Shown: piece after piece, positions 1 to 64,000 of the stretch
Layout of the letters: the number at the start of each line of letters is the position of its first letter
Numbering within the stretch: the first letter of the stretch is position 1
Assembly: GCF_017834145.1 (NCBI RefSeq)
Contig: NZ_JAFIDA010000001.1
Location: forward strand, 124,001 to 188,000
From: Leucobacter exalbidus
GTDB lineage: Bacteria > Actinomycetota > Actinomycetes > Actinomycetales > Microbacteriaceae
Reading direction: 5' to 3'
DNA: 64,000 nucleotides
Made by a program: the position numbers and the translations under genes
Notes under the pieces: model-generated
Databases searched by the model: none
What the model was told of the DNA's origin: nothing
Seen by the model: the letters and a program-made list of their open reading frames with translations, nothing else

Positions 1-2
1 CC

Positions 3-455
3 CTGCCGCACGGGGCTATCGAAACCACCACGATCGACGATATGACCACGAGCTTTGACGCGATCGTCGGCCGCGGGGAACTGCTGACGCCCGAGTCATA
101 CCAGGCACTCATTTCCACTGACCTCATCGGCTTTGGCGCCCCGCTCGAGGGCTGCCGCAGCTGCCACACCCTCACCTCGGAATGGACGTATGGGCTGGGG
201 GTTTTCTTGCGCGATGACTGGGTGATGCAGACGCCGCTCTTTGGCGGATATCAGGCGGCTGTCGCCACGCTACCCGAGGCGCAATCGCCGATGGGAGCGG
301 TCACGATCTCGGTGTCGATTGTGCCCGGGCCGCAGAGCTACAGCACGGCCGAGTGGGATGGCGCCCTCGCAAACTACGCAGCCAATCTAGCGACCGAACT
401 CGGCCGGCAGATTGTGCCGCAAAACCCGCCGCCCGTGCCCACTCCGGCGCACTAA
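3..455 (+). CDS. Hypothetical protein, 3' part (5' end outside window)
   Basis: The reading frame is open to the left edge, so this is the C-terminal 150 or so residues of a longer protein; the first ATG inside the window is at 42 but need not be the start. The visible part has a CRSCHT segment (two Cys) and a proline-rich tail ending in PPVPTPAH. I recognise no domain. No transmembrane segment is seen in this portion. It is followed by about 180 bases holding the hipBA promoter region. Confidence 0.5.
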   Translation: MPHGAIETTTIDDMTTSFDAIVGRGELLTPESYQALISTDLIGFGAPLEGCRSCHTLTSEWTYGLGVFLRDDWVMQTPLFGGYQAAVATLPEAQSPMGAVTISVSIVPGPQSYSTAEWDGALANYAANLATELGRQIVPQNPPPVPTPAH

Positions 456-558
456 TGCCGAGACATTACTACTCGGGCGACTGTGAGCGCAGCCCGCTTG
501 AACTGCCTTGCTGGTCTCATGGAGGCGCTTTGTGTCGCCGCGCTGGCAGAGGCTATCG

Positions 559-600
559 TTTTAGTGTTGACAGCTATAAAGGTCAGTTTCGTGCTAAAAT
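559..600 (+). promoter_or_regulatory. Candidate hipBA operator/promoter region
   Basis: A perfect inverted repeat TTTTAG (559-564) / CTAAAA (594-599) surrounds a smaller one, TGAC (568-571) / GTCA (582-585). A TTGACA lies at 567-572 and TAAAAT at 595-600, but they are 22 bases apart, too far for a standard promoter, so the core promoter is uncertain. HipB-type antitoxins bind palindromes in their own promoter, which fits this position about 40 bases before the hipB ATG. The role is inferred. Confidence 0.35.
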
Positions 601-636
601 GCCATTGTTGCCTGCCAGTTTAGAGGGAGATTTATT

Positions 637-927
637 ATGGTTCGCCGATCATCGCCTGCTCGTGAGCGTCGGCTGTTGAGCCTGGGTAAAAACATTACGT
701 CGTGGCGGAAACTGCAAGGGATGAGCGCCGCTGAACTGGCTCGCCGGGCTCACGTGACCCGCGATACTTTGCGCGCAATCGAACACGGGACGGGTTCACC
801 CAAGATCGAATCGCTTATGTCCGTAATTACTGCGCTTGGCTTTGCTGACCACTTTGTGTCGGGCACTGACCCATTCAAAACTGATTCAGGACGAGCTTTG
901 GCTCTCGAAGTGATCGGTAAAAAGTGA
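637..927 (+). CDS. hipB: HipB-like XRE-family antitoxin/regulator
   Basis: A 96-residue protein with an N-terminal basic stretch and a helix-turn-helix of the Cro/C1 (XRE) type over about residues 18-70; the core reads SAAELARRAHVTRDTLRAIE. It starts at ATG 637 behind a good AGGGAG ribosome site. It overlaps the next gene by 4 bases (ATGA type), the classic hipBA layout. The family role is to bind the operon promoter and neutralise the HipA kinase. Codon use includes many A/T-ending codons unlike the core genes of the window, which hints at acquisition by transfer. Confidence 0.85.
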   Translation: MVRRSSPARERRLLSLGKNITSWRKLQGMSAAELARRAHVTRDTLRAIEHGTGSPKIESLMSVITALGFADHFVSGTDPFKTDSGRALALEVIGKK

Positions 928-2201
928 AGCTCCACGACAGTTTGGATGTCTACGTCGACATAAACGGAAGCACTGTGAAAGCGGGGCGTTTGACGGCCTC
1001 TTTTGGTAGCGGCCGGTCGCTGGGGGGCAGTGGATTCTTGTATGACCAGAGCTACTTCCAGGCAGCGGGCGCATATGAACTCGACCCTAAGCTCACTAGA
1101 GGCAGAGGGCAGATCTACTCTGGAGAGGACCAGCGACTATTTGGAGCATTTCAGGATCTAACCCCTGACGACTGGGGCCGCCGCGTTATTGATGCTGACC
1201 TCGCTAATGCTCGACAAAATGACCGCAACATTCCGCGCTCAATTGACGAATTTGACTACCTTGCGCTGGCGGCTGACGAAACGCGGCTTGGAGCGATTCG
1301 CTTCCAATGTGATGGCGGAGGCGAGTGGCTGGGTCCCTCACAAGTTATGGATCTGAGGCACTACGGACTGGATGCATACGCTGAGGCTGCGGCGCGTCTC
1401 GAGGCACATGAAGCGACTGCGGAGGACCTTGAGCTATTGGGTGCACCTGGTACATCGGCCGGGGGAGCGCGGCCGAAAGTAAGCGTCTATATAGATGAAC
1501 ACCTCAGGCTCCTTAAGCTCCCATCTGAACGCGATCGCCAACGTGACGGGGAAGCCTGGGAGTACGTAGCTATCGTCCTGGCCGGTAAAGCAGGCATTAA
1601 TGTGCAGCGCGGGGATCTTCTAAGAACTTCGGATGGGAAGTCTAGTCTTGCGCTACACCGCTTTGACCGTGGCCCTCACGGTGAACGCATCGGGTACATG
1701 TCGGCGGCCACGGCCATGGAGTTGGGGGAACAGGGTCATAGCGGAGTAACGTATGAAGATTTTGCTGATATTACAGATGACGTGACCGGCGGCGATCGCG
1801 CCCAGCTCAAGGATCTGTTCAAACGGGTCGCGCTAAGTGTGCTCATCTCCAACGATGATGATCACTGGAAAAACCATGGGTTTCTGCGCGCTGCAGGAGG
1901 TTGGACATTAAGCCCAGCTTTCGATATCAACCCCTCGATCGGCGGCGGAAGAATCAATTCGAGGCCGATTTCATCCACCGACGACCCGCGCCAGCGAGAC
2001 ATTCGAAACCTCATCGCTACCGCTGACAGCTACGCCCTCACGAGAAAGGAGGTCGGCACCGCACTGCACGAAGTGGTGGATGCTGTAACAGACTGGCCTG
2101 AGGTGGCACGGGCTGCAGGGATATCAAGCGGAGAGATCGATCTAATGGCTGCAGCATTCCCGGAGGAGCAGCAGGCTTTTGCTCTTAAAGCAGTGTCTTA
2201 G
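924..2201 (+). CDS. hipA: HipA-like Ser/Thr kinase toxin
   Basis: 425 residues, close to the usual HipA length (about 430-440). The N-terminal HipA domain covers roughly residues 5-115 and the kinase-like domain the rest. The catalytic stretch SNDDDHWKNHGF lies near residues 308-319, and the metal-binding Asp is in SPAFDINP near 331, as in the PI3K-like fold of HipA. The family phosphorylates glutamyl-tRNA synthetase or other targets and causes growth arrest or persistence; the target here is unknown. Translation is coupled to the antitoxin by a 4-base overlap. No frameshift or truncation is seen, so the module looks intact. Confidence 0.85.
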   Translation: MKLHDSLDVYVDINGSTVKAGRLTASFGSGRSLGGSGFLYDQSYFQAAGAYELDPKLTRGRGQIYSGEDQRLFGAFQDLTPDDWGRRVIDADLANARQNDRNIPRSIDEFDYLALAADETRLGAIRFQCDGGGEWLGPSQVMDLRHYGLDAYAEAAARLEAHEATAEDLELLGAPGTSAGGARPKVSVYIDEHLRLLKLPSERDRQRDGEAWEYVAIVLAGKAGINVQRGDLLRTSDGKSSLALHRFDRGPHGERIGYMSAATAMELGEQGHSGVTYEDFADITDDVTGGDRAQLKDLFKRVALSVLISNDDDHWKNHGFLRAAGGWTLSPAFDINPSIGGGRINSRPISSTDDPRQRDIRNLIATADSYALTRKEVGTALHEVVDAVTDWPEVARAAGISSGEIDLMAAAFPEEQQAFALKAVS

Positions 2202-2324
2202 ACAAGCAGCAGGAAAGATTCGCACCTGCGGCTGTTGCTGGGAAGCGTTATGGCCGCGCGCTACGAGTGGCGCAAGTTGCCAGGAATCGCATGAGCGGGG
2301 TTGTCTCCTCGATGCCATCAGTGC

Positions 2325-2801
2325 TCACCAATCCTTCGTGATCTCTCGGGCCACCGCGGTGAGCCCCAGGCCGTGCCCGTCCAACATCGTTTGAATGGGT
2401 GAGGCAAAGGATATTTGCAGGGCGATGAATGCGTCGATAAATGTCTCTGACGGCGCATGTGCGACGATGAATCCTGCTGGTTGATAGCCCGCGGTCTCCC
2501 GAAGCTCTGCCCCGAGATGCTCCGACACTTCATCGTGATGCTCTGCCCAGATGATGGTGGGCCCAAGTATCGACAGGTCAAGTAAATTCTCCGCTGCCGG
2601 AGCGCCAGAGATGATGTACTGGCCGTGACTCGTGCCCGCCTCTGCAACCACATACTCAGGGGACTCGAGGCCGAAACGAAAGAATCGTGTCAACCATTTC
2701 TGCACGCCGGGCCTGACGGCTACATTCATCTCCGGATCAAAAAGCACCCGTGCGGCGACAGTTGCGTCAGCATCACCAGATGGGCTGAACGTGGTATCCA
2801 T
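2325..2801 (-). CDS. Hypothetical protein, 158 aa
   Basis: An open frame with sensible amino-acid composition and no close family that I recognise. It has no signal peptide or membrane segment. It contains a mixed alpha/beta-looking stretch (AENLLDLSILGPTIIWAEHH) and ends in TAVAREITKDW. It lies downstream of, and in the same direction as, the GNAT gene, with 76 bases between them holding a perfect 9-bp hairpin. It could belong to the same accessory segment as hipBA. The function cannot be stated. Confidence 0.5.
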   Translation of the reverse strand: MDTTFSPSGDADATVAARVLFDPEMNVAVRPGVQKWLTRFFRFGLESPEYVVAEAGTSHGQYIISGAPAAENLLDLSILGPTIIWAEHHDEVSEHLGAELRETAGYQPAGFIVAHAPSETFIDAFIALQISFASPIQTMLDGHGLGLTAVAREITKDW

Positions 2802-2826
2802 GCGAAAGATGTACCATCTGCGATAC

Positions 2827-2848
2827 GACGTACCGTTGGCGGTACGTC
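2827..2848. promoter_or_regulatory. Perfect 9-bp inverted repeat between two minus-strand genes
   Basis: GACGTACCG (2827-2835) and CGGTACGTC (2840-2848) are exact reverse complements around a TTGG loop. There is no T-run on the minus-strand exit side, so a simple terminator for the upstream GNAT gene is not clear. The site sits 26 bases before the start of the 158-residue gene and could instead be an operator. Confidence 0.4.
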
Positions 2849-2877
2849 TATGGCTGGTGCTGTCTGTACCTGAACGC

Positions 2878-3423
2878 TCAGCCGATCTTGATCTGCGGCA
2901 GCGGGGGACCCTCTGGAAAATCGGACCGCGTCAGATCCATGAAGAGCGCGTCTTCCATGTGTCCGCCGGGCCGCAGCTGATAGTCGCGCAGCACTCCGAT
3001 GGTCTTAAAGCCCAGTCGTTCATAGCTGCGGATAGCGCCGGTGTTATGAACATTAGGGTCAAGGGTGATCCGCGTAATACCGTCATTGAACTCGTGTCGA
3101 ATGGCTAACGCCAGACTTTCCTCGCCAATTCGTTGCCCGCGAAATTGGGTTCCAAGGAAGATGTGCATGATCGTGGTGGGGTACTCGGGGTCGGTGCTGC
3201 GAAGCACCACCACTGCGCCTGCCACCGCGCCCTCCAACTCGATCACCCGGGTGGATTCTGGCTGTTCCAAGAAGTCAGCCCGCACACGAGCCTCATCAAA
3301 ACCGACCCACCAAAGCGACACCTCTGGCTGCTGCAGAATCGCGAGCAGAGCCGAGACGTCGCTCTCTTGCGGATCGCGGAGAGCGACGCGGGGTCCGACG
3401 AGAACGGGCTGCTGGGAGGTCAT
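2878..3423 (-). CDS. GNAT-family N-acetyltransferase, AAC(6')-like
   Basis: A 181-residue GCN5-related acetyltransferase. The acetyl-CoA loop is visible as GTQFRGQRIGEESL (near residue 90-104), and the C-terminal strand-helix as DPNVHNTGAIRSYERLGF, the pattern shared by aminoglycoside 6'-acetyltransferases and RimJ/RimL-like enzymes. The start at 3423 is the first ATG. The substrate cannot be told; the NxxAIRxYEKxGF-type motif makes a small amine or aminoglycoside possible, but many such proteins act on other acceptors. It lies between the copper ATPase gene and an unknown gene, all on the minus strand. Confidence 0.75.
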   Translation of the reverse strand: MTSQQPVLVGPRVALRDPQESDVSALLAILQQPEVSLWWVGFDEARVRADFLEQPESTRVIELEGAVAGAVVVLRSTDPEYPTTIMHIFLGTQFRGQRIGEESLALAIRHEFNDGITRITLDPNVHNTGAIRSYERLGFKTIGVLRDYQLRPGGHMEDALFMDLTRSDFPEGPPLPQIKIG

Positions 3424-3488
3424 GAAGATTCCTGTTCTGGGTTGCAGGTTGCATCGATAACCGAGTGGTCATCGGTACAATTTTGCTT

Positions 3489-5708
3489 TCAACGACCGAG
3501 GATCGTCTGGGTGCTGTTTGCGGGGGTGAGATCGAGACGGCGTAGTAATTGGGCATTGAGTGCGACCACAACGGTAGACAGCGACATCAAGATCGCGCCA
3601 ATTGACATCGGTAATACGAAGCCGATGGGGGCGAGCACGCCAGCGGCGAGGGGGACCGAGATGAGGTTGTATCCCGCTGCCCACCACAGGTTCTGCTTCA
3701 TCTTGCGGTAACTGGCCCGAGACAGTTCGATCACCGACAGCACCGAGCGCGGGTCAGAACTCGCGAGGATCACCCCCGCCGAGGCAATCGCCACATCAGT
3801 GCCGGCGCCAATAGCGATACCGACATTAGCCTGAGCGAGAGCCGGGGCGTCATTCACGCCGTCACCCACCATTGCGACTTGCTTACCTTCGGTCTGTAGC
3901 TCAACGATTTTCGCAGCTTTGTCCTCGGGGCGAACGCCGGCGAACACTCGATCGATGCCCAGCTCTTTACTGACGGCTTGAGCGACAGCGTCGGCGTCGC
4001 CCGTGATCATGACCACTTCGACGCCGAGTTTGTGCAGAGCATCGACGGCGTCGCGAGACTCGGGCCGAATTTCATCGGCAAGCTTGAGCCCACCGATAAC
4101 CACCCCATCCTGGATGACGTGGAGAATAATTGCTCCTTCGCCCCGCCAGGTTTCAGCCGCATCGATTTCGAAGACGCCCTCTTCATGGAGGAGGTGTGGC
4201 CCGCCGACGCGAATCTTTTCGCCGTGAACGGTTGCGGTGACACCGACGGCCGGAGACGAAGAAAACCCCGTAGCTTGTGCAATCGTGAGGTTACGATCCT
4301 GCGCGGCGCGCACGATGGCCTGCGCAAGTGGGTGCTCGCTGTCGGCCTCGGCAGCAGCCGCGAGTGCGAGCACCATTTCGGGTGTGCGATCACCGACAGC
4401 CGCGACACCGGTAACGGTTGGTTCGCCCTTGGTGAGGGTGCCGGTTTTGTCGAACAAGACAGCGTCGATGGTGCGCATGCTCTCGAGGGCAAGCCGGTCT
4501 TTGATGAGCACGCCACCGCGTGCAGCGCGCTCGGTAGCAATCGAGACGACGAGGGGGATGGCGAGCCCGAGCGCATGGGGGCAGGCAATAACGAGGACGG
4601 TGATCGTGCGGATGACGGCGGCGTCAGGGCTGCCGACCGCCGACCATACGATCGCGGTGATCGCGGCCGCGGCCAGCGCAAACCAGAACAGCCAGCCCGC
4701 AGCTTTGTCGGCGATTCGTTGCGCTCGAGAAGTGGAATTCTGGGCTTCGGTGACGAGCCTCTGAATACCTGCGAGGGTGGTGTCATCACCGATGGCGGCA
4801 ACCTCTACTCGCAGACCTGAATCAGTGGCGACCGTACCGGCGGTGACGGTATCGCCGATGCTGCGAACAACAGTGCGGGATTCGCCAGTGACCATGGACT
4901 CATCCATGTCAGCGCGCCCGTCGACGATTGTTCCGTCGGCGGGTACGCTTCCGCCCGGGCGAACCACGACCACGTCACCCACGGCAAGGTCTGTCGGTGC
5001 GACCTTCACAATGAGGTCGCCTTCGACGCGCTCTGCTTCATCGGGTAGCAGTGCTGCGAGTGAATCAAGTGCGGTGGTGGTCTGAGCGAGCGAACGCATC
5101 TCGATCCAATGCCCGAGCAGCATGATTACTACCAGCAGGGCGAGCTCCCACCAGAACTCGAGTTCGTGATGAAGTAGGCCAAGTGTTGCGCCCCAAGAGG
5201 CAAGAAAAGCAACTGTAATCCCAAGCGCAATGAGCAGCATCATCCCGGGTTTGCGGGCGCGAATCTCGCTGACTGCTCCGGAAAGGAATGGTCGCCCTCC
5301 CCACACATACGTCACCGTTCCGAGGACGGGTGCGATTAGATTTGCCCCAGGGAACGAGGGGAGGGTATAGCCGAGCAACATCGCAAACATGCCTGAGAAC
5401 CCGACGACCGGAATAGCGATGATCAGGTTGATCCAAAACAGCTTTCGGAACTGCGCAACGTGATCAGCGCCGTGCCCCGCGTGTCCACCGTGGCCGCCGT
5501 GGCCAGCATGGTCGTCATGCGCGTCATCGTCGCTCAGATGCCCCGAGTGCTCCGCATGCAGTGCGTGCTCGTGCGGGGAATGATCGATTCTGGTGTGATC
5601 AATGGGCGCAGGAGCTATGGAGTGCTCGTGTGATCCGGTCGTTGCACCAGCGTCGTGGGCAGTGTGATGGGCTGCTGACGGCATGTGATCTGCGTGCGGG
5701 TCTTTCAA
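3489..5708 (-). CDS. copB: CopB-type copper-translocating P1B ATPase
   Basis: 739 residues. The first ~90 residues are very His-rich with no CxxC metal-binding domain, as in CopB-type pumps. TGES is near residue 273, the ion-pathway motif CPH (in ACPHALGLAIPL) near 373, the phosphorylation site DKTGTLTKGE near 418, SEHPLAQAI (HP motif) follows, and GDGVNDAPAL is near 617. The last membrane helix carries MSLSTVVVALNAQLLRR, typical of this subclass. The CPH motif points to Cu(II)/Cu(I)/Ag export from the cytoplasm. The start is TTG at 5708, chosen for GGAG seven bases upstream. A CsoR-like operator lies in a promoter about 250 bases upstream. Confidence 0.92.
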   Translation of the reverse strand: MKDPHADHMPSAAHHTAHDAGATTGSHEHSIAPAPIDHTRIDHSPHEHALHAEHSGHLSDDDAHDDHAGHGGHGGHAGHGADHVAQFRKLFWINLIIAIPVVGFSGMFAMLLGYTLPSFPGANLIAPVLGTVTYVWGGRPFLSGAVSEIRARKPGMMLLIALGITVAFLASWGATLGLLHHELEFWWELALLVVIMLLGHWIEMRSLAQTTTALDSLAALLPDEAERVEGDLIVKVAPTDLAVGDVVVVRPGGSVPADGTIVDGRADMDESMVTGESRTVVRSIGDTVTAGTVATDSGLRVEVAAIGDDTTLAGIQRLVTEAQNSTSRAQRIADKAAGWLFWFALAAAAITAIVWSAVGSPDAAVIRTITVLVIACPHALGLAIPLVVSIATERAARGGVLIKDRLALESMRTIDAVLFDKTGTLTKGEPTVTGVAAVGDRTPEMVLALAAAAEADSEHPLAQAIVRAAQDRNLTIAQATGFSSSPAVGVTATVHGEKIRVGGPHLLHEEGVFEIDAAETWRGEGAIILHVIQDGVVIGGLKLADEIRPESRDAVDALHKLGVEVVMITGDADAVAQAVSKELGIDRVFAGVRPEDKAAKIVELQTEGKQVAMVGDGVNDAPALAQANVGIAIGAGTDVAIASAGVILASSDPRSVLSVIELSRASYRKMKQNLWWAAGYNLISVPLAAGVLAPIGFVLPMSIGAILMSLSTVVVALNAQLLRRLDLTPANSTQTILGR

Positions 5709-5957
5709 CGGGAGCTCCTCTGTGCCTGGCCGTTGTCAGGACCAGGCGGTGTGTGCGTAAGCATCGGGATTGCGGCAGCTGCCGTTCTCACGGCCTTCGT
5801 GCGCGTCTTCATGCTCGGTGCCCAACGGATATCTTCTTGACTCATTTGAGAGCATGAAGCTCGCAGGTTCCGCAGGTTATTCCGTGGTCATGCCATATTC
5901 AATTGTGAACATCATGCTGCCCGTACATGGGTCTATCTCATAGGGGCGTTACGGCTG
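5709..5957 (-). other. Long leader of copB with a possible small ORF
   Basis: About 240 bases separate the likely promoter from the copB start. On the minus strand an ATG at 5845 opens a 46-codon frame whose stop TGA (5707-5705) overlaps the copB TTG as TTGA, the usual sign of translational coupling. It has no clear Shine-Dalgarno site and its product resembles nothing I know; a 39-codon frame overlaps it in another register. Nothing else is recognised here. Confidence 0.3.
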
Positions 5958-5987
5958 ATCATATACCCCCGGGTGGTATGCCCTCAA
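5958..5987 (-). promoter_or_regulatory. Promoter with CsoR-like copper operator
   Basis: On the minus strand there is TTGAGG (5987-5982) and TATGAT (5963-5958) with an 18-base spacer. The spacer holds the pseudo-palindrome ATACC (5963-5967) / GGTAT (5975-5979) around a C/G-rich centre. This matches the TACCN-GGTA type of operator bound by CsoR-family copper repressors, and overlap of the -35/-10 spacer is how such repressors act. It reads toward copB. No csoR gene is in the window, so the repressor would act from elsewhere. Confidence 0.65.
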
Positions 5988-6135
5988 GGGTGCCCCAAAT
6001 GGGTGGTAGTCAGGTGAAATGGCCAAACTGGCGGGTACGCAACGAAAGGAGCGGTGTTGAGAAGCGTGTGGCTTCGGAAGGGGAAACGCTAGGGGCCAGT
6101 TCATAACTTTTACCTGGCTTTCTCATTGTGCCTAC

Positions 6136-6163
6136 TTGAGTCACTTAAGAGTCTTGGTAGGCT
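6136..6163 (+). promoter_or_regulatory. Candidate promoter of lipoprotein gene
   Basis: TTGAGT (6136-6141) and TAGGCT (6158-6163) with a 16-base spacer lie 45 bases before the ATG of the lipoprotein gene. Between this site and the copper promoter (5988-6135) I see nothing that looks coding. Confidence 0.4.
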
Positions 6164-6208
6164 GCGGGGAATCATCCGACCGTGCAACACCACCGGAAAT
6201 GAGGCGCT

Positions 6209-6841
6209 GTGAACAAGAAATATCGTGCATTGTCGAGGATTTTTCTAGTGGCGGGAGCACTTCTGCTTGGAGGCTCGCTCAGCGGATGCATCGCGATCGG
6301 CTCGGTCTCACAAACCACGACCGAAGACGGCGGATCATCGAGCAGCGCAGAGCGCGAGATCACACCAGCTCCGGTGCCGCGCGAATCAAAGCAAGACGAA
6401 GCCCGGCCTGAGGTGCAGCAGAAGGTGACCGAGTCGAACTGTCTGGACGGAACTGAGCGCCGCCGCTTACAGCTGAACGGCTCACAAGACTCTGCGGTTT
6501 GGGTGGGGGATATCGTTGAACCTCATGGCGCAAGCTATCGCCTCAGAACAGTACTCAAAGATGACGGCTGCTTGATTTCTGGTTCCTTCGAATACCAAGG
6601 TTTGAACTGCAGCGGCATTTGGGAGGCACCCAAGATTGTCGAAATGAGTGAGCCGAGCAACGAACCACAAACGATTAGGGTGCACTTCGTGGAGCGTGTG
6701 AATCACAACCCCGATGGTGCGTGCGCCGATGTGGCTGAGGTCTCGATTCTTAGCGGGCCAGGCGGTATGTTCTATTCCTCGACTTGGGCGCGAGACGACG
6801 GCGAAGTAACCGCATCGCGTACGCTCTTGCAGCCTGAATAG
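6209..6841 (+). CDS. Exported lipoprotein, unknown function
   Basis: 210 residues. The N-terminus is a lipoprotein signal: basic MNKKYRALSR, a hydrophobic core, and lipobox LSGC with Cys at about residue 27. After it comes a Ser/Pro/Glu-rich linker (about residues 35-75), then a compact domain with four Cys residues (ESNCLDG, DDGCLIS, GLNCSG, DGACAD) that could form two disulphides outside the cell. No known domain is recognised. It is monocistronic: its own promoter lies upstream and a strong terminator downstream. Confidence 0.75.
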   Translation: MNKKYRALSRIFLVAGALLLGGSLSGCIAIGSVSQTTTEDGGSSSSAEREITPAPVPRESKQDEARPEVQQKVTESNCLDGTERRRLQLNGSQDSAVWVGDIVEPHGASYRLRTVLKDDGCLISGSFEYQGLNCSGIWEAPKIVEMSEPSNEPQTIRVHFVERVNHNPDGACADVAEVSILSGPGGMFYSSTWARDDGEVTASRTLLQPE

Positions 6842-6866
6842 GGATACGGGGCGAATTGCTCCCTGA

Positions 6867-6914
6867 GAAACACGAAACCGCGACACACATCAACGTGTCG
6901 CGGTTTCGTGTTTC
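6867..6914. terminator. Strong bidirectional terminator hairpin
   Basis: A perfect 20-bp stem (6867-6886 with 6895-6914) with an 8-base loop. It lies between the lipoprotein gene and the convergent tRNA-Arg and probably serves both. Confidence 0.8.
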
Positions 6915-6921
6915 GTGAATC

Positions 6922-6997
6922 TGGTGCCCCCGGCTGGATTCGAACCAGCGACCGACAGATTAGAAGGCTGTTGCTCTATCCCCTGAGCTACGAAGGC
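6922..6997 (-). tRNA. tRNA-Arg (anticodon UCU)
   Basis: The minus strand folds as a cloverleaf: acceptor GCCTTCG pairing with CGGGGGC (with G-U pairs), D arm GCTC/GAGC, anticodon loop CTTCTAA giving UCU, and T arm GCTGG/CCAGC with TTCGAAT. The 73-nt body is 6925-6997 and CCA is encoded at 6924-6922. The gene serves AGA codons, which are rare in this genome. Confidence 0.93.
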
Positions 6998-7111
6998 AAT
7001 ATCTCCAGCGTACTATGCGCGCGCGGTGCCGCGATACAGGCGCGGCACTCGCGCGATTCGGGGAGCTGATGCCTGATGATCCGGATCACACACCAGCCGC
7101 CCCACCCCGCC

Positions 7112-7570
7112 TTATTCGAGCTTGTTCACCAGAGACTGCGCTGCGCGGTCGATGTAATCGCGGAAGGCGGCGTCGTGGATGGGGGCGAGTGCTACCTCGT
7201 CGAGCGCGGCATTCATGTGGAAGAGCCACCGGTCGCGCGCCGCCGGCGTGATGGGAAACACGTTGTGGCGCATGCGCAGCCTCGGGTGGCCGCGCTTCGC
7301 CGAGTACGTTTTGGGCCCGCCCCAATACTGCTCGAAGAACGCGCGCAGGCGCCAGATCGCGCCCTCCCAATCGTCTTCGGGGTACATGGGCGCCATGATC
7401 GGGTCTTCGCGCACGCCGTCGTAGAACTTGCGCACGAGCCGCTCGAACGTGTCGGTGCCACCCACCTGTGCCCACAGCGACGCGGGGTCGACGGGGGTGG
7501 GCTCTTGCGGAGCCTCGCGGTCAAACACCTGCGGGGTGGTTGATGCCGCGGTGATGTGAATCTCAGGCAT
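7112..7570 (-). CDS. glbO: Group II truncated haemoglobin
   Basis: 152 residues, starting at ATG 7570 behind GGAGG. A short N-terminal extension precedes the 2-on-2 globin fold from about residue 28. Seen are DTFERLVRKFYDGVREDP (B helix), the proximal-His segment HPRLRMRHNVFPIT, and RDRWLFHM, whose Trp is the conserved G8 residue of group II (TrHbO). The family binds O2/NO and is linked to redox or peroxide protection in actinobacteria. It follows mscS by 20 bases on the same strand and may be cotranscribed with pepN and mscS. A longer frame extending upstream into mscS is not the real start. Confidence 0.9.
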   Translation of the reverse strand: MPEIHITAASTTPQVFDREAPQEPTPVDPASLWAQVGGTDTFERLVRKFYDGVREDPIMAPMYPEDDWEGAIWRLRAFFEQYWGGPKTYSAKRGHPRLRMRHNVFPITPAARDRWLFHMNAALDEVALAPIHDAAFRDYIDRAAQSLVNKLE

Positions 7571-7590
7571 GTTTGCCTCCTTGCTGTGCA

Positions 7591-8526
7591 TTAGGCCGCC
7601 CCACCGGGGAAGTCGGGCATTTTGTCTGCGAGCTTGATGTCGTTCTTGGCGAACTCGCGCATCAGGGCCGAGCGCAGGGCGCGCTGCACCGCCCACTGGG
7701 CCTCGGGCCGGGTGCGCATCGCGAGGCGCAGGGTGGCACGGTCGCCGAATGCGCTCTCGACGCCCCACACCTCGGGCTCGCCCGTCACCTTGCGTGCGAT
7801 GTCGTGGTCGGTGAGCAGCGACTTGGCAGCGGTCATCGCGGCCTCTTCGACCTTCGCCATATCGTTGTCGGTTGAGACGGTCATATCGAGCACCGCGCGG
7901 CCCCAGCCCTGCGACGCATTGCCGAGGGTGAGGATCTCGCCGTTGCGCACGAACCACAGGGTGCCATCGAGCGCGCGCACCTGGGTGACGCGAATGCCCA
8001 CGTCTTCGACGGTGCCATTGATCTCGCCGACCGTGATGACGTCGCCCACGCCCAGCTGATCCTCAAACACCATGAAGATGCCGTTCAAGATATCTTTCAC
8101 GATGTTCTGCGCGCCAAAGGCGAGGCCGGCCGCGACGATACCGGCCGAGGTGAGCAGGGCGGCGAGGTCGACGCCGAGCTGACCCAAAATGAGGATCAGC
8201 GCGACGACGACGACCGCCCAGGTAATGACCGCACGCCCGACGGTGCCGAGCGTGCGGGTGCGCTGCACCGCGCGCGCCTTGATGTACGTCGAGACGTGAA
8301 TCTCAGACGTCGTATCAACGTCTTGCGCCTTCTTCACCCCGCGCACGATCTGGGTCACTGCGCGCATCAGCAGCCTGCGCAGCACCCAGTTGATGGCGAT
8401 CGCCGCGACGATGATGATGATCACGGTGATGGGGGTTTGGAACGTCACGAAGAAGTCACTCACCGCGTTACTTGCGACGGTGGCGACGGTGACCTCCTCA
8501 GTGACCTCTTCGGTGACGTCGTCCAT
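7591..8526 (-). CDS. mscS: Small mechanosensitive channel, MscS family
   Basis: 311 residues. Three membrane helices are visible: about residues 32-52, 92-112 and the pore helix around 120-145 (Ala/Gly-rich, LTSAGIVAAGLAFGAQNIVK). The MscS beta domain follows with DQLGVGDVITVGEINGTVEDVGIRV, and then a mixed C-terminal domain. The family opens at high membrane tension to release solutes during osmotic downshock. Its ATG follows the pepN stop directly (pepN ends at 8527), so the two genes overlap in transcription or abut head to tail: pepN is upstream on the minus strand. Confidence 0.88.
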   Translation of the reverse strand: MDDVTEEVTEEVTVATVASNAVSDFFVTFQTPITVIIIIVAAIAINWVLRRLLMRAVTQIVRGVKKAQDVDTTSEIHVSTYIKARAVQRTRTLGTVGRAVITWAVVVVALILILGQLGVDLAALLTSAGIVAAGLAFGAQNIVKDILNGIFMVFEDQLGVGDVITVGEINGTVEDVGIRVTQVRALDGTLWFVRNGEILTLGNASQGWGRAVLDMTVSTDNDMAKVEEAAMTAAKSLLTDHDIARKVTGEPEVWGVESAFGDRATLRLAMRTRPEAQWAVQRALRSALMREFAKNDIKLADKMPDFPGGAA

Positions 8527-11088
8527 TTATGCCTCTGCGTCGACCTTCTGTGCGTTGATGGCGCGATCGACGCCGGCGAGCAGCTCGATCACGAGGCGAC
8601 GTAGCGCGGGGGCCGCATCCTCGTTCGCGGCGAGCCAGTCACGCGACGCGGTGGCGAGGGCGTCACCTGCGAGCGGCGACGGGTAGAAGCCCTCGACGAG
8701 CTCTTCGACGATCGCGTGGCTGCGTGAGTTCCACACGGGCACGAGGGCCGCGAAGAACTGTGGCACGAACGGGGCGAGCAGCGAGCGATCGTGCACGTTC
8801 GTGAAGCCGAGGCCCGTGGCGCGCACAATGGCGTTGGGCTGATCGCTGGCCTCGAAGACCGATGCCCACGCTGCCTGCTTACCCGCTGCCGTCGGGATCG
8901 CGGCGCGTGCGTGCGCCGCGGCCTGGTTGCCGGTCGCGGTGCGATCTGACTCCTGGCGTGTAGCGATCTCGGTCTCGCCTGCGCGGCCGCCCGCGACGAG
9001 CGCGAACAGCAGCTCCCAGCCGAGGTCGGTGTCGAGGGTGAGACCCTCAAGCGCCTGCGAACCGTCGAACAGGGCCTGCACGGCGTCAAGCTGCGCGGGC
9101 GTCGACGCGAGGTGCGTGAAGATCTTCACGAACTGGAACTGACGATCTGATCCGGCCTCGGCTCGCTGCGCCAGTGCCCACAGGGCGTCTGCGGTGCGTT
9201 CGATCGCGGCCTGCTGGCGCTCGGGCGCGACGTAGCTTGCCGCCGACTGCACGAGCTGGTTCAGCAGCGTGCGCAGCGTCGTCGACGCATCCTCGTGCTC
9301 AATGTGCGCGAGCACGATGTCGATGAAACGCGATGCGGGCATCTCGCCGTCGCGCGTCGCATCCCACAGCGTGCCCCACACGAGCGCGCGGGCGAGCGAA
9401 TCACTCATGCTGCCCAGGTGCTCGGCGACGGTCGCGAGCGACCGCTCATCGAGCCGGATCTTCGCATACGTGAGATCGTCGTCGTTGAGCAGCAGCAGAT
9501 CGGGCTGCGCGAGACCCACGAGCTCAGCGATCTCGGTGCGGGGGCCATCGATGTCGACCTCAACGCGGTGCGTGCGGGTGAGTGCGCCATCTGCGACCGA
9601 GTAGAGGCCGAGTGCGATGCGGTGCGGGCGAATGGTGGGGTAGTCAGCAGCTGCGGTCTGATCGATCGCGAAGCTGTCGTACGTGCCATCTGCGGCGAGC
9701 GTGAACGAGGCGCGCAGCGTGTTGACGCCGGCGGTCTCGAGCCACTTCTTCGACCACTCGGTGAGGTCGCGGCCGCTCTGCGCGGTGAGCTCGCTGAGCA
9801 GATCGGGCAGCTCGGTGTTGGCGTGGTGGTGCTTCACGAAGTAGTCGTGCACACCGCGCATGAAGGGCTCGCGGCCCACCCAGGCGACGAGCTGCTTGAG
9901 CACCGATGCGCCCTTGGCGTAGGTGATGCCGTCGAAGTTGACGAGCACGTCCTCGAGATCCCTGATGGGGGCCACGATGGGGTGAGTGGAGGGCAACTGA
10001 TCCTGACGGTAGGCCCACGACTTCTCAGACGCGGCGAACGTCGTCCAGCAGCCCGACCACTCGGTAGCCTCGGCGACGCCCAGCGTCGACATGTACTCGG
10101 CGAACGACTCGTTCAGCCACAGATCGTTCCACCAGCGCATGGTGACGAGGTCACCAAACCACATGTGGGCGAGCTCGTGGAGGATCGTGACGACGCGGCG
10201 CTCACGCATCGCGTCGGTGACCTGGCTGCGGAACACGTATGCCTCGGTGAAGGTTACCGCGCCCACGTTCTCCATTGCGCCCATGTTGTACTCGGGCACG
10301 AACAGCTGGTCGTACTTATCGAACGGGTAGGGGTAGTTGAACTCGTTCTCGAAGAACGCGAAACCCTCGCGAGTCTTCTCGAAGACGTAGTCGGCGTCAA
10401 GATGCGGGGCGAGCGACTCGCGGCAGAAGACACCGAGGGGGATGATGCGGCCATCGGTGCTCGTAAGCTCGCTGCGCACCTCGTGGTACGGGCCAGCAAT
10501 GAGCGCCGTGATGTAGCTCGACATGATGGGGGTGGGCTCGAACGCCCAGGTGGCGAGCACCTCGCCGTCACGCTCGCCGGCCGCGGTGGGCTCGGGGGTT
10601 GGCTGGTTCGAGACCATCTTCCAACGTGCCGGGGCCGTCACGGTGAACTGGAACGTCGCCTTCAGATCAGGCTGCTCGAACACGGGGAACATGCGGCGCG
10701 AATCGGGCACCTCAAACTGCGAGTAGAGGTACACCTCGCCGTCGGCGGGATCCACGAACCGGTGCAGGCCCTCGCCCGTGTTCATGTAGCGCTGCGTTGA
10801 CACGATGCGCAACGTGTTCTCGGCGGCGAGACCATCGAGCGCGATCCGGGAATCAGCGAACGCCGCAGCGGCATCAACCGCAGTGCCGTTCAGCTCGATG
10901 AGCTCCACCGAATCAGCAATCAAATCAATAAACGTCGAGGCGCCCGGGGTGCCCGAGAAGCGCACCGTCGTGTCGGCGGCGAACGTTTCGGGGCCAGTCA
11001 TGAGATCGAGCACGATCTCGTAGGTGTGGGTGGCGACGACCGCGGCGCGCTCCTGCGCTTCAATGCGAGTGAGGTTCGTTCCTGGCAC
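8527..11088 (-). CDS. pepN: Aminopeptidase N (M1 family)
   Basis: 853 residues from a GTG start at 11088, chosen because AGGAG lies 6 bases upstream and because family members begin (V/M)PGTNLTR; a frame extending seven codons further is less likely. The exopeptidase motif MGAMENVGAVTF is near residue 271 and the zinc site HELAHMWFGDLVT near 302, with the third ligand Glu in NESFAEYMS. The C-terminal ERAP-like domain is complete. It removes N-terminal residues from peptides in the cytoplasm. The length is usual for the actinobacterial form. Confidence 0.95.
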   Translation of the reverse strand: MPGTNLTRIEAQERAAVVATHTYEIVLDLMTGPETFAADTTVRFSGTPGASTFIDLIADSVELIELNGTAVDAAAAFADSRIALDGLAAENTLRIVSTQRYMNTGEGLHRFVDPADGEVYLYSQFEVPDSRRMFPVFEQPDLKATFQFTVTAPARWKMVSNQPTPEPTAAGERDGEVLATWAFEPTPIMSSYITALIAGPYHEVRSELTSTDGRIIPLGVFCRESLAPHLDADYVFEKTREGFAFFENEFNYPYPFDKYDQLFVPEYNMGAMENVGAVTFTEAYVFRSQVTDAMRERRVVTILHELAHMWFGDLVTMRWWNDLWLNESFAEYMSTLGVAEATEWSGCWTTFAASEKSWAYRQDQLPSTHPIVAPIRDLEDVLVNFDGITYAKGASVLKQLVAWVGREPFMRGVHDYFVKHHHANTELPDLLSELTAQSGRDLTEWSKKWLETAGVNTLRASFTLAADGTYDSFAIDQTAAADYPTIRPHRIALGLYSVADGALTRTHRVEVDIDGPRTEIAELVGLAQPDLLLLNDDDLTYAKIRLDERSLATVAEHLGSMSDSLARALVWGTLWDATRDGEMPASRFIDIVLAHIEHEDASTTLRTLLNQLVQSAASYVAPERQQAAIERTADALWALAQRAEAGSDRQFQFVKIFTHLASTPAQLDAVQALFDGSQALEGLTLDTDLGWELLFALVAGGRAGETEIATRQESDRTATGNQAAAHARAAIPTAAGKQAAWASVFEASDQPNAIVRATGLGFTNVHDRSLLAPFVPQFFAALVPVWNSRSHAIVEELVEGFYPSPLAGDALATASRDWLAANEDAAPALRRLVIELLAGVDRAINAQKVDAEA

Positions 11089-11306
11089 AGCTGCTCCTAT
11101 CGAAAGCACAAAAACTGAGAATATATGCCCAGCCTATGCCTGTTCCCTATCCTTCTGCCGAGCTTGCTGCCCCAGCGGGGCGCGTCCCAATACATTTGGT
11201 TGCTCTTATGGTGGGGGCCACGCACGCCGGCACCCATGTTGTGCCCACGGCAGAACAAGCCACACAGATCGAGACTCTCTTCCCCATCCCGAGGTAGTGT
11301 GAAACC

Positions 11307-11915
11307 ATGACCGAGAATGCACCCACCGTAGAGTTTTGGTTCGACCCGATTTGCCCCTGGTGCTGGATGACCAGCCGCTGGGCCACTGAGGTATCGCAGG
11401 CACGCGACTTCACCATCACCTGGCACCCCGTCAGCCTCGCCATCCTGAACGAGGGCAAGGACATGGGTAGCCACGCCGAAGGCCAGCGTCAGGGCCAGCG
11501 CATGGGCCGCGTCGCCGTCGCCGCAGAACGCGCACACGGCAGCGACATTGTCGGCCGCCTCTACACCGAATTCGGCACCCGCATCCACCCCGGTGGCCGC
11601 ACCGACTTCGACGCACTGATCGCCGAGGCGCTCGCCGCAGTGAACCTGCCGGCCGAGCTCGCGCAGGCTGCCGATGATGAGTCGTTTGATGCCGAGCTGC
11701 GCGCCAACACCGATCACGCGATCAAGATCGCTGGCCCCGATGTGGGTGTGCCGGTGATCTCGATTGATGGTGTGGCATTCTTTGGCCCCGTCGTCACCCC
11801 GGCGCCCACGGGCGAGACCGCGTTGCAGCTGTGGGACGGCATTCGTGCCGCCGCCAGCGTGCCCGGATTCTACGAGATCAAGCGCGGCCGCACCGTCGGC
11901 CCGCAGTTCTCCTAA
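11307..11915 (+). CDS. DsbA-fold mycothiol-type oxidoreductase (Rv2466c-like)
   Basis: 202 residues with thioredoxin-like fold and helical insertion. The active site is CPWC within FWFDPICPWCWMTSRW near residues 10-25, the same as in the mycothiol-dependent nitroreductase family of M. tuberculosis Rv2466c. The cis-Pro region GVPVISIDGVAFFGP is at about 148-162. It has no signal peptide, so it acts in the cytoplasm. This family is confined mainly to mycothiol makers, which supports the actinobacterial assignment. It lies 65 bases before rpiB and is probably cotranscribed with it. Confidence 0.87.
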   Translation: MTENAPTVEFWFDPICPWCWMTSRWATEVSQARDFTITWHPVSLAILNEGKDMGSHAEGQRQGQRMGRVAVAAERAHGSDIVGRLYTEFGTRIHPGGRTDFDALIAEALAAVNLPAELAQAADDESFDAELRANTDHAIKIAGPDVGVPVISIDGVAFFGPVVTPAPTGETALQLWDGIRAAASVPGFYEIKRGRTVGPQFS

Positions 11916-11980
11916 GCGATTTCCACACCCGAGGTCTCTGGGAGCTGTTTCGGCCCAGAGACTTCGGTAGGATCGGCAAC

Positions 11981-12472
11981 ATGCGTATTCACGTTGCGAC
12001 CGACCATGCCGGACTCGAATTCAGCCAGCAGCTGCAGCAGCATCTGCGCGATGCTGGCCACGAAGTGATTGATCACGGCCCAGCCGAGTATGACGCCCTC
12101 GACGATTACCCGTCGTTCTGCATTAACGCGGCCCTGGGGGTTGCCCGCGACGAACGCGACGGCATCGAAGCCCTGGGCGTCGTGTTTGGCGGTTCGGGTA
12201 ACGGCGAGCAGATGGCCGCCAACAAGGTCGCCGGTATTCGCGCCGCCCTCGTGTGGAACGACTCGACCGCCCAGCTCGCCCGCGAGCACAACAACGCCAA
12301 CGTGATCTCGATCGGTGCGCGTCAGCACGAAGTTGCCGACGCCATTCGATTCATCGATCTGTTCGTGCAGGAGCCGTTCCCCGGTGACGAGCGTCACGTG
12401 CGCCGCATCAACCAGCTCGGTGAGTACGAGACCACCGGTGCGATTGCCGGTAAGCAGGTCGACGCGCTCTAA
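11981..12472 (+). CDS. rpiB: Ribose-5-phosphate isomerase B
   Basis: 163 residues starting at ATG 11981 (MRIHVATDHAG, the invariant family N-terminus); an open frame running further upstream is rejected. The active-site region GVVFGGSGNGEQMAANKVAGI is visible except that the usual Cys of the RpiB catalytic site (GTGxGxxxxAN) is absent in the form seen in actinobacteria, where a Glu acts as base. It interconverts ribose-5-P and ribulose-5-P in the pentose phosphate pathway. It is followed by a terminator-like hairpin. Confidence 0.9.
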   Translation: MRIHVATDHAGLEFSQQLQQHLRDAGHEVIDHGPAEYDALDDYPSFCINAALGVARDERDGIEALGVVFGGSGNGEQMAANKVAGIRAALVWNDSTAQLAREHNNANVISIGARQHEVADAIRFIDLFVQEPFPGDERHVRRINQLGEYETTGAIAGKQVDAL

Positions 12473-12540
12473 GCGCACGCCCCAGGCGTGCACGAGCCGT
12501 GGCCTCACGGTCACGGCAAGCAACGCCAAGTTTTTCTGTC

Positions 12541-12571
12541 GCGGCGCTCAATGTTGAACATTGGGCGCCGC
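12541..12571 (+). terminator. Terminator hairpin after rpiB
   Basis: GCGGCGC-T-CAATGTT pairs with AACATTG-G-GCGCCGC around a single central G (12556); the stem has one mismatch and the sequence ATTTTC follows closely. It separates rpiB from nei. Confidence 0.6.
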
Positions 12572-12604
12572 GCTCGATTTTCACCATCTACACCAGAGGA
12601 CATC

Positions 12605-13609
12605 ATGCCTGAGGGCCACTCCGTACATCGCATTGCGCGCCAGTTCGCCGTGAACTTTGTGGGCACGTCGCCCGAGGTGACGAGCCCGCAGGGCCGCTTT
12701 GCGCAGGGAGCGGCGCTGATCAGCGGCCGCGAGATGATCGATGCGCGCGCTGTCGGCAAGCAGATGTTTCTCGAATTCACGGGCGGCCACTGGTTGCGCG
12801 TGCACCTGGGCATTTACGGCGCCTGGGATTTCGCGGGCGAGGTGCAGGTGGCCCCGTCCATTCAGATTCACGGGTACACCCCCGGGCACTCGAAGTTGGG
12901 GCAAACGGGGGAGCACTCGCGGCCCAGCGGCGCCCGCCCGCTCGATGCTGAAGCCGAAGACTCGGTGACGTCGATTGGGGCGCCCCGCCGCACCCGTGTG
13001 CGCATGGCCGAGCACGATAAGCAGTCAGACGCGTCATCGACGTTTCCGCCCGATCCGGTGGGCCAGGTGCGCGTGCGCCTGCTCAACGATGCCGTGTGCG
13101 CCGATCTGCGCGGCCCGACCGCCTGCGAGGTGCTCACCCCCGAGCAGGTGGACGCGGTCATCATGAAGCTGGGGCCCGACCCTGCCAACGCCAACACCGA
13201 TGCAGAAAAGCAGCGCTTCGTTGAGCGTGTCAGCAAAAAGAAGACGCCCATTGGCCTCGTGCTGATGGATCAGTCAGTGGTCGCAGGCATCGGCAACGTC
13301 TACCGGGCCGAAATGCTGTTTCGTGCCGAGATCAACCCGCACACCCCGTCAAACACGCTCGACCGCACCGTGCTTGAGGCGCTGTGGGACGACTGGGCAT
13401 ATCTGCTCGAGATCGGCATCACGGTGGGTCAGATGATGACCATCGACGGGCTGACCGGCGAGGATTACCAAAAGGCGCTCGTTGAGCGCGATGAACGCCA
13501 CTGGGTGTACAAGCTCGAGGGCACCCCGTGTAAGCGGTGCGGGGCGAACATTCTGCTCGAGGAGTTTGGGGCGCGCAAGCTGTACTGGTGCGCCGGCTGC
13601 CAGCACTGA
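12605..13609 (+). CDS. nei: Fpg/Nei-family DNA glycosylase (endonuclease VIII-like)
   Basis: 334 residues starting MPEGHSVHRIA at ATG 12605, where Pro2 and Glu3 are the catalytic pair. The H2TH domain is seen in GIGNVYRAEMLFRAEINPHTP and the C-terminal zinc finger as CKRCG...CAGCQH. MPEGH starts mark the Nei2-like actinobacterial group that removes oxidised pyrimidines. An insertion of low-complexity sequence at about residues 95-145 (Ser/Arg/Asp-rich, between beta strands) makes it longer than the usual 265-300 residues. It precedes the convergent response regulator gene by 47 bases. Confidence 0.9.
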   Translation: MPEGHSVHRIARQFAVNFVGTSPEVTSPQGRFAQGAALISGREMIDARAVGKQMFLEFTGGHWLRVHLGIYGAWDFAGEVQVAPSIQIHGYTPGHSKLGQTGEHSRPSGARPLDAEAEDSVTSIGAPRRTRVRMAEHDKQSDASSTFPPDPVGQVRVRLLNDAVCADLRGPTACEVLTPEQVDAVIMKLGPDPANANTDAEKQRFVERVSKKKTPIGLVLMDQSVVAGIGNVYRAEMLFRAEINPHTPSNTLDRTVLEALWDDWAYLLEIGITVGQMMTIDGLTGEDYQKALVERDERHWVYKLEGTPCKRCGANILLEEFGARKLYWCAGCQH

Positions 13610-13656
13610 GGCGGGCGAATAGGTGCGCCGACGAGCCAGCCCAGGTGATGTGCGCC

Positions 13657-14316
13657 CTAGGTAATGAGTCGGTAGCCCATGCCGCGCAGCGTTTCGATGC
13701 GCCCGGGGCCGAGCTTCTGACGCAGGTAGCCCACGTACACGTCGACGATATTTGATCCGGGATCGAAATCGTACCCCCAGACGCGGCTCAGCAGCTGCTC
13801 GCGGCTGAGTACCTGGCCAGCGTTGCGCACGAGTTCTTCGGCAAGTGCGAACTCGCGGGCTGAGAGCTCGACGACCCGATCTGACACGTGGGCGCGGCGG
13901 GTGCGCAGGTCAAGGCGCACGTCGCCGGCCTGGGCGTCGGGAGTGCCCGCTGCATCGTCGGGGCGAATGCGTGCCCGAATGCGCGCGAGCAGCTCATCGA
14001 AATGGAAGGGCTTGCCCAGGTAGTCGTCGGCGCCGCCGTCGAACCCGGTGATGGTGTCTTGCAGCTCGGTGCGGGCGGTGAGCATGATGATGGGGAGGCG
14101 GGAGCCCGATCCGCGCAGCTGCTCGAGCACCTGAAACCCGTCGAGCCCGGGCATATTGACATCGAGCACCAGCAGATCGAACTCGTCGGTCAGCGCGAGA
14201 TGTAACGCGTCGGTGCCGTTCGCCACGACGCGGGTTGCGAAGCCAGCGGCGCGAAGGCCCTTCTCCACGAACCCCGAAATGCGGGGCTCGTCGTCGGCGA
14301 TGAGGATGGAAGGCAC
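13657..14316 (-). CDS. OmpR-family response regulator
   Basis: 219 residues. The receiver domain covers residues 1-115 with the phosphoacceptor Asp in LLVLDVNMPGLDGF, the Thr in MLTART and the Lys in GKPFHFDEL. The winged-helix DNA-binding domain follows, ending in SNIVDVYVGYLRQKLG and GMGYRLIT. It is paired with the histidine kinase just upstream (3 bases apart), so the two are made from one mRNA. The target genes are unknown; the exported Ala/Ser/Val-rich protein gene nearby is one candidate. Confidence 0.92.
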   Translation of the reverse strand: MPSILIADDEPRISGFVEKGLRAAGFATRVVANGTDALHLALTDEFDLLVLDVNMPGLDGFQVLEQLRGSGSRLPIIMLTARTELQDTITGFDGGADDYLGKPFHFDELLARIRARIRPDDAAGTPDAQAGDVRLDLRTRRAHVSDRVVELSAREFALAEELVRNAGQVLSREQLLSRVWGYDFDPGSNIVDVYVGYLRQKLGPGRIETLRGMGYRLIT

Positions 14317-14319
14317 AGA

Positions 14320-15750
14320 TTACGCTCCTGGGGTGTTGGGGTCGCCGATAGGGACCGTGATGGTGAAGATTGCGCCGCCATCGGCAGCGTCAGAAACCTC
14401 GACTTCGCCGCTGTGGGCGCGTGCGATGACCTGCACAATGTTGAGACCGAGGCCGCTTCCCGCACGATTGCCCGCACCGGCACCGCGGGCGAAGCGCTCG
14501 AAGATGAGGGTCTTTGAGGCGTCGTCGATGCCGGGGCCATGATCCCGCACCCACAGGTGCAGCGTCCGCGCATCGCAGCGGCTGCCGATCTCAATAGCGC
14601 CGCCGCCGTGCGTCACCGCGTTTTGTGCAAGCTGCAACATCGCCTGCGTGATGCGCGCGGAGTCGAGCAGCGCGACGACTTCGGCCACCTCGCCCAGCTG
14701 CACCGTCGCGCCGTCGACGGCGGCCGCTTTTCTCGCAATGAGCCGCACGAGATCTGAGGAGTCGACCGGCACGAGATGCACCGGGCTCGGGCCGTGCAGA
14801 GCCGCGGCAGACGAGAGATCTTGCACCAACTGGCCCATGCGCTGCAGCTCATCCATCACCAGCTCGCGAGTGTCGCGCGCATCGGTGGGGTCGGTGGGAT
14901 CCATCAGCTCGATATGGCCGCGCACGATGGTGATGGGGGTCTTCAATTCGTGCCCGACATCGCTGAGCAGCTGCCGTTGCGAATCGAGCGCGCCGTCAAG
15001 ACGATCGAACATCTCGTTCATTGTTTCTGCGAGCTCGGCCACGTCATCGTTGCCGACGATGGGAAGCCGTTCGTCGAGGGAACGGGCCGACACCCGCTCA
15101 GCCGTCTCGCGCATGTGGCGCAGCGGGCGCAGCAGTCGGGTCGCGACGATGGTGCCCGTCGCGGCGACCACCGCGAGCACGATGATCGACACGATGATGA
15201 ACATGCGGGCGGCCTCATTGAACTCGGCGAGTTCGGCTTCGGTGTCGTACACCAAGACGAAAACCACCTCGGCGGGGTCAGCTGAGCCCGCGATCGAGAT
15301 CGGAGCGGCGAGGTATTGCCAGATCACCCCTTGCTCGGCATATGTGCCGATCGTGGGGCCGTCGGTGTGCCGTGCGCGCTCGACATGGTCGGCGAAGTCG
15401 TGTGCGTCGCGCAGATCGAGGTCGAGCTGAATACCGGGCACCGTGATGATGCGCCCCTCGGCCATTCCGAGCGCGCCGGTATTGTCATCGGGGCTCATGC
15501 GCTCGACGACCGCGGTGAGCGCGGCCCGTGACGAATCCCAATCGGCGGTGGTGCCGGGCCCCTCCTCGACGATATAACGGGCGGAGTCGAGGTTTGCAGT
15601 CAACCGCACATCGAGCTGCTCCAAGATGCGATGCCGCTCGACCATATAGACCGAGACTCCCACGGCCGTGAGGCCGAACGCGGTGACGAGGGTGATCATC
15701 GACACGATGCGCGTGCGCACCGAAAACGCGGGCCCGCGGCGGGAAGGCAT
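14320..15750 (-). CDS. Sensor histidine kinase
   Basis: 476 residues from ATG 15750; an in-frame ATG at 15813 and a GTG at 15771 are possible alternatives, but the N-terminus MPSRRGPAFSVRTRI followed by a membrane helix is the most kinase-like. The first helix (about 14-36), an extracellular domain of about 130 residues and the second helix (about 170-195) lead to a HAMP linker. The dimerisation site is LSDVGHELKTPITIV (His phosphoacceptor). The ATPase domain shows LQLAQNAVTHG, VRDHGPGID, IFERFARG and GSGLGLNIV. It forms a two-component pair with the downstream regulator. The stimulus is unknown. Confidence 0.9.
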   Translation of the reverse strand: MPSRRGPAFSVRTRIVSMITLVTAFGLTAVGVSVYMVERHRILEQLDVRLTANLDSARYIVEEGPGTTADWDSSRAALTAVVERMSPDDNTGALGMAEGRIITVPGIQLDLDLRDAHDFADHVERARHTDGPTIGTYAEQGVIWQYLAAPISIAGSADPAEVVFVLVYDTEAELAEFNEAARMFIIVSIIVLAVVAATGTIVATRLLRPLRHMRETAERVSARSLDERLPIVGNDDVAELAETMNEMFDRLDGALDSQRQLLSDVGHELKTPITIVRGHIELMDPTDPTDARDTRELVMDELQRMGQLVQDLSSAAALHGPSPVHLVPVDSSDLVRLIARKAAAVDGATVQLGEVAEVVALLDSARITQAMLQLAQNAVTHGGGAIEIGSRCDARTLHLWVRDHGPGIDDASKTLIFERFARGAGAGNRAGSGLGLNIVQVIARAHSGEVEVSDAADGGAIFTITVPIGDPNTPGA

Positions 15751-15861
15751 AGGTCTGGTCTCGGGGGTCACCCCTCCAGTATCGCGGCAGTGCGCAGTGC
15801 ACGCCGTGAACATAAGAGAAATCTCATTCGCCAGTGCGAGCTTTCGTGATGCAATGGAGAG

Positions 15862-17079
15862 GTGAGTGATTTAGATACCGTCGCAGAACGCGAGCTGCTC
15901 GCCGAAGCGCTCGAGGTGGCCGCGGCGTCAGTGACGCTGGTGTCGCGCGAGCCCCTGGGTGCCGGATCGGTGGTCGGTTTCGACGTCGCGCAGCAGCCGG
16001 GCAGCGACCCGCTGCGCTATTACGTCGATACCTCGAAGGTTGTGGTCGAGACCGAAACGGGAATGGTGCTCGGAGAAGGCGCTGCCCCTGAGGCGCGCAT
16101 CTGGCTGCACCCTGCAGACCCGCACCTCTCGGTGCTGCCCGCGCTCGCGTTTCACGACGCCGCCGAACAGCTTCTCGCCCGGCTCGGCATCACAGACGCC
16201 CAGCCTCCGGTGTTTGTGGCCTATCGCCCGGGGCGCCGCGCTGTACTGTTCGCGGAGGCGACAGCCAAGCGAGTGTGGATGAAGGTCGTACAGGCGCGTC
16301 GCGTCGAGCGCATCGTCGAGATGCACGCAGCGTGCGCGCGCGCCGGGCTGCCCGTCCCCGCCACGCTCGGGTGGTCGCCGGCAGGGGTGATTCTGCTCGA
16401 GAATGCGGCCGGCACGCCCGTTGCCGATGCGCCGTGGCAACCAGGCCCGCTGCTGGATCGGGTGGACGAGTTGCGTACCCGGATCGCGCAGGTCGACATA
16501 TCAAGGCCGGTGCGCGGTGTGGCCGAGCGGTTGGACTGGTACGAGCAGCGGCTGATCGGGCGGCCCGCCGTTGCCGACGTTGCCATCGGTGCCGACGTCA
16601 CCGACGTCGCCGACATCGCCCGGCGCGTGCGCGATCTGCTCGCGGCCGGGGGAGCGGGCCGAACGCCGCGGGTGGTGCACGGCGATCTGCACTTCGGGCA
16701 ACTCTTTCTCGACGGCGACGCTGTGAGCGGTCTCATCGACATCGACACGATGGGGGTCGGCGACGAGGCAGAAGACCCCGCGGCGTTTCTTGCGCACGCG
16801 ACGGTGAGCGCGCTCTTAACGCCGATCGGGCATCGCGCTCGCGTGTGGGAGCTCGCCGATCTGGGGTGCGACCGGTGGGCTCCGGATCAGGCCGTGCGCG
16901 CCCTCTTTGCCGTGCACATGCTCGGCCACGCACTGGCGGCAGCCGACACCGATGACGAGGCGCTCGTACAGACGTTGTTGCGTGCTGCTCGTGCGGTGCT
17001 TGACGGCGGCGCACCGTCAGAATGCCAGTCACCCGCTGACTCTAAGAAACCTCTCACGGTGTCTTACTTCTCGGCTTAG
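15862..17079 (+). CDS. Aminoglycoside-phosphotransferase-family kinase
   Basis: 405 residues, GTG start. The C-terminal half is a protein-kinase-like APH fold: the catalytic loop VVHGDLHFGQLFL (near residue 272) and the metal-binding IDIDTMGVGDEAEDPAAF (near 292). The N-terminal half has the ATP-binding region (RAVLFAEATAKRVWMKVV near 128-146). Substrates in the family range from antibiotics to sugars and choline; none can be assigned here. It is divergent from the histidine kinase gene and lies 84 bases before the exported-protein gene on the same strand, so the two may be cotranscribed. Confidence 0.8.
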   Translation: MSDLDTVAERELLAEALEVAAASVTLVSREPLGAGSVVGFDVAQQPGSDPLRYYVDTSKVVVETETGMVLGEGAAPEARIWLHPADPHLSVLPALAFHDAAEQLLARLGITDAQPPVFVAYRPGRRAVLFAEATAKRVWMKVVQARRVERIVEMHAACARAGLPVPATLGWSPAGVILLENAAGTPVADAPWQPGPLLDRVDELRTRIAQVDISRPVRGVAERLDWYEQRLIGRPAVADVAIGADVTDVADIARRVRDLLAAGGAGRTPRVVHGDLHFGQLFLDGDAVSGLIDIDTMGVGDEAEDPAAFLAHATVSALLTPIGHRARVWELADLGCDRWAPDQAVRALFAVHMLGHALAAADTDDEALVQTLLRAARAVLDGGAPSECQSPADSKKPLTVSYFSA

Positions 17080-17162
17080 CGGGGACCTGGAGTATTGAAC
17101 ATGTCAGCAAATGGAACCCTGAGATCTGCTGGCACACCAACCAAAACTTTGAGGAGAGCACC

Positions 17163-17648
17163 ATGAGCAATATGAACAAGAAGAAGTGGATCGTTTACGG
17201 GGCGACCGGCGCGATGGGTCTTGCTTTGTTCGCCGGCGGCGCGGTTGCCGCGGCCAATGCGCTCGATCTTCGCACCGATGCCGGGCAGATCGTGCCCGGT
17301 GGTGTGTTGACGGGAACCGACGCTTCGGTGAGTGACCCGGGCACCGTCACGGCAAACTTTGCGACGAACACGGTGTCATCGGCGAGTGCCTCGACTGCGG
17401 TCTCTGCGCCCACCTCGAATAGCGCGGTGTCTGCGGTGTCCTCCGCAACGGTGGTCTCGGCAGCGTCATCACCGGCAGCGTCGTCACCGGCGACGTCCAC
17501 TCCGGCCGCTGATTCGGCTCCCTCTGCAGTCTCAGCCCCCTCCGCAGTCTCGGCGCCCTCTACAGTTTCTGTTCCCTCCGCAGTGTCGGTGCAGTCTGCC
17601 CCGAGCGTCGCCTCGATCGCCTCGGTCGCCTCGGCCGCATCGCTCTAG
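17163..17648 (+). CDS. Ala/Ser/Val-rich exported or membrane-anchored protein
   Basis: 161 residues behind a good GAGGAG site. After MSNMNKKKWIVYGA there is one hydrophobic segment (about residues 9-32, with many Ala and Gly) that acts as signal or anchor. The next ~40 residues (NALDLRTDAGQIVPGGVL) are of normal composition; from about residue 65 the protein is almost only Ala, Ser, Val, Pro and Thr, including hexapeptide-like repeats of the type PSAVSA. No sorting motif is seen at the C-terminus. A wall-spanning or glycosylated stalk is possible. Family unknown to me. Confidence 0.65.
   Translation: MSNMNKKKWIVYGATGAMGLALFAGGAVAAANALDLRTDAGQIVPGGVLTGTDASVSDPGTVTANFATNTVSSASASTAVSAPTSNSAVSAVSSATVVSAASSPAASSPATSTPAADSAPSAVSAPSAVSAPSTVSVPSAVSVQSAPSVASIASVASAASL
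17521..17592 (+). repeat. Four 18-bp tandem repeats inside the Ala/Ser/Val-rich gene
   Basis: Units at 17521-17538, 17539-17556, 17557-17574 and 17575-17592 share the pattern CCCTC-(T/C)-(G/A)CAGT-(C/T/G)-TC and encode PS(A/T)VS(A/V). Exact multiples of 3 keep the frame, so the length could vary between strains. Confidence 0.7.
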
Positions 17649-17681
17649 CCTCCACTGCGGGGGCGGGCCGGTGACCTGCGC

Positions 17682-19814
17682 TTACCCCACGCTGGCGAGC
17701 GCGAACGGCAGCACCGCAGGGGCACCCGCGCGCAGCAGCTCGCGTGCCGCCACCGTGAGGCTCCATCTGCTGTCGACGAGATCGTCGACCAGCAAGATGG
17801 GGCCGGGTGCGTTTGCAAGCACCTGCGCGAGTGCCTCTGGCACGCTGAAGCGATCCCACACCGACGCGAGTCTGAAGGCGCTGTTGCCGCCGGGCCCGGT
17901 GACGGGCCGCGTGGGGTCCACCTCGAGCGTGCCCAGGAAGGGCAGCTTGCCCCGCTCAGAAATAGCGGCGGCGGTCGAGGCCACCAGCTGCGGGCGTGTG
18001 AGCGAGGGCATCGCCACGACGCCCACGGGGCGCTCGGCCCACGGCCAATCGCGCAGCGTCGCAATCACGCCCTCCATGAGGCGCGCGTCGATGGGAGCAT
18101 CGGGCGCCCCCGTGGCGAACCGCTCGCGCAGGGCGCCGCCCCAGCCCAAATCGGTGAGCCTGGCCACGGCGCGGCCGGCCAGCGCGCGCTCGCCAACGGC
18201 GATGCGGCCGCGCACCGACAGGCCGCGCTTATCGGCGCCCGTGGGCCACATGCCGCGCGGCTCGATGGGCACACCCGTGCGGTCGAGGCGGCCAGCGGCC
18301 TGGGCGGTCGCCTCGCGAGACACCTCGGTCGGGTACCACGGCCCGGCGCACACGTCACACCGGCCGCACGGTGCGGCCGCCGGGTCATCGAGTTCGCGCT
18401 GCAGAATTTCCATGCGGCAGATGGCGCCGCGCTCATACTCGAGCATGGCCTGCTGCTCGGCAACCCGGGCCTCGGCGATGCGCGTGTAGCGTTCGGCGTC
18501 GTAATGCCACGGCGCGCCCGTCGACACCCAGCCGCCCTTCACGCGCCGCACGGCACCGTCAACATCGAGCACCTTGAGCAGCAGCTCGAGTTGGGTGCGG
18601 CGCAGATCGACGCGGGCCTCGAGGGCGGGGGTCGAGAGCGGGGCGCTGCCAAGTGCGGCGATGACGGCCTGCGCGCGATCCGGATCAGGCATGGATGCCG
18701 TCGCAAAGTAGCGCCAAATCTCGGCGTCCTCGCGACCCGGCAACAGCAGTACATCGGCGTGGTCGGTGGCGCGGCCGGCGCGGCCCACCTGCTGGTAGTA
18801 CGCGACGGGGGAGGACGGGGCGCCCAGGTGCACCACGAACCCCAGGTCGGGTTTATCGAAGCCCATGCCCAGCGCGCTCGTCGCGACGAGCGCCTTCACC
18901 TCGTTGGCCTTGAGCGCCTGCTCGAGCCGCTCACGCTCTTCAGGGTCGGTGCGGCCGGTGTAAGAGGCCACCTCGAGACCCGCATCGCGCAGCATCGCCG
19001 CGGTGTCCTCCGCGGCAGACACGGTGAGCGCATACACAATGCCGCTGCCGGGCAGCCCGCCCAGGTGCGCGGCCAGCCACGCGAGGCGGTCGCGGGCCGA
19101 CGGCAGCACCAGGCTGCCGAGCCTGAGCGAGGTGCGGGCGAGCGAGCCGCGCAGCGTCAGTACGTCGCTTCCCAGCTGCTCGACCACGTCGGCGACGACG
19201 CGGCCGTTTGCGGTCGCGGTGGTCGCGAGCACCGGGATCGTGCGGTCGATGTCGCCCAGCAGCGTGGCGATGCGGCGGTAGTCGGGGCGGAAGTCGTGCC
19301 CCCAGTCAGAGATGCAGTGCGCCTCATCGATCACGAGCAGCCCCATGCGGGCGAGCAAGCCAGGCAGCTGCTGCTCACGAAACTCGGGGTTGTTGAGCCG
19401 TTCGGGCGAGACCAGCAGCACGTCGATCTCGTCGGCGGCGAGCTTTTCGGTGATGCCCGACCACTCGTCGGCCGTCGCTGAGTTAATGGCCGCCGCGCGC
19501 ACCCCGGCGCGAGCCGCGGCCTCCACCTGATCGCGCATCAGGGCAAGGAGCGGGGAGACAAGCAGCGTGGGGCCGGCGCCGCGCTGCCGCAGCAACCCGG
19601 TGGCAACGAAGTACACCGCAGACTTGCCCCAACCGGTGCGCTGCACGACGAGGGCGCGGCGGCGATCATCAACGAGCGCACTGATCGCCTCGAACTGTCC
19701 GGGGTGAAACTGTGCGTCTGCGCGGCCCGTGAGCTTCTGCAGCAGCGCCGTCGCATCAGCCCGCGTGTCGCCGGTGGGGGTGTGGGAGAGGGGATTGGCT
19801 GCCTGAGAATCCAT
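17682..19814 (-). CDS. recQ: RecQ-family ATP-dependent DNA helicase
   Basis: 710 residues from ATG 19814 (MDSQAANPLSH); the open frame extends 67 codons upstream across the rplS promoter and that part is not coding. Motif 0 is in FHPGQFEAI, motif I in QRTGWGKSAVY, motif II is DEAH within IDEAHCISDWGHDFRPDYRRI, and motif VI QVGRAGRATDH. The zinc-binding CGRCDVCAG follows. The C-terminal ~200 residues end in PILLVDDLVDSRWSL, which looks like the PRPP-loop of phosphoribosyltransferases, as in other actinobacterial RecQ proteins. It unwinds 3'-tailed DNA in recombination repair. Confidence 0.92.
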   Translation of the reverse strand: MDSQAANPLSHTPTGDTRADATALLQKLTGRADAQFHPGQFEAISALVDDRRRALVVQRTGWGKSAVYFVATGLLRQRGAGPTLLVSPLLALMRDQVEAAARAGVRAAAINSATADEWSGITEKLAADEIDVLLVSPERLNNPEFREQQLPGLLARMGLLVIDEAHCISDWGHDFRPDYRRIATLLGDIDRTIPVLATTATANGRVVADVVEQLGSDVLTLRGSLARTSLRLGSLVLPSARDRLAWLAAHLGGLPGSGIVYALTVSAAEDTAAMLRDAGLEVASYTGRTDPEERERLEQALKANEVKALVATSALGMGFDKPDLGFVVHLGAPSSPVAYYQQVGRAGRATDHADVLLLPGREDAEIWRYFATASMPDPDRAQAVIAALGSAPLSTPALEARVDLRRTQLELLLKVLDVDGAVRRVKGGWVSTGAPWHYDAERYTRIAEARVAEQQAMLEYERGAICRMEILQRELDDPAAAPCGRCDVCAGPWYPTEVSREATAQAAGRLDRTGVPIEPRGMWPTGADKRGLSVRGRIAVGERALAGRAVARLTDLGWGGALRERFATGAPDAPIDARLMEGVIATLRDWPWAERPVGVVAMPSLTRPQLVASTAAAISERGKLPFLGTLEVDPTRPVTGPGGNSAFRLASVWDRFSVPEALAQVLANAPGPILLVDDLVDSRWSLTVAARELLRAGAPAVLPFALASVG

Positions 19815-19888
19815 ACTGATGATCATGCCAGTGACCGCTGACACACGGGGCGAAACCCGGGAGTTTCGCGCAGAGCCCGCGCGTGTGT

Positions 19889-20013
19889 CATAATTGAATC
19901 TTGTGCCACGGTGCGGCACTGCCGTAAGGGTCCGCACATACCGTGTGCCAAATACCCAAGTACTTTTCGAAATCCGCGATCCCGACTTACGGCGGGCGCA
20001 GAGAGAGACAATC
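19889..20013 (+). promoter_or_regulatory. rplS promoter and structured 5' leader
   Basis: CATAAT at 19889-19894 is a likely -10 site. The leader then folds: CACG + GTGCGG (19907-19916) pairs with CCGCAC (19932-19937) + CGTG (19942-19945), and GCCGTAAG (19921-19928) is an exact complement of CTTACGGC (19986-19993). The second helix competes with the first and ends 20 bases before the rplS ATG. Ribosomal protein leaders of this kind often bind their own product; that role here is inferred. Confidence 0.45.
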
Positions 20014-20361
20014 ATGCAGAAGCTCGACTACGTCGACGCCGCGTCACTTCGCAGTGACATCCCCGAATTCCGTGCTGGCGATACCGTTAAGGTACACGTC
20101 AACATCGTCGAGGGTAGCCGCTCACGTGTACAGGTATTCCAGGGCGTCGTAATCGCTCGCCACGGCGAGGGTGTTCGCGAGACCTTCACCGTTCGCAAGA
20201 TCAGCTTCCAGGTTGGCGTGGAGCGTAAGTTCCCCGTGCACTCGCCCGTACTCGAGAAGATCGAGGTCATCACCCGCGGTGATGTTCGTCGTGCGAAGCT
20301 CTACTACCTGCGCGAGCTCACCGGTAAGAAGGCAAAGATCAAGGAGAAGCGCGACCGCTAA
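20014..20361 (+). CDS. rplS: 50S ribosomal protein L19
   Basis: 115 residues, the normal length. The sequence [26 protein letters not shown] and the C-terminal basic tail [20 protein letters not shown] are diagnostic. It sits at the 30S-50S interface. A longer frame upstream (from 19894) is rejected because it crosses the promoter and leader. It is followed by a terminator and then lepB, rnhB, an order found across actinobacteria. Confidence 0.97.
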
Positions 20362-20405
20362 GTCACGCTTTTTCTGCAGGATGTTTTCAACACACCTGTG
20401 ACAAT

Positions 20406-20440
20406 CTCAGGCTCCCATCTCGAAAAGGTGGGAGCCTGAG
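20406..20440 (+). terminator. Terminator after rplS
   Basis: A 15-bp stem (20406-20420 with 20426-20440, one G-U pair) with a 5-base loop CGAAA. No long T-run follows on the plus strand. Confidence 0.7.
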
Positions 20441-20519
20441 GTGTCTCCCCACTTAATTTGGGTGGGGGTTTAGTATGGTGCGCCACCTCACCGATGGCGC
20501 CCCTCACCAAGGAGCAGCC

Positions 20520-21266
20520 ATGAGTGAAGCCGCCAACCAGCCGTCAAAGAAATCGCGCGGCGGCGGAGTGCTGGGGTTCATACGTGACCTGCTCGTGATT
20601 CTCGTCGTCGCCTTTGTGGTGTCGTTCTTGCTGAAAACGTTTCTGGTGCGCAGCTTCTACATTCCGTCAGTTTCGATGGAAGAGACGCTGAAGGTCAACG
20701 ACCGCATTCTGGTAAACCAGCTGGTGCCCGATGTGATCAGTGTGAAGCGCGGCAACATCGTGGTGTTCAAGGATCCGGGTGGATGGCTCTACCCGACTGC
20801 CACCCAGCCGCCCAAGGGCGCTGAAAAGGTGCTGCAGTCAGTGGGCCTTGCCGCCGATACCAGCAGCGAGTACGTCGTCAAGCGCGTGATCGGCGTGGGC
20901 GGCGACCGCGTGCAGTGCTGTGATGCGCAGGGCCGCATTATGGTGAACGGTGTGCCGATCAACGAGCCCTACATCGTGATCCCCGAGGGCGAAACTCGCG
21001 CCTCAAAGATTGACTTCGACGTCACCGTACCCGAGGGCTCGGTGTGGGTGATGGGCGATAACCGGTACCAGAGCAAGGACTCACGCTACAACCAAGACCA
21101 GCCGGGCAAGGGCTTCGTGCCACTCGACGAGGTCGTCGGTCGCGCCTTTGTCATCAACTGGCCGCTGAACCACTTCACCTGGCTGGGCGTGCCCGAGGGC
21201 ACCTTCACCGGGGTAGAGCAGGCCAAGCAGGCTGGCAGCGCCGCGCACGAAACCGTGGCGCAGTAA
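20520..21266 (+). CDS. lepB: Signal peptidase I
   Basis: 248 residues from ATG 20520 behind AAGGAG; a frame extending to 20475 lacks a ribosome site. One N-terminal membrane helix (about residues 20-45) anchors it. The catalytic Ser is in PSVSMEETL (near residue 57), and the Lys is in EYVVKRVIGVGGD (near 120). GDNRYQSKDSR is the conserved box E. It cleaves signal peptides of exported proteins on the outer face of the membrane. It overlaps rnhB by one base (TAATG). Confidence 0.95.
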   Translation: MSEAANQPSKKSRGGGVLGFIRDLLVILVVAFVVSFLLKTFLVRSFYIPSVSMEETLKVNDRILVNQLVPDVISVKRGNIVVFKDPGGWLYPTATQPPKGAEKVLQSVGLAADTSSEYVVKRVIGVGGDRVQCCDAQGRIMVNGVPINEPYIVIPEGETRASKIDFDVTVPEGSVWVMGDNRYQSKDSRYNQDQPGKGFVPLDEVVGRAFVINWPLNHFTWLGVPEGTFTGVEQAKQAGSAAHETVAQ

Positions 21267-21919
21267 TGCGGCCGCTGAAGGCCGACCCCGCGAAAGACCC
21301 CACGCTCGATTACGAACGTGAACTGTGGGCTGCGGGCGCCCCCGTCGTGATCGGCATTGATGAGGTGGGGCGTGGCGCCGTCGCCGGCCCCGTGGCCGTG
21401 GGCGCGCATGCCGTGCTCCCCAGCATCACCGATATTCCGGCGGGGCTGCGAGATTCCAAACTCTTGAGCGAGGCACGACGCACGTTTGTGGCGCCGCTGC
21501 TCACCGAATGGGGCGTGGGGGCGGTGGGTTACGCCAGCGCCGCCGAAATCGATGAGCGCGGCATCACCGCCACGCTCGGCGAAGCTGCACGTCGCGCGCT
21601 GCTCTCACTGCACGAACAGGGCGTCGATGTCACGCACGCGGTCATCATTCTCGATGGCTCACAAGACTGGCTCACCCCGGTATTGAAGGCGCCGCTCGAT
21701 ATTCGCACCCGCATCGGTGCCGACCGACTCTGCGCGAGTGTGGCCGCGGCATCGGTGGGGGCGAAGGTCGCCCGAGATCAGCTGATGTGCGATGCCGACG
21801 AGGCACACCCCGAGTATGCCTGGGCGTCGAATAAGGGCTACGGCTCGGCGGCGCACTACGCCGGCATCGCCGCCCACGGCCTCACCGAGTTGCACCGCCA
21901 CACCTGGATCAAAGCGTGA
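21266..21919 (+). CDS. rnhB: Ribonuclease HII
   Basis: 217 residues. The catalytic start of the domain is VIGIDEVGRGAVAGPVAVGA, with the first Asp-Glu pair; LRDSKLLSEARR and the later GADRLCASVAAASVGAKVARD complete the family pattern. The enzyme nicks RNA-DNA hybrids at single ribonucleotides. It is translationally coupled to lepB by overlapping stop and start. Confidence 0.95.
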   Translation: MRPLKADPAKDPTLDYERELWAAGAPVVIGIDEVGRGAVAGPVAVGAHAVLPSITDIPAGLRDSKLLSEARRTFVAPLLTEWGVGAVGYASAAEIDERGITATLGEAARRALLSLHEQGVDVTHAVIILDGSQDWLTPVLKAPLDIRTRIGADRLCASVAAASVGAKVARDQLMCDADEAHPEYAWASNKGYGSAAHYAGIAAHGLTELHRHTWIKA

Positions 21920-21958
21920 TTCGCCGAGCGCACCACACGAGCGCGGTAGGCTTACCGG

Positions 21959-22798
21959 GTGAGTAAACGCAGTATTTCCCCCGAGGCGCCGATCGGCGTC
22001 TTCGATTCGGGGGTCGGGGGACTGACCGTCGCGCGCGCGATCAGGGATCAGTTGCCCAGCGAATCCATGATCTACGTCGGTGATACCGAGCGCACGCCCT
22101 ATGGCCCGCGTCCCATCGCCGAGGTGCGTAGATTTGCGCTCGAGATTCTCGATGACCTCGTAGCGCAGGGCGTCAAAATGCTCGTCATCGCCTGCAACAC
22201 GGCCTCGGCCGCGGTGCTGCGTGACGCGCGTGAACGGTACGACGTTCCCGTCGTTGAGGTGATCGGCCCGACCGTGCGCAGCGCGGCATCGATCACCCGC
22301 AATGGCCGGGTCGGCCTGATCGGCACACAGGGCACGATTCAATCGCGCGCCTATGACGACCTGTTCGCGATGCGCCCAGAGATTCACCTCAGCTCGGCCG
22401 CGGCCCCCAAGTTCGTTGAGCTCGTTGAGGCCGGCGAAACGAGCGGCCCCGAGGTGCACCGCGTGGCCGAGGAATATCTGGCCCCGCTGATGGCCCAGGG
22501 CATCGATACCCTCGTGCTCGGCTGCACGCACTACCCCTTCTTGCGCGGCGCCATCAAACAGGTGGTCGGCCCCGATGTGGCACTCGTCTCAAGTGACATT
22601 GAAACGGCAAACCAGGTGTTTAGCGTGCTCACCGAGCTGCAGCTGCTGCGCCCCGCGGCCAGCGGCGATCCCGTGCTGCGCTATGAGGCTACCGGCCCCG
22701 ACACGAGCGGTTTCGTTGATCTCGCCCGCCGCATGCTGGGCATCGGTATCGACACGGTCGATCTCGTGCACACGGGCACGATCACCCTGCCGCGCTAA
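21959..22798 (+). CDS. murI: Glutamate racemase
   Basis: 279 residues, GTG start. [16 protein letters not shown] begins the fold; the two catalytic Cys residues are in [12 protein letters not shown] (near 75) and [12 protein letters not shown] (near 187). It makes D-glutamate for peptidoglycan. It is 39 bases after rnhB and 93 bases before rph, all on the plus strand. Confidence 0.95.
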
Positions 22799-22891
22799 CC
22801 CCACACACTTTCCCATCTCACGGCGCCCCACGCTCTGGCATGTCGAGCCACGCGCGCCGTATCGTAGACATCACTAACACCGAGGAGACCC

Positions 22892-23641
22892 ATGTCTGAG
22901 TTCACCCGCGCCGACGGGCGCACCGTAGGACAGATGCGCCCCGTAACGATCGAACGCGGCTGGAGCGCGCAGGCCGAGGGCAGCGCGCTGATCTCGTTCG
23001 GCAACACCCGCGTGCTGTGCACCGCCTCGTTCACGCCCGGCGTGCCCCGCTGGCTCAAGGGCCAGGGCACCGGCTGGGTGACCGCCGAGTACTCGATGCT
23101 GCCCCGCTCCACCAACGAGCGCATGCAGCGCGAATCGGTGAAGGGCAAGATCGGTGGCCGCACGCACGAGATCTCACGGCTCATCGGCCGCAGCCTGCGC
23201 GCCATCATCGACACGAAGGCGCTGGGCGAAAACACCATCGTCATCGACTGCGACGTGCTGCAGGCAGACGGCGGCACCCGCACCGCATCGATCACGGGCG
23301 CCTATGTGGCGCTCGCTGACGCGATCGAGTGGGCACGCGCCGAAGGCCACCTGCCCCGCAAGGCGCAGCCGCTGAAGGATTCGGTTGCGGCCGTGTCGGT
23401 GGGCATCGTCGGCAGCACCGCGGTGAGCGATCTCGCGTACATCGAGGATTCGCGTGCCGAAACCGATATGAACGTCGTTGTCACCGGATCGGGTGACTTC
23501 GTTGAGGTGCAGGGCACCGCCGAGGGCGTGCCGTTCAAGCGCGCCGAGCTCGACGTGCTGCTCGACCTCGCCCTCGCGAGCACCGCCGAGCTGACGCAGC
23601 TGCAGCGCGATGTGCTTGCGGGCGAAACGGCGGGAGCCTAA
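22892..23641 (+). CDS. rph: Ribonuclease PH
   Basis: 249 residues behind GAGGAG. The start [19 protein letters not shown] and the phosphate-binding stretch [32 protein letters not shown] are diagnostic. The later [22 protein letters not shown] confirms a full-length enzyme. It trims tRNA 3' ends using phosphate. It is two bases before rdgB, an operon pair common in actinobacteria. Confidence 0.96.
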
Positions 23642-23643
23642 GC

Positions 23644-24261
23644 ATGCGCCAGGTCGTACTCGCGTCACACAACGCACACAAGCTCGAGGAGCTGCGCCGC
23701 ATTTTGGGGCCGCAGATTCCCGGCATCGAACTCATCGGTTACGACGGGCCTGAGCCCGTCGAGAACGGGCTGAGCTTCGAAGAGAACGCGCTGATCAAGG
23801 CGCGTGCGGCGGCGGCCCACACCGGCCTCCCCGCGATCGCCGACGACTCGGGCATCACCGTGGGCGTGCTTGGCGGCAGCCCCGGGATCTTCTCGGCCCG
23901 CTGGGGCGGCCCGGCGCGCAAGGACCAGGCGAACGTCGACCTGCTGCTGTGGCAGCTCACCGACGTCGCTGACGAACACCGTCAGGCCGGTTTCGTGTGC
24001 GCCGCGGCCCTCGTGATCCCTGGCGACCCCGAGGTGCTGGGCCAGCCTGCCACTGAGATCTGTGAGCTCGGCGTCTGGGAGGGCACCCTGCTGCGCGAGC
24101 GCGCCGGTGAGGGCGGCTTCGGCTACGACCCCATCTTCCAGCCCGCGGGCATGACCCGCTCGGCGGCCGAACTCTCGGCGACTGAGAAGGATCAGTTCTC
24201 GCACCGCACGAACGCATTCACCGCGCTGGCGCCCGAGATTCTCTCGCGCCTCGGCGAGTAA
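23644..24261 (+). CDS. rdgB: Non-canonical purine NTP pyrophosphatase (RdgB/HAM1)
   Basis: 205 residues. VLASHNAHKLEELRRIL is the family's N-terminal substrate motif, with IADDSGITVGVLGGSPGIFSARW in the centre and EGGFGYDPIFQPAG near the C-terminus. It hydrolyses ITP/XTP to keep them out of DNA. It is the last gene of the run that starts at lepB, and a strong terminator follows. Confidence 0.95.
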   Translation: MRQVVLASHNAHKLEELRRILGPQIPGIELIGYDGPEPVENGLSFEENALIKARAAAAHTGLPAIADDSGITVGVLGGSPGIFSARWGGPARKDQANVDLLLWQLTDVADEHRQAGFVCAAALVIPGDPEVLGQPATEICELGVWEGTLLRERAGEGGFGYDPIFQPAGMTRSAAELSATEKDQFSHRTNAFTALAPEILSRLGE

Positions 24262-24279
24262 CGCGTAAAGACTCGAATA

Positions 24280-24326
24280 CGGCGATGGGCCGTGCGCCAC
24301 TGCGGCGCACGGCCCATCGCCGTTTT
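24280..24326 (+). terminator. Rho-independent terminator after rdgB
   Basis: A perfect 19-bp stem (24280-24298 with 24304-24322), 5-base loop, then TTTT. It also faces the end of the minus-strand LysE gene. Confidence 0.85.
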
Positions 24327-24385
24327 ATGTGCTGCGATCCCAGCATCGCTGTGCTGTGCCGCACTGAGCCGAGCTGGCCCGCCGC

Positions 24386-25026
24386 CTACGCGAGCAGCGA
24401 CCGCACGGCCTCGAAGGTGATGGCCGCGGCGATCACGATGAACAGCAGGCCGGCGACGACGTCGAACCGGGGGCCGCGCGCCCAAACCAGGCCCGAAACT
24501 TCGCGCCAGAGGCCGCCACGGCGACCCCCACAAACCAGGCGAGACCCGAGACCACCATCGCGACGATGATGGCGAGCTGGGTGCCGAAACTGGCGTGCGG
24601 CGGCAAAAACTGGCTGAGCAGCGCGGTAAAAAAGATCAGCGCCTTCGGGTTCGCGAGGTTCGTGGTGAGCCCGAGCCAGAAGGGACGTGCGGCGCGAGAG
24701 GGGGCGAGATCGGGGGATCCGGATCGTGCCGCGCGAAGCTGCGCCAGCCCGCCCCGCAAGCTCATGACACCGAGGTAGGCGAGCACGATTGAGCCCGCGA
24801 TCTGAATCACGGGCAGAATGGCGGGCACCGCCGCCAGCAGCACGCCCATGCCGAGCACGGATGCCACGACCCACACCAGGTTGCCGGCCATGATGCCGCA
24901 TGCGGCGAGCACGGCCGCGCGGCGCTCGCGCACCGCCAGCCGCAGCAGCAAGAACACATCGGGGCCGGGCATCGCCACGGCGGCGATCCACGCGATCGCG
25001 AGCCCGCCCCAGGCCGCGCCGGTCAC
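24386..25026 (-). pseudogene. LysE/RhtB-family amino-acid exporter, frameshifted
   Basis: From ATG 25026 the frame reads as a LysE family protein (AMPGPDVFLLLRLAVRERR, NPKALIFFTALLSQFLPP) up to WFGRAAP, then leaves register and stops at 24433. The expected C-terminal helix (RFDVVAGLLFIVIAAAITF) is present in the next frame and ends at 24386. Adding one C to the C5 run at 24469-24473 (G5 on the plus strand) rejoins the two parts into a 213-residue protein of normal length. It overlaps mgtE by 4 bases at its start. It may be a true mutation or a sequence error. Confidence 0.75.
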
Positions 25027-26393
25027 AGGCCGAGCACCGCGCGCGCGATCATGAAGTAAATGATCAAGCCGGTGGCGTCAACGAACGTTGAGATGAACGG
25101 GTTCGAGAACACGGCGGGATCGACCTTCACCGCGCGAGCGAGCAGCGGCATGCCGCCGCCCACGACCGCTGCGACGGTGCAGATGGCGAGCAGTGTGAGG
25201 CCGATCACCGCGCCGATCTGTAGCGAGTAGGCGATCGAGGCGATGCCGAAGCCCAGCGCCCCGAGCATTAGGCCGAGGGTGGCGCCCGTGCGCAGTTCGC
25301 GGGTGAGCACCCGCATCAGATCTTTGGGGCGCACGTCACCGAGCGCGAGGGCGCGGGTGACGGTGGTGGCGGCCTGGTTGCCGGTGTTGCCGCCGGTGCC
25401 GATCAGTAGCGGCACAAACAGCGCGAGCACGGTGACCTGCTCGAGGGTGGCCTCGAACACCTCCAGCACCTGCACGGTGAGCGTCGCGCCGATCGCGAGC
25501 ACCAGCAGCCACACCACGCGTGACTTCACGAGCGAGAACACGGGGGTTGACAGGTAGGGGCGGCGTAGCGGCTCGGTGCCGCCCTGGCGGGCCGCATCCT
25601 CGCTTTCCTCGTGCTCGAGGATGCGCACGGCGTCATCGATCGTGAGCATGCCCACGAGGCGCTGTTCGCTATCGACAATGGGCATCGCGAGCAGCGTGAG
25701 GTCGGTGACGCGGCGGGCCGCGATCTCGGCCTCCTCGACGGCCTCGGCCGAATGCGGGTCGCTCATCAGCGTTGAGATCAGGGCGTCGCTGTCGGCCCCC
25801 AGCAGCTCGCGCAGGCTGGTGATGCCCACGAGCCTGCGGGCGTCGTTGAGCACGGGGATCGTGTACACCGTTTCGGCGTCAGCAAGACCCGCACGCACCC
25901 GCTCGAGGGTCTCGGCCACCGTGTAGCTCTTGCGGGTCGACACGTACTCGGGGGTCATGCGTCGGCCGACGCTGCCCTGCGGGTATCCCAGCAGGGCAGC
26001 CGTGCTGGCGCGCTCGGCCTCGGGGAGGCCGCGCAGCAGCCGGGTCGCGAGCGCCGCGGGCACCTCGTCGACGAGCCAGGCCCGGTCATCGGGGTCGAGC
26101 TCGGCAAAGATGCGGGTGACCTCGGCGTCTTGCAGCCCGTGCAGCAGATCACTCTGCAGCGTGGGGTCGAGCAGCTCAAACACCTCAAGGGCGCGCGCCT
26201 TCGTCAACAGGCGGTAGAGCACCGCCCGCTCTTTCGACGACACCCGCTCGAACGCGAGCACCACATCGGGCACGGGCAACTGGCCGAGCTGCTCGGTGAG
26301 CGCGGGCAGATCGCGGGCACTCAAATGGCGTTCGACCAGCTCGATCGTGTCATCGATGGGCGTGGGGATGGGCTGGGGCTGCGTGTGATTCAT
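25023..26393 (-). CDS. mgtE: Magnesium transporter MgtE
   Basis: 456 residues: a cytoplasmic MgtE N-domain of helical repeats (about residues 30-135), two CBS domains (about 140-265) and five membrane helices (about 290-456). The last part reads ISTFVDATGLIIYFMIA, whose Asp forms the ion-selective pore entrance, and VDPAVFSNPFIS is typical. MgtE admits Mg2+ and closes when cytoplasmic Mg2+ is high through the N and CBS domains. Its 5' region of about 350 bases holds two hairpins but no recognisable M-box. Confidence 0.95.
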   Translation of the reverse strand: MNHTQPQPIPTPIDDTIELVERHLSARDLPALTEQLGQLPVPDVVLAFERVSSKERAVLYRLLTKARALEVFELLDPTLQSDLLHGLQDAEVTRIFAELDPDDRAWLVDEVPAALATRLLRGLPEAERASTAALLGYPQGSVGRRMTPEYVSTRKSYTVAETLERVRAGLADAETVYTIPVLNDARRLVGITSLRELLGADSDALISTLMSDPHSAEAVEEAEIAARRVTDLTLLAMPIVDSEQRLVGMLTIDDAVRILEHEESEDAARQGGTEPLRRPYLSTPVFSLVKSRVVWLLVLAIGATLTVQVLEVFEATLEQVTVLALFVPLLIGTGGNTGNQAATTVTRALALGDVRPKDLMRVLTRELRTGATLGLMLGALGFGIASIAYSLQIGAVIGLTLLAICTVAAVVGGGMPLLARAVKVDPAVFSNPFISTFVDATGLIIYFMIARAVLGL

Positions 26394-26475
26394 GAGGCAC
26401 CGCTTCGGTGGGGCCAGCCATGCGTGCTGGCAAATGGGTCACGCGGAACTTCCCGCATGAATTTCTCAAGAATGC

Positions 26476-26492
26476 CGAGCCCCTAAGGCTCG
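26476..26492 (-). promoter_or_regulatory. Small hairpin in mgtE 5' region
   Basis: CGAGCC (26476-26481) and GGCTCG (26487-26492) form a 6-bp stem with loop CCTAA, about 85 bases before the mgtE start. It lacks a T-run. Confidence 0.3.
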
Positions 26493-26515
26493 CCCAAACG
26501 CGCTGTGATTACTAG

Positions 26516-26605
26516 CGTGTCAGGGCTGAAGGGGGAGTGGGACCCGGCTGGAAACTGCAACTATCGCTGGGCACGATCTCACCTCGCTTCAATAGGCCTG
26601 ACACG
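26516..26605. ncRNA. Candidate structured RNA (nested stem) between mgtE and a membrane-protein gene
   Basis: Four helices nest in order: CGTGTCAGG (26516-26524) with CCTGACACG (26597-26605); TGAAG (26527-26531) with CTTCA (26587-26591); GTGGGA (26537-26542) with TCTCAC (26577-26582, one G-U); CCCGGC (26543-26548) with GCTGGG (26566-26571, one G-U). The apical loop is 17 bases. The fold works on both strands apart from the wobble pairs, which fit the plus strand better. A further GCGGC/GCCGC hairpin follows at 26606-26619. It is not an M-box, SRP RNA or other class that I can name. The rest of the 350-base gap shows nothing more. Confidence 0.45.
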
Positions 26606-26749
26606 GCGGCACACGCCGCTACAGCAACGACGCTACCAGGGGCCGCTGACATGCACCAAATGCGTAGGAGGGTTCGCACAGGCTGCGCGGGGCATAGATT
26701 ACGCGTGTGTGCAATGATGGCTGAATATTCGTGAGGGATGGAGCAGAAA

Positions 26750-27325
26750 ATGGCCGCACCAGCTGTGCCCGAGGGTGGCCAAATTCCCATTCGTCCCCAA
26801 GCCCCGTCCCCGCGCACCACCGATGTGCCGATGGCATTCACCGGCCCCGAATACGGGCGCGGAATGCTGTGGACGCTGCTGATCTTTAACGTCGGGTTTC
26901 CCGTGTCGATGTTGTTGTGGGGCTTGCTCGACATGCTGCTATCGGATGGACTATCTGCGGCAGTCGCCACCGATTACGGATCGATGGGGGTGTCGATGAT
27001 CGCCATGGTGATGATCTGCGCACCGATCTCGGCCGGAGTGGCCGTGACCTACGGGGGAGCCGCGGCTTACGGGCTTGGCAGGCTACTGCAACGTGACGGG
27101 CGGCGCTGGCTACACCGCATCGCATTTGCCGCGCTTGGAACGCTCACGGGCGCCATGACAACCTGGCTCTTCGGGCTCACCGCGAACATGCACTGGACAG
27201 ATTTTGCGGCCATGCTGCCTGCGATACTCATGACCGCGGTGAGCGTGTGGGCGGGGTGGGAGATCACGAGCCGCAAGGCGCTGCGCAGTGATGCGCGCGA
27301 GCGCGAGGCGGCAGCGAGGCTGTGA
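26750..27325 (+). CDS. Hypothetical membrane protein, 191 aa
   Basis: The start at ATG 26750 has GGAG six bases upstream; an ATG at 26738 is in frame but its ribosome site is too close. After a Pro-rich cytoplasmic N-terminus of about 40 residues there are four hydrophobic helices (about 45-68, 82-108, 122-145, 153-170 of this start) and a basic/acidic C-terminus (SDAREREAAARL). I recognise no family. It is divergent from mgtE and convergent with the SorC-type regulator. Confidence 0.6.
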   Translation: MAAPAVPEGGQIPIRPQAPSPRTTDVPMAFTGPEYGRGMLWTLLIFNVGFPVSMLLWGLLDMLLSDGLSAAVATDYGSMGVSMIAMVMICAPISAGVAVTYGGAAAYGLGRLLQRDGRRWLHRIAFAALGTLTGAMTTWLFGLTANMHWTDFAAMLPAILMTAVSVWAGWEITSRKALRSDAREREAAARL

Positions 27326-27362
27326 TCCGGCAGCGAGGCTATGATCCGGATCAAAAGCCCCG

Positions 27363-28343
27363 TTAGCGGCCGCGCCCCGTATGCCAGGCGTACACCGCGC
27401 GGGCCAGCACCTCGTCGACGACGAGCTCGGTGATGAGGCCGGCGGCGAGGGCGCCGCGCAGGCTGTCGCGTTTGGACGAGCTCGATACGACGCACAGGCG
27501 GTGCGGAATCTCGCGGATGGCATCGAGCGAGGGGCCGCTCGAGCGCTCGTTGAGGTCGATGCCGTCGTCGCTGCCGTCTGCGCGATAGAACACGGTCGCG
27601 CAGTCGCCCACGATGCCGTAGTTTTTCACCTTGGCGCGGTCGGCCCGGTCGAGGTAACCGCCCGAGTAGACGTGCGAGGGGAGTTCGGCGCGGGGGGATC
27701 CGAGGCCGAACATGAAGACCCCGGCGCGTGCCTGCTGCTCGAGCACCGCGTGCACGCTGCGCTCACGCCACATGGCCTGTTTCGTTGCGGGGTCATCAAA
27801 GAGCGCGGGCACTGGGAATTCGTGCACGGCCATCTGAAAGGCCGTGGCAAAGCGGCCCAAAAGCTCGCCGGCGTAGGCGACGCCCGTGGTGCGCAGGTTG
27901 ACTGCGCCGTTCATCTGCACGATGTGTGAATCGTGGGTGGGCTTCGCCTGTAGGTGGCTCGCGACGGCCGAGAGGGTCGAGCCCCAGGCCACCCCGATCG
28001 TGAGCTGCGACTGCACCGCCTGCGTGAGCACCGCCGCGGCCGTGTGGGCCGTGCGATCGAGCCGTTCGAGCTTAGTGGCCCGCGACGGCGCCCGCACCAC
28101 GTGCGCGGTGACGCCAAAGGTGTTGGCGAACCAGGCCTCGAGTTCGTTCTGGGCGGCCTCGGGGGAATGGATCGTGATCTCGACGAGCCCGCTCTCGCGC
28201 GCGAAGGTTAATAGCCGGGAAACAGAGGAGCGCGACACCTTGAGTTCTTGTGCGATCGCCTCCATAGTGAGGTCTTGGTGGTAGTAGAGCCGTGAGGCCC
28301 ACAGGGCCTGTTCGGCGCGTGACGTGCGTGACTGCGGTGACAA
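27363..28343 (-). CDS. SorC-family sugar-binding transcriptional regulator
   Basis: 326 residues from a TTG start at 28343, chosen for GGAG five bases upstream; an upstream TTG at 28391 overlaps the likely operator. The N-terminal helix-turn-helix reads LTMEAIAQELKVSRSSVSRLLTFARESGLVEI, and the rest is the SorC effector-binding domain (IGVAWGSTLSAVA, VVSSSSKRDSLRGAL). It is divergent from glpD-glpF-glpK, so it is the probable regulator of glycerol use, with glycerol-3-phosphate or a related sugar phosphate as the likely effector. That role is inferred from position only. Confidence 0.85.
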   Translation of the reverse strand: MSPQSRTSRAEQALWASRLYYHQDLTMEAIAQELKVSRSSVSRLLTFARESGLVEITIHSPEAAQNELEAWFANTFGVTAHVVRAPSRATKLERLDRTAHTAAAVLTQAVQSQLTIGVAWGSTLSAVASHLQAKPTHDSHIVQMNGAVNLRTTGVAYAGELLGRFATAFQMAVHEFPVPALFDDPATKQAMWRERSVHAVLEQQARAGVFMFGLGSPRAELPSHVYSGGYLDRADRAKVKNYGIVGDCATVFYRADGSDDGIDLNERSSGPSLDAIREIPHRLCVVSSSSKRDSLRGALAAGLITELVVDEVLARAVYAWHTGRGR

Positions 28344-28376
28344 TTTGGCTCCAAACGGGTGCAGACACGGTGTTTC

Positions 28377-28390
28377 TGCACATATGTTCA
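28377..28390. promoter_or_regulatory. Candidate SorC-type operator in the glp divergent region
   Basis: TGCACATATGTTCA is palindromic at 12 of 14 positions and lies 34 bases before the TTG of the regulator and 76 bases before glpD. Its place between divergent genes fits control of both. Confidence 0.4.
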
Positions 28391-28465
28391 ACTAGTTTGC
28401 ACCCATGACCACATCGGGGACAAGCTGGGTGAGTAAAAGGGTCAGTAAACAATCAAGGGGAAACC

Positions 28466-30184
28466 GTGTCGCAAGAACAGCTTTCGAGCGCCGCAGGCCG
28501 CATTGCCGGTCTCACGGGCCGACCGAACGCGCGTGTGCTCGTCGTCGGTGGCGGTATTAATGGCATCGCAACCTTCCGCGATCTCGCACTGCAGGGTGTC
28601 GACGTGACACTCGTTGAACGCGGTGACTTCGTATCGGGCGCTTCGTCTGCTTCGAGCCACATGGTGCACGGTGGCATTCGCTACCTCGAGAACGGTGAAT
28701 TCCGTCTCGTGAAGGAGTCGGTCACCGAGCGCAACGGACTGCTGCGCATCGCGCCGCACTACGTGAAGCCCCTTGAGACCACGATCCCGATCTACAAGAC
28801 GTTCTCGGGTATCCTCTCGGCACCGTTCCGCCTGCTCGTGACCCACGGTCGCGGCAAGCCCAACGAGCGCGGCGCCTTCCTCATCAAAATCGGCCTGATG
28901 ATGTACGACACCTTCTCACGCGACGGCGGCCAGGTGCCCAAGCACCGCTTCCTCGGTAAGAAGCGTGCGCTCGCCGAGCTGCCCGACATTAACCCGGGCC
29001 TGAAGTACACGGCAACGTACTACGACGCGTCGATGCACGACCCCGAGCGCCTCGCGCTCGACGTACTGTTCGACGGCCTGGCCGCTGGCAGCCACGCACG
29101 CGCGTTCAACTACGTCTCAGCCGTCGGCAACGCCGAAGGTGGAGCACATCTGCGCGACGAAGTGACCGGCGAAGAGTTTGACTTTGCAGCTGACCTCATC
29201 GTCAACACGAGTGGCCCCTGGACCGACCTCACTAACGAGGCTCTCGGCGACAGCACCCACTACATGGGCGGCACCAAGGGCTCGCACGTCGTGCTCGACC
29301 ACCCCGAGCTGCTCGCCGCCACCCGTGGCCGCGAAATCTTCTTCGAGCACTCAGACGGCCGCATCGTGCTGATCTACCCGCTCAAGGACCGCGTACTCGT
29401 GGGCACCACCGACATCAACGCAGACCCGCGCGAAGCGACCGTCTGCACCGATGATGAGGTGGAGTACTTCTTCGATCTCGTGAAGCACGTCTTCCCCAAG
29501 ATCGAGATCAAGCCCTCTGACATCGTCTACTCGTTCTCGGGCATTCGCCCGCTGCCGACACACGACGACACGGCCCCCGGTTTTGTGTCACGCGACTACC
29601 GAATCGTCGATGGCAAGGCGGGCGCCACGCCCACCCTCAGCCTCGTCGGTGGAAAGTGGACCACTTTCCGCGCCCTCGCTGAGCACCTTTCCACCGAGGT
29701 CATGGACCGCATCGGCGGCAAGCGCACGGTCGATACGACCCACCTCGCCATCGGCGGCGGTCGCGACTTCCCGACCACCGACGATGCACGGCGCCTGTGG
29801 GTAACCTCCAACGCCGATGGTCGCGATACCGCCCTCGTTGAAAGTTTCCTCACACGGTATGGCACTCGTGCGGTTCAGGTGCTAGACGCTCTGTCCGAGC
29901 AGCCGACCGAACTTCGACACGCCCGAGGCTATTACGCCGAGGAAATTGCACACCTGACGCGCACCGAGCAGATCGTGCACCTTGACGATCTTTTGAAGCG
30001 CCGTACTTCACTGGCATTCTGCGGCCACATGACCGTCGAATTGTTTGAGGAATTGGCTTCCATTCTCGCCGCCGAGCTCGGCTGGACCGAGGAAGAGCGC
30101 GCGGCTGAGATCGCACGTGCTACTCACATTCTCGTTGACGCACACCGCATCGAACTTGGAAAGACGGGGCTTACCTCCATATAG
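28466..30184 (+). CDS. glpD: Aerobic glycerol-3-phosphate dehydrogenase
   Basis: 572 residues, GTG start behind AAGGGG. The FAD-binding VLVVGGGINGIATFRDLA begins near residue 23, followed by SSASSHMVHGGIRYLENGEFRLV, the family signature. TSGPWTDL-like and VGTTDINADP segments are in place, and a C-terminal helical domain (residues ~400-570) is complete. It oxidises glycerol-3-phosphate to DHAP at the membrane and passes electrons to quinone. First gene of glpD-glpF-glpK. Confidence 0.96.
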   Translation: MSQEQLSSAAGRIAGLTGRPNARVLVVGGGINGIATFRDLALQGVDVTLVERGDFVSGASSASSHMVHGGIRYLENGEFRLVKESVTERNGLLRIAPHYVKPLETTIPIYKTFSGILSAPFRLLVTHGRGKPNERGAFLIKIGLMMYDTFSRDGGQVPKHRFLGKKRALAELPDINPGLKYTATYYDASMHDPERLALDVLFDGLAAGSHARAFNYVSAVGNAEGGAHLRDEVTGEEFDFAADLIVNTSGPWTDLTNEALGDSTHYMGGTKGSHVVLDHPELLAATRGREIFFEHSDGRIVLIYPLKDRVLVGTTDINADPREATVCTDDEVEYFFDLVKHVFPKIEIKPSDIVYSFSGIRPLPTHDDTAPGFVSRDYRIVDGKAGATPTLSLVGGKWTTFRALAEHLSTEVMDRIGGKRTVDTTHLAIGGGRDFPTTDDARRLWVTSNADGRDTALVESFLTRYGTRAVQVLDALSEQPTELRHARGYYAEEIAHLTRTEQIVHLDDLLKRRTSLAFCGHMTVELFEELASILAAELGWTEEERAAEIARATHILVDAHRIELGKTGLTSI

Positions 30185-30195
30185 GGTAAGTCTCC

Positions 30196-30948
30196 ATGGA
30201 AACCGTAAACCTAGGTCTATATTTCACTTCTGAGTTCGTGGGCACCGCGTTGCTCGCACTCTTCGGCTGTGGTGTAGTCGCCAACGTTGCCCTGGCAAAA
30301 ACCAAGGGCAACGCTGGCGGTTTCGCCATGGTCACCTGGGGCTGGGGCTTCGCCGTCTTCATCGGCGTGCTTGCCTCGGCCTACTCGGGTGGCATTCTCA
30401 ACCCGGCAGTAGCCCTCGGTCTGCTCATCAGCGGTGGCATCACCGGCACCATGTTCGCAATCGCAGTTGTCGCCGAGGTTCTCGGCGCAATTGTGGGCGC
30501 GATCTTGTGCTGGGTGACCTACCGCAAACACTTCGATGAGGAGCCCGATGCTGGCGCCAAGCTTGGCGTTTTTGCAACCGGCCCTGCAATCCGTTCATAC
30601 GGCGCAAACCTCACCACCGAGATCATCGGTACGTTCACCCTCGTGTTCATCGTCTTCGCATTTGCTGACTACGGCGACATTCAGGTGGGTGTGCCCGGCG
30701 GCCTCGGCCCGCTGACCGCTCTGCCCGTTGCCTTCCTCGTGGTCGGTATCGGTATGTCGCTCGGCGGCCCCACCGGCTACGCCATTAACCCTGCTCGTGA
30801 CCTCGGCCCCCGTATCGCTCACGCCATTCTGCCCATCAAGGGCAAGGGTGCAAGCGACTGGGGCTACGCCTGGGTTCCGGTTGTTGGCCCGCTCGTCGGC
30901 GGCGCCCTTGCAGCATTTGCTGCGCCGGTACTGTTGGGTCTCGTTTAA
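30196..30948 (+). CDS. glpF: Glycerol uptake facilitator (aquaglyceroporin)
   Basis: 250 residues with six membrane helices. The two half-pore NPA motifs are GGILNPAVAL (near 64-73) and YAINPARDLGPR (near 195-206); the Asp after the second NPA marks the glycerol-conducting class. It is 11 bases after glpD and 75 bases before glpK, on the same strand. Confidence 0.95.
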   Translation: METVNLGLYFTSEFVGTALLALFGCGVVANVALAKTKGNAGGFAMVTWGWGFAVFIGVLASAYSGGILNPAVALGLLISGGITGTMFAIAVVAEVLGAIVGAILCWVTYRKHFDEEPDAGAKLGVFATGPAIRSYGANLTTEIIGTFTLVFIVFAFADYGDIQVGVPGGLGPLTALPVAFLVVGIGMSLGGPTGYAINPARDLGPRIAHAILPIKGKGASDWGYAWVPVVGPLVGGALAAFAAPVLLGLV

Positions 30949-31023
30949 CACGTCTACGCTGAGGACACACCTCTGCGCATCATTCACAAATTCCACTGAC
31001 TTTCACTTTGAAGGAGCAGCATC

Positions 31024-32535
31024 GTGGCTGAATACATTATTTCCATCGATCAGGGCACGACATCGTCGCGTGCCATGATCTTCGATCGCGGCGGCAACAT
31101 CATCTCCGTCGGTCAGAAAGAGCATGAGCAGATCATGCCCCAGGCAGGTTGGGTCGAGCACGACGCCACCGAGATCTGGCAGAACGTACAAGAGGTCATT
31201 GGTATCGCGTTGGGGCGTGCCGACCTCACCCGCCACGACATCGAGTCGATTGGCATCACCAACCAGCGCGAGACCGCTGTGGTGTGGGATCGCCGTACCG
31301 GCAAGCCCGTATACAACGCCATCGTGTGGCAGGACACCCGCACGCAAGACATCGTTGACCGCCTCGCGGCCGACGGTGGCGTCGACCGGTTCAAGGGTAT
31401 CGTTGGCCTGCCGCTCGCTACCTACTTCTCGGGCACCAAGATCGCTTGGATCCTCGAGAACGTTGACGGCGTTCGCGCAGACGCAGAGGCCGGCCACCTG
31501 CTGTTCGGTACGACCGACAGCTGGGTGCTGTGGAACCTCACCGGCGGTGTTGAGGGCGGCGTGCACGTCACCGACGTCACCAACGCATCGCGCACCCTGT
31601 TCATGGATCTCGAGACGCTGACCTGGCGCGACGACATCCTCGACATCTTCAACGTGCCGCGCTCGATGATGCCCGAGATTCGCTCATCATCTGAGATCTA
31701 CGGCTACGCCGAAGACTCCTCGCTGCTGCGTGAGACGCCCATTTCGGGCATCCTGGGCGACCAGCAGGCGGCCACGTTCGGCCAGGCGGCATTCCGCCAG
31801 GGCGAAAGCAAGAACACCTACGGCACCGGCTGCTTCTTGATCTTCAACACCGGCGAAGAGATCGTTCACTCCAAGAACGGCCTGCTCACCACCGTTGGCT
31901 TCAAGCTCGGCGACGAGCCCGCGCACTACGCACTCGAGGGCTCGATTGCCGTCACCGGTTCACTGATTCAGTGGTTGCGTGACCAGCTCGGCATCATCGA
32001 GAGCGCTCCCGCTGTTGAAGAGCTCGCCAGCTCGGTAGAAGACAACGGCGGCGTGTACTTCGTGCCCGCGTTCTCGGGTCTGTTTGCACCGTACTGGCGC
32101 CCCGACGCTCGCGGCGCCATTGTGGGCCTGACGCGCTACGTCAACAAGGGCCACATCGCCCGCGCCGCGCTTGAGGCTGTTGCCTTCCAGACGCGCGACG
32201 TGCTCGACGCCGTGAACGCTGACGCTGGCGTTGAGCTCACCGAGCTCAAGGTCGACGGCGGCATGGTGGCCAACCAGGCCCTCATGCAGTTCCAGGCTGA
32301 CGTGCTGGGCGTGCCCGTGGTACGGCCGGTTGTTGCCGAGACCACCGCGCTGGGTGCTGCGTACGCAGCCGGCCTCGCGGTTGGTTTCTGGAAGAACCTC
32401 GACGACCTGCGCGCCAACTGGCAGGAGCAGCAGCGCTGGGAGCCCGCCATGACGACCGAGACCCGCGAGCGCAAGCTGCGCCAGTGGCACAAGGCCGTTT
32501 CGAAGTCGATGGACTGGGTAGACGAAGACGTATAA
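31024..32535 (+). CDS. glpK: Glycerol kinase
   Basis: 503 residues, GTG start behind [25 protein letters not shown] is the FGGY kinase N-terminal motif; [16 protein letters not shown] and [20 protein letters not shown] are further family signatures. It phosphorylates incoming glycerol and traps it in the cell. Last gene of the glp operon; a terminator follows. Confidence 0.97.
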
Positions 32536-32560
32536 CCCGTCACCGCCTGCGCGGTAACAC

Positions 32561-32601
32561 GATCGCCGCTGCGGCCCGCAATTCGGGGCGCAGCGGCGAT
32601 C
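32561..32601 (+). terminator. Terminator after glpK
   Basis: A perfect 13-bp stem, GATCGCCGCTGCG (32561-32573) with CGCAGCGGCGATC (32589-32601), with a 15-base loop. Confidence 0.7.
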
Positions 32602-32642
32602 TGCGTATAACAAAGCTGTCTATATAAGTAGGGACCCCGCTC

Positions 32643-32909
32643 ATGACCGTGCTGATCGATGCCGCACAGTGGCCCGCCCACGGCCGGTTGTGGGCGCACC
32701 TCGTCAGCGACTTGTCACTCGAGGAGCTGCACACCTTCGCCCGCGCCAACGGCATTCCCGACCGCGGATTCGACCTCGACCACTACGACGTGCCCGATGA
32801 CATGCACGTGCGGCTCGTGGCGGCGGGGGCGACCCCGGTGACCGGCCGCGAACTGGTGCGCCGCCTCATCGCCTCGGGCCTGCGCATTCCCGCGCGCGAT
32901 CGTGTCTAA
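32643..32909 (+). CDS. DUF4031 domain protein
   Basis: 88 residues, all one domain: MTVLIDAAQWPAHGRLWAHL, then FARANGIPDRGFDLDHYDVP with conserved Asp/His residues. DUF4031 proteins are short, cytoplasmic and common in actinobacteria; their role is not known. The gene ends nine bases before the aspartate-dehydrogenase-like gene, so the two are probably cotranscribed. Confidence 0.8.
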   Translation: MTVLIDAAQWPAHGRLWAHLVSDLSLEELHTFARANGIPDRGFDLDHYDVPDDMHVRLVAAGATPVTGRELVRRLIASGLRIPARDRV

Positions 32910-32918
32910 GGTGGAAGC

Positions 32919-33725
32919 ATGAGTGCTGATGTGATCACCCGCGTCACCGTGTTGGGCTACGGCGCGATCGGGTCGGCGGTCGCCGACGAACTTGCGGCCG
33001 GTGGGGTGCCCGGCGCCCAGCTGATGGGGGTGGTGATGCGGGATCCGGATCGCGCGATCGCCAGCCCGCACCGCGTGCTCAGCCTCGATGCGGCCATCGC
33101 TCACAGTGACCTGATTGTGGAGTGCGCGACGGGCGCAGCGTTGCGCGCCGCTGGCCCGAAGATCATTGCGGCCGGGGTATCGTTGCTGCCCGCGTCGCTG
33201 GGGGCGCTGGCCGATGCATCGCTGCGTTACACCCTGCTGCGCGACGGGCCGGGGCGCTGCTATCTCACCGCCGGGGCCATTGGCGGGCTCGACCTGCTGG
33301 GGGCGGCCGCACGCTCGGGCGGTCTGACGCACGTGTCGCTGACGTCCACCAAACTGGCCCGTACCCTGGTGCAGCCGTGGATGACGGCGGCCGAGGGTGA
33401 GCAGCTGCGCACCACGCAGACTCCCATCGAACTGTTTGACGGTACCGTGCACGAAGCGATCAGCCGGTTTCCGGCCTCACTGAACGTGGGCGTTGCCCTC
33501 GCCGCCGCCACTGACATGTGGGATGCGGTGCGGGTGCGGTTGGTGGCTGATCCGGGGGCGCAATTGACCCATCATCGCATTCAGGCCACTGGCACCGCCG
33601 GAGATTACGACTTCTCGATCACCAATAAGCCGCTCGCGCAGACGCCCACGTCGAGCGGGGTGGTGCCGGCGGCGTTGCTGCGGGGCATCGCGCACATCGC
33701 GCGCCCCACGGCCGTCTTCGTGTAG
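32919..33725 (+). CDS. Aspartate-dehydrogenase-like oxidoreductase
   Basis: 268 residues. An N-terminal Rossmann fold (VTVLGYGAIGSAVADEL) is followed by the DUF108/aspartate dehydrogenase domain (LTAGAIGGLDLLGAAAR, RFPASLNVGVALAAAT). The family reduces iminoaspartate or oxidises L-aspartate for NAD synthesis (NadX) or amino-acid breakdown. No nadA/nadC is next to it, so the pathway is open. Confidence 0.78.
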   Translation: MSADVITRVTVLGYGAIGSAVADELAAGGVPGAQLMGVVMRDPDRAIASPHRVLSLDAAIAHSDLIVECATGAALRAAGPKIIAAGVSLLPASLGALADASLRYTLLRDGPGRCYLTAGAIGGLDLLGAAARSGGLTHVSLTSTKLARTLVQPWMTAAEGEQLRTTQTPIELFDGTVHEAISRFPASLNVGVALAAATDMWDAVRVRLVADPGAQLTHHRIQATGTAGDYDFSITNKPLAQTPTSSGVVPAALLRGIAHIARPTAVFV

Positions 33726-33742
33726 CGGCGGGGCGTGCCCGG

Positions 33743-34381
33743 CTATTCGAGCTCGGGCAGCAGCCCTGCGTAGCGGGTCAGCACCTCGTCGGCGTGCGCC
33801 TCAACATCGGGGATGCCCGCGGCCGCCAGCGACATTCTGAGAAACCGCAGCGGTCTGGTTTCGGGCGGATTATTGCGCGCGTAGCGACTGAACAGCGACC
33901 TGCCGAGGCTCGTTAGCAGCAGCATTTCAGCGGCATCGAGCGGTGAGATATGCGGGTCGAGTTTGTGCTGGGCATCGCACACCTCGAAGGCATCTTGGCT
34001 GAGCCGCAGCCACTCTTGAATGAGTAGCTCAGAACCCATAATCGGCGACGACTTATCGCCAAAGAGTGACATGCCGGCGGCGTGCTGTAGCGACTGTGTG
34101 CGCCAGTGAGTCATCAGCATGAAGTAGAGCAGCAGGCGGTGGGATCCGCTGTCGGGGTACTCGGCGCGCGAGAAGGCATCGGCCTGGCTCGTGGCCGCGC
34201 GCGAGACGGCGAGGAAGTAGGTGGCGAAGTCTTCTTTGGTGCGAAAGTGGTAGGTCAGGGCGCCCTTGGTGAGGCCCAAACGCTTGGCAATGGCCGACAG
34301 CGATGCGCCGGCGTAGCTGCGAGCGATGAACTCGTGCGCGGCTGCGTCGGCAATCATTGACTTCGTTGCGGCGGCAGCCAC
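33743..34381 (-). CDS. TetR-family regulator (ScbR/ArpA-like N-terminus)
   Basis: 212 residues. The helix-turn-helix YAGASLSAIAKRLGLTKGALTYHFRTKEDFA (quoted in part: GLTKGALTYHF) resembles that of gamma-butyrolactone receptor type regulators. The C-terminal ligand domain is less conserved. It lies on the minus strand after an ABC exporter operon in the same direction (194 bases away) and may control it. The ligand is unknown. Confidence 0.8.
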   Translation of the reverse strand: MAAAATKSMIADAAAHEFIARSYAGASLSAIAKRLGLTKGALTYHFRTKEDFATYFLAVSRAATSQADAFSRAEYPDSGSHRLLLYFMLMTHWRTQSLQHAAGMSLFGDKSSPIMGSELLIQEWLRLSQDAFEVCDAQHKLDPHISPLDAAEMLLLTSLGRSLFSRYARNNPPETRPLRFLRMSLAAAGIPDVEAHADEVLTRYAGLLPELE

Positions 34382-34452
34382 GGTTCCCCCATCTGAATAA
34401 CGACTTGATGTGCAGAGCGTCGCGAACGGGCGCTCTGAATCGCCAAGCCTAT

Positions 34453-34467
34453 ATGAACGCTAGTCAT
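34453..34467. promoter_or_regulatory. Possible TetR-type operator
   Basis: ATGAACGCTAGTCAT has mirrored ATGA/TCAT ends and lies 72 bases before the tetR start, next to a CAGAGCG/CGCTCTG hairpin (34413-34437). Autoregulation is a guess. Confidence 0.3.
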
Positions 34468-34575
34468 TTCGTGGAGATATTGCTAGGGGCAAAGGTGGGC
34501 CGGTGCTGTGGGGCGTGTGCGCGCTGCTGCTTCGCGCTGGTGCCTCGCGCTGCTGCGGTGAGCTGACGCCGTGCA

Positions 34576-36081
34576 TTAGCGCCGCGAGCGCCAGCGCGCC
34601 GCGATGAGGGCGGCCACGGCCGCGCCCACGACGGCGGCGATGAGCGGTGCCTGCGGGAGTAACGCCGCAGCCCACCCGCTCACCAGCACAAGGGCCAGAT
34701 CGAATCCGACCCAGATCACCCACGTCACGATACTGAGATCGCCCACGGGGCTACCGATGGGCGTGAGCAGCAACGGCGGCAAATGCCCGCGCAGCGAGGT
34801 GGCCACCCGCACACCGAGCACAGCTCCGCAAAGAAACACCGCGCTCGCTAGTGAATATAGGGGAGAGGCGCTGCCCGCAACAGTACCCACCACGCTGCCC
34901 ACCACAGGGCACAGTGTCGCGGTCGTGATGAGCGTGCCAACTAGCGTGACCAATGGAAACAGTGCGTGGTACGCGATGAGCCTGGCATCACTCACCCCAA
35001 ACAGCGGCATGTCAGACACGGCATCGGCCGCATAGATGAGCCCCTGCGCCAGTACCCGAGACGCTGCGTAGAGCAGCAGGGCCGCGGTCATCGGCATCAC
35101 CCACGCGGGCATGCCGAGGATGACCGGGGCGGCGAGCAGCGCCCCGGCGGTGGCCGTGGCGGTGAGCGCCATCAGTAGCCGGCCCGGGGTGCGCATGGCC
35201 CCCACGGCATCGCGCACGAAGAACACCCAGGTGAGGTGGGTGCTGAGGCGCACCGCCCGCATATGACGCCCCAAACGAGGGTTACGTTGATAGAGCGTGC
35301 TGACCGCCGGCAGATCAAACGAGTAAATCAGGGCGGTGGCGGTGGCCCACTGTGCCGATTGATGGGCAAGGTCGTGCAGCGTCAGGCGATTGAGTAGGGC
35401 GGGGAGGATCGCATACAACAGCAGGGCGCATGCGGCCATGCTGATCACGACGACGGGTGCAGACCAGCCATTCACCGCGATGGCCGCGGTGCCTGGGAAT
35501 GCCGTGCTGAGTACCACGCCGCCCAGCAGACCAAGGGCCACGAATGGCACCGCCACCGGGAATGCCTGCCCGCCCAGCCACACGAGCGGCAGGCTCAATC
35601 CGGCACATAAAGCTCCGCTCACCAGCCACGCGACGCCTGCAAGTGTGATGGCGCCGTGGCCCAGCAGCATGGCTCCGAGGCACAGGGCGAGACCCGCGCC
35701 CGTGGCGCCAGCGATGATCGAGGTGGCGATGATCCGGCGTCGAAATATGGTCATTTTGCTGTGTGGGCTCGTACCCCATGCGTGGACCAGAAAGGGAGGG
35801 AGAAAGGCGGGCCCGCGTATGCGCCCGAGCAGCAGCGCCCCCGTGCACAGCAGCGCGAGCATCGAAGCGGCGGCGAGATACGCGTCAGGGGCGACACCTG
35901 CCGTGATTAGTGCGACGCCGGCGGGGCTTGAAGCGCCCAGCCACAGGGCGCGAGCCAGCGGGACGACGCAGATGACGGTGAGTAAGACGGCAGCGTAGAC
36001 GGTGTGGGCCCGGTCTCCGGCGGACACCGGGCGGCGGGCACGCCAGATCTTGCGGGCGGCGGCAAGCTCGTGGCGGTTCAT
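34576..36081 (-). CDS. ABC transporter permease, about 12 membrane helices
   Basis: 501 residues, very hydrophobic, with about 12 helices spread over the whole protein and short loops. No substrate-binding or MFS motif is seen. It overlaps the ATPase gene by 4 bases (ATGA type), so the two form one transporter. The pairing of one ATPase with one long permease is typical of exporters of peptides, lipids or drugs. The substrate is unknown; the helix-rich sequence is close to no family that I can name. Confidence 0.72.
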   Translation of the reverse strand: MNRHELAAARKIWRARRPVSAGDRAHTVYAAVLLTVICVVPLARALWLGASSPAGVALITAGVAPDAYLAAASMLALLCTGALLLGRIRGPAFLPPFLVHAWGTSPHSKMTIFRRRIIATSIIAGATGAGLALCLGAMLLGHGAITLAGVAWLVSGALCAGLSLPLVWLGGQAFPVAVPFVALGLLGGVVLSTAFPGTAAIAVNGWSAPVVVISMAACALLLYAILPALLNRLTLHDLAHQSAQWATATALIYSFDLPAVSTLYQRNPRLGRHMRAVRLSTHLTWVFFVRDAVGAMRTPGRLLMALTATATAGALLAAPVILGMPAWVMPMTAALLLYAASRVLAQGLIYAADAVSDMPLFGVSDARLIAYHALFPLVTLVGTLITTATLCPVVGSVVGTVAGSASPLYSLASAVFLCGAVLGVRVATSLRGHLPPLLLTPIGSPVGDLSIVTWVIWVGFDLALVLVSGWAAALLPQAPLIAAVVGAAVAALIAARWRSRR

Positions 36082-36800
36082 GCTGCGGCCTCGAGTGTGA
36101 GTGAGTGATCTGCGAGCTGCCGGGTCAATCGCTCACTGTGCGTGGCGACCACAATCGCGGCGCCTTGGGCGCGGCGAGCCAGTAACGCCTGGGCAATCAT
36201 GTCAACGCGGCCGGGGTCTAACCGCTGCTCGGGTTCATCGAGCAGCAACAGCCGCGACGGCCGCACCAGCACGAAGGCGAGCGCGAACAGTTGCGTCTGG
36301 CCCGAGGACAGTTCGTGGGGGTATCGGGTGGCGAGCGCCGTGAGCTTTAACTCGGCAAGCACCTGCTCGGCGGCCAGCTGGGCCCGCCGCGGTTCGGGGT
36401 GCCAGGTGGCCGAGATTAGCGCCACGTGGTCAAAGACCGTGAGGTCTGATGCCATCGGTGGCAGCCCGATGAGCGCAGCCACTCGGCGACGAAACGCGGC
36501 ATCGCGTTCGCTGGGGCTCTCACCGCACACCTGCACGGTTCCCGAGGTGGGGATGGTGTGCCCCGCCAACAGTTTCAGCAGCGTGGTTTTGCCGGCGCCA
36601 TTTTCGCCGCGCACCGCCATGATCTGCCCGGCATGAACCTGGCACGAAACCGGCGCTAGTAGAGGGGTCTGATCGGCGGTGACGCTCGCCTGCCTCAGCT
36701 CAGCAACGGCGGTGGTGGGGGTATTCAGGGGCGGCGGCGCAGGTGATTCGCCTGGCCGGCGAAAGAGCGGTAGCCGACGTGCGCGGTGTTTGGCATGCAA
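36078..36800 (-). CDS. ABC transporter ATP-binding protein
   Basis: 240 residues. Walker A is GENGAGKTTLLKLL, the signature is LSSGQTQLFALA (LSSGQ), Walker B is LLLLDEPEQRLDPG, and the H-loop is VVATHSERL. The first ~25 residues are basic and Pro-rich, so the true start may be internal. It powers the permease encoded directly downstream. A two-helix small protein gene lies 95 bases upstream on the same strand. Confidence 0.85.
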   Translation of the reverse strand: MHAKHRARRLPLFRRPGESPAPPPLNTPTTAVAELRQASVTADQTPLLAPVSCQVHAGQIMAVRGENGAGKTTLLKLLAGHTIPTSGTVQVCGESPSERDAAFRRRVAALIGLPPMASDLTVFDHVALISATWHPEPRRAQLAAEQVLAELKLTALATRYPHELSSGQTQLFALAFVLVRPSRLLLLDEPEQRLDPGRVDMIAQALLARRAQGAAIVVATHSERLTRQLADHSLTLEAAA

Positions 36801-36895
36801 AATGAACTCAATTCTCGCGAGTGCTGACGGAACAGTACGTGCCCGAAGAGACAGTGCGAGAACAGGGTTAGAACATTACAGACGCCACCGGTCGC

Positions 36896-37204
36896 TTATC
36901 TGAGGGCACACCGGTGCGTCGTGGGCGCGCGAGGCTGCGCACTCCCAGCGGTGACGGGGGCGCTCAGCGTGAATCGTGGCGGCTGTGACACCGGCCGCGC
37001 ATGCGGCAATGTGCCTGCGATGCCATCGGTGATGACGCGCAAGACGCGCTGCGTGAGCGCGGCCACTAGCGGTGCGGCCGACAGCAGCACTAGTGCTAGG
37101 AGAGTGAGGGCAGCAGGAAGCGGAATGCCCGGCTCAAAGGGGATCACTCCGACGCTCAGCATCAGCGCGACGAAGCGCACGTATGCCCATGATTTCTTCT
37201 GCAT
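36896..37204 (-). CDS. Small membrane protein, 102 aa
   Basis: The start at ATG 37204 has AGAGGAG upstream; a longer frame (to 37327) adds a Pro/Arg-rich piece with no ribosome site. Two hydrophobic segments (about residues 8-26 and 28-50) are followed by a basic tail. I recognise no family. It is in line with the ABC genes and may be part of that operon. Confidence 0.5.
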   Translation of the reverse strand: MQKKSWAYVRFVALMLSVGVIPFEPGIPLPAALTLLALVLLSAAPLVAALTQRVLRVITDGIAGTLPHARPVSQPPRFTLSAPVTAGSAQPRAPTTHRCALR

Positions 37205-37290
37205 ACGTGCGCTCCTCTCTGAAATAGCTTGCTGCGCTGGTGGGTTACAGGCTAGCAAACGACGGTACTGTCGCCGCGGGGTTGGGCGGC

Positions 37291-37920
37291 TTAAGCGGTG
37301 ACCTTGCGAGGCTTCGGCAGGTTCCATCCGCGTGCGTGCGAGGTGAGCCTGAGCGCAATCGCGAGAATACCGCCGATGATTGACGCAATCAGCATGTCGC
37401 CGGTGAGGCGGGTGATCACGGTTGCGACGCTCGCTCCCAAGATGGCAGACACGGCGTACATATCGCGGGTGAGCACGCCAGGAACATCATTGATTAGCAT
37501 GTCTCGAATTACGCCACCGCCGATCGATACGATCGTGCCGACGAAAATACAGGTCATGATGTCGAAGCCTGCTTCTGTGGCGATTGCGGCGCCGTATGCC
37601 GAAAAGATGCCGAGCCCGAACCCGTCGAAGACCAGCTCAAAGCGACGAATCTTGGTGAGGCTGGGGTGAATGAAGAACACGACGAACGAGCCCACCAGTG
37701 CCGTCGTCCAGTACGGCCACACCATGAACGAAACTGGCGGGTGGACTCCGAGAATCACGTCGCGAATAATACCGCCGCCGATGCCGGTGGCGACACCGAC
37801 TACAAGCACGCCCAGAATATCGAGGTTGTGTCGCACACCGACGAGAGCGCCAGAAATGGCGAACGCCAAAATGCCGGCGATCCACATTGCCTCAAAGATT
37901 GAGGTCGCAAGTTCAGTCAT
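37291..37920 (-). CDS. TRIC-type cation channel family protein (YicG/UPF0126)
   Basis: 209 residues. Two similar halves each carry the hallmark GGG-x-x-RD: GIGGGIIRDVILG (near 47-59) and SIGGGVIRDMLIN (near 134-146). Seven membrane helices are expected. The bacterial family forms trimeric monovalent cation channels. The gene has its own short upstream region. Confidence 0.88.
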   Translation of the reverse strand: MTELATSIFEAMWIAGILAFAISGALVGVRHNLDILGVLVVGVATGIGGGIIRDVILGVHPPVSFMVWPYWTTALVGSFVVFFIHPSLTKIRRFELVFDGFGLGIFSAYGAAIATEAGFDIMTCIFVGTIVSIGGGVIRDMLINDVPGVLTRDMYAVSAILGASVATVITRLTGDMLIASIIGGILAIALRLTSHARGWNLPKPRKVTA

Positions 37921-38387
37921 GGCATTAAGCGTAGAAGAAAACTAGGGGTGCTCATGACCACGGCGCGGAATTCGTGTGCTGAACTGCCTATGATCTCGGG
38001 GTGAGCCCATGGTAATTCTTCCAGTGAGTCGGCATTCGAACACTGTAGCAAGAAGGGAGAGGGTCAGCGGGGGCGACCATTGGGTCAACGCCCGTGTGCG
38101 TTGGCGAAACGTTGAAAACGGTTGCGGGTGGTCGGTCGAGCGGTCGAACGAACGAACGAACGAACGAACGGGCGGTCGTCATGGGGCTTCGTGGTGGCTC
38201 GCGCCATGTTTGCTCGAGTGGTTCTGCTTTGAGTCCGCAAATCACGAGATGTTCACTGGGATACGCCCCTTTCAGATGCGTAGCGGATATCTGAATTTCT
38301 GAGTGCCTGCCGCACTTATTCCGTGTAATCTTGCGGTAGAACGCCCCATCGAAGTGCTTTGTCGGTGGTCCCTGAGACAATGTTTAC
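37921..38387. other. 467-base gap with a CGAA microsatellite
   Basis: No convincing gene is seen. The frames here (for example 38009-38302 plus, 37988-38380 minus) are made largely by the simple repeat. The sequence is lower in GC than its neighbours toward the right end. It contains the promoter region of the DUF222 gene, but I see no clear -35/-10 pair. Confidence 0.5.
38145..38170 (+). repeat. Tetranucleotide repeat (CGAA)6
   Basis: Six exact CGAA units followed by CG, flanked by similar GGTCG motifs. Such repeats slip easily during replication. It lies about 220 bases before the DUF222 start. Confidence 0.85.
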
Positions 38388-39806
38388 ATGAAGTTCTCAC
38401 TGCTGGAACCACCGACGGAGTTGCTCGCTGCACTCGATAACGTCGTGTCTGGAATCCAGGCAGTGCGGGCGCAAATCAGTTCCCTACAGGCGGCTGAAGC
38501 ACTTCTCCTGCAGGCGGGGTCAACGATTGCGGAGGGGATCGCGCAGTGCATTCCCCACGGGGTGCAGTCGGGTCGTTCGCTCGCGAAGAGCCAAGCGATG
38601 GCTTACCGCATGGTCCACACCGATATCGGGGCGGCGGTACACGAATCGGATCGTACGGTGGCCGCGAAAATGGAACGCGCGACTGACCTCATCACTGACT
38701 ACCCGGGAACGTATCGGGCGTTGGCGGCGGGCCGGGTATCTGAAGGTCATGTGCGCGCGATCGTGGACGCGGGCGTCATCATTACTGATGCGAAGCGTCG
38801 TGAGAAGTATGAGCGGGAAGCGTTGCAGTTGGCGGAGGCGGAGACGGTGGGGCGGGTGCGCCCGCTCGTGAAGGAACTTGCTGAGCGGTGTGCTGAGGTG
38901 ACGATTGATGAGCGTCACGAGCGGGCGTGTGCGGGCCGTAACGTGATGGTGATTGATCGGGAAGACGGGATGGCTGATCTGATCGCGCATCTCCCCGCGG
39001 CTCTCGCGCATGGCATTAAAGACCGGGTCGATCAGCTCTCGCACCACATCATCGCGCACCGAAACACCGAAACCTTCGGCGACCAGGCGGGCCAGGGTGG
39101 TGCTGGGGGAGAAGCCGCGGCACCCGAGGACGGTGTGAGCGAATCCGGGGAGACAAGATCTCCCGAGATTGTGGATACCCGCACCACGGATCAGCTGCGT
39201 GCCGATCTGTTGTGTGACATGTTGTTGGTGAGTGATCCCTTGAAGACGATGACGACGGGCACCCCGATGGGTGGTATCACGGCGCGGGTGCAGGTGATCG
39301 TGCCGATCACCCGACTGACGGGAACCACCGCAGGGACAGGAACTGCGACAGGAACTGCGACAGGAACCGCGACCGGGACCACGACCGCGACCGAAGAAGC
39401 GGCGGGAAGCAGTAGGGGTCACCCGGCTTCGCTTGCGGGTTACGGTCCCATTGATACTGATACCGCGAAAGACCTGGCCTGCGCGACCAGCAGCTGGGAG
39501 CAGGTGAAGGTGGATGCCGAGACGGGCACCATCATCACCGTGGATACCTACCGGCCCTCGGCGGAGTTGCGAAGGTTTCTGGGGGCGAGGGATCAGCATT
39601 GCAGGTTCTTTGGGTGTCGTATGCCGTTACGAAAATGCGACATCGACCACACCATTGACGCGGCCCTGGGCGGGGCAACGAGCAGTGACAATTTGGGCCA
39701 CATCTGTCGCCGACACCACACCCTCAAACACGCCACTCCCGTGGGAAGTTATCCAAGACAAGAATGGTGTGTATACGTGGACGAGTCCCACCGGGCGGAA
39801 ATATGA
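38388..39806 (+). CDS. DUF222/HNH endonuclease (13E12-repeat family), frame interrupted near 3' end
   Basis: 472 residues as read. DUF222 covers about residues 20-260 (SRSLAKSQAMAYRM, GRVSEGHVRAIVDAGV). A Thr/Gly repeat linker is at 310-335. The HNH domain begins near 400: CRFFGCRMPLRKCDIDHTIDAALGG then LGHICRRHHTLKHAT, with the metal-binding Cys and His residues intact. The frame then shifts at CCC 39738-39740 and ends in an unrelated tail, SYPRQEW...HRAEI. The native C-terminus is in the next frame. The family is mobile and multi-copy in actinobacteria; its target is unknown. Confidence 0.85.
   Translation: MKFSLLEPPTELLAALDNVVSGIQAVRAQISSLQAAEALLLQAGSTIAEGIAQCIPHGVQSGRSLAKSQAMAYRMVHTDIGAAVHESDRTVAAKMERATDLITDYPGTYRALAAGRVSEGHVRAIVDAGVIITDAKRREKYEREALQLAEAETVGRVRPLVKELAERCAEVTIDERHERACAGRNVMVIDREDGMADLIAHLPAALAHGIKDRVDQLSHHIIAHRNTETFGDQAGQGGAGGEAAAPEDGVSESGETRSPEIVDTRTTDQLRADLLCDMLLVSDPLKTMTTGTPMGGITARVQVIVPITRLTGTTAGTGTATGTATGTATGTTTATEEAAGSSRGHPASLAGYGPIDTDTAKDLACATSSWEQVKVDAETGTIITVDTYRPSAELRRFLGARDQHCRFFGCRMPLRKCDIDHTIDAALGGATSSDNLGHICRRHHTLKHATPVGSYPRQEWCVYVDESHRAEI
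39339..39386 (+). repeat. 12-bp tandem repeats in the DUF222 linker
   Basis: Units GGAACTGCGACA at 39339-39350 and 39351-39362 are identical; 39363-39374 and 39375-39386 are diverged copies. They encode the Gly-Thr-Ala-Thr repeat and are a multiple of 3. Confidence 0.75.
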
Positions 39807-40179
39807 AGACATACCCGAGAGCGCGGTGAGATTCAGACCAGATCCCCCGGGTGAGGGGACGGATGGGCCCGAAGCCCCGGACGGGCCGCCCCCTGATCAA
39901 CCACCTGGAGCAGAGCAACCACTCTCAACAGAAGCAACTGAAACAACAGGCGTGACTGAGCGGCCCCGGGCAGAGCGGGTCTCAGCGGAATCTGTGTGGG
40001 GGCCAGGCTGGGACAAGCCTTTCGTGCCGCGCACCTCGGCAAAGAACACAGGGAGCGACTCCTCCGAGAGTGACTCAACAGAGAGTCGCTCCACCCCGAG
40101 CGACTCCATCAAGAATCGCTCTACCGAGAACGAACGCACTGATTCCCCTCCAGATTGGTGCGATGACGAACCCTTCTAG
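39741..40179 (+). pseudogene. Out-of-frame C-terminal part of the DUF222/HNH gene
   Basis: This frame carries the expected continuation of the HNH protein: PWEVIQDKNGVYTWTSPTGR, the usual segment after the RRHH motif, and then about 120 residues of acidic Ser/Thr/Glu/Asp-rich sequence ending DDEPF. Removing one C at 39738-39740 joins it to the upstream frame for a total of 596 residues. It has no start of its own. Confidence 0.7.
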
Positions 40180-40229
40180 GGCAGGTGGAGTGGCAGGGGT
40201 AAGAGACAGGTGACGGCTAGGCTTCAGCC

Positions 40230-40475
40230 ATGGATAATTACCTTCCGATGAGTGGTTTCTGGTTCACGCTCGCATTGGTCAACGCCGGCCTTGCGGAGCA
40301 AAAGGATCGGTCTCGGTGGAGCTGGTTCCTCATCAGTCTGCTCGTCGGGCCGCTCGCGACCTTGATGATTGTCGCGTGGGATCGCCCTGATCCAGACCGA
40401 GAACGCCTCGTACTCAACCTTCCGTGGACCCGATTGGATCGCAAAGAAGCGGATTCGCAGTCCCGCACGGAGTGA
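40230..40475 (+). CDS. Small membrane protein, 81 aa
   Basis: Two hydrophobic segments (about residues 8-22 and 31-48) are joined by a basic turn (EQKDRSRWSW), and a charged C-terminus follows. It resembles many uncharacterised two-helix proteins. Its 3' end overlaps the convergent 125-residue gene by 62 bases. No family is recognised. Confidence 0.5.
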   Translation: MDNYLPMSGFWFTLALVNAGLAEQKDRSRWSWFLISLLVGPLATLMIVAWDRPDPDRERLVLNLPWTRLDRKEADSQSRTE

Positions 40476-40791
40476 GGGGAGTAATCGGTCCACGCCGTAG
40501 GTAGTTTCGGCGGACCGCTCTGGGCATGATGAGTAGCCTATTCGCGGAGAGGAATGCGAGAGTGTCGCGCTCATCCTCGGTTTCCGCCGGGCTGTTCCAC
40601 TCAATGAGCTCGGATGCGAGCTCCACAGAGCTCCGTACCTGCCCGATGTTGAGACACTCAGGCCACATCGCGAGGTGGAAGTCTGGCTTCTGCCATGAGT
40701 AGATCCGTGCAAGCTTGAGAGCGTCATCGACGCAGCGGGAGGTGACGGCGATTCGCCCCACCTCGGCCACTAAATCCTCGTACTCACGCAT
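40414..40791 (-). CDS. Hypothetical protein, 125 aa
   Basis: The N-terminal 95 residues have normal soluble-protein composition (REYEDLVAEVGRIAV, CVDDALKLARIYSW) and are predicted to be largely helical; the last 30, after RRNYLRRGP, look less like protein and lie over the neighbouring gene. The function is unknown. Upstream (40792-41063) there is a 62-codon minus-strand frame that I cannot support as a gene and otherwise nothing clear. Confidence 0.4.
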   Translation of the reverse strand: MREYEDLVAEVGRIAVTSRCVDDALKLARIYSWQKPDFHLAMWPECLNIGQVRSSVELASELIEWNSPAETEDERDTLAFLSANRLLIMPRAVRRNYLRRGPITPLTPCGTANPLLCDPIGSTEG

Positions 40792-41063
40792 GATCTAACC
40801 CTAATTGCTACTTCGAGCGATATGGATTCGGTGCGGGGGAATGGTCTTGTGTTGGGACGCAGTCATGGGCGTCCCTTCTCGGATGAACGTAAGCTTCGGT
40901 GCTCGAGAAAGCACCCAAAATTCGTCATTTTCGTTTCGAGTACTCACAATTTCTTCCTTCCAGTTTTGTGCCGGGTTATCAAAACCCAACAGAATTCAGA
41001 TAGCCCATTGCCTGCCCACAAATCAGCCCGCACACTGGTGAACCCAAGGCAAAAGGAGGAACC

Positions 41064-41327
41064 ATGAACATGAAGAAAGAAGTAAAGAAAGCAGCCGCAG
41101 CGACCGCATGGAACCCAATGCGCCAGCTCAACAAATGGGGAGTGCGCAGTAACCACGCCTACACCGCCGGATTGATATCTGTCGGAATCTCATTCACTTC
41201 TTGGATGATCTCCCGCGGCAAAAACGATTCGAAAGCACAGTCAGACCGGTGGGGGCTCTTCATCGGAGAATGGGCACCCACTTTCTTCGCTCTCGGCGTC
41301 GGTCTCAAAATGGAGGAAGAATCGTGA
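41064..41327 (+). CDS. Small protein, 87 aa, upstream of DUF378 gene
   Basis: Start behind AAAGGAGGAA. A basic N-terminus (MNMKKEVKKAAAATAW) is followed by two modest hydrophobic segments (about 32-48 and 67-81). It ends in a 4-base overlap with the DUF378 gene (GTGA), so the two are translationally coupled. I recognise no family; it may form a membrane partner of the DUF378 protein. Confidence 0.6.
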   Translation: MNMKKEVKKAAAATAWNPMRQLNKWGVRSNHAYTAGLISVGISFTSWMISRGKNDSKAQSDRWGLFIGEWAPTFFALGVGLKMEEES

Positions 41328-41527
41328 ACGCACTTTTCATCATCACGAAACTCCTCCTCATCGTGGGCGGACTGAACTGGGGTCTCGTGGGGGCCTTCCA
41401 GTTCAACCTCGTCGACGCAATATTTGGTGAGGGATCTGTCGGATCCAACGTTGTCTACATCGTGGTGGGAATTGCTGCGATCATCACCATTTTTGACCTG
41501 TTCCGATCTCGGACTGTCGCCGAGTAA
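41324..41527 (+). CDS. DUF378 membrane protein
   Basis: 67 residues from GTG 41324 behind GGAGG. The pattern LLLIVGGLNWGLVGAFQFNLVD is the DUF378 signature, and two membrane helices fill the protein. The family is widespread in soil and marine bacteria with no known role. A frame that starts at 41201 is not real, as it overlaps the upstream gene. Confidence 0.85.
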   Translation: MNALFIITKLLLIVGGLNWGLVGAFQFNLVDAIFGEGSVGSNVVYIVVGIAAIITIFDLFRSRTVAE

Positions 41528-41531
41528 GGCT

Positions 41532-41572
41532 CAGTGAGGTCCGTCGGCATGTACGCTTGGCGGGCCTCACTG
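41532..41572 (+). terminator. Terminator after DUF378 gene
   Basis: A 12-bp stem, CAGTGAGGTCCG (41532-41543) with CGGGCCTCACTG (41561-41572), with one G-U pair and a 17-base loop. Confidence 0.6.
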
Positions 41573-41797
41573 CCTCCGGGGAAAGGCGTGTTCCCTGCTT
41601 GTGTTACGACACACAGTCCAAACGATAGGCATCGGTTTCCTGCGGGTACGTTTACCTCTCACCGTTGTCGATCATTTTGTAGATGTTCGCGAGTGGTTCC
41701 TTCGTTGAATCAGTCACCGCTGTTCCCTTCGCCCAGCGGCCCCTTCGGGGCCACTCGAATTTGCCGAACTAGCAAACCCAACTCAGGAGGTAGCCAA

Positions 41798-42316
41798 ATG
41801 AACACTCGCCCACCAGCAGCCCGCCAGATCGTTATCGGTGTCGTGCTGCTTGTAGTTGTCGCGATGATCGCGTTCCTCGGGTCACTCGCTTCCATGCCTC
41901 ACACCGACGGCTGGTATGCAGTCGCGGCGAAGGTGGATTGGAGCCCACCGAACTCCGTATTCGGGCCAGCCTGGTCGATCCTGTATTTCTTGATCGCCGT
42001 CGCTGGCTGGATGATTTGGCGCAACGGATGGCGTGAAAACCAGCCCAATGCCGCACAGAAAACCCTCACGATCTACACCGTGCAGCTCGCCCTCAACGCG
42101 ATCTGGACACCCATCTTCTTCGCCGGATATCCACTCATTGGGGAACCGGCATGGTGGATCGCACTCGTCGTGATCATCGCGCTCATCTTGTGCGTGATTT
42201 GGCTTGCAGTGTCGGCATGGAAATGGTCGAAGCCCGCATCACTGCTCATGATCCCGTACGTGCTGTGGCTGGTCTTCGCGAGCAGCCTCAACGCAGGTGT
42301 CATTGCTTTGAACTAG
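41798..42316 (+). CDS. tspO: TspO/MBR family protein
   Basis: 172 residues from ATG 41798 behind AGGAGG; the frame to 41534 is rejected. Five helices are visible. W-Y-x(5-7)-K-x-x-W-S-P-P (GWYAVAAKVDWSPP) and FGPAWSILYFLIAVAGWMIW are diagnostic. The family binds porphyrins and is linked to redox and stress responses. The C-terminus LNAGVIALN is normal. The 220 bases before it hold a GGCCCC/GGGGCC hairpin (41738-41752) and no other gene. Confidence 0.9.
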   Translation: MNTRPPAARQIVIGVVLLVVVAMIAFLGSLASMPHTDGWYAVAAKVDWSPPNSVFGPAWSILYFLIAVAGWMIWRNGWRENQPNAAQKTLTIYTVQLALNAIWTPIFFAGYPLIGEPAWWIALVVIIALILCVIWLAVSAWKWSKPASLLMIPYVLWLVFASSLNAGVIALN

Positions 42317-42350
42317 AGCCTTCTGCGTTTCGGTACCTCAACGCAGGTGT
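42286..42350 (+). repeat. 15-bp direct repeat at the tspO 3' end
   Basis: CCTCAACGCAGGTGT occurs at 42286-42300 (inside tspO, encoding LNAGV) and again at 42336-42350, after the stop. The second copy may be the scar of a recombination between tspO homologues. Confidence 0.6.
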
Positions 42351-42444
42351 TTATCCACGCCATGATCCTGAACGACAGCCCCACAAAAGCGGCATCGCCA
42401 GGGGATAGGCAAACGAGAGCTGGTTCTCGCCCCGAGCGCAGAAA

Positions 42445-42483
42445 GGCCCCGACTTTCCTTCTAAACAAAGGGAAGTCGGGGCC
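42445..42483 (-). terminator. Terminator, originally of tRNA-Leu
   Basis: A perfect 14-bp stem (42445-42458 with 42470-42483) with an 11-base loop. On the minus strand it is followed by TTTCT. It now ends tspO transcription from the left; before the IS inserted it stood just behind the 3' end of tRNA-Leu. Confidence 0.75.
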
Positions 42484-42490
42484 TAACATT

Positions 42491-42505
42491 TAGTACGCGA
42501 GATGG
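42491..42505 (+). repeat. Left target-site duplication of the IS
   Basis: TAGTACGCGAGATGG is identical to 43731-43745. The right copy lies in the tRNA-Leu 3' end, so the left copy is the duplicated one. Confidence 0.8.
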
Positions 42506-42597
42506 TGTGTGGTTTCAGGACATAGTGGACGCCTGTCCCCAGACATCGTGGACACACCCCCTTGCCCATCCGCGCATGTCTCAGGACATAGTGGACA

Positions 42598-43680
42598 GTG
42601 CACCGCAACCCACTCCTCATCCTCGCTATCACTGTGCAAGGCCTCAGCTACCGCGACGCCGCCTTCGCTCCCCAATCCCGAGCACCACATACCTCCCCGC
42701 ACCAGACCGCCCCTGAGATACGCGACCGTATTCTCGCGCTTCGCGAGTCCCTCACCGTTGAGGGCAGCGATGCCGGCGCCGACACGATCTGCGCCTATCT
42801 CGCCCGAGAAGACATTGTTGTTTCGCGCACCACGGTCTGGCGTGTGCTGCAGCGCGCGCACCACATCACCCCGCAACCCCAGAAACGACCACGGTCATCA
42901 TGGAAGAGATTCGAAGCCTCGCAACCCAACGAGATGTGGCAGTCTGACTTCACGCACTGGCAACTCACTAGCGGCCAGGAAGTCGAGATTGTGGGCTGGC
43001 TTGATGACCATGCCCGGTTCCTCACGCACCTCACCGTCCATCACCGGGTGACCGGCAAAATCGTGGTCGAGACATTCACCACGGCGGCACAAACACACGG
43101 GTTTCCCGCGTCAACATTGACCGATAACGGGATGGTCTACACCGCCAGGCTGGCGCGCGGGGGACGTCAGGCCGGCCTCAACGCGTTCGAAACGTTACTC
43201 AGAATCGAGGGCATTACCCAGAAGAACGGACGCCCGTATAAGCCGACCACGCAAGGCAAGATCGAACGGTTCTGGCAGACACTCAAAAAGTATTTGGCTC
43301 AGCACCCCGCCGACACGATCGCTGATCTGCAAAACGTTTTGGACCAGTTTCGTGAGTTCTATAACGAACAGCGGCCACACCGGGCACTGGGGCGCAAAAC
43401 GCCGGCGTTTGCGTATGCGTTGATCCCGAAAGCCAGCCCCGCGAAACCATCATCGCCAGCGTTATGGCAAGTGAGGTACGACATTGTCGATGCCAACGGG
43501 AGTATCACGCTCCGATATGCCGGCAAGCTACGCCACCTGGGCATCGGGAGAGGGTATGCCCGCACGGAAGTGATTTGTCTCGTGAACGGCGACCACGCGA
43601 CCGTGATCACGCATACCGGGGAAGTCTTGGGCGAATACACGATCGATACCCAAAAGAACTACCAAAAGAAAAACACCTGA
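42598..43680 (+). CDS. IS481-family transposase
   Basis: 360 residues, GTG start. An N-terminal helix-turn-helix region (residues 15-110, VSRTTVWRVLQRAHHI) precedes an rve-type DDE integrase core: Asp in MWQSDFTHW (near 115), Asp in STLTDNGMVYT (near 178), Glu in QGKIERFWQTLKKYL (near 225). The C-terminal ~80 residues (WQVRYDIVDANGSITLRY) are a typical IS481 tail. It looks intact. The stop codon lies inside the element's own terminator stem. Confidence 0.93.
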   Translation: MHRNPLLILAITVQGLSYRDAAFAPQSRAPHTSPHQTAPEIRDRILALRESLTVEGSDAGADTICAYLAREDIVVSRTTVWRVLQRAHHITPQPQKRPRSSWKRFEASQPNEMWQSDFTHWQLTSGQEVEIVGWLDDHARFLTHLTVHHRVTGKIVVETFTTAAQTHGFPASTLTDNGMVYTARLARGGRQAGLNAFETLLRIEGITQKNGRPYKPTTQGKIERFWQTLKKYLAQHPADTIADLQNVLDQFREFYNEQRPHRALGRKTPAFAYALIPKASPAKPSSPALWQVRYDIVDANGSITLRYAGKLRHLGIGRGYARTEVICLVNGDHATVITHTGEVLGEYTIDTQKNYQKKNT

Positions 43681-43706
43681 ACCCACGTTTCCGTGGGTTC
43701 AGGTGT
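43673..43706 (+). terminator. Terminator at the IS right end
   Basis: ACACCTGAACCCACG (43673-43687) pairs exactly with CGTGGGTTCAGGTGT (43692-43706), loop TTTC. The stem includes the transposase stop. Confidence 0.7.
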
Positions 43707-43733
43707 CCATGATGTCCTGAGACATCACAATAG

Positions 43734-43815
<82 letters not shown>

Positions 43816-43847
43816 GAACGGCCAGCCAAAGCTGACCGAGAACCAGC

Positions 43848-44690
43848 TTAGCGGTTCTTTTGCTCAGGCACTATTTCTGCGCCCTCGGGGAGTCGTGTAC
43901 CCGCCGGCATGCGCACCGTGACGTATCCGTCATCAGTAACAGCAGGGGAGGCGTGGGCAGGCGTGGCGACGGGGGCATCAGCCTGTGCCGACGGACTGCT
44001 CAGCAGCTCAGCCTCGATCGACGACGCGGTGAACTGCTCGCCGGGGTGAGACGGGCCGTGATGGCTCATCTTGTCGATCAGCGCCAGCGCAATTGCCGAA
44101 ACAATGAACGCGAGGTGGATCATGACCTCCCAGAACACACCCTCTGCCGAATAGAGGATCTTGCCGTCGGCACCAATCACGAGCCCGTTCTCATCCATGC
44201 GGCCGACCTCGATGAAGGTCTTCAGCAGGTGGATCGACGAGATCGAGATGATCGACACGGCGAGCTTGATCTTCAGCAGGTTGGTATTGACGTGCGAGAG
44301 CCACTCGGGCTCGTCGTGGTGACCCTGCACGCGAATCTTCGACACGAAGGTTTCGTAGCCGCCAATGATCACCATGATCAAAAGGTTCGCGATCATGACG
44401 ATGTCAATGAGGGCGAGCACACTCAGCATTACGTCTGTTTCGTCGATGTGGCCTGAGAGGATGACGTTCTCAACGAGGTGCCAAAGCTCAACAAAGAACA
44501 GCACTACATACACAGCCTGCGCAATGATCAGGCCGAGGTACAGCGGAGCCTGCAACCAGCGGCTCGCAAAAACAAAGCCTGCAAGCGTGCGCGAAGCGAT
44601 TCCCGGCCCACGCTCTGCGCTGCGCGTGATCGGGGCTTGATGGGTGCGGTTCACTCGGTCTCCCAATGAGGTCAATCTGTCGATGGTCAA
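43848..44690 (-). CDS. UPF0114 (YqhA-like) membrane protein
   Basis: 280 residues. Three to four membrane helices; the family core includes ALIDIVMIANLLIMVIIGGYE (near 107-127) and LLKIKLAVSIISISSIHLLKTF (near 165-186). A conserved soluble loop (residues 127-160) carries HHDEPEWLSHV. The C-terminal ~60 residues are polar and variable. Function unknown; it is near TerC in this genome but divergent from it. The first ATG at 44690 gives a polar ~35-residue N-terminal extension. Confidence 0.85.
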   Translation of the reverse strand: MTIDRLTSLGDRVNRTHQAPITRSAERGPGIASRTLAGFVFASRWLQAPLYLGLIIAQAVYVVLFFVELWHLVENVILSGHIDETDVMLSVLALIDIVMIANLLIMVIIGGYETFVSKIRVQGHHDEPEWLSHVNTNLLKIKLAVSIISISSIHLLKTFIEVGRMDENGLVIGADGKILYSAEGVFWEVMIHLAFIVSAIALALIDKMSHHGPSHPGEQFTASSIEAELLSSPSAQADAPVATPAHASPAVTDDGYVTVRMPAGTRLPEGAEIVPEQKNR

Positions 44691-44760
44691 AACTGAGCTT
44701 CATCGTACCGGTCGCCGCGCCCAAAATTCTGATTGCCCGCGCGGCTTCAGCGCCCCGGCG

Positions 44761-44766
44761 TATACT
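44761..44766 (+). promoter_or_regulatory. -10 site for the terC riboswitch transcript
   Basis: TATACT lies about 8 bases before the riboswitch 5' helix. A convincing -35 is not seen. Confidence 0.45.
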
Positions 44767-44773
44767 AATCGAC

Positions 44774-44923
44774 GCGAAGGGGAGTATCCCATCTTCGCCC
44801 GTGTCGTCAATACGTAGCGCGCCGACCGCGCTGCCGGTGCGGGCGCGACGCAATTCGGCATCACTGCCGCGGGCCTCAGGGCTCGCGAATGATCCGGATC
44901 CGTGTCGGGGAGAGACTTTCGGT
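44774..44923 (+). ncRNA. yybP-ykoY (manganese) riboswitch upstream of TerC
   Basis: The sequence contains the conserved AAGGGGAGTA (44778-44787) and GTGTCGTCAATACGT (44801-44815) of the yybP-ykoY aptamer, then a variable arm, and ends with GGGGAGAGACTTTCG. The first and last parts form helix P1 (GCGAAGG with CTTTCGG). TerC-family genes are classic targets of this aptamer, for example alx in E. coli. The 3' P1 strand CTTTCGGT can also pair with ACCGAAAG just before the gene. Confidence 0.7.
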
Positions 44924-44948
44924 ACTTGGCGCACCCGCCCACCGAAAG
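44916..44948 (+). promoter_or_regulatory. Alternative helix that masks the terC ribosome site
   Basis: CTTTCGGT (44916-44923, the 3' strand of P1) is an exact complement of ACCGAAAG (44941-44948), which lies at the ribosome-binding site. Forming P1 with metal bound would free this site, so metal should turn translation on. That is inferred from complementarity alone. Confidence 0.5.
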
Positions 44949-44960
44949 AAAGTGATCCTC

Positions 44961-45986
44961 GTGACATCTGTTTTACCGATTGGGTTTGAAATCGGATCGA
45001 TGGTGGTGCTCGTTGGCATCCTGTTAGTCGACCTGCTGCTGATCGTGCGCAAGCCCCACGCGCCGTCGATGCGCGAAGCGAGCCTGTGGGTCGGGTTCTA
45101 CGTGGCGCTCGCCCTGGCGTTCGCAGGCTGCATCTTCCTGCTCGGCGATGTGCAGCACGGCACCGAGTTCTTGGCCGGCTGGCTCACCGAGTACAGCCTG
45201 TCGATTGACAACCTGTTTGTCTTCGTGCTGATTCTGGCCGCGTTTAAGGTTCCGACGGCGTACCAGCAGCGCGCTCTGATGGTGGGCATCGTGCTCGCCC
45301 TGATCTTCCGTGGCGTCTTTATCTTGCTCGGTGCCGCGCTCATCGAGCGCTTCATCTGGATCTTTTTCATCTTTGGTGCGTGGCTGATCTGGACTGCCTG
45401 GCAGCAGGTCAAGCCGGGCGGCGAAGAAACCGCCGGCGACAGCTGGCTGATTCGCCAGGTCAAGAAGGTTATGCCCATCACCGACGACTACGACGGCGGC
45501 AAGATGCGCACCATGGTCGACGGCAAGCGCATGTGGACCCCCTTCATTCTGGTGTTCGTGTCTCTCGGCACCACCGACCTCCTGTTCGCGCTCGACTCGA
45601 TCCCCGCGATCTTCGGCATCACGCAGAGCCCGTTCATCGTCTTTACCGCGAACGTGTTCGCCCTGATGGGTCTGCGTCAGCTCTACTTCTTGCTCGGCGG
45701 CCTGCTTGAACGCCTCGAATACCTGAAGTACGGCATCGCCTTCATCCTCGCGTTCATTGGCGTGAAGCTGGTCTTCCACGCCCTCCACGAAAACGAACTG
45801 CCGTTCATCAACGGCGGCGAGCACGTCACCTGGGTGCCCGATATCAGCACCATCACGTCGCTGCTCGTGATCCTCGGCGCAATGACCATTGCTACCGTGG
45901 CCAGCCTCATCAAGGCGAACCGCGAGGCAAAGGCGAAGGGCGAGCACCTGCACCTGGGCGCAGCAGAAATGCACGAAGACGCGTAA
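44961..45986 (+). CDS. TerC-family membrane protein (metal efflux type)
   Basis: 341 residues from GTG 44961; GTG 44952 and an ATG at 44889 are in frame but the latter falls inside the riboswitch. About nine membrane helices. The TerC pattern is seen as WLTEYSLSIDNLFVFVLI (acidic Asp in a helix) and STTDLLFALDSIPAIFGIT (the second Asp pair); these acidic residues bind Mn2+ in Alx/MeeF-type exporters. It is controlled by the manganese riboswitch just upstream, so Mn export is the likely role. Confidence 0.92.
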   Translation: MTSVLPIGFEIGSMVVLVGILLVDLLLIVRKPHAPSMREASLWVGFYVALALAFAGCIFLLGDVQHGTEFLAGWLTEYSLSIDNLFVFVLILAAFKVPTAYQQRALMVGIVLALIFRGVFILLGAALIERFIWIFFIFGAWLIWTAWQQVKPGGEETAGDSWLIRQVKKVMPITDDYDGGKMRTMVDGKRMWTPFILVFVSLGTTDLLFALDSIPAIFGITQSPFIVFTANVFALMGLRQLYFLLGGLLERLEYLKYGIAFILAFIGVKLVFHALHENELPFINGGEHVTWVPDISTITSLLVILGAMTIATVASLIKANREAKAKGEHLHLGAAEMHEDA

Positions 45987-46036
45987 CCCTGCGCGTGCTT
46001 GAGCTTGGCCCCGTCGCCCGGTGTTAGACTCGTCAA

Positions 46037-46081
46037 ATGCGATCGTGGCGAGTGCTTCTTCACCGCCGCGACGGGGCTTAA
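46037..46081 (+). CDS. Putative 14-aa leader peptide of leuCD
   Basis: ATG 46037 opens a 14-codon frame encoding [14 protein letters not shown] and TAA at 46079. It has two adjacent Leu codons, both the rare CTT. TAGACT at 46025-46030 is a -10 site only six bases before the ATG, the spacing of leaderless actinobacterial transcripts. The 5' arm of a downstream hairpin overlaps the last codons. This is the layout of a ribosome-mediated attenuator for leucine genes; it rests on sequence reading alone. Confidence 0.5.
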
Positions 46082-46103
46082 CCCATTTGGTCACCCGTCG
46101 CGG
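46066..46103 (+). promoter_or_regulatory. Attenuator-like hairpins before leuC
   Basis: CCGCGACGGG (46066-46075) pairs exactly with CCCGTCGCGG (46094-46103). The first arm can also pair in part with GCCCCGTCGC (46008-46017), but that lies upstream of the inferred transcript start. The second arm ends at a GGAG (46102-46105) set seven bases before the in-frame ATG 46113. No T-run follows, so control of translation is more likely than termination. Confidence 0.5.
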
Positions 46104-46196
46104 AGTTCAATTATGGCCGAACTTACCGCGCAGGGACCGAATAATTTCGCGCAGCGCAGCGTTAGAGAAGACGCACAGACCGAAAGAGAAGCACGC

Positions 46197-47714
46197 ATGA
46201 GTGAGCAGAACGTTCAGAGCAACGCGGGCACGGGCACGGCCCGAACCCTCGCTGAGAAGTTGTGGGATGATCACGTTGTAGTCAAGGGGGAGGACGGGCA
46301 GCCCGACCTCATCTACATCGACCTCCACCTCATCCACGAGGTGACGAGCCCGCAGGCCTTCGATGGCCTGCGCGTGATGGATCGGCCGCTGCGCCGTGTC
46401 GATCTGATGATCGCGACCGAGGATCACAACACCCCGACCCTCAACATCACCAAGCAGATCGAAGACCCGACGAGCCGCCTGCAGATTGAAACTCTGCGCG
46501 ACAACGTCAAGGAGTTCGGCGTGCGTTCGCACCCGCTCGGTGACAAAGAGCAGGGCATCGTTCACGTGGTGGGCCCGCAGCTGGGGCTGTCGATGCCCGG
46601 CATCACCGTGGTGTGCGGCGACAGCCACACATCGACCCACGGTGCGTTTGGTGCGCTCGCGTTCGGCATCGGCACGAGTGAGGTCGAGCACGTCATGGCG
46701 ACGCAGACTCTGCCGTTGAAGCCGTTCAAGACGATGGCGATCAACGTCGAGGGCGAACTGCGCCCCGGCGTCACCGCGAAGGACATCATCCTCGCCGTGA
46801 TCGCCAAGATCGGCACCGGCGGCGGGCAGGGCTACGTGCTCGAGTACCGCGGCTCGGCCATCCGTGCGCTGTCCATGGACGGCCGCATGACGATGTGCAA
46901 CATGTCGATCGAGGCTGGCGCCCGCGCCGGCATGGTCGCCCCCGACGAGACGACGTTTGAATACGTTAAGGGCCGCCCCCACGCACCGCAGGGTGCCGAC
47001 TGGGATGAGGCTGTTGCGTACTGGCGCACGCTTCCCTCAGACGAGGGCGCCGTCTTTGACAAGGAAATCTTCATCGATGCGGCCGAGCTCGAGCCGTTCG
47101 TGACCTGGGGCACGAACCCGGGCCAGGGCGTACTGCTGAGTGAGAATGTGCCCGATCCGGCGCAGATTGCCGATGCCAACGAGCGCGCCGCAGCTGAGCG
47201 TGCGCTCGAATACATGGATCTCGCCGCGGGCACCCCGATGAAGGAGATTCCGGTTGACGCGGTCTTCATGGGCTCATGTACCAACAGCCGCCTCGACGAC
47301 CTGCGCACCTTCGCCGACATCATCAAGGGCAAGCAGAAAGCTGACGGCGTGCGCCTGATGGTCGTGCCCGGTTCGGCGCGCGTGCGCCTCGAGGCCGAAG
47401 CCGAGGGGATCGACAAGATCGTTGAGGCATTCGGCGGCGAGTGGCGCTTCGCCGGCTGCTCAATGTGCCTCGGCATGAACCCTGATCAGCTCGAGCCGGG
47501 GGAGCGTTGCGCGTCAACGTCGAACCGTAACTTCGAGGGTCGCCAGGGCAAGGGCGGGCGCACGCACCTCGTGTCGCCGCTCGTGGCAGCGGCCACCGCG
47601 ATTCGCGGCACGCTGTCAAGTCCGTGGGATCTCAGCGATGATGCCGCCAAGGGCATCACCCACGATGCCATTTCAGACAGCACCGCAGCATCCTCCGAGA
47701 AGATTGGGGCGTAA
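46197..47714 (+). CDS. leuC: 3-isopropylmalate dehydratase large subunit
   Basis: 505 residues from ATG 46197. An in-frame ATG at 46113 has a better ribosome site but its 28 codons use AGA and AAT codons unlike the gene; I prefer 46197. The aconitase fold is complete: [19 protein letters not shown], the first cluster Cys in [12 protein letters not shown] and the other two in CSMCLGMN. It binds a [4Fe-4S] cluster and isomerises 2- to 3-isopropylmalate in leucine synthesis with LeuD. Confidence 0.96.
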
Positions 47715-47718
47715 CGCC

Positions 47719-48321
47719 ATGGAGAAATTCACCACGCGCACCGGCGTCGCGCTGCCGCTGAAGCGGTCGAACGTCGACACCGACCAGATCATCCCCGCCG
47801 TCTTTTTGAAGCGCGTCACCAAGACCGGCTTCGATGACGCCCTGTTCTACCACTGGCGCCAGGATGAGAACTTCATTCTCAACCAGCCCCAGTTTGCTGG
47901 CGCCGAGATTCTCGTCGCCGGCGCCGATTTTGGCACCGGATCCTCACGCGAGCACGCCGTCTGGGCGCTGCGCGATTACGGCTTCAACGTCGTCATCTCG
48001 CCCCGCTTCGCCGACATCTTTCGCGGTAACGCCGGCAAGCAGGGCTTGCTGGCGGCAGAGGTGACCGAGGCCGATGTTGAAAAGCTGTGGGCCGTGATCG
48101 ATGCCGATCCCGGGACAAAACTTACCGTGAGTCTTGAAGACTGCACGGTGACGGCCGGAGATCTCACCGTGCCGTTCCAGGTTGACGAGTACACCCGCTG
48201 GCGTTTGCTAGAGGGACTCGACGACATTTCTCTGACGCTTCGGGACGAGGGTGTAATCTCAGAATTTGAGAAGCGCCGTCCGTCTTGGATGCCGACGACA
48301 ACCCCGGTGGAGGCCGCGTGA
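47719..48321 (+). CDS. leuD: 3-isopropylmalate dehydratase small subunit
   Basis: 200 residues from ATG 47719 ([26 protein letters not shown]). [22 protein letters not shown] is the substrate-binding motif. It forms the active heterodimer with LeuC, encoded four bases upstream. Its stop overlaps the murA start (GTGA). Confidence 0.96.
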
Positions 48322-49703
48322 CTGAGAACGAATCCGAAGGCCTGAAGCTCGACGCTCAGAAAGCGGGCGCGCGCGTGGGACTCACCTCTGATGAAATCAT
48401 CATCAACGGTGGGCACCCTTTGAAGGGCCGTATTGAGGTGCGTGGCGCAAAGAACCTTGCCCCCAAGGCAATGGTTGCTGCGCTCCTCGGCAAAACCACG
48501 AGCGTGCTGCGCAACGTGCCCAATGTCTCTGACATTCGGGTGGTTGCTGGCCTGCTCGCGCTGCACGGCGTGCAGATCACTCGGGGCACCGACCCCGGTG
48601 AGTGGCGCCTTGACCCCTCAAACGTTGAGCAGGCGCACCACGCAGACATCGATGCCCACGCGGGTTCCTCGCGTATCCCCATCTTGTTCTGTGGCCCGCT
48701 GCTGCACCGTTTGGGCGAAGCATTCATCCCTGATTTGGGCGGGTGCCGCATCGGCGACCGCCCGATCGACTTCCACCTCGAGGCGCTGCGCAAGTTTGGC
48801 GCAGTCGTTGAGAAGCTGCCCAGCGGCATCAGCCTGACGGCCCCCAATGGCCTGCACGGCGCCAACATTGAGCTGCCGTACCCGTCGGTCGGCGCGACCG
48901 AGCAGGTGCTGCTCACCAGTGTGCTCGCAAAGGGTCAGACTGAGCTGCGTAACGCGGCCATCGAGCCTGAGATCATTGACCTCATCTGCATTCTGCAGAA
49001 GATGGGCGCGATCATCACGGTTGAGCCCAACCGCGTCATCTTCATTGAGGGCGTCGAAGAGCTGCGCGGGTACGACCACCGTGCATTGTTCGACCGCAAC
49101 GAGGCCGCAAGCTGGGCTTCGGCAGCGCTTGCGACCCGCGGCGACGTGTTCGTCGGCGGCGCTCAGCAGGAAGAGATGATGACCTTCCTGAACGTCTTCC
49201 GCAAGGTTGGCGGCGACTTCGAGGTGCACGACGACGGCATTCGTTTCTGGCACCCGGGCGGCGATTTGAAGCCCGTGACCATCGAAACCGATGTGCACCC
49301 CGGCTTCATGACCGACTGGCAGCAGCCGCTCGTCGTCGCGCTCACGCAGGCCGTGGGCGAGTCAACGATTCACGAAACCGTGTACGAGAACCGTTTCGGT
49401 TTCACCGATGCCCTCAACCAGATGGGCGCGAACATTCACGTCTACAAGGATGGGCTGCAAGATGACGCGCGCCGCGTGAAGCGTCGCGAGTTCGAGCAGG
49501 CCGCCGTGATCTCTGGTTCGACGGCCCTTACGGGCGCCGAAATCAAGGTGCCTGATCTGCGCGGTGGCTTCAGCTACCTCATCGCAGGCCTCACCGCCGA
49601 GGGTCAGACGAAAGTCACCAACCTCGGCATCATCTCTCGTGGATACGAGAACTTCATTGAGAAATTGCGCCAGCTGGGCGCAGATTTCGTCTACGAAGGT
49701 TAG
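48318..49703 (+). CDS. murA: UDP-N-acetylglucosamine 1-carboxyvinyltransferase
   Basis: 461 residues from GTG 48318, overlapping leuD by 4 bases. The catalytic Cys is in [20 protein letters not shown] (near residue 144), the position that fosfomycin attacks; it is Cys, not the Asp of resistant enzymes. An N-terminal extension of about 30 residues precedes [18 protein letters not shown]. It makes the first committed peptidoglycan precursor. The place after leuCD is typical of this order. Confidence 0.95.
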
Positions 49704-49765
49704 CCGCGACGCGCGCACCGGGGTTGCATGCCTCCCCGGTGCGCGCGATTCGGGATAATTGAACT

Positions 49766-50539
49766 ATGACTGACACGGTGAAGCTGCGCAGCAAGCCCTC
49801 GGCAGAGAAGCGTAAGCCCTCAACTTTCTGGGTGCTCGCGGGCGTCACGCTGCCGATATGGTCGCTGATGGCGAAGTATCGGTTCACGCCGAACTCGCGT
49901 CTGCCCGAGAAGGGCCCGTTCATTCTGGCCCCCAACCACTACAGCGAGATCGATCCGATCGCGATGGGCGCCGCTGTGTGGCACCTGGGGCGTCTGCCCC
50001 GCTTCATGGCGAAGGCCAGCCTGTTTCGCGTGCCCGTGCTGGGCAAGCTGATGCACGCCTCGGGTCAGATTCCCGTGGAGCGCGAGGGTGCTTCGCGTGC
50101 GATTGGGCAGGGCGGCGCGCTGGGCGCTGCCGGCCAGCTCATCGAGAACAACTCGGGCGTCATCGTGTACCCCGAGGGTACGCTCACCCGTGACCCTGAT
50201 CTGTGGCCGATGCGCGGCAAAAGCGGCGCGGTACGCCTCGCGCTCGAATCGGGCATCCCCCTGATTCCCGCGGCGCACTGGGGCACGCAGAAGCTGATGC
50301 CGCGCTACGGCAAAAAGATTCACCCGTTTCCCCGCAAGATGATCGAGATCGCCATCGGCGAGCCCCTCGATCTGAGCAAATACTTGGCCAAACCGATCGA
50401 CCAGCGAGCCGTCAACGCGGCCACCGCCGATCTGATGGCCGCCATTACCGAGCTTCTGGCGGGCCTGCGCGGCGAAACACCGCCCACTGACCGCTGGGAT
50501 CCGAACAAGCATCAGCAGAGCGAGACGGGGCGATTTTGA
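49766..50539 (+). CDS. plsC: 1-acyl-glycerol-3-phosphate acyltransferase
   Basis: 257 residues. The H-x4-D motif is NHYSEIDPIAMG (near residue 52), followed by VPVLGKLMHASGQIPVER and the EGT motif IVYPEGTLTRDPDLWPMRGK. It esterifies lysophosphatidate in membrane lipid synthesis. It overlaps gpsA by 4 bases (TTGA), which links lipid precursor enzymes in one operon. Confidence 0.93.
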   Translation: MTDTVKLRSKPSAEKRKPSTFWVLAGVTLPIWSLMAKYRFTPNSRLPEKGPFILAPNHYSEIDPIAMGAAVWHLGRLPRFMAKASLFRVPVLGKLMHASGQIPVEREGASRAIGQGGALGAAGQLIENNSGVIVYPEGTLTRDPDLWPMRGKSGAVRLALESGIPLIPAAHWGTQKLMPRYGKKIHPFPRKMIEIAIGEPLDLSKYLAKPIDQRAVNAATADLMAAITELLAGLRGETPPTDRWDPNKHQQSETGRF

Positions 50540-51657
50540 CCACGAAACCGAATCCAGTGGTGGCCGAGCGGGCCGCGCGTAACCGCGGCCGCAAGGTGGC
50601 AGTGATCGGTTCGGGGAGCTGGGGCACCACCTTTGCGAAGGTGCTCAGCGACGCCGGCTGCGAGGTGACCATGTGGGCCAGGCGCCCCGAGATCGCCAAC
50701 GAAATTCAGGTCGCCAAGCGCAACAGCCAGTACCTGCCCGGCATCAACCTGCCGAAGTCGCTCAACGCGACGAGCGACATGGCCGAGGCGCTTGCGGGCG
50801 CGAGCCTCGTGTTCCTCGCGGTGCCGAGCCAGACGCTGCGCCAAAACCTGCTCGACCTCGAACCCCACCTGGGCGAGCGCAGCGTGCTCGTGAGCCTGGT
50901 GAAGGGCGTCGAGAAGACCACGACAATGCGTATGTCGCAGGTCATCAGCGACACGCTTGATCTTGATCCGGATCGCATCGCCGTCGTATCGGGCCCGAAT
51001 ATTGCGCTCGAGATCGCGAAAGAGCAGCCCACGGGCGCCGTCGCCTCGTGCTCAAGCCTCGCAGTCGCGCAGGAGATCGCGACCGCGGCCTCGGCCCCGT
51101 ACTTTCGCACCTACGTCAACACCGACGTGGTGGGCACCGAGCTGGGCGGCGTGCTCAAGAACCTCATCGCGCTCGCCATCGGCATCGTCGACGGTGTTGG
51201 CTACGGCGAGAACACTAAGGCCGCCATCATCACGCGCGGCCTCGCCGAAATGACCGAGTTTGCGATCGCATCGGGCGGCGAAACCGCCACGATGTCGGGC
51301 CTCGCCGGTCTCGGCGACCTCATCGCAACCTGCCAGTCGCCGCTGTCACGCAATAACACCGCGGGCCGGCTCATCGGCCAGGGCTACTCACAAGAGGAGA
51401 CCCGCGAGCAGATGCAGCAGGTCGCCGAGGGCATCACCTCGGTCGCCCCGGTGCTCGAACTCGCTCGCGAACGCGGCATCGTGATGCCGATCGTCGAGCA
51501 GGTGCAGATGGTGCTCGAGGGCACCATGGCGCCGAAGAATCTTGGCCCGCACCTCGCCACTGAGGACAGCGTGCCGCAACCCGAGCTCAGCATCGCGGGG
51601 CAGGCGCCCAGCCGCTGGCGACGGTTGGTCAACCGGATGAAGGGATCCCAGCAGTGA
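50536..51657 (+). CDS. gpsA: NAD(P)+-dependent glycerol-3-phosphate dehydrogenase
   Basis: 373 residues, TTG start. The dinucleotide fold is KVAVIGSGSWGTTFAKVLSDAG, SLVKGVEKTTTMRMSQVI and the catalytic Lys region NTDVVGTELGGVLKNLIALAIG are conserved. It supplies sn-glycerol-3-phosphate for lipids, the opposite direction from GlpD elsewhere in the window. A ~30-residue C-terminal tail is longer than usual. Confidence 0.95.
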   Translation: MTTKPNPVVAERAARNRGRKVAVIGSGSWGTTFAKVLSDAGCEVTMWARRPEIANEIQVAKRNSQYLPGINLPKSLNATSDMAEALAGASLVFLAVPSQTLRQNLLDLEPHLGERSVLVSLVKGVEKTTTMRMSQVISDTLDLDPDRIAVVSGPNIALEIAKEQPTGAVASCSSLAVAQEIATAASAPYFRTYVNTDVVGTELGGVLKNLIALAIGIVDGVGYGENTKAAIITRGLAEMTEFAIASGGETATMSGLAGLGDLIATCQSPLSRNNTAGRLIGQGYSQEETREQMQQVAEGITSVAPVLELARERGIVMPIVEQVQMVLEGTMAPKNLGPHLATEDSVPQPELSIAGQAPSRWRRLVNRMKGSQQ

Positions 51658-52784
51658 ATGACTCGACCCTTACGCAGGCGGGCACGAAGCGCACCGTAGT
51701 GCTGTTGTTCGGCGGCCGTTCGAGCGAGCACGGCATCAGCTGCGTCACCGCCGCCGGTGTGCTGCGCGCCATTGACCGCGAACAGTTCAACGTGATTTTG
51801 GTGGGGCTCACCAAGCGCGGCGCGACCGTGCTGATGAGCGAAGCCGACCTGAGCGGTTACGAACTCAAGGCCGGCGACCTGCCCGAGGTGACCGATAACG
51901 GCACCCGCGTGCTGTGGCCCGCCTCGCTCGATACCCGCGAGATCTCGGCGATCTCTGCCGAAGGAACGCTCACCACGCTCGGCCACGTCGACGCGGTGCT
52001 GCCGATGCTGCACGGCCCCTACGGCGAAGACGGCACGGTGCAGGGCATGCTCGACCTCGTCGATCTGCCGTACGTCGGCAGCGGAGTGCTCGGCTCGGCG
52101 CTGTGCATGGATAAGCACGCCGTGAAGACCGTGCTCGCCGCCGCGGGCATTCCGGTCGCCCCCTGGCGCACCATCACGAGCGACGAACTCGCGCAGAACC
52201 CCGGCCTCGCTGACTCACTCGACGAGGGCCTCAGCTACCCGCTGTTCGTGAAGCCTGCGCGCGCCGGATCCTCAGTGGGCGTCAGCAAAGTGAACGAACC
52301 CTCGCAGATTGCTCAGGCACTCGAGGTCGCGTTCGCCGAAGACCGCACCGTGCTCATCGAATCGGGAGTCACCGGCCGCGAGGTCGAGATCGCCGTACTC
52401 GAGGGCCGTGGGGGAGCGCGCCCCCGCACCAGCTCAGTGATCGGTGAGATCGTGTTCACCGGTCGCGAGTTCTACGACTTCGAGGCCAAGTACCTGGGCG
52501 CTGCGGGTATTGAGCTTGAACTGCCGGCGAAGGTCACCGACGCCGAGTACGCCTCGATTCGCGACGCCGCCGTGCGCTCGTTTGAAGTGGCACAGTGCGC
52601 CGGCCTGTCTCGCATCGACTTCTTCCTCACCGAAGATGGCCCCGTGCTCAACGAGATCAACACACTGCCCGGCTTCACCCCGGTATCGATGTACCCCAGG
52701 CTTTGGGAAGAGTCAGGCCTCGGCTACACCGAACTGATCACCGAGCTCATTGAGCTCGCGATCGAAAAGCGTCCCGCGTACTAA
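51654..52784 (+). CDS. ddl: D-alanine--D-alanine ligase
   Basis: 376 residues, GTG start overlapping gpsA. The N-terminal domain has LLFGGRSSEHGISCVTAAGV and MLHGPYGEDGTVQGML; the ATP-grasp part has KPARAGSSVGVSKV, GREVEIAVLE and INTLPGFTPVSMYP. It joins D-Ala for peptidoglycan. Last gene of the leuC-to-ddl run; a terminator follows. Confidence 0.96.
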   Translation: MNDSTLTQAGTKRTVVLLFGGRSSEHGISCVTAAGVLRAIDREQFNVILVGLTKRGATVLMSEADLSGYELKAGDLPEVTDNGTRVLWPASLDTREISAISAEGTLTTLGHVDAVLPMLHGPYGEDGTVQGMLDLVDLPYVGSGVLGSALCMDKHAVKTVLAAAGIPVAPWRTITSDELAQNPGLADSLDEGLSYPLFVKPARAGSSVGVSKVNEPSQIAQALEVAFAEDRTVLIESGVTGREVEIAVLEGRGGARPRTSSVIGEIVFTGREFYDFEAKYLGAAGIELELPAKVTDAEYASIRDAAVRSFEVAQCAGLSRIDFFLTEDGPVLNEINTLPGFTPVSMYPRLWEESGLGYTELITELIELAIEKRPAY

Positions 52785-52812
52785 TCAGTTCTTGGTTTAT
52801 GCCGCGTTACTT

Positions 52813-52846
52813 CAGCTCCCATCGCCCTCTCGGGCGGTGGGAGCTG
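52813..52846 (+). terminator. Terminator after ddl
   Basis: A 15-bp stem, 52813-52827 with 52832-52846 (one wobble pair), loop TCTC, then TTTGCGTT. Confidence 0.75.
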
Positions 52847-53299
52847 TTTGCGTTCGGAGGCTGCGACGAGTGTTTCAGTCGTGAACCGGCGTGAAAGTGG
52901 GTGTATTGCAGGTAAACAGTGGCGACACGCCACGTAACTAGCCATAGTTGCCTTCACCCTGGCATCTGCGTATTGTTATCTCTTGTCGCTGCAACGCTGC
53001 CGGGCCGGAACAACAGTCCGGCTCATTAGCTTGCGCAAATACTTACTTGAAGTTGTGGTAAGTTAGACAGGTTGCTCTTCGGAAGGCCTTTGGCTGGTAC
53101 GGGGAGTGTCTGGTCCTTGAGAACTCAATAGTGTGCACTTAAATTGTCAAATGCCAATTTATTTAAACCCTTCCCGATCTTCGGATTGGTGGGGTTGTTT
53201 TGGACAAATTATATGAACGTCAGTAATGATGTTCGTTTTTGTCAGGTTGAACTCGTTCTGCTGGGAAGCTTTTTCCGTTTTCTGGTGGGGCATGTAATT
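52847..53299 (+). promoter_or_regulatory. rrn: rRNA operon promoter and leader region
   Basis: No gene is seen in these 450 bases. TTGAGAACTCAATAGTG at 53117-53133 is a leader element common before actinobacterial 16S genes. TTGAAG at 53047 and TAAGTT at 53059 could be promoter parts but are badly spaced. The last 170 bases are AT-rich, as expected for an rRNA leader. Confidence 0.55.
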
Positions 53300-58358
<5,059 letters not shown>

Positions 58359-58493
58359 CCCACTTGTTGGGCATAAGATTTTTAGTGTAACGATTGTTCG
58401 CGTCTACTTTGTGGTTCCCAACGGACGGCCACACCCCCAAATCAAGGGCACTTTTTGGTGTCAGGGTTTGGGTGTGGTTTGTGTGTTGATAGA

Positions 58494-58612
58494 GTTACGG
58501 TGGTTATAGCATCAGGGAAACGCCCGGTTACATTCCGAACCCGGAAGCTAAGACTGATTGCGCCGATGGTACTGCACTCGGGAGGGTGTGGGAGAGTAGG
58601 TCACCGCCGGAC
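58494..58612 (+). rRNA. rrf: 5S ribosomal RNA, copy 1
   Basis: 119 nt, GTTACGGTGGTTATAGC to CACCGCCGGAC. It differs from copy 2 at three positions (18 A, 36 T, 65 T). Between 23S and this gene (58359-58493) nothing else is seen. Confidence 0.93.
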
Positions 58613-58625
58613 ACCTTTTCATGGA

Positions 58626-58681
58626 GGGGTCGTTAGGATGTTCACGATTGAGTGAGCGTGTCCTGACGGCCCCTTTGTTTT
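58626..58681 (+). terminator. Terminator after 5S copy 1
   Basis: GGGGTCGTTAGGA (58626-58638) pairs with TCCTGACGGCCCC (58661-58673) using G-U pairs; TTTGTTTT follows. Confidence 0.75.
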
Positions 58682-58787
58682 ACCCACTACCACCATAGAC
58701 AGTACAATAGCGTTTCGGTTGCGCAACGCTCTGCGGTGGGGAAGTGGCGCATGGCGCGCCTCCAGGGCGCCCGCGGGTATCCCAGGC

Positions 58788-58837
58788 TGGCTCTGAGTGG
58801 TCCCGAGTGGCTCTGGGTGGCTCTGAGTTCCTCCGGG
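58788..58837 (+). repeat. Five 10-bp repeats between the two 5S genes
   Basis: Units of TGG-CTCTGAG type start at 58788, 58798, 58808, 58818 and 58828; units 1 and 4 are identical, the others are diverged. The 350-base stretch 58613-58961 holds the first terminator and this array, and otherwise nothing recognisable. Confidence 0.6.
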
Positions 58838-58961
58838 TCGCCGCTCGAGCTCGAGATTGCATCCGCCTTGCGGCACAACCGGGCGCCGGCGGCAGCTTGC
58901 CACTCCCGGGAAGTGGCGCCTTTTCGCGTGTGTAGCGATCGTGTGGTTATATATAAACAAC

Positions 58962-59080
58962 GTTACGGTGGTTATAGCGTCAGGGAAACGCCCGGTCACA
59001 TTCCGAACCCGGAAGCTAAGACTGACTGCGCCGATGGTACTGCACTCGGGAGGGTGTGGGAGAGTAGGTCACCGCCGGAC
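58962..59080 (+). rRNA. rrf: 5S ribosomal RNA, copy 2
   Basis: 119 nt with 116 identical to copy 1 (G at 18, C at 36, C at 65). It is about 350 bases after copy 1 on the same strand and has its own terminator, so a 5S-terminator unit has been duplicated. Confidence 0.93.
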
Positions 59081-59092
59081 ACCTTTTTAGAA

Positions 59093-59148
59093 GGGGTCGT
59101 GGGGGTTGTCGCATTTTATGTGATGACATCCACGGCCCCTTTGCTTTT
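59093..59148 (+). terminator. Terminator after 5S copy 2
   Basis: GGGGTCGTGG (59093-59102) with CCACGGCCCC (59130-59139), one G-U pair, then TTTGCTTTT. Confidence 0.75.
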
Positions 59149-59228
59149 CCCCACGGCCACGATGCGCGAGGATGCGCAAAAAGGGCGAGGCCGCCGAAGC
59201 TGCCCCGCCCTTATATACGCGTCAGTAG

Positions 59229-59714
59229 TTACTTCAGGTCGAAGCTGTCGGCCACCGACGTGCACTGCCTGGTCTGGGGGAGCTGGCGCGCCACCGCACC
59301 GAGATCGAGCACCGCATCGGTGCCACTGACGACCTCTGAGTCGATGTACACGGCCAAGCCGGGCTCGCGGCCATACGCCTCGAAACGGTAAATGGGGGCC
59401 GCCGACTCGTCGATGATCCAGTCGACACCATTCACAGTCGCGCAGGTGTCGGTTGTCGGGCCGCTCGGCTCGATGCCGCACACCAGCTGCACCGCAGCAG
59501 TGTCGCCCCACGCCCCAGTCGCCTGCGCGTTGGTGTGGCGCTTATCGAGGCCCGCCACCTGTTCGGGCAACCGCACCGTCACCTCGGCGCACGCCGGATT
59601 ATTGGCTTCGGGGGCTGGGTCGAGCGGAACATCACCCGCACACGCGGTCAGCAGCGCGGTGGCTGCAGCGACCGCTGAGGCGGCGGAGATGATCCTGAAG
59701 ACTGATCGTTTCAC
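59229..59714 (-). CDS. DUF3515 lipoprotein
   Basis: 161 residues. A lipoprotein signal peptide ends in LTAC (Cys near residue 25). DUF3515 features follow: paired Cys residues (NPACAEV, QLVCGIE, TDTCATV, TRQCTS) and WGDTAAVQLVCGI. It is the actinobacterial protein that stands between ddl and thiL, on the opposite strand, in other genomes (Rv2980 in M. tuberculosis), and the same orientation holds here. The function is unknown; an envelope role is likely. Confidence 0.85.
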   Translation of the reverse strand: MKRSVFRIISAASAVAAATALLTACAGDVPLDPAPEANNPACAEVTVRLPEQVAGLDKRHTNAQATGAWGDTAAVQLVCGIEPSGPTTDTCATVNGVDWIIDESAAPIYRFEAYGREPGLAVYIDSEVVSGTDAVLDLGAVARQLPQTRQCTSVADSFDLK

Positions 59715-59773
59715 CCGTTCAGCTTATCGACGCGCACCGGCGCCTGGCTGGGAGCGTGCGATAGGTTGAGAGC

Positions 59774-60808
59774 GTGAACAAGACGGCAGGCACAGTAACG
59801 GTCGGGCAACTCGGGGAGCGCGGCGTACTCGCCCGCATCCTCGCCCAACTCACGGCGGCACACGCGGCCACACTCGGCCCGGGTGATGACTGTGCCGTGA
59901 TCGGTGATCGGCCGGGGTTCGACACCGTCATCACCACCGACACCATGATCGAGGGGCCCGACTTCAGGCTGCCCTGGCACGCAGGCTTTGAGCTGGGATG
60001 GAAGCTGGCGGCCACGAACCTGTCAGACGTCGCGGCGATGGGGGCGACCCCCACGGCGCTCACCCTCTCGCTCGCGGTGCCACAGGGCACCGAGGTCGCC
60101 TTCCTCGAGCAGATCGCTGAGGGGCTCGACGCGGCCTGCCGCACCCTCGCCCCCGGGTGCGGGGTAGTCGGGGGCGACCTGGGCACCGCGCCCGTCATCA
60201 TGGCGGCCGTCACCGCGCTCGGCCAGGTCGCGCACGAGACGGCGGTGACCCGGTCGGGCGCCTCGGAAGGCGACATCGTGGCCTACGCCGGCGAGCTGGG
60301 CCTCGCGGGCCTCGGTCTCTCGCTACTCTTCTCGCATGCCGCAGATGACGGGGTGGCCCACTCCCGCACACTGAATGAGCTGTGGGCCGAACACCCCGAG
60401 CTGCTGTCGGCTCAGCTCGCGCCAGCCCCGCCCATTCCGCTCGGCCCGATCGCGGCGGCCGCGGGCGCCACCGCAATGATGGATGTGTCAGACGGCCTCG
60501 CGCTCGACGGGGCCAGGCTCGCGCGTGCGAGCGACGTCGCCCTGCACCTTGACGGCGCAGCGCTCACCACCCACTTCGGCACCCAGTACGGGCTCGAGGT
60601 GCCCGTCACTGCCATGCTCGAGGGCGGCGAAGATCACGGCCTGCTCACAACGTTCCCGGCAGCCACCGCGCTGCCGGTCGGGTTTCACCAGATCGGACGG
60701 GTCGGGCACCGGGCGGCGGGGGATCCGGAGCTGCTGCTCAATGGCACCCCATATGCGGCCCGGGGCTGGGATCCGTTCGCGCCTATCGCGCTTAATCGCC
60801 GGGGCTGA
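59774..60808 (+). CDS. thiL: Thiamine-monophosphate kinase
   Basis: 344 residues, GTG start. GELGERGVLARI-like start (QLGERGVLARILAQL), the Mg/ATP motif GDDCAVIG, ITTDTMIEGPDFRLPW, and NLSDVAAMGATPTAL are ThiL signatures. A second DVSDGLALDGARLARAS follows. It makes the coenzyme thiamine diphosphate. Its last 17 bases overlap the 3' end of the convergent regulator gene. Confidence 0.94.
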   Translation: MNKTAGTVTVGQLGERGVLARILAQLTAAHAATLGPGDDCAVIGDRPGFDTVITTDTMIEGPDFRLPWHAGFELGWKLAATNLSDVAAMGATPTALTLSLAVPQGTEVAFLEQIAEGLDAACRTLAPGCGVVGGDLGTAPVIMAAVTALGQVAHETAVTRSGASEGDIVAYAGELGLAGLGLSLLFSHAADDGVAHSRTLNELWAEHPELLSAQLAPAPPIPLGPIAAAAGATAMMDVSDGLALDGARLARASDVALHLDGAALTTHFGTQYGLEVPVTAMLEGGEDHGLLTTFPAATALPVGFHQIGRVGHRAAGDPELLLNGTPYAARGWDPFAPIALNRRG

Positions 60809-62396
60809 GCCGCAGCGCCGCCCACAGTTCGGCCCGCGCATCGGGTGAATCGAGGTCGCGCTGCAGCAGGTTCGCTGCGGTCGCAATGCGCGATTTGAGC
60901 GTGTGCCGGTGCACCCCGAGCTCGGTGGCCGCGGCGCTGAACTGGCCGTGGTGCGCAAGCCACACGGTCAGGCCGCGCTCAATCTGGTCGAGGTGCTTCG
61001 TGTCGTGCTCGCGCACCGGCGCGAGCAGGCTCAGCGCACGCTCGCGAGCCTCGGGGTCGCGACCCAACAGGTGCAGCACCCCATCGTGCACGGCGGGGCG
61101 GTAATCAACCGGGCCCGCGGCGTCATTCGAGGTCGCGTGTTCGTAGGCGCGCTCGGCCTGCTCGGCGAGCTTCGCCGCTTCCTCGATCGCGCCGCGCTGC
61201 GAGATGCCGGCGGGCACCCCGTGGGCCGCGAACACCCGCCGCAGCTGGGCGAGGTGCCGCGTCTCGGTGAGAATCACCGGCCGCGCCGAGGTTTCGGCGC
61301 GCACGAACCCGCGGCTGCCGGCATCGAACGATCGCAGGTCTTGATCGAACTCCGGATCAGTGGCGGGCGCCGCGTCGTACCTCACCACCGCAATCGGGTT
61401 CTCGGGCAGCTGCAGCGGGGTGTGCTGGGTGAGCTGCTGGGCGAGCGCGAGATCGCCGGCAAAAATAACCTGGGTGACGGCCTCGCGAATGGCCGCCTGC
61501 GCCTCGTCGGCGCCGCCGCGCAGCTCGAGCTGCACCGTCGCGAGCGCAGCGACCAGGGAAAACAGGGTGCGCTCGGCGCTGTCGGGGGAGCCGTGCTCCT
61601 CAACCACCAGCACGCCCAGCACCTCACCGCGCCGGCCCAGGGTCTGCAGCCGCATGCCAACGCCATCGCGTTCACCGATGCGGCCGGCGCTCACGCCGCG
61701 CGCCAGCAGCCGGGTCGCCTCGGCCCTGATGCGCTCCACGCGCTCGGGGTTGTGTGCCGAAGCAGGGGCCAACTCGATCAGCCGGCCGAAGCGGTCGGTG
61801 ATCGACACCCAGCGACCTAGCCGCGCCGTAGCCTCGCGCACCGCGGCCGCCAAGCCATCGCGGTGCAGCGACGCCGCCACTACCGCGCGCTGAGAGTCGA
61901 GCGCCCACAGGTCGCGTTCGCGGGTCTGCGCATCGAGCAATCGCACCGCGGTCTGCGAGATCGTAATAAAGGCGGTGTCGTAGGGCACGCGAAAGAGCGG
62001 AAAGTCGAGGGCGTCGCACGCGTCGACGATTGCGGTGGGCACGCGATCCCAGTGCAGGCCGACCGCGACGCCGAGCGCCGTGGTGCGCGAGTCGACCAGG
62101 CGCTGCACATAGGCCATTGCATCGGCTGGTTCGGTCACCGCATCGAAGCGTGCGCCGGTGGTGAGGAGCACCGTGTGCGGGGTGAGAAACGGGGTCGGAT
62201 CTTCGAGCTCGCTGACGTGCACCCACTGCACCGGAAGTGACGTGGTGTGCTCGGTGACCCCTGCGATTAACACCAGTCCCAGCTGGTATTCGTGGAGCAG
62301 TTCACCCAGCTCAATGAGGGGGTGGCCGGGGGTGGCATGAGCGACCCCTGTGGTTGAATTCTGCACCGAAAAAGCCGCCCCGTCTGGTTCTGCCAA
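60792..62396 (-). CDS. PucR-family transcriptional regulator
   Basis: 534 residues as read. It has an N-terminal PucR domain (ELLHEYQLGLVLIAGVTE, TPHTVLLTTGARFD), a GGDEF-like central region, and a C-terminal PucR helix-turn-helix (AAATELGVHRHTLKSRI). The start is uncertain: TTG 62396 has no ribosome site, and a GTG ten codons in is an alternative. It is divergent from gabT, so it likely controls GABA use, as PucR-type GabR proteins do in other actinobacteria. Confidence 0.85.
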   Translation of the reverse strand: MAEPDGAAFSVQNSTTGVAHATPGHPLIELGELLHEYQLGLVLIAGVTEHTTSLPVQWVHVSELEDPTPFLTPHTVLLTTGARFDAVTEPADAMAYVQRLVDSRTTALGVAVGLHWDRVPTAIVDACDALDFPLFRVPYDTAFITISQTAVRLLDAQTRERDLWALDSQRAVVAASLHRDGLAAAVREATARLGRWVSITDRFGRLIELAPASAHNPERVERIRAEATRLLARGVSAGRIGERDGVGMRLQTLGRRGEVLGVLVVEEHGSPDSAERTLFSLVAALATVQLELRGGADEAQAAIREAVTQVIFAGDLALAQQLTQHTPLQLPENPIAVVRYDAAPATDPEFDQDLRSFDAGSRGFVRAETSARPVILTETRHLAQLRRVFAAHGVPAGISQRGAIEEAAKLAEQAERAYEHATSNDAAGPVDYRPAVHDGVLHLLGRDPEARERALSLLAPVREHDTKHLDQIERGLTVWLAHHGQFSAAATELGVHRHTLKSRIATAANLLQRDLDSPDARAELWAALRLSPGD

Positions 62397-62483
62397 GCTG
62401 TCGAAAGATTAGCCATACGTTCACCATTCTGGCACGTTTTGTTGCGGGGTGCAGGGGCTAGTCTGAAGTCAATCGGTTTCATT

Positions 62484-62503
62484 CCGCGCAAATGGGTGCG
62501 CGG
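62484..62503. promoter_or_regulatory. Palindrome between pucR and gabT
   Basis: CCGCGCA (62484-62490) and TGCGCGG (62497-62503) are exact complements 6 bases apart, 37 bases before gabT. It could bind the PucR-family protein, or fold as an RNA hairpin in the gabT leader. A TAGTCT at 62459-62464 is a possible -10 site. Confidence 0.4.
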
Positions 62504-62539
62504 TTGACCGGGCCATTACTTTTAAGGAGATACAGCACC

Positions 62540-63877
62540 ATGGTCGACATCATCGGCGGTCCCTCGCTTCCTCAGGAGCGCAAGCTCGTCACCAGCATTC
62601 CCGGCCCGAAGTCGCAGGAGCTGCTCGCCCGCAAGAACGCCGCTGTAGCCTCAGGCGTTGGCGTGGCCCTTCCCGTTTCGATCGTTGCAGCTGGCGGTGG
62701 CGTCATGGTTGACGTTGACGGCAACTCGCTCATCGACCTCGGCTCAGGCATCGCCGTGACCGGCGTGGGCAACTCGTCGCCCGCCGTCGTTGAAGCCGTC
62801 ATCAACCAGGTGCAGCAGTTCACGCACACCTGCTTCACGGTTACCCCCTACGAGGGCTACGTTGCTGTAGCTGAGAAGCTCAACGAGCTCGTTCCCGGTG
62901 ACTTCGAGAAGCGCTCGGCACTGTTCAACTCGGGCGCTGAAGCCGTCGAGAACGCGATCAAGATCGCTCGCCACTTCACCAAGAAGCCTGCAGTGGTCGT
63001 CTTCGATCACTCGTACCACGGCCGCACCAACCTCACCATGGGCATGACCGCTAAGAACATGCCCTACAAGGATGGCTTTGGCCCCTTCGCTCCCGAGGTC
63101 TACCGCGTACCGGCTTCGTACCCGTACCGCGATGGCTTGACCGGCGCAGAGGCTGCCTCACAGGCAATCTCGCAGATCGAGAAGCAGGTCGGCGCGGGTA
63201 ACCTCGCAGCGATCATCATCGAGCCCATCCAGGGCGAGGGTGGCTTCATTGCTCCCGCTGAGGGCTTCCTCCCCGCGATCCAGAAGTGGTCGACAGAGAA
63301 CAACGTCGTGTTCATCCTCGACGAGGTGCAGACCGGCTTCGCTCGCACGGGCGATCTCTTCGCGGCAAACCACGAGGGCGTTGTCGCTGACATTGTCACC
63401 ACCGCAAAGGGCATCGCTGGCGGCCTGCCGCTGTCGGCTGTCACCGGTCGCGCTGACATCATGGATTCGGCTCACTCGGGTGGCCTCGGCGGCACCTACG
63501 CCGGTAGCCCCATCTCGTGTGCAGCTGCGCTCGCAACGATCGACACGTACGAGAAGGAAAACCTCGCAGAGCGCGCCCGCGAAATCGGCGCAATCATCAC
63601 CGAGTTCTTCACTGAGCTGCAGAAGACCGACGACCGCATCGGCGACATCCGTGGCCGCGGCGCCATGATGGCTGTCGAGTTCGTTGAGTCGGGCTCGAAG
63701 AAGGCAAACGCTGCCCTCACCGGCGCGATCGCCTCGCACGCTGCAAACGAAGCAGTCATTCTGCTCACCTGCGGCACCTACGGCAACGTCGTGCGCTTCC
63801 TCCCGCCGCTGTCGATCTCTGACGAGCTGCTGCGCGAGGGCCTGCAGGTCATCGCAGACGCACTGGCCGCCAACTAA
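62540..63877 (+). CDS. gabT: 4-aminobutyrate--2-oxoglutarate transaminase
   Basis: 445 residues from ATG 62540 behind AAGGAG. The PLP Lys is in TTAKGIAGGLPLSAVTG (near 290); IILDEVQTGFARTGDLFA-type sequence (FILDEVQTGFARTG) and GGLGGTYAGSPISCAAAL are class III signatures. It moves the amino group of GABA to 2-oxoglutarate, giving succinic semialdehyde. No gabD is seen up to the window edge. Confidence 0.93.
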   Translation: MVDIIGGPSLPQERKLVTSIPGPKSQELLARKNAAVASGVGVALPVSIVAAGGGVMVDVDGNSLIDLGSGIAVTGVGNSSPAVVEAVINQVQQFTHTCFTVTPYEGYVAVAEKLNELVPGDFEKRSALFNSGAEAVENAIKIARHFTKKPAVVVFDHSYHGRTNLTMGMTAKNMPYKDGFGPFAPEVYRVPASYPYRDGLTGAEAASQAISQIEKQVGAGNLAAIIIEPIQGEGGFIAPAEGFLPAIQKWSTENNVVFILDEVQTGFARTGDLFAANHEGVVADIVTTAKGIAGGLPLSAVTGRADIMDSAHSGGLGGTYAGSPISCAAALATIDTYEKENLAERAREIGAIITEFFTELQKTDDRIGDIRGRGAMMAVEFVESGSKKANAALTGAIASHAANEAVILLTCGTYGNVVRFLPPLSISDELLREGLQVIADALAAN

Positions 63878-63886
63878 CACTGGCGT

Positions 63887-63927
63887 GGGTGACGTGGAGG
63901 GCTGCTCAGCATCCCTCCACGTCACCC
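63887..63927 (+). terminator. Terminator after gabT
   Basis: A perfect 15-bp stem, GGGTGACGTGGAGGG (63887-63901) with CCCTCCACGTCACCC (63913-63927), 11-base loop. The last 70 bases of the window hold no gene that I can support. Confidence 0.8.
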
Positions 63928-64000
63928 GTTATTATGGGGGCGCGGGTCTACCGCGGTTGCCCCACCCTGTGGTCGACCGCGCACCCGCAGTCGCCCGTCA

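Follow-up and report, generated by a model that had tools for sequence, protein, structure and literature searches.

A LEU element with a leaderless leucine leader peptide precedes leuCD in Leucobacter exalbidus

Positions 46022-46199 of the window, i.e., the 64,000-nt stretch of Leucobacter exalbidus DNA that was analyzed (the genome around it comprises 3.18 Mb in a single contig), are a LEU element, which combines a leaderless leucine leader peptide with a pseudoknotted RNA and precedes leuCD, not leuA. The LEU element has been described upstream of leuA in Actinobacteria; it comprises a pseudoknot, a leader peptide with a Leu run, and a base stem that this run forms with the Shine-Dalgarno sequence (Seliverstov et al., 2005; PMC1262725). 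The leuC site is a second-site copy of this actinobacterial element. It probably functions via stalling of the leader ribosome under leucine starvation, which would free the leuC Shine-Dalgarno sequence from its pairing with the Leu codons. An earlier note on this DNA had missed the known LEU element of leuA and its three copies in the genome, and had proposed a single-hairpin translational attenuator. A part of that proposal is retained here, namely, a leaderless leucine leader that is shared by Microbacteriaceae and that in all likelihood both senses leucine via stalling and controls leuC translation. The single-hairpin scheme is not supported.

Results

Organization of the leuC upstream region

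The features of the region are compiled in Table 1. The leader ORF reads ATG CGA TCG TGG CGA GTG CTT CTT CAC CGC CGC GAC GGG GCT TAA, and its start codon follows exactly six bases after TAGACT (46025-46030), which is part of the extended -10 promoter. The two Leu codons are adjacent, and most relatives have three or more adjacent Leu codons. CTT is scarce in the neighboring genes (11 of 154 Leu codons), compared to 143 of the 275 Leu codons of the leaders. Counted from the Leu codons, the perfect 10-bp hairpin begins at the sixth base, and its 3' arm extends into GGAG (46102-46105). The 14-codon ORF with its rare CTT codons and the hairpin, both of which the earlier note had pointed out, are found exactly where it had placed them.

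A scan of both strands of the window for this layout (TANNNT, 5-7 nt, ATG or GTG, a short ORF with adjacent Leu codons, and within 8 nt a perfect hairpin of 9 bp or more) yielded the leuC upstream site as the single match, and no match was obtained in 100 Markov-shuffled windows. The layout is not due to chance. The leuC gene is closest to Leucobacter. Its start codon was chosen by comparison with relatives; it is located at 46197 and is preceded by the Shine-Dalgarno sequence GAGAAG at 46186-46191. The gene in front of leuC is terC-like, and upstream of it the window contains a transposase-like ORF (42598-43815, of the integrase-core type by eye) beside a tRNA gene (43734-43815, minus strand).

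Table 1. Positions of the LEU element features and the downstream genes in the window.
Feature	Position	Strand	Remark
Extended -10 promoter TGTTAGACT	46022..46030	+	Predicted transcription start at or beside the leader ATG
Leader peptide ORF, 14 codons and stop	46037..46081	+	Layout kept in nearly all elements
P1 5' strand GTGCTTCTT (Val-Leu-Leu codons), anti-Shine-Dalgarno	46052..46060	+	9-bp duplex
Regulatory Leu codons CTT CTT	46055..46060	+	Three or four Leu codons in most relatives
P2 hairpin 5' arm CCGCGACGGG	46066..46075	+	Covariation
P3 pseudoknot 5' strand TTTGGTCA, in P2 loop	46086..46093	+	8-bp complement to 46114-46121
P2 hairpin 3' arm CCCGTCGCGG	46094..46103	+	Covariation
P3 pseudoknot 3' strand TGGCCGAA	46114..46121	+	Overlaps non-conserved ATG 46113
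P1 3' strand GAGAAGCAC, holds leuC Shine-Dalgarno GAGAAG	46186..46194	+	Complementarity to Leu run
leuC, 3-isopropylmalate dehydratase large subunit	46197..47714	+	NCBIfam TIGR00170 above cut-off; start by comparison
leuD, small subunit	47719..48321	+	NCBIfam TIGR00171 above cut-off; downstream of leuC, same direction

Membership in the LEU element

A comparison of leuC upstream regions in Microbacteriaceae, as suggested in the earlier note, recovered the layout, Leu run and hairpin included, in 24 of 35 loci. These loci have a -10 box (mostly an extended TGn box) with the leader start 5-7 nt further on, a short peptide with LL, LLL, or LLLL followed by GCCGCGACG(A/G)G, and a stop codon in the loop; their 3' part comprises C(C/T)CGTCGCGG, a GG(C/T)(C/T)GA-like motif, and a separate leuC Shine-Dalgarno sequence and start codon. 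The common architecture is thus a leaderless peptide of 13-18 amino acids with a Leu run, the hairpin P2, the pseudoknot P3, and the base stem P1, and nearly all elements share the leader layout M-(R/L)xxx-LLL(L)-x-(C/S/G/R)-R-(D/G)-(E/G)-(A/S/T)...*. The spacing is strongly conserved. TANNNT and the start codon are 6 or 7 nt apart in 69 of 70 leuC-linked elements, TGn precedes TANNNT in 76 of 84 leuC and 33 of 45 leuA elements, and P2 follows the last Leu codon after exactly 5 nt in 55 of 70 leuC and 33 of 37 leuA elements.

The site was assigned to the LEU element, at a new gene, because the structural features of that element were tested and are present: the base stem between the Leu run and the Shine-Dalgarno sequence of the gene (9 bp, 46052-46060 with 46186-46194), the internal helix and the pseudoknot, and homology with leuA-linked copies. 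A leucine biosynthesis gene is also found downstream, leuC together with leuD in place of the original leuA; the identity of the downstream gene was regarded as a matter of distribution, not of structure. A covariance model built from 26 copies (25 from leuC, one from leuA) detected leuA with 84.2 bits, the leuC site with 80.3 bits, and a leuA paralog with 45.8 bits in this genome. The E-value of the leuC site over the whole genome is 3e-16, for a model trained partly on this very sequence. The 24 related loci mentioned above show the element independently. The mean identity between leuA and leuC elements is 64%, as high as that among leuC elements. A search of 45980-46260 against Rfam 15 at gathering and permissive thresholds (E up to 5) gave no family match, and a literature search, in which subscription journals were sparsely covered, found no report of a leuC-upstream leader peptide in Actinobacteria.

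Base pairing and its conservation

P1, the pairing of the Leu codons with the leuC Shine-Dalgarno region, has a predicted energy of -11.9 kcal/mol and is part of the unconstrained minimum free energy folds of 46037-46210 and 46050-46210. Complementarity to the Leu run is highest exactly in the segment that ends at the start codon. For a comparison across species, the P1 score was that of the best helix that the 18 nt preceding P2 (plus two) can form with the region upstream of the start codon. The score of 70 leuC elements was 16.06, versus 14.84 +/- 0.32 after Shine-Dalgarno regions had been swapped across species (0 of 1000 permutations), and shuffled Leu segments scored 12.15. In leuA elements the score was 14.69 versus 13.32 after swapping (1 of 1000). 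Neither set of permutations controls for relatedness. CTT and CTC are complementary to GAAG and GAGG of the Shine-Dalgarno sites, and this would explain the usage of these two Leu codons.

In an alignment of 72 sequences, 99.6% of the P2 cells are paired and 6 of the 10 pairs exhibit two-sided changes. The covariation score of P2, from an alignment fitted to the covariance model, is 0.206, versus 0.102 +/- 0.008 for shuffled and at most 0.071 for slid controls. The putative pseudoknot P3 would comprise eight pairs between TTTGGTCA and TGGCCGAA in the window, two of them G-U. The swapped sequences reached the observed value in 0 of 1000 permutations for leuA elements and in 56 of 1000 for leuC elements, so that a P3 in the latter appears marginally supported. 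Downstream of P2, the spacer spans 92-108 nt at five loci, the present one and four related ones (together L081, L001, L002, L003, and L057), compared to 36-63 nt at most others; for L148 and L157 the call was 21 nt. The additional spacer in the window (46122-46185, from the pseudoknot to the leuC Shine-Dalgarno sequence) is genus-specific and contains a predicted small hairpin, GCGTTAGAGAAGACGC.

Predicted accessibility of the Shine-Dalgarno sequence

Free-energy folding of 46037-46210 led to P1 and P2 (-62.7), with P1 formed by exactly 46052-46060 and 46186-46194. A fold that ends at 46200 favors another leader hairpin that uses the 5' arm of P2 (-61.8). The nested model, in which the pseudoknot cannot be scored, thus places the two folds at similar energies. 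This alternative hairpin 5' of P2 is genus-specific by eye and disappears once the fold reaches 46210, and thus it was kept as a caveat only.

When the RNA starts at 46050, the bases of GAGAAG are predicted to be unpaired with probabilities of 0-0.12. When it is masked through 46071, mimicking a ribosome stalled at the Leu codons, these probabilities rise to 0.77-0.99 for the first five bases and to 0.33 for the last G. For RNA that includes the entire leader, the model predicts that the Shine-Dalgarno sequence is sequestered by no more than about one half, most of its bases being unpaired with probabilities of 0.5-0.64. Among the 70 leuC elements, masking increased the mean accessibility of the Shine-Dalgarno sequence from 0.39 to 0.51 (p = 1e-4), and after shuffling of the Leu run the sequestration was largely lost (0.49, p = 7e-5). 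The effect of masking across species is modest, and it is weaker in leuA elements.

Distribution

This genome contains three LEU elements, at leuA, at a leuA paralog, and at leuC. The paralog is about 55% identical to LeuA, its own element is located at G000:C1:1559941-1560047 (-), and a leuA paralog with its own LEU element is also present in four further genomes (G003, G024, G051, G121). At least one LEU element was found in 145 of 150 genomes of Microbacteriaceae, and in at least 65 of the 150 an element directly precedes leuC, as counted by matching element coordinates to leuC positions by hand. Of 198 genomes of the phylum, 19 have a match to the covariance model, and the matches identified outside this genome lie upstream of leuA, leuB, or leuS. 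None of 45 leuC loci from families other than Microbacteriaceae has a LEU element before leuC.

In 43 of these 45 loci a divergently oriented homolog of NdgR/LtbR (57-100% identity to the query) is located beside leuC. No NdgR/LtbR gene is found beside leuC in the 35 Microbacteriaceae loci, and a search for NdgR in 100 Microbacteriaceae genomes gave no match above 40% identity. In 11 of the 35 loci neither a LEU element nor NdgR/LtbR is present beside leuC. A tree of the elements contains 12 switches between leuA and leuC over 109 tips, and the elements are too short for dating the duplication.

Discussion

The element before leuCD most likely works as follows. When leucine is ample, ribosomes would complete the 14-codon leader and depart, and the vacated RNA would fold into P2 and P3. 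This folding would draw the distant leuC Shine-Dalgarno sequence to the Leu-codon run, P1 would form, and leuC would be poorly translated. When charged Leu-tRNA is scarce, a ribosome would stall on CTT CTT and cover the 5' strand of P1 and the start of P2, so that the leuC Shine-Dalgarno sequence would remain free. While the computations demonstrate conservation, leaderless spacing, covariation of P2, complementarity between Leu run and Shine-Dalgarno sequence, and homology to the leuA elements, we infer the transcription start, the stalling, the leucine effect with its direction and size, and control at the level of translation. If the model is true, the switch requires no competing pair of hairpins, since the Leu codons are the anti-Shine-Dalgarno sequence.

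The enterobacterial leu leader (Rfam RF00512) likewise contains a leader peptide with Leu codons in front of the leu operon. In contrast to this classical leucine attenuator, the leuC site has neither a terminator/antiterminator pair nor a U-tract. P2 is not an intrinsic terminator, because no U-tract follows it, and thus the intrinsic terminator before the gene that characterizes a classical transcription attenuator is absent at leuC, unlike in the leuS leaders L203-L208. Translational attenuators of the ermC/cat type unmask a Shine-Dalgarno sequence by ribosome stalling in the leader. However, the leuC site would sense starvation and not a drug, and at the leuC site the stalled codons themselves would be the anti-Shine-Dalgarno sequence.

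The closest relative is the LEU element of leuA (PMC1262725), with which the leuC site shares the upstream Leu-run ORF, the base stem of Leu run and Shine-Dalgarno sequence, the internal helix, and the pseudoknot. One covariance model detects the leuC site and the leuA copies in this and other genomes. The differences are that the present copy precedes leuC and that the spacer from pseudoknot to Shine-Dalgarno sequence is about twice as long in this genus. References cited by Seliverstov et al. (PMC1262725) disagree about how the LEU element works, and its mode of action has never been settled within the literature searched. In the Streptomyces coelicolor leuA leader, mutations of the Leu codons were at odds with the predictions of classical attenuation (PMC1262725); such mutations would also break P1. 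RNA-seq of Streptomyces lividans has shown that the leuA leader LeuL1, MRFGLLLLSCRGEGL, is transcribed leaderless and lacks a typical terminator, and the leuS leader LeuL2, MRAVRLLLSEPR, has one (PMC8079986). Both are leaderless leaders of 12-15 amino acids with LLL(L), like that of the leuC site. LeuL1 and the leuC site both lack a terminator, in contrast to LeuL2 with its Rho-independent terminator. No leuC leader was reported in that study of S. lividans (PMC8079986). Leaders of Microbacteriaceae leuC genes such as MRFGLLLLSCRDES are nearly identical to the leuA leader MRFGLLLLSCRGEGL, and the model matches before leuS, in genomes of 7-10 Mb, encode MRAVRLLLSEPR or a close variant.

Three other explanations have to be weighed. 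According to the earlier note, GGAG (46102-46105) and ATG 46113 form the leuC initiation site, which is closed by P2 and opened by a stalled ribosome. In this species and L001 the ATG is indeed in frame with leuC and lies 7 nt behind GGAG. However, the comparison with relatives shows that this start is not conserved, and it was rejected. At the equivalent position L002 has an in-frame TAA, the ATG is out of frame in L003 and L057, and L012 has an out-of-frame GTG. In other genera the start is absent; there, 40-60 nt separate GCGGAGT from the start codon of leuC, which is preceded by a Shine-Dalgarno sequence of its own. GGAG belongs to P2, and ATGGCC at 46113 is part of the 3' strand of the pseudoknot (46114-46121). 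A single hairpin as the gate of leuC is very improbable, because its arm does not contain the leuC Shine-Dalgarno sequence, with which the Leu-codon run itself pairs. The longer spacer of the Leucobacter copies explains why the true Shine-Dalgarno sequence had been overlooked.

It is also unlikely that a regulatory protein, for which Seliverstov et al. suggested a DEAD-box helicase, ML1624 (PMC1262725), binds the folded element and that the leader peptide is of secondary importance. In favor of this view, which was argued in PMC1262725, the primary sequence of P2 is strongly conserved beyond pairing, and 4 of its 10 pairs are invariant in 72 sequences. However, conservation is among the highest for the Leu run, for its distance to P2, for the leaderless start, and for the stop codon, and no protein partner is known. 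We consider control of transcription similarly doubtful, i.e., that Rho or a pause terminates before leuC when the ribosome terminates or is absent, and that a stalled ribosome protects. The sister elements upstream of leuS end in real terminators (L203-L208; PMC8079986), and Rho has been proposed for other leaders without terminator (PMC1262725). However, the leuC and leuA types have no terminator, and their Leu run covaries specifically with the Shine-Dalgarno sequence, a relationship that Rho would not need. Release of the Shine-Dalgarno sequence from the Leu codons by a stalled ribosome is the most probable explanation.

The distribution of the LEU element suggests that, in one family, a protein regulator was replaced by an RNA element, and such a replacement at leuC in Microbacteriaceae can fairly, though not conclusively, be inferred. 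A more detailed scenario is tentative and stands somewhat below an even chance: Microbacteriaceae would have lost the IclR-type regulator NdgR/LtbR, and a copied LEU element would have taken over the control of leuCD; in this copy a starved ribosome would directly cover the anti-Shine-Dalgarno sequence, which the Leu codons themselves form. With these results the LEU element is no longer confined to one gene but covers a small leucine regulon, comprising leuA, the leuA paralog, and leuC, together with leuB and leuS leaders of other families. The leuC copies add another collection of sequences, which drift independently and show covariation between the Leu run and the Shine-Dalgarno sequence; this reduces the mechanism to a simple swap experiment. 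LEU-type leaders before leuB occur in two other families of the order (L200, G234:C2:337292-337394 -; L202, G211:C1:863384-863480 +), and both loci contain a second small conserved ORF (...ARQALQESMDxRxQG*) between the leader and leuB.
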